DNA of 10,494 bases from Candidatus Aenigmatarchaeota archaeon. Its GTDB lineage: Archaea > Aenigmatarchaeota > Aenigmatarchaeia > Aenigmatarchaeales > SZUA-1535. A program made the position numbers and the translations under genes. A model generated the notes under the pieces. That model was given only the letters and a program-made list of their open reading frames with translations, had not been told where the DNA came from and did no database searches. The stretch spans positions 1 to 10,494 of the forward strand of contig JALSPV010000080.1 of NCBI GenBank assembly GCA_026985775.1, in the 5' to 3' direction. Shown in pieces: positions 1 through 10,494 of the stretch (the stretch's first letter is position 1; every line of letters starts with the position of its first letter).

Positions 1-117
1 CCTTTAAGTAAGGGATATACATTGCGCCTGTAAGCTGTCCGCTTTCTGTGGAGAAAGAAATAGAGTAAGTATAACAGCATATATCTCTTAAATTTGTTAC
101 CACTTCTTAGCGAAAAC
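1..117. other. Left-edge stretch without an assignable gene
   Basis: No complete gene is visible here. On the plus strand one frame is open from the window edge to a TAA at 31-33 (ending GYTLRL) and could be the C-terminus of a gene lying to the left, but ten residues are too few to judge. On the minus strand an ATG at 22-20 could begin a leftward gene; it has no clear SD. A short inverted repeat, CTTTCT/AGAAAG (42-47 and 52-57, GTGG loop), has no T-run behind it. Confidence 0.3.
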
Positions 118-125
118 TTTATATA
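118..125 (+). promoter_or_regulatory. TATA box for the small hypothetical gene
   Basis: The octamer TTTATATA is an archaeal-type TATA box. Transcription would begin around 145-150, leaving a leader of about 40 nt that ends in the SD GAGGTGA (175-181), five bases before the ATG at 187. The long SD-containing leader contrasts with the leaderless arrangement at several other first genes in this window. Confidence 0.5.
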
Positions 126-186
126 CCAGTTTCGCACATTTTTCTCTAAAATTGTCATCACCAAAAAGTGAAAAGAGGTGATAAGC

Positions 187-384
187 ATGCGCATAGGAGG
201 CGGATTTAAAAGGCTCGCACCCGAAAGACCAATGGTAATAAGGAAAGGTAATGTTGTTGAGGTTTGCTACTTTTATCAAGGCATGGGCGAGTGTTTTGGT
301 GCACGTTGTTATTGGCTGAAGATCGGGCGCTGCCCTATATATGAAAGACTTTATGGAAAGAAAAGAGAAGCTAAAGCGAAATAG
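187..384 (+). CDS. Small cysteine-containing hypothetical protein (65 aa)
   Basis: I do not recognise this protein. The ATG at 187 is chosen because a strong SD, GAGGTGA (175-181), sits five bases upstream; an in-frame GTG at 178 lies inside that SD and is unlikely. The 65-residue product is basic, begins MRIGGGFKRL, and has four cysteines at 27, 36, 41 and 49 in an aromatic-rich central segment (GECFGARCYW, then GRCP), ending in a Lys/Arg-rich tail. Four cysteines in a small basic protein would allow a metal-binding nucleic-acid or ribosome-associated role, but the spacing matches no zinc ribbon I can name. Its last 14 bases overlap the 3' end of the convergent eL33 gene. The TATA box and SD make it likely to be real. 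Confidence 0.6.
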   Translation: MRIGGGFKRLAPERPMVIRKGNVVEVCYFYQGMGECFGARCYWLKIGRCPIYERLYGKKREAKAK

Positions 385-640
385 CCTCCTTTTCGGTTTC
401 TATTTTTATTATTTTTCCGAGAGCTTTTGGCGGCAATGGTTTTGAAAACCTAACTCTTACAGCACCAGAATTTCCGTGAGGGCCAACAACTTTACCTCTC
501 CATTCATTACCCTTTTCATCTACCCATATAGCGTATTTTCCAACAAGATTTCGTGCTTCATTTCGAGTTTTTATTCCAGGAATAATTACTATAGCCTCCT
601 TTGTGTACTTAACCCTGTAATTTGATACAATTCCCTCCAT
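371..640 (-). CDS. rpl35ae: Ribosomal protein eL33 (L35Ae)
   Basis: The 89-aa product is a large-subunit ribosomal protein of the L35Ae family, found in eukaryotes and many but not all archaea. Family hallmarks seen are the N-terminal strand MEGIVSNYRVKYTKEAIV, the GIKTRNEARNLVGK segment, and the signature GKVVGPHGNSGAVRVRF followed by LPPKALGK. Length is normal for an archaeal member. The ATG at 640-638 has no SD, and a TATA-like element lies about 27 bp upstream, so the transcript is probably leaderless. It shares this promoter region with the divergent gene at 694, and its 3' end overlaps the small gene at 187-384 tail to tail by 14 bases. Nothing looks damaged. Confidence 0.93.
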   Translation of the reverse strand: MEGIVSNYRVKYTKEAIVIIPGIKTRNEARNLVGKYAIWVDEKGNEWRGKVVGPHGNSGAVRVRFSKPLPPKALGKIIKIETEKEAISL

Positions 641-662
641 AGCACAGCTTGAATAAAAGAAG

Positions 663-676
663 AAATATAAAATTTA
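663..676. promoter_or_regulatory. Shared, near-symmetric TATA element between eL33 and the 694 gene
   Basis: The AT-only run AAATATAAAATTTA reads as a TATA box on both strands. Its centre is about 28 bp from the eL33 ATG (640, minus) and about 26 bp from the ATG at 694 (plus). Both distances are what a leaderless archaeal transcript needs, so one element may drive both divergent genes. Confidence 0.5.
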
Positions 677-693
677 TCCAGAACAACCAAAAT

Positions 694-1241
694 ATGAACA
701 TTTTACAAATTCCATACACGCCGAGAGATTTAAACGAAGAAATTAAGGAAGAGCTCAAAAAAGTTTGCAAGAAATTGAGAAAAAGAAACGGAAAATTGGT
801 AAATGGAGATGAATACGAGTTAAGCGAGGGGTGTTATTATCGCGGTATGCTAATGGGCACATTTGTGTTTTCCCTTTATTTTTTCAAACCCTCTTACTTA
901 TGTTCGAAAGAAGGAATGAGAATTTTCGTGGCAGATAACTTCGAGGATGCGCAATCTCTCCTACTATTACAAAAGGTTTCGAAGAAAGAGTAAAACGAGA
1001 AACTGGATGGAATATTCCAAATGGTGGTGCATTGGTAGTTGAAATTCCTAAAGATAGAGTTAAGAAATCTAGAATGCCGCCTGAGTTGAATCAACCGGGA
1101 ATAATTATCGAGGATGTCCTATGCAAAGCTATTACTGACAATTGTAAAGAATATATTGTCGAGGAACTAGGAGCTAAAGAGGATTCTTTTGTATGCAAGG
1201 CGCTTTTTGATGAGTACCAGAAGAAGTATATACCTTTGTAA
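694..1241 (+). pseudogene. Unrecognised gene split by a probable frameshift
   Basis: Two plus-strand reading frames lie end to end. The first (694-993) begins MNILQIPYTPRDLNEEIKEE and includes GCYYRGMLMGTF. The second is stop-free from 939 to the TAA at 1239-1241 but has no ATG, GTG or TTG until a TTG at 1032; it carries GFEERVKRETGWNIPNGGA and a C-terminal segment with VLCKAITDNC and SFVCKALFDEY. Moving between frames near 950-975, for example at the TCTCTCC tract (955-961), gives one coherent protein of about 180 residues. A one-base deletion or a sequencing error explains this most simply; programmed shifting or two overlapping genes are possible. The ATG at 694 is chosen because it lies about 26 bp from a TATA element; an in-frame TTG at 649 is less likely. 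The Cys/Gly pattern loosely recalls V4R-type small-molecule-binding domains, but this is weak. Confidence 0.5.
1225..1232 (+). promoter_or_regulatory. TATA box for trm1
   Basis: AGTATATA lies inside the 3' end of the preceding broken gene. Its centre is about 28 bp upstream of the ATG at 1258, favouring leaderless initiation there rather than at ATG 1249. Confidence 0.5.
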
Positions 1242-1257
1242 CACCAAAATGTATATT

Positions 1258-2421
1258 ATGGAGAGTTTACAAAAACCGAGAGAAGGGATTGTGGAATTTT
1301 ATGCATATATCTCGCAAAAAGTTTCTTCAGATCTTCAAGTTTTTTATAATCCTAGAATGGAATTTAACAGAAACTTTTCTGTCTGTGCAGCAAATGTGCT
1401 GTGTAGAAAAAGAGAAAATGTTAGTATTTGCGATGCTCTTTCTGCAAGCGGAATAATGGGTTTGCGCTACATTTGCGAGGTAGAGAATGTAACTGAAGTC
1501 TTCTTCTGTGATAAAAATCCAGAAGCTATAAACCTAATATCCCGAAATCTGGAACTTAACGGGTTTAAATTCGTGAAGAATGAGCATGGAAAAAGGATTT
1601 TTGAAAAAAACGGAAAAAGGGCTATAGTTATAAAAGAAAACGCACTTAGAATGCTTTCTACAAACATTTTTACAGGCGTTGATTTAGACCCTTACGGGAC
1701 ACCTGCTCCTTTCTTGGATAGTGTTGCAAGAGCAACTTACTGGAAGGGTTTCGCCTTCATAACAGCAACAGATACAGCGGCCCTTACAGGCTCTTCTCCA
1801 AATGCATGCTTAAGAAAGTATGGAATATTTTCCTCAAGAGTTTGCTTTTCAAAAGAGCTTGGAGCACGCATTCTTTTAAGCGCTGTTATAAAGGCTTTTG
1901 CAATACACGGTAAAGCGTTTTTACCAAGAGCCGTGCTTTACCATGAACATTTTTACCGCGTTTTTGGAGAAGTTTTACCAAGGGAAAGTGAGATTACTAA
2001 ACTGATGAAGAGGTTTGAGATTATTTCTTACTGCGAAAAGTGTAAGAGGTGGTTTGAAGAACCACGCGAAAAGTGTGCATGCAATGAAAAAACAAAAACG
2101 ATAGGTCCTCTCTATACGGGGAGTATTTTAGATAAAGGATTCTTAAATGAGCTTTATATAGAACTTGAGAAGCGTGGTTTTGAGAAGGAGAAAAGAGTTT
2201 GTAAAACAATGCTTGAAGAAGCTGAAATAACCACACCTTTTTACTACAATTTGCATGAGTTTTGTTCTGCTCTTAAAATAAACCCGCCGAAAATCGAGAG
2301 GGTTATCGAAAATCTTAAAGCCCTTGGTTTCAAAGCGAGTAGAACACACTTTGACGCACTTGGAATAAAAACAAATGCGGATTGGCACGCCTTTAAAGAA
2401 ATTCTTCTTTCAACTGAATGA
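1258..2421 (+). CDS. trm1: tRNA (guanine(26)-N2)-dimethyltransferase Trm1
   Basis: Trm1 uses S-adenosylmethionine to make N2-methyl- or N2,N2-dimethylguanosine at position 26 of tRNAs. The 387-aa product has the family features in order: VFYNPRMEFNRNFSV near the N-terminus; the SAM-binding motif ICDALSASGIMGLRY (from about residue 57); an acidic FFCDKNPEA strand; the catalytic-loop motif VDLDPYGTPAP (141-151); TATDTAALTGSSP; and a C-terminal domain with a probable zinc site at Cys259, 262, 273 and 275. Length is normal. The ATG at 1258 fits leaderless initiation from the TATA at 1225-1232, and homology begins soon after; ATG 1249 is an alternative. Its TGA stop (2419-2421) overlaps the SD of nreA, so translation of the two is probably coupled. 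The tRNA-Gly in this window has A at position 26, so it is not a substrate. Confidence 0.95.
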   Translation: MESLQKPREGIVEFYAYISQKVSSDLQVFYNPRMEFNRNFSVCAANVLCRKRENVSICDALSASGIMGLRYICEVENVTEVFFCDKNPEAINLISRNLELNGFKFVKNEHGKRIFEKNGKRAIVIKENALRMLSTNIFTGVDLDPYGTPAPFLDSVARATYWKGFAFITATDTAALTGSSPNACLRKYGIFSSRVCFSKELGARILLSAVIKAFAIHGKAFLPRAVLYHEHFYRVFGEVLPRESEITKLMKRFEIISYCEKCKRWFEEPREKCACNEKTKTIGPLYTGSILDKGFLNELYIELEKRGFEKEKRVCKTMLEEAEITTPFYYNLHEFCSALKINPPKIERVIENLKALGFKASRTHFDALGIKTNADWHAFKEILLSTE

Positions 2422-2426
2422 GGTGA
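2420..2426 (+). promoter_or_regulatory. Shine-Dalgarno site that places the nreA start at a non-AUG codon
   Basis: GAGGTGA is a seven-base match to the archaeal SD. Six bases after it comes ACG at 2433, in frame with nreA. The last three bases of the SD are themselves an in-frame TGA, so no start further upstream is possible. Confidence 0.65.
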
Positions 2427-2432
2427 GAAACC

Positions 2433-3611
2433 ACGCGATCTATTTGTCTTCGTTGCAAAGGGGCAAAAAAGCTTTGTGGAAAAAGCTACTGCCCGCTTTA
2501 TGTTGCTTTGAGTAGAGTAAAGAGTGTTGCAAAAACTCTGAAAAAAGAAATTTACTCCCAAACACCGCCTTCTGTTTTTGTTGGAAGAGAAAACTATCCT
2601 CGTGTTTTCACAGGACCGCTTTTATTGGCCTGCGAAAATACGCTTGCTCTTAAAACGCCTAAGGAGTGGTATGGCCACAGTTATCATGAAATACTTGAAG
2701 CATGTTCTTCGCTTTTGAGAGTCAAGAAAAAAGTTGATGTTCGCTATCCTGAAAAAATAAGAGAAAGTGTTAAAGAAATAGCACTTTCAGAAAAACCCGT
2801 TTACATTGAAGCAAAGTTTTCAAAACTCTTCGCTTTGCCAAAATTCAGCGCGTTTTTTCATCCGATTGGAATGAGCGGAAAACTTGAGAAGATTGCTGTA
2901 GCGAGCAATCCAAAGGTTTCGCAGAAAGTGGAAAAAATACTGGAAGATGAGCTTAAAGCAAGCACACAGGCTATAATGCTTTATGAAAAGGGTTATGATG
3001 TTTATGAGATTTCTCGATTTCTCTCCGCTGGATGTATGGGTATTGAAAAGCGCATTGTTCCAACAAGATGGAGTATTACGGCAGCAGATGATGTGATTGC
3101 AAACTACCTTCGGGAAAAGATACTCAAATTTCCAGAGATAAGTGAGATTCTTGTGTGGAGTAACGAGCACTTAGATAATCATTTTGAAATACTTTTTATT
3201 CCTGGTTCGTGGAGATTTGAACAATTCGAAGCATGGTTCCCTGGAAGCTATTGGTCTATGCACAGGTTTTCAATAACAGTTGAAAGAGAATCATTTAGAG
3301 GGAGAACAAGTTATGCAGAAGAGCAGGGCGGTGGATATTACGCTGCGAGACTTGCAATATGCGAGCAGCTTGTTAAGATGAAAAAGCAGGCAAGCGTTGT
3401 TGTTTTTAGAGAAATTTACAAGGGCTACGTAATTCCTGTTGGTGTTTGGGAGATAAGAGAAACTATAAGAAAAGCTTTCGAAAAATCAGCAGAAAAATTT
3501 TCCAGTATATCTGAAGCGCTTAAGGCAATCTCTCAAAGGCTTAGAGTGCCGATTGAAGAATATGTTAAAAGAAGCTCTATTCTCTCGCAGAAAACTCTTT
3601 GGAATTTTTAA
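2433..3611 (+). CDS. nreA: DNA repair protein NreA, with probable non-AUG start and C-terminal PIP box
   Basis: NreA proteins are archaeal DNA-repair factors; in Haloferax, NreA acts with UvrABC on mitomycin C damage and depends on PCNA. The 392-aa reading has the N-terminal zinc motif CLRCKG...LCGKSYC (Cys5, 8, 15, 20), then TPPSVFVGRENYPRVFTGPL, KEWYGHSYHEI, FHPIGMSG, PTRWSITAADD, GGYYAARLAICEQL and GYVIPVGVWEIRE, all typical of the family. The last seven residues, QKTLWNF, match a PCNA-interacting (PIP) box. The start is unusual: no ATG, GTG or TTG lies between an in-frame TGA (2424-2426) and TTG 2508, which would delete the zinc motif. ACG 2433 has ideal SD spacing; ATT 2442 is an alternative. 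It follows trm1 directly, and a leaderless promoter for the next gene lies at its 3' end. Confidence 0.9.
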   Translation, partial: TRSICLRCKGAKKLCGKSYCPLYVALSRVKSVAKTLKKEIYSQTPPSVFVGRENYPRVFTGPLLLACENTLALKTPKEWYGHSYHEILEACSSLLRVKKKVDVRYPEKIRESVKEIALSEKPVYIEAKFSKLFALPKFSAFFHPIGMSGKLEKIAVASNPKVSQKVEKILEDELKASTQAIMLYEKGYDVYEISRFLSAGCMGIEKRIVPTRWSITAADDVIANYLREKILKFPEISEILVWSNEHLDNHFEILFIPGSWRFEQFEAWFPGSYWSMHRFSITVERESFRGRTSYAEEQGGGYYAARLAICEQLVKMKKQASVVVFREIYKGYVIPVGVWEIRETIRKAFEKSAEKFSSISEALKAISQRLRVPIEEYVKRSSILSQKTLWNF

Positions 3612-3612
3612 A
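3605..3612 (+). promoter_or_regulatory. TATA box for the ThiI-like gene
   Basis: TTTTTAAA overlaps the last codons and stop of nreA. Its centre is about 28 bp upstream of ATG 3637, and no SD precedes that ATG, so the ThiI-like gene probably has its own leaderless transcript. Confidence 0.5.
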
Positions 3613-3636
3613 TGTTGCTTATCATTACTTTCACTT

Positions 3637-4515
3637 ATGAAGCCTTATGATTGCTTACTCATAAGGGTTTCCGGTGAGCTTTCGCTGAAATCGGAACAGG
3701 TAAAACCAAGGTTTTTTTCAAAGCTTGTAAGCAATGTTAGAAAGGCTCTTGACAGGGAAAATGTAAAGTACAAAATAGAAACAAATCCAAGTAGGATATT
3801 TGTTTATACAGAAGAAATAAAAAATGCTTTGAGAAGCGCGATAAAGGTTTTTGGAATCAGTTCAATTTCTCCCGCTTGGACTTGCTTTTCCGACCTTGAT
3901 GAAATGAAGGTTCTCGTTACGGATATAGCGATTGAAAACCTTAAACTTGTTTCCTCGAAATCCTTTGCGCTTCGCGTTAGAAAGGCAGGGAGGCATAAAA
4001 AGTTCTCGCTCCGCATGATAGCAGAAGAAGTAGGTGCGGCTGTAAAAAGAACAACGAATGCAAGCGTTAACTTGAACAACCCTAATGTTGAGATTTTCAT
4101 AGAGTGTAGATCGAGAAGAACCTATGTTTTTGTGAAGAAATACAAAGGCGTTGGTGGATTGCCGCTTGGAACAGGAGGAAGAGCACTTGCACTTGTTTAC
4201 ACACCAGAAGATGTTGTAGCAAGCTGGTTCATTATGCGCCGCGGAGTTGAACTCAGCGTGCTAACGGATAACGAAGAATACGAGCAAATTTTGAGAAGCT
4301 GGCACATAGGTGGGAGGATGAAGGTAAAGTACATGAGTTTTGAAGAGGCTAAGGAATACGCGAAGAAAATGAAGTACTCAATTGTAAAAGGTTCTGTATC
4401 TTCGCAACTTTTACCTTTCTCAAATTACCCTGTTTTTAACCCTATAGTTTGTTTTTCCAAGAAAAAAGTTGAGAAAATGTATGAAAAAATAAAGAAATTT
4501 TCTAAACCTTTATAG
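3637..4515 (+). CDS. ThiI-like THUMP protein with degenerate PP-loop domain
   Basis: ThiI makes 4-thiouridine at tRNA position 8: its ferredoxin-like and THUMP domains bind tRNA and its PP-loop domain adenylates U8. The 292-aa product has the N-terminal part (LLIRVSGELSLKSEQVKPRF) and a THUMP region ending NVEIFIECRSRRTYVFVKKYKGVGGLPLGTGGRALAL (about 140-186, quoted in parts by position). Where ThiI has SGGxDSPVAAW, this protein has YTPEDVVASW (188-197): both glycines and the serine are lost. The tail still follows ThiI (GSVSSQ at about 252, then PVFNPIVCFSKKKVEKM), but about 64 residues separate it from the loop, clearly fewer than in ThiI. It is probably a tRNA-binding relative without adenylation activity, perhaps a cofactor. 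Start 3637 fits the TATA at 3605-3612. The 3' end overlaps the convergent ferredoxin gene by 14 bases. Confidence 0.8.
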   Translation: MKPYDCLLIRVSGELSLKSEQVKPRFFSKLVSNVRKALDRENVKYKIETNPSRIFVYTEEIKNALRSAIKVFGISSISPAWTCFSDLDEMKVLVTDIAIENLKLVSSKSFALRVRKAGRHKKFSLRMIAEEVGAAVKRTTNASVNLNNPNVEIFIECRSRRTYVFVKKYKGVGGLPLGTGGRALALVYTPEDVVASWFIMRRGVELSVLTDNEEYEQILRSWHIGGRMKVKYMSFEEAKEYAKKMKYSIVKGSVSSQLLPFSNYPVFNPIVCFSKKKVEKMYEKIKKFSKPL

Positions 4516-4690
4516 CCTCTACAGGACAGGCCTCTGCAGCTTCTTTAACACATTCTTTGCTTGTATCTGCTCCTTCCTTTACTTGTGCTTTTCCATCGCT
4601 ACCAAGTTCAAAAACATCTGGGCAAAGTGCCACGCAAGAACCACAGCCTATGCATTTTTCCTTATCAACCTCTACCATGGTCGACACCAT
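4502..4690 (-). CDS. Single-cluster [4Fe-4S] ferredoxin
   Basis: This 62-aa ferredoxin carries single electrons between soluble redox enzymes. Cluster ligands are Cys13, Cys16 and Cys19 (CIGCGSC) plus Cys55 in ACPVEAI. Cys23 (ALCPDVFE) and Cys47 (KECVKEA) match the extra pair that can form a disulphide in Pyrococcus and Thermotoga ferredoxins, so this is the 4Fe-4S type with the second cluster lost; unlike Pyrococcus, the second ligand is Cys rather than Asp. ATG 4690 opens the frame, but ATG 4678 (MVEVDKEKC) is equally plausible: GGTG lies six bases before it and the TATA (4711-4718) would put the transcript start near 4688. It could accept or donate electrons for the FNR-like reductase at 8393, or reduce radical-SAM Elp3; neither is shown by the sequence. 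Confidence 0.9.
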   Translation of the reverse strand: MVSTMVEVDKEKCIGCGSCVALCPDVFELGSDGKAQVKEGADTSKECVKEAAEACPVEAIKV

Positions 4691-4710
4691 TTTCTATTTT
4701 CTTTCAGGTT

Positions 4711-4718
4711 TTTAAATA
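4711..4718. promoter_or_regulatory. Shared TATA element between ferredoxin and nmd3
   Basis: TTTAAATA is centred about 27 bp from the nmd3 ATG (4742, plus) and about 24 bp from the first ferredoxin ATG (4690, minus). It is the only good TATA candidate at the right distance for either gene. The same octamer precedes the uL29 operon at 7111-7118. Confidence 0.55.
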
Positions 4719-4741
4719 GTTTCCCGTTTAACCTTAAATCC

Positions 4742-5341
4742 ATGAGAAAGTTTTGTTATAAGTGCGGAAAGATTACTGAAGAGCTATATGATGGTCTTTG
4801 TAGGGAGTGTGCAAAAGGTATAGGTAGTGTTGAAAAGCCTATTATAGAAATTTTCATTTGCTCCGAGTGCGGAAAAATTAAAGAGGGTAAACTCTGGAAA
4901 CAAACAAGCATAGAAGCTTTTGTTAGAAGAAAACTGAGAGCGAAAAAAGTTGACATTAAAAAATGTACTGCGGTAATGCAAGATGGGGGAACGGTAGAAT
5001 TCGAGGTGAAAACAAAGTATATGCTCTGCGATACCTGTGTTAAAATACTCTCTGGGTATCATGCAAGCGTTCTTCAACTTCGCGGATTCAGCGAAAGCGA
5101 AATTGCTAAAATTCTATCGTGCACAGAAAACCTCGGGAAGGATTTCTTTATAGAAGAAACAAAACACGGTATAGATGTAAAGTTTATTGAAAAACCAGCA
5201 GCAGAAAAAGTTGCGAGAAAAATAAAGAGAATGTTTAAAAAAGTGAAAATCATAAAATCATGTAAACTCATAACTGTTAAAGATGGGAAACGCGTATATA
5301 GAAATTTCCTCTCGGTGAGGAAGCTTGAAGAAAAGGAATGA
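4742..5341 (+). CDS. Nmd3-family 60S/50S export-factor homologue
   Basis: Archaeal Nmd3-family proteins resemble the N-terminal zinc-binding part of eukaryotic Nmd3, the adaptor that binds late pre-60S subunits; the archaeal role is taken to be large-subunit assembly or quality control. The 199-aa product opens MRKFCYKCGK and has zinc pairs at Cys5/Cys8, Cys20/Cys23 and Cys40/Cys43, with a further CDTC in the YMLCDTCVKI segment. The middle (YHASVLQLRG) and the C-terminal ferredoxin-like region ending YRNFLSVRKLEEKE fit the family. An open frame extends upstream to 4583, but that part is antisense to the ferredoxin; ATG 4742 lies 27 bp from the TATA and begins right before the first zinc pair. 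The 3' end overlaps the aIF1A start by 17 bases. Confidence 0.85.
   Translation: MRKFCYKCGKITEELYDGLCRECAKGIGSVEKPIIEIFICSECGKIKEGKLWKQTSIEAFVRRKLRAKKVDIKKCTAVMQDGGTVEFEVKTKYMLCDTCVKILSGYHASVLQLRGFSESEIAKILSCTENLGKDFFIEETKHGIDVKFIEKPAAEKVARKIKRMFKKVKIIKSCKLITVKDGKRVYRNFLSVRKLEEKE
5314..5320 (+). promoter_or_regulatory. Shine-Dalgarno site that decides the aIF1A TTG start
   Basis: GGTGAGG within the end of nmd3 has its GGTGA core six bases before TTG 5325. An ATG at 5338 is out of frame, so the SD supports TTG as the aIF1A start. Confidence 0.6.
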
Positions 5342-5648
5342 GCTTAGTCCGGAGGAAGAGATTGCAAGAACGAGAATTCCAAACAAGGAAGAGGGCGAGC
5401 TGCTAGCTGTAGTAACAGAAATGCTTGGAGAAGGAAGAATGCGAGTGGAATGCGAGGATGGAAAGGTTAGAATAGGAAGAGTTATAGGAAAATTAAGAAA
5501 AAGAGTCTGGATAAGAGTTGGTAATCTTGTATTAGTTAAACCCTGGGTTGTTGAAGGGGATAGGAAGTGCGATATAATTCACCGATATACCCCAACACAG
5601 GCAAACTGGCTGAAGAAAAAAGGTTATGCACAGAATCTGGAGTTTTGA
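5325..5648 (+). CDS. eif1A: Translation initiation factor aIF1A
   Basis: aIF1A is the archaeal counterpart of eIF1A/IF1: it binds the A site of the small subunit and helps aIF1 and aIF2 place initiator tRNA. The 107-aa product has the basic N-terminal tail (MKKRNELSPEEEIARTRIPN) and the OB-fold with EMLGEGRMRVECEDGKVRIG, GKLRKRVWIRVGNLVLVKPW and DIIHRYTPTQANWLKKKG, all diagnostic. It starts with TTG, supported by the SD at 5314-5320 and by the normal N-terminal length. It overlaps nmd3 by 17 bases, so the two are co-transcribed. It ends ten bases short of the convergent elp3 stop. aIF1A here and aIF1 at 7387 are the two factors that tune start-codon selection, and both genes lack an ATG start. 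Confidence 0.95.
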   Translation: MKKRNELSPEEEIARTRIPNKEEGELLAVVTEMLGEGRMRVECEDGKVRIGRVIGKLRKRVWIRVGNLVLVKPWVVEGDRKCDIIHRYTPTQANWLKKKGYAQNLEF

Positions 5649-5656
5649 ATTCCAGA
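5636..5656. terminator. Hairpin between convergent aIF1A and elp3
   Basis: TCTGGA (5636-5641) and TCCAGA (5651-5656) form a perfect six-base inverted repeat around a nine-base spacer, followed on the plus strand by ATTTATTT. Its place between two convergent stop codons suggests a bidirectional terminator, but archaeal termination relies mainly on T-runs, so this is tentative. Confidence 0.35.
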
Positions 5657-5658
5657 AT

Positions 5659-7044
5659 TTATTTCAATCGCTTGCTCATGTAAGGCCCTTCTCTTTCATA
5701 ACCGAGTTTTCTGAAGTACTCTCTTACTCCTATTCCTGAAATTACCACAACCTTTTTGCATGAAAATTCTTCTTTGGCTATGCGTTCGGCCTCTTCCATA
5801 AGCTTTCTTCCATATCCCTTGTGCTGGAAAGCTGTGTTAAGCTCAGGTGTTTTACCTATGTCAACTTCTTGTCCATAAACGTGAAGCTCCCTTACTATTG
5901 CTGTATCATTTGTGATTTCCTTTCTGAAAGGCTTGTAAGGAATTCTCAGTCTTAACAAACCTATGAGTACATCTTTCTCAACATCTTCAAAACTCAGAAA
6001 TATTTCTTTGCCCTTAGATGCTTTGTAATCGTATCTACAGAGCTCTATTTTTTCTGGAAAAACACCTTCTCTCGCTCTATATCCTACTTCTCTGCACCTT
6101 ATGCAATTGCATACCATTCCACGTTCTTTCATATAAAGCTTTATCAAATGGCGCAAATCGCTTCGTGTCGCACCCGCGATTATGTGCTCTTTAGCTATTG
6201 CGCGCATAACTCTTGGTATACGCACGTATTTTGGTACCATACTCTTTAGCTTCGCTACAACTTCTATTGCCTTTTGCGTATCATAAGGCTCAAACTCTCC
6301 TCGTCTCCACAATTGCTCGAGCTCCGTACCTTTTACAACAAGAGTTGGGTAAATTTTTAGTCCATCCGGCCTAAAGTCGGGATTTTCAAAAAGCTCTTTG
6401 AACATTTTAACATCCTTTTTCGGTTTGGAAAAAAGCCCCGGCATGAAATGGTAGTAAACTTTATAGCCCGAATCTTTTAGAAGCCTTGTTGCTTCAACAA
6501 CTTCTTTTACTCCATGTCCTCGCCTAGCCTTTTTAAGAACATCTTCATCAAGGCTCTGAACACCTATTTCAACTCTTGTACATCCAAGCATGAGGAGCTC
6601 GTTTATTTCATTTTCTCCACAGTAATCTGGACGTGTTTCTATTGTAAACACGACGCATCTATGCTTTGCTTTTTCATTTATTTCTTGTGCCTCCTCCAGA
6701 GAACAAGCATCAATTCCATTAAAAGCATCGAAACAACGTTTCACAAACCAAATTCTATAATCTTTTGGATATCCGAAGAAAGTACCGCCCATAACTATTA
6801 GCTCACACTTGCTCGTTGCATGTCCCATTGCTTCATAAACCTTTAATCTTGCAATAACCTGCCTGTAAGGGTCATAGTTATGGCGCATTGCTCTAACTAC
6901 CGGAGCAGATTTTTCTGTATAACTGTTTGGAGAATTTATGCTAGGGCAGTATATGCATTTCCCATGTGGACATGGACAAGGCTTCATCATTACAGCAACC
7001 GGCGTTACCCCAGAGATTGTACGTGTAAGCTTCTTCACTATCAT
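5659..7044 (-). CDS. elp3: Elp3: radical-SAM/GNAT tRNA wobble-uridine modifying enzyme, short N-terminus
   Basis: Elp3 uses a radical-SAM [4Fe-4S] cluster and acetyl-CoA to add a carboxymethyl group at C5 of wobble U34 in tRNA. From the first possible start, the archaeal cluster motif is CPHGKCIYC (Cys27, 32, 35), preceded by RTISGVTPVAVM. Then come VMGGTFFGYP, a radical-SAM barrel with VFTIETRPDYC, GCTRVEIGVQSLD and KIYPTLVVKGTELEQLW, the cysteine-containing CNCIRCREVGYR, and a C-terminal GNAT domain with acetyl-CoA-binding QHKGYGRKLMEEAERIA and YFRKLGYEREGPYMSKRL. ATG 7044 is the first ATG; in-frame GTG 7047 and TTG 7050 are alternatives, and an in-frame TAA lies shortly upstream. The product (about 461 aa) therefore lacks the longer N-terminal segment of most archaeal and eukaryotic Elp3. 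No Elongator partner genes are nearby, as usual in archaea. Confidence 0.93.
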   Translation of the reverse strand: MIVKKLTRTISGVTPVAVMMKPCPCPHGKCIYCPSINSPNSYTEKSAPVVRAMRHNYDPYRQVIARLKVYEAMGHATSKCELIVMGGTFFGYPKDYRIWFVKRCFDAFNGIDACSLEEAQEINEKAKHRCVVFTIETRPDYCGENEINELLMLGCTRVEIGVQSLDEDVLKKARRGHGVKEVVEATRLLKDSGYKVYYHFMPGLFSKPKKDVKMFKELFENPDFRPDGLKIYPTLVVKGTELEQLWRRGEFEPYDTQKAIEVVAKLKSMVPKYVRIPRVMRAIAKEHIIAGATRSDLRHLIKLYMKERGMVCNCIRCREVGYRAREGVFPEKIELCRYDYKASKGKEIFLSFEDVEKDVLIGLLRLRIPYKPFRKEITNDTAIVRELHVYGQEVDIGKTPELNTAFQHKGYGRKLMEEAERIAKEEFSCKKVVVISGIGVREYFRKLGYEREGPYMSKRLK

Positions 7045-7074
7045 CACCAAACAAGGCCTTTGTTAAAGAAACAT

Positions 7075-7082
7075 CTTAAAAC
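7075..7082 (-). promoter_or_regulatory. Probable TATA box for elp3
   Basis: GTTTTAAG on the minus strand is centred about 28 bp from TTG 7050 and 34 bp from ATG 7044. No SD precedes the start, so a very short leader or leaderless transcript is likely. Other T/A-rich runs further upstream (7094-7118) could also serve. Confidence 0.35.
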
Positions 7083-7110
7083 CCAGCCCACTCTTTAAAA
7101 CCTTTTAAAC

Positions 7111-7118
7111 TTTAAATA
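7111..7118 (+). promoter_or_regulatory. TATA box for the uL29-aIF1-Rpp29-uS17 operon
   Basis: TTTAAATA would place transcription start near 7140 and give a leader of about 40 nt, ending with the SD GGGGTG (7168-7173) seven bases before the uL29 ATG. A four-base stem GCGG/CCGC (7160-7163, 7176-7179) could enclose that SD. Confidence 0.5.
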
Positions 7119-7180
7119 GGTTTTTCTCAAAAATACTTTATCCCCCTTAACCTTCACTCGCGGTGTAGGGGTGCTCCGCT

Positions 7181-7390
7181 ATGGCTATACTGAGAAAAAG
7201 TGAAATAAAGAAAATGGGTGAAGAAGAACTTAGAAAAAAGCTAGATGAATTTAGAGTTGAAATAATGAAGCTTAATGCTCAACGTTATGTAGGGGGGAGC
7301 ATAAATCCAGGCAGGCTTAGGGAACTTAGAAGAACAGTTGCAAGAATACTCACGGAGCTCAACCTCCGTGCTGGAGGTGAAAGGAAATAG
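7181..7390 (+). CDS. rpl29: Ribosomal protein uL29
   Basis: uL29 is a small helical-hairpin protein near the nascent-chain exit of the large subunit, where it helps dock exit-site factors. The 69-aa product shows the two-helix pattern and archaeal signature: MAILRKSEIKKMGEEELRKK, then LNAQRYVGGSINPGRLRELR and TVARILTELNLR. Length is normal. ATG 7181 has the SD GGGGTG (7168-7173). Its TAG stop (7388-7390) overlaps the proposed ATA start of aIF1 in the string ATAG, and the end of its coding sequence contains the SD for aIF1. The genes usually found upstream in archaea (uS3, uL22) are replaced here by the divergent elp3. Confidence 0.95.
   Translation: MAILRKSEIKKMGEEELRKKLDEFRVEIMKLNAQRYVGGSINPGRLRELRRTVARILTELNLRAGGERK
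7373..7380 (+). promoter_or_regulatory. Near-perfect Shine-Dalgarno site for aIF1
   Basis: GGAGGTGA is the strongest SD in the window. Exactly six bases follow before ATA 7387, in frame with aIF1. The SD contains an in-frame TGA (7378-7380), which rules out a start further upstream. Confidence 0.75.
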
Positions 7391-7692
7391 AAGTATGTAA
7401 GCGCTGTGGTTTACCAAAAGAGCTTTGCATTTGTGAAGCAATAGAAAAAGAGACAGCAAAAATAAAAATATACCTTGAAAAGAAAAGGTACGGAAAGAAC
7501 ATGACAATAATCGAGGGTATTTCCAAGGACATGAATCCTAAAGAAATCCTGCGTAAACTCAAGAAAAAACTTGCGTGTGGAGGAACATACAAGAACGGTA
7601 GACTTGAACTGCAGGGAGACCATAGAGAAAAGATCAAAAAACTCCTTCAGGAGTTTGGGTTTACGGAAGAGCAAATTGAAGTGATAATTTAA
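7387..7692 (+). CDS. Translation initiation factor aIF1 (SUI1 family), probable ATA start
   Basis: aIF1, the archaeal eIF1, binds near the P site of the small subunit and rejects initiation at wrong codons. Read from 7387, the 101-aa product has the archaeal N-terminal zinc motif CKRCGLPKELCIC (residues 4-16), the linker IKIYLEKKRYGKNMTIIEG, and the SUI1 core KLACGGTYKNGRLELQGDH ending EEQIEVII, over the normal length. Between the in-frame TGA at 7378-7380 and ATG 7501 there is no ATG, GTG or TTG, and starting at 7501 would remove 38 residues including the zinc motif. ATA 7387 lies six bases after GGAGGTGA and overlaps the uL29 stop as ATAG. The ATA start is inferred from the sequence; a sequencing error is the main alternative. 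Rpp29 follows with a one-base overlap. Confidence 0.9.
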   Translation: MEVCKRCGLPKELCICEAIEKETAKIKIYLEKKRYGKNMTIIEGISKDMNPKEILRKLKKKLACGGTYKNGRLELQGDHREKIKKLLQEFGFTEEQIEVII

Positions 7693-7973
7693 TGATTATA
7701 CCTAAAAACATAATCCACCACGAACTAATAGGTTTGGAAGTTGAAGTAATTGAAGCAAAAACAAAAACACAGAAAGGTATAAAAGGTTTGGTGGTAAATG
7801 AAACAAAGCATATGCTGTGGATAGAAACGCAAAAAAGCGTGAAAAAAATCCCGAAAAAATGCACAAAATTCCTCTTCGCCCTTCCAGACGGAAAAAAAGT
7901 AATCGTGAGTGGAGATGTACTTGTTGCAAGACCTGAAGAAAGAATAAAAACAAAATCAAAAAGGTGGTGGTAA
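7692..7973 (+). CDS. rnp1: RNase P protein component 1 (Rpp29/Pop4)
   Basis: Rpp29 is a protein subunit of archaeal RNase P, which removes 5' leaders from pre-tRNAs; it pairs with Rpp21 and acts on the specificity side of the RNA. The 93-aa product opens with NIIHHELIGLEVEVIEA and contains GIKGLVVNETKHMLWIET, the Sm-like barrel core, then KKCTKFLFALPDGKKVIVSG and a basic C-terminus (KSKRWW). ATG 7692 overlaps the aIF1 TAA by one base (TAATG), with GTGAT six bases upstream as a modest SD. Position between aIF1 and uS17 is the classic archaeal order. A short Rpp21-like ORF lies at 10084 in this same window. Confidence 0.93.
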   Translation: MIIPKNIIHHELIGLEVEVIEAKTKTQKGIKGLVVNETKHMLWIETQKSVKKIPKKCTKFLFALPDGKKVIVSGDVLVARPEERIKTKSKRWW

Positions 7974-8317
7974 TGTCTGCTCGAAATATAGGAGTTCCTG
8001 CAAAACCGCCTGAAAAAGAATGCAACGATCCGAAGTGTCCATGGCACGGCACACTTCCTGTAAGGGGAAGAATGTTTGTTGGAAGAGTTGTTTCTGCAAA
8101 GACTCATAAAACAGCAATAGTGCAGTGGGATTACGTGCATTATGTCCCGAAGTTTGAAAGATATGAAAGGAGAAAAACAAAAGTCGCTGCGTACAATCCA
8201 GAATGCATTCATGCAAGAGAGGGAGATATAGTCAAGATAATGGAATGCAGACCTCTTTCAAAAACTAAATCTTTTGTGGTTATAGAGGTCTTGAAAAGGG
8301 CACATGAACAAAATTAA
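7973..8317 (+). CDS. rps17: Ribosomal protein uS17
   Basis: uS17 is a primary 16S rRNA-binding protein of the small subunit with an OB fold. The 114-aa product has the archaeal N-terminal extension with CNDPKCPWHGTLPVRGR, then FVGRVVSAKTHKTAIVQWDY, KFERYERRKTKVAAYNPECI and EGDIVKIMECRPLSKTKSF, all diagnostic. ATG 7973 overlaps the Rpp29 TAA by one base, with GGTGG just upstream; in-frame GTG codons at 7964 and 7967 lie inside that SD and are not the start. uL14, which usually follows, is absent; the operon ends here, 75 bases before the next promoter and gene. Confidence 0.95.
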   Translation: MSARNIGVPAKPPEKECNDPKCPWHGTLPVRGRMFVGRVVSAKTHKTAIVQWDYVHYVPKFERYERRKTKVAAYNPECIHAREGDIVKIMECRPLSKTKSFVVIEVLKRAHEQN

Positions 8318-8359
8318 ATTCGACATAAAACGAATATTTGTTCACAAAGTATAGAAAGG

Positions 8360-8367
8360 TTTAAAAG
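8360..8367 (+). promoter_or_regulatory. TATA box for the FNR-like reductase gene
   Basis: TTTAAAAG is centred about 29 bp before ATG 8393, and no SD intervenes, so the transcript is probably leaderless or nearly so. Confidence 0.5.
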
Positions 8368-8371
8368 ATAG

Positions 8372-8392
8372 AACCCCGTATTTTACAGGGTT
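8372..8392. promoter_or_regulatory. Inverted repeat abutting the reductase start: candidate operator
   Basis: AACCCCGTA (8372-8380) and TACAGGGTT (8384-8392) are nine-base arms with one mismatch around a TTT spacer. The repeat fills the space between the TATA box and ATG 8393 and covers the expected transcription start, where a bound repressor would block polymerase. The nearby TrmB-type protein is one candidate binder, but nothing in the sequence links them directly. Confidence 0.4.
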
Positions 8393-9085
8393 ATGAGCAT
8401 GTATTGGGGGAAGGTCATAGAAAACAACAAGATGAAAGAAGATGTACACGTGCTTAAAATTCGTTTTGACGGCATAGAAAATTTCTCTTATCTCCCCGGT
8501 CAGTTTGCCATGCTCTCTCCTAACGGCACTTCTCGCGCATACTCCATTGCAAATGCTCCAAACTACAAATACCTTGAATTCTGCATAAGAAAAGTTCCAG
8601 GAGGGAAAGTTTCTCCCGTTCTATGCTCACTTAAGGAAGGTGAAACACTAAAAATTTTTGTGCCATTCGGAGAGTTTACATTACCGGAAAAAATAGAAAA
8701 AAATCTTGTTTTCATATGCACAGGAACAGGAATAGCTCCTATAAAGGCCATGATTGAACACGTTCTCAACGAAAAGATATACAAAAAAGTTAACGTTACG
8801 CTTGTAAAAGGTGCTTTAAGAACGGAAGATGTTCTTTATCCAGAACTTCTAAAAGAATGGTCGAAAAAAATAAATGTACAAATTACCAACGATTTGTTTG
8901 GATATATTCGCTATAATGCTAATTCTGTTCGCTCTTCAACAGTTTTTGTGTGTGGTTCTCCTAAAATAGTTCTTGGCGTTATGGAAGAATGCGAAAAAAT
9001 AGGGTGCAAAGATGTAAGATATGAAAAATGTATACTAAACCAAAATGCTATAAAACTTTCTCAGCTTTCTCCCACAGGGAATTAA
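8393..9085 (+). CDS. FNR-family FAD/NAD(P)-binding oxidoreductase
   Basis: This 230-aa flavoprotein has the ferredoxin-NADP reductase fold and would pass electrons between NAD(P)H and a one-electron partner through FAD. Seen in order: an FAD-binding barrel with LPGQFAML and the FAD motif SRAYSIAN (Arg48-Tyr50-Ser51); a KVSPVLCSLKEGETL segment; the nucleotide-binding motif TGTGIAPIKAMIEH (from residue 110); and VFVCGSPKIVLGVMEECEKIG near the C-terminus. There is no C-terminal [2Fe-2S] cysteine cluster of the kind in dihydroorotate dehydrogenase PyrK or sulfhydrogenase gamma subunits, and no fused ferredoxin, so the partner must be separate; the ferredoxin at 4502-4690 is a guess. The 3' end overlaps the convergent TrmB-type gene by 38 bases. 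Substrate cannot be assigned. Confidence 0.85.
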   Translation: MSMYWGKVIENNKMKEDVHVLKIRFDGIENFSYLPGQFAMLSPNGTSRAYSIANAPNYKYLEFCIRKVPGGKVSPVLCSLKEGETLKIFVPFGEFTLPEKIEKNLVFICTGTGIAPIKAMIEHVLNEKIYKKVNVTLVKGALRTEDVLYPELLKEWSKKINVQITNDLFGYIRYNANSVRSSTVFVCGSPKIVLGVMEECEKIGCKDVRYEKCILNQNAIKLSQLSPTGN

Positions 9086-9854
9086 ACATGTGTTCAAATA
9101 TACCCGCTGCATATTCTGAGCTTACCCAAATTGCCGTGTCCTGAAGTGGGTGTATTTCATGGTCTGTCAGCGAAACAAGTACATGCTTTCCGTCCACTAG
9201 GAAAAACCTTCCAATTTTGGGTTTCTCTGTTGAGAACTTTCTTAACTCACCAATTTTACCCAAATTTTCTGCGAGCTCTGGATCAACAGGCTTGTGAGTT
9301 ATCATTCTTATCTTCACACCTTTACTGGAGATTTTTCTTAAGAAGTGTCCGTAAGCATCGTGTATTTCTTTCAAAATTTCGGGTGGTGCGAGAATAGAAA
9401 TGTGCTTCTTTGCCCTTTTGAGAAGACTCTCAAGCTGCTGGTGTAGTATATGTCTTCCTTTCAGCGCACCCGTGAGTTCTCCTGGTTCTACAACTTTCAT
9501 ACCTTCCTTGTAAAGTCTTTCAAGTTCTTTTGTAACATCAGAGCTTTTCAACTCATCTATTTTACTTGCCATTTCCTTTGCGTTTTCAAGAACCTTTTTC
9601 TTTGCTCTCTCCAGAGCTTCTCTCGGCTCTACTGCAACATATTTTATTGGTTTGGAATTCTGAATTATAACAAATCCTTTTTCTGCAAGACTTTCGAGCA
9701 CATCGTACGCTCTTGATCTCGGTATTTTTGCAAGCTCAGCAAGTTCTCCTGCACTTGCAACTCCACGAGAAAGTAATGCCACCCAGAGCTTGCGCTCGTA
9801 AAGATTCAAGCCAATTGCTTTTAACGCGTCCATAACCTTTTCAGACACAATCAT
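9048..9854 (-). CDS. TrmB-family transcriptional regulator
   Basis: TrmB-family proteins are archaeal winged-helix regulators, many of them sensing sugars or other metabolites. The 268-aa product begins with a winged helix (residues about 5-75) carrying GLNLYERKLWVALLSRGVAS and IPRSRAYDVLESLAEKGFV, the recognition region. A Lys/Glu-rich coiled coil (about 80-115) follows, then a C-terminal phospholipase-D-like domain (about 135-265) containing HISILAPPEILKEI, RMITHKP and RFFLVDGKHVLVSL. It lacks the extended sugar-binding domain of the longest TrmB proteins, so it is closer to the short TrmBL type. ATG 9854 is preceded by the SD AGGTGAT. It converges on, and overlaps, the FNR-like reductase gene, which makes that gene and its own promoter obvious candidate targets. 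Confidence 0.9.
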   Translation of the reverse strand: MIVSEKVMDALKAIGLNLYERKLWVALLSRGVASAGELAELAKIPRSRAYDVLESLAEKGFVIIQNSKPIKYVAVEPREALERAKKKVLENAKEMASKIDELKSSDVTKELERLYKEGMKVVEPGELTGALKGRHILHQQLESLLKRAKKHISILAPPEILKEIHDAYGHFLRKISSKGVKIRMITHKPVDPELAENLGKIGELRKFSTEKPKIGRFFLVDGKHVLVSLTDHEIHPLQDTAIWVSSEYAAGIFEHMFNSLWEKAEKVL

Positions 9855-9981
9855 AGTATCACCTTTTAAATTGTGTTTCTATAAAAAATTTATTTAAAGG
9901 TTATTACTTTTTAGTGAGACAATATTGATGTTTGTGAAAACAAAAATTTTTAACAAAAGATGTTTCATAATTTAAAATAAT
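9855..9981. promoter_or_regulatory. Divergent promoter region of the TrmB-type gene and tRNA-Gly
   Basis: Leftward, the minus strand has the SD AGGTGAT (9864-9858) and a TATA candidate TTTAAATAA (9898-9890) that would give a leader of about 14 nt. Rightward, AATTTTTAA (9945-9953) is centred 33 bp before the first tRNA base, suiting a short 5' leader to be removed by RNase P. Between them an imperfect inverted repeat, TTACT-TTTT-AGTGA (9904-9917), is a weak candidate for autoregulation. Confidence 0.45.
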
Positions 9982-10070
9982 GCGCCGGTAGTCTAGTGGT
10001 AGGATACCGGCCTCCCGAGCCGGTGACCCGGGTTCGAAAAGCTTGCTCAAATTTCCCGGCCGGCGCACCA
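9982..10070 (+). tRNA. tRNA-Gly (anticodon CCC) with a T-loop intron
   Basis: All four arms can be built: acceptor GCGCCGG/CCGGCGC, D-arm from 9991, anticodon stem CCGGC/GCCGG with loop CTCCCGA (anticodon CCC, 10014-10016, reading GGG), and T-stem CCGGG/CCCGG. The discriminator is A10067 and CCA is encoded (10068-10070). The T-loop is 22 nt instead of 7. Removing 15 nt (10039-10053) restores the canonical TTCGAAT. Acceptor, anticodon and T stems are all G-C pairs, which in an AT-rich genome suggests thermophily. A short ORF begins 14 bases after the CCA and is probably co-transcribed. Confidence 0.93.
10039..10053 (+). other. 15-nt tRNA intron at position 59/60 with a bulge-helix-bulge fold
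   Basis: The intron lies between T-loop bases 59 and 60. The precursor can fold as the substrate of the archaeal splicing endonuclease: outer helix = T-stem; central helix UUCG (10033-10036) against CAAA (10048-10051), three of four paired with one C-A mismatch; 5' bulge AA^A (10037-10039); inner helix AG/CU capped by a CUUG tetraloop (10040-10047); 3' bulge UU^U (10052-10054). Both bulges put the cuts exactly where a normal T-loop results. Confidence 0.8.
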
Positions 10071-10083
10071 TAAGGTGTTTTTG

Positions 10084-10245
10084 TTGAAGGGAAAAAAGAG
10101 AAAGAAGATGTTTCTTGAGAAAAAATGGAAAAAAATAGCACTTGAACGAATAAAAATTCTAGAAGAGATGAAAAGAAAAAAACCAGAGTTTGCAGAACGC
10201 TACGAAGAGTTAATAAAAAGAATAAAGAAAAAGTGTAGATTGTAA
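10084..10245 (+). CDS. Short Rpp21-like ORF directly behind tRNA-Gly
   Basis: This 53-aa Lys/Arg-rich ORF starts at TTG 10084, six bases after the SD AGGTG (10073-10077), which begins only three bases past the tRNA CCA. ATG 10108 is an alternative without SD. The sequence WKKIALERIKILEEMKRKKP followed by EFAERYEELIKRIKKK resembles the N-terminal helical pair of archaeal RNase P subunit Rpp21 (Rnp4), where the pattern is a basic start, IA.ERI.IL and A.RY..L...I. Rpp21 then normally carries a C-terminal zinc ribbon; here a TAA follows CRL and no zinc-ribbon sequence is visible in any frame before the convergent prefoldin gene. It may be a reduced Rpp21, a truncated gene, or an unrelated basic helical protein. 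Being co-transcribed with a tRNA would suit an RNase P subunit. Confidence 0.5.
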   Translation: MKGKKRKKMFLEKKWKKIALERIKILEEMKRKKPEFAERYEELIKRIKKKCRL

Positions 10246-10252
10246 CCTATTT

Positions 10253-10494
10253 TTACTGTGCGGCCGAGGAAGTAGTTCCTTCAAAAAAGCCTCTTAGTTT
10301 TTCTTGTTTTTCTTGTATCTTTTCTTCAAGTTTTTTTGCAACTTTTTCAAGAGATTTTATTCTCACTTCTATTTCTTCAAGTCTTTCCTTAAGTTCATTC
10401 ACAAGCTTTTCCTTCTTTGTTTTGACAAGAACAGGGCCAACTATTTTGTAAACATTTTCCTCTTCTTCTGTTTTTTCAAGCTCTTCAAGTGCTT
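10253..10494 (-). CDS. pfdB: Prefoldin beta subunit, C-terminal part (runs off the window)
   Basis: Prefoldin is a hexameric, ATP-independent chaperone that holds unfolded proteins and hands them to the thermosome; beta subunits supply four of its six coiled-coil tentacles. The visible 80 residues start ALEELEKTEEEENVYKIVGP, the beta-hairpin region typical of this subunit, followed by VLVKTKKEKLVNELKERLEE and a long C-terminal coiled coil ending in a short GTTSSAAQ tail. The N-terminal helix and start codon lie beyond position 10494. The stop codon is seven bases from the end of the convergent Rpp21-like ORF. Confidence 0.88.
   Translation of the reverse strand, partial: ALEELEKTEEEENVYKIVGPVLVKTKKEKLVNELKERLEEIEVRIKSLEKVAKKLEEKIQEKQEKLRGFFEGTTSSAAQ

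Follow-up and report, generated by a model that had tools for sequence, protein, structure and literature searches.

In the excerpts of the published literature on which this account draws, the bacterial infC gene, which encodes the start-codon discriminating factor IF3, starts at ATT in E. coli and at ATC in Streptomyces, and thereby forms a feedback loop (PMC5472188). The same source describes the Streptomyces gene sigR, whose GTC start is repressed by IF3. Eukaryotic eIF1 autoregulates through the poor context of its AUG (cited in PMC6237735), and the S. solfataricus aIF1 specifically destabilised the initiation complex on a non-AUG mRNA (PMC6237735). In terms of gene reading, the S. solfataricus aIF1 gene was annotated with a -1 frameshift interruption, while re-sequencing gave a full-length gene and two peptides were reported (PMC8211752); aIF1 is essential in Haloferax volcanii (PMC3828320). 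Among the matches listed from full-text literature, a body from which subscription papers and preprints are mostly absent, no title or abstract opening reports a non-AUG start or autoregulation of an archaeal aIF1.

The aIF1 frame and its start

The window, i.e., the entire 10,494-nucleotide stretch of DNA analysed here, is contig C80 of a 629 kb Aenigmatarchaeota genome, which is assembled in 135 contigs and is 81% complete. The genes around aIF1 are arranged as uL29, aIF1, Rpp29, and uS17, and the features on which the argument depends are as follows.

5325-5648, plus strand: aIF1A, a second initiation factor with a TTG start, used as a control (PF01176, 67.6 bits)
7181-7390, plus strand: uL29 (rpl29; PF00831, 58 bits), whose stop TAG at 7388-7390 overlaps the ATA
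7373-7380, plus strand: Shine-Dalgarno (SD) sequence GGAGGTGA of aIF1, the sole exact copy in the window, complementary to the 16S tail GGATCACCTCCT
7378-7380, plus strand: in-frame TGA that closes the aIF1 frame upstream, by sequence reading, and is itself part of the SD
7387-7389, plus strand: ATA, the putative aIF1 initiation codon, at a place that is non-AUG in 31 of the 136 starts assigned across the class, window included
7387-7692, plus strand: aIF1 (SUI1 family), 101 codons plus TAA, by profile matches and alignment to 4mo0
7396-7434, plus strand: N-terminal zinc motif CxxCGLPxELCxC, whose C4, C7, C14, and C16 are invariant in 31 chosen sequences
7501-7503, plus strand: ATG, the first canonical codon of the aIF1 frame, rejected as the start given the loss of the zinc motif and the synonymous bias upstream
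7692-7973, plus strand: Rpp29 (RNase P component 1) with an ATG start, a control gene (PF01868, 89.9 bits)
7973-8317, plus strand: uS17 with an ATG start, a control gene (PF00366, 92.4 bits)

Beyond the TGA, the aIF1 frame reads AAG GAA ATA GAA GTA TGT..., and a reading of the frame confirmed the claim of an earlier note on this DNA that no ATG, GTG, or TTG stands between that TGA and ATG 7501. The overlap of ATA 7387 with the uL29 stop and the 6 nt that separate it from GGAGGTGA were likewise as described there. The note had also called this SD the best in the window, which holds in so far as there is no second exact copy (one found vs. 0.13 expected from shuffles) and fails in so far as GAGGTGAT at 175 ties with it at 8 nt. 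The 16S gene was not found in the assembly of the window genome; the tail GGATCACCTCCT was found in eight other genomes, six of the class and two of a second phylum.

The identity of the protein is established by matches to PF01253 (74.1 bits, cut-off 25.5) and NF002096 (137.2 bits, cut-off 98); the IF3 family is absent from the matches of the Pfam and NCBIfam scans, in which SUI1-type families are listed instead. The window aIF1 carries the archaeal N-terminal CxxCG...CxC motif, the alignment in which its four cysteines are invariant consists of the window and 30 relatives, and the first cysteine pair is missing in 5 of the 146 aIF1 loci of the class. A start at 7501 would remove all four cysteines, as had been claimed. 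Within the genus, codons 2-38 (7390-7500) evolve as a protein-coding stretch, each pair of genomes differing by 13-18 synonymous vs. 4-7 nonsynonymous codon changes. With ATA 7387 taken as a Met codon, the protein has the N-terminus MEVCKRCGLPKELCICEAIEKE, whose second residue pairs in the alignment with residue 3 of the 4mo0 aIF1 chain; that chain we take to be the M. jannaschii protein. Thus, the ATA start sits where the family expects one.

Some further features of the window are recorded for completeness. An out-of-frame ATG TAA at 7395-7400 overlaps the Cys1 codon just past the ATA; such an AUG always arises where a TGY cysteine codon follows a codon ending in A. The inverted repeat ACCTCC/GGAGGT at 7362-7378 could hide the aIF1 SD until uL29 is translated. 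The corresponding hairpin (7362-7367 with 7373-7378) folds no better than shuffles (z -0.77), its ACCTCC arm is seen in neither of two genus relatives, and it was set aside. A weak tRNA-like match at 9982-10049 scores 26.9 bits (gathering score 29) and is not called by ARAGORN, and no Rfam family matched the window at gathering cut-offs.

Start codons across the class and in a second phylum

The class search covered 156 genomes, the same 156 being returned by a phylum-level query, and located aIF1 in 146. All 146 loci were read, with the candidate codons fixed in advance as ATG, GTG, TTG, ATA, ATC, ATT, and CTG, and a start was assigned in 136; of the other ten, five lack the first cysteine pair and five, with an extended N-terminus, offer no candidate within 7 codons. 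The assigned starts are ATG in 95, GTG in 5, TTG in 5, ATA in 13, ATC in 9, CTG in 8, and ATT in 1, so that the last four codons, termed non-AUG hereafter, account for 31 of 136 across 12 families. Since 105 of the 136 starts are ATG, GTG, or TTG and the trait is patchy, a non-AUG start is not required. All members are non-AUG in f1 (3/3, ATA), f9 (6/6, ATC), f18 (4/4), f19 (2/2), and f7 (2/2), as is the one member of each of the families f3, f4, f5, f25, and f26, while f2 (3/7) and f8 (6/19) are mixed. One locus (G057) was scored as GTG, at a spacing of 9, despite an ATC at a spacing of 6.

By a strict test, 20 of 144 aIF1 frames contain no ATG, GTG, or TTG before the zinc motif. Among the 31 non-AUG loci, 20 have no NTG at all from the upstream stop to Cys1; the in-frame NTGs of the remaining 11 fall within the SD or abut it, immediately precede Cys1, or stand farther upstream and lack an SD, and are unlikely as alternative starts, with the proviso that on sequence alone the ATG or GTG directly before Cys1 may be the aIF1 start in three of the genomes (G063, G078, and G124). 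The non-AUG start of aIF1 is a lineage-wide pattern. In the window's genus, where one relative (L032) has an aIF1 80% identical to that of the window, the codon is ATA in 3/3. The earlier note's proposal of an ATA start is strongly supported. The note had advised checking whether ATA or another non-AUG codon is conserved in relatives and had named ATG or GTG at this codon in close relatives as evidence against its proposal; ATG and GTG are absent from the genus, while the wider order, in which 11 of 16 starts are non-AUG, has them in 5/16.

The SD of these genes is set at a nearly fixed distance. The spacing is 6 nt in 22 of the 31 non-AUG starts, 5 in 5, and 7 in 2, with no exact SD in the last 2, and a spacing of 5-7 nt is observed in 29/31 vs. 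3/54 for ATG-started aIF1 genes whose SD is detectable, figures that are partly circular since the SD fit was weighed when choosing codons in mixed cases. A blind reading was therefore added, which takes the codon from the SD position alone, i.e., the single in-frame codon that begins 5-7 nt past the longest SD. It returned AUA, AUC, AUU, or CUG in 18 of the 20 strict loci vs. 4/72 among canonical loci that have an SD. The strict loci gave ATC in 8, ATA in 7, CTG in 2, ATT in 1, and AAA in 1, where a different short SD was picked, with no SD in 1. The median SD hybridisation energy is -11.8 kcal/mol for non-AUG aIF1 vs. -8.7 kcal/mol for the 95 ATG-started genes (Mann-Whitney p 7e-11, uncorrected for relatedness), 41 of which have a weak SD. 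Among the genes read in each genome, the strongest SD belongs to aIF1 in 26/31 non-AUG and 77/102 other genomes, and the energy gap between non-AUG and canonical aIF1 is small in the mixed families f8 and f2.

A tree of the relatives (IQ-TREE quick, LG+G4, 146 rows, 664 columns) requires 7 changes of the non-AUG label vs. a mean of 28.4 after shuffling, and 0 of 500 shuffles were as low. A clade of 14 genomes (SH-aLRT 99), with a total branch length of 4.0, is wholly non-AUG and has undergone at least four codon changes among ATA, ATC, and ATT and none to ATG. The window's order adjoins this clade, with a support of SH-aLRT 87 for the uniting branch, and its 16 starts consist of 8 CTG, 3 ATA, 4 ATG, and 1 GTG. 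Selection normally holds start codons at AUG (PMC5622118). As starts normally stay AUG, the persistence of a non-AUG codon whose identity drifts would point to selection at the aIF1 start for not being AUG.

The survey of aIF1 starts was extended to a second archaeal phylum, in which 145 genomes around that of a Thermoplasmata archaeon (G156, locus L033) yielded aIF1 in 139. The 70 loci read, i.e., the best 30 and 40 chosen ones, whose matches in almost every case extend to the zinc motif, start at ATG in 64, GTG in 4, CTG in 1, and ATA in 1. The CTG-started gene (G162) has a GTG only within its SD, and the ATA-started frame (G182) has no NTG at all. Non-AUG aIF1 starts are thus rare in the second phylum, where, judged from these sequences, they probably originated separately.

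The N-terminus of aIF1 varies in two further ways within the class. Two loci of family f15 (L119 and L120) have an N-terminal segment without the zinc cysteines (MVEIDPKTGLPKELGVWESL) in which the surrounding residues are kept, and four loci of family f22 (L111, L115, L118, and L131) carry an additional cysteine-bearing segment ahead of the usual zinc motif in the aIF1 frame.

A proposed feedback loop and competing explanations

The best explanation for these observations, to which we assign a probability of roughly 0.65, is that initiator Met-tRNA initiates at AUA 7387 with the help of a strong SD and that the level of aIF1 is sensed by its own mRNA in a feedback loop. The SD, at its fixed short spacing, would place the initiator Met-tRNA on AUA 7387, the use of Met-tRNA at AUA being presumed. 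At low aIF1 levels, the initiation complex held on AUA by the SD would persist and allow aIF1 synthesis; a surplus of aIF1 would lead to rejection of the complex and bring synthesis to a halt. The mRNA could act as a sensor of the aIF1 level because aIF1 rejects non-AUG initiation complexes. Taken together, the discrimination exerted by aIF1, the autoregulation of eIF1, and the infC loop imply that excess aIF1 should repress an aIF1 gene that has AUA and a strong SD, and it is by this analogy that we infer the closing of the loop in these archaea. A feedback of the IF3 type predicts the observed combination of AUA, AUC, AUU, or CUG with a strong SD in aIF1 and its absence from aIF1A and from the operon neighbours that were read.

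A possible, though doubtful, alternative is that the non-AUG codon only fixes aIF1 output at a constant low level, below that of the ribosomal proteins encoded alongside it in the operon, with no feedback. The position of aIF1 between uL29 and Rpp29/uS17 would accord with this reading, and it is established that a poor codon alone should reduce output. However, strong SDs accompany the non-AUG starts, which would be an odd way to reduce output, and GTG and TTG are used by aIF1 in other genomes. Moreover, the codon defined by the SD in 18 of the 20 strict loci is of the type that IF3-type proofreading rejects.

Loose start selection, with many non-AUG genes in these small-genomed archaea, is improbable in light of the control genes. 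The strict aIF1 rule was applied to the neighbour genes in all 146 loci, with 40 codons examined, and gave raw no-start rows in 0/143 for uL29, 0/122 for Rpp29, 1/104 for uS17, 0/99 for uL14, 0/66 for eS4, 1/124 for uS3, and 21/84 for uL24. Inspection of these 23 rows by eye revealed an ATG farther upstream than 40 codons for uS17 and a methionine just beyond the limit for uS3 and uL24. After this hand-check, 0 of 742 controls lack a start vs. 20/144 for aIF1, with the caveat that an unrelated NTG within 40 codons can mask a non-AUG start in controls and aIF1 alike. Within the 31 loci where aIF1 is non-AUG, an ATG start could be placed for uL29 in 30, Rpp29 in 29, and uS17 in 27. The other initiation factor, aIF1A, was read in 30 loci from the 56 genomes with a match and has NTG in 30/30, of which 14 come from genomes with non-AUG aIF1. 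The aIF1A of the window seems to be TTG-started (5325-5327), and that of its two genus relatives has ATG.

The same explanation draws some support from eS28 in family f19. In 400 kb of one genome (G037), a scan for non-AUG codons that follow an SD of at least 6 at a spacing of 5-7 and have no NTG upstream returned only five sites. These are aIF1, an ATC before eS28, an ATA followed six codons later by an NTG, an ATC whose frame has a coding score of 0.0, and a CTG that lies in a frame of 477 codons. The eS28 gene (L304:4853-5056, genus g29; PF01200, 78.9 bits) has its ATC directly after a TGA and behind GGTGATTTGA, in a frame without NTG. In the eS28 of G078 (L306), of the same genus, GTT stands at the place of that ATC and the sole GTG lies inside the SD. 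However, 30 non-AUG genomes yielded 27 eS28 loci, and of the 25 in which the gene could be placed 23 have ATG, the exceptions being G037 and G078. The gene may thus be a second one with a non-AUG start in f19, and the feature is perhaps not exclusive to aIF1; the claim of specificity, which otherwise accords with the controls and aIF1A, is weakened for that family.

Truncation, sequencing error, and frameshift are very unlikely causes of the missing start. Initiation at ATG 7501, the choice of any gene caller limited to ATG, GTG, and TTG, would yield a short aIF1 and leave the upstream part untranslated; the invariant zinc motif, the synonymous-biased differences, and the alignment to 4mo0 from residue 3 of the latter leave it very little room. 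An ATG or GTG miscalled as ATA through sequencing, assembly, or strain mixture is conceivable in so fragmented a metagenome assembly, and is scarcely credible when the codon is ATA throughout the genus and non-AUG at the homologous place in 31 genomes of 12 families. Equally remote is a frameshift or readthrough product of uL29, which shares 4 nt with aIF1 in the window; across the 31 loci with a non-AUG start, the position of the uL29 stop, located by profile, varies between 14 nt past the aIF1 start and 321 nt upstream of it, so that uL29 cannot provide a general route. A changed reading of AUA was set aside, as relatives have ATC, ATT, and CTG at the same place.

Comparison with known initiation-factor loops

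If the feedback reading is correct, archaea would gain a counterpart of the IF3 and eIF1 loops, unrelated proofreaders would have converged on the use of one codon class, and these genes would serve as natural reporters of the codons that archaeal ribosomes accept as starts. In genomes of this kind, gene callers limited to ATG, GTG, and TTG would shorten aIF1, an important initiation factor.

As far as the excerpted sources extend, infC and aIF1 are alike in that the gene of a start-codon discriminating factor itself starts at a codon which the factor rejects. They differ in the protein (IF3 vs. SUI1/aIF1) and in the archaeal ribosome and aIF2, and the feedback shown for infC is, for aIF1, drawn by analogy. 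With eukaryotic eIF1, aIF1 shares the SUI1 protein family and would share a feedback of the same sign; however, eIF1 uses an AUG in poor context, whereas aIF1 here has an altered codon with a strong SD and no in-frame AUG before 7501. Streptomyces sigR resembles aIF1 in that a non-canonical codon places a gene under the control of an initiation factor, although sigR is bacterial and is not the factor's own gene. The S. solfataricus aIF1 gene and that of the window are both odd in their reading, through a frameshift in the former and the start codon in the latter.

On balance, we lean towards a case of archaeal initiation-factor autoregulation, in which aIF1 would employ the device of IF3 (AUA, AUC, AUU, or CUG with a strong SD), long kept with a drifting non-AUG codon in one large lineage of Aenigmatarchaeota and with a separate origin elsewhere, so that all three domains would possess the loop, built on two unrelated proteins. 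Such a loop would combine the design of infC with a protein of the eIF1 family, i.e., a known design on a different protein.
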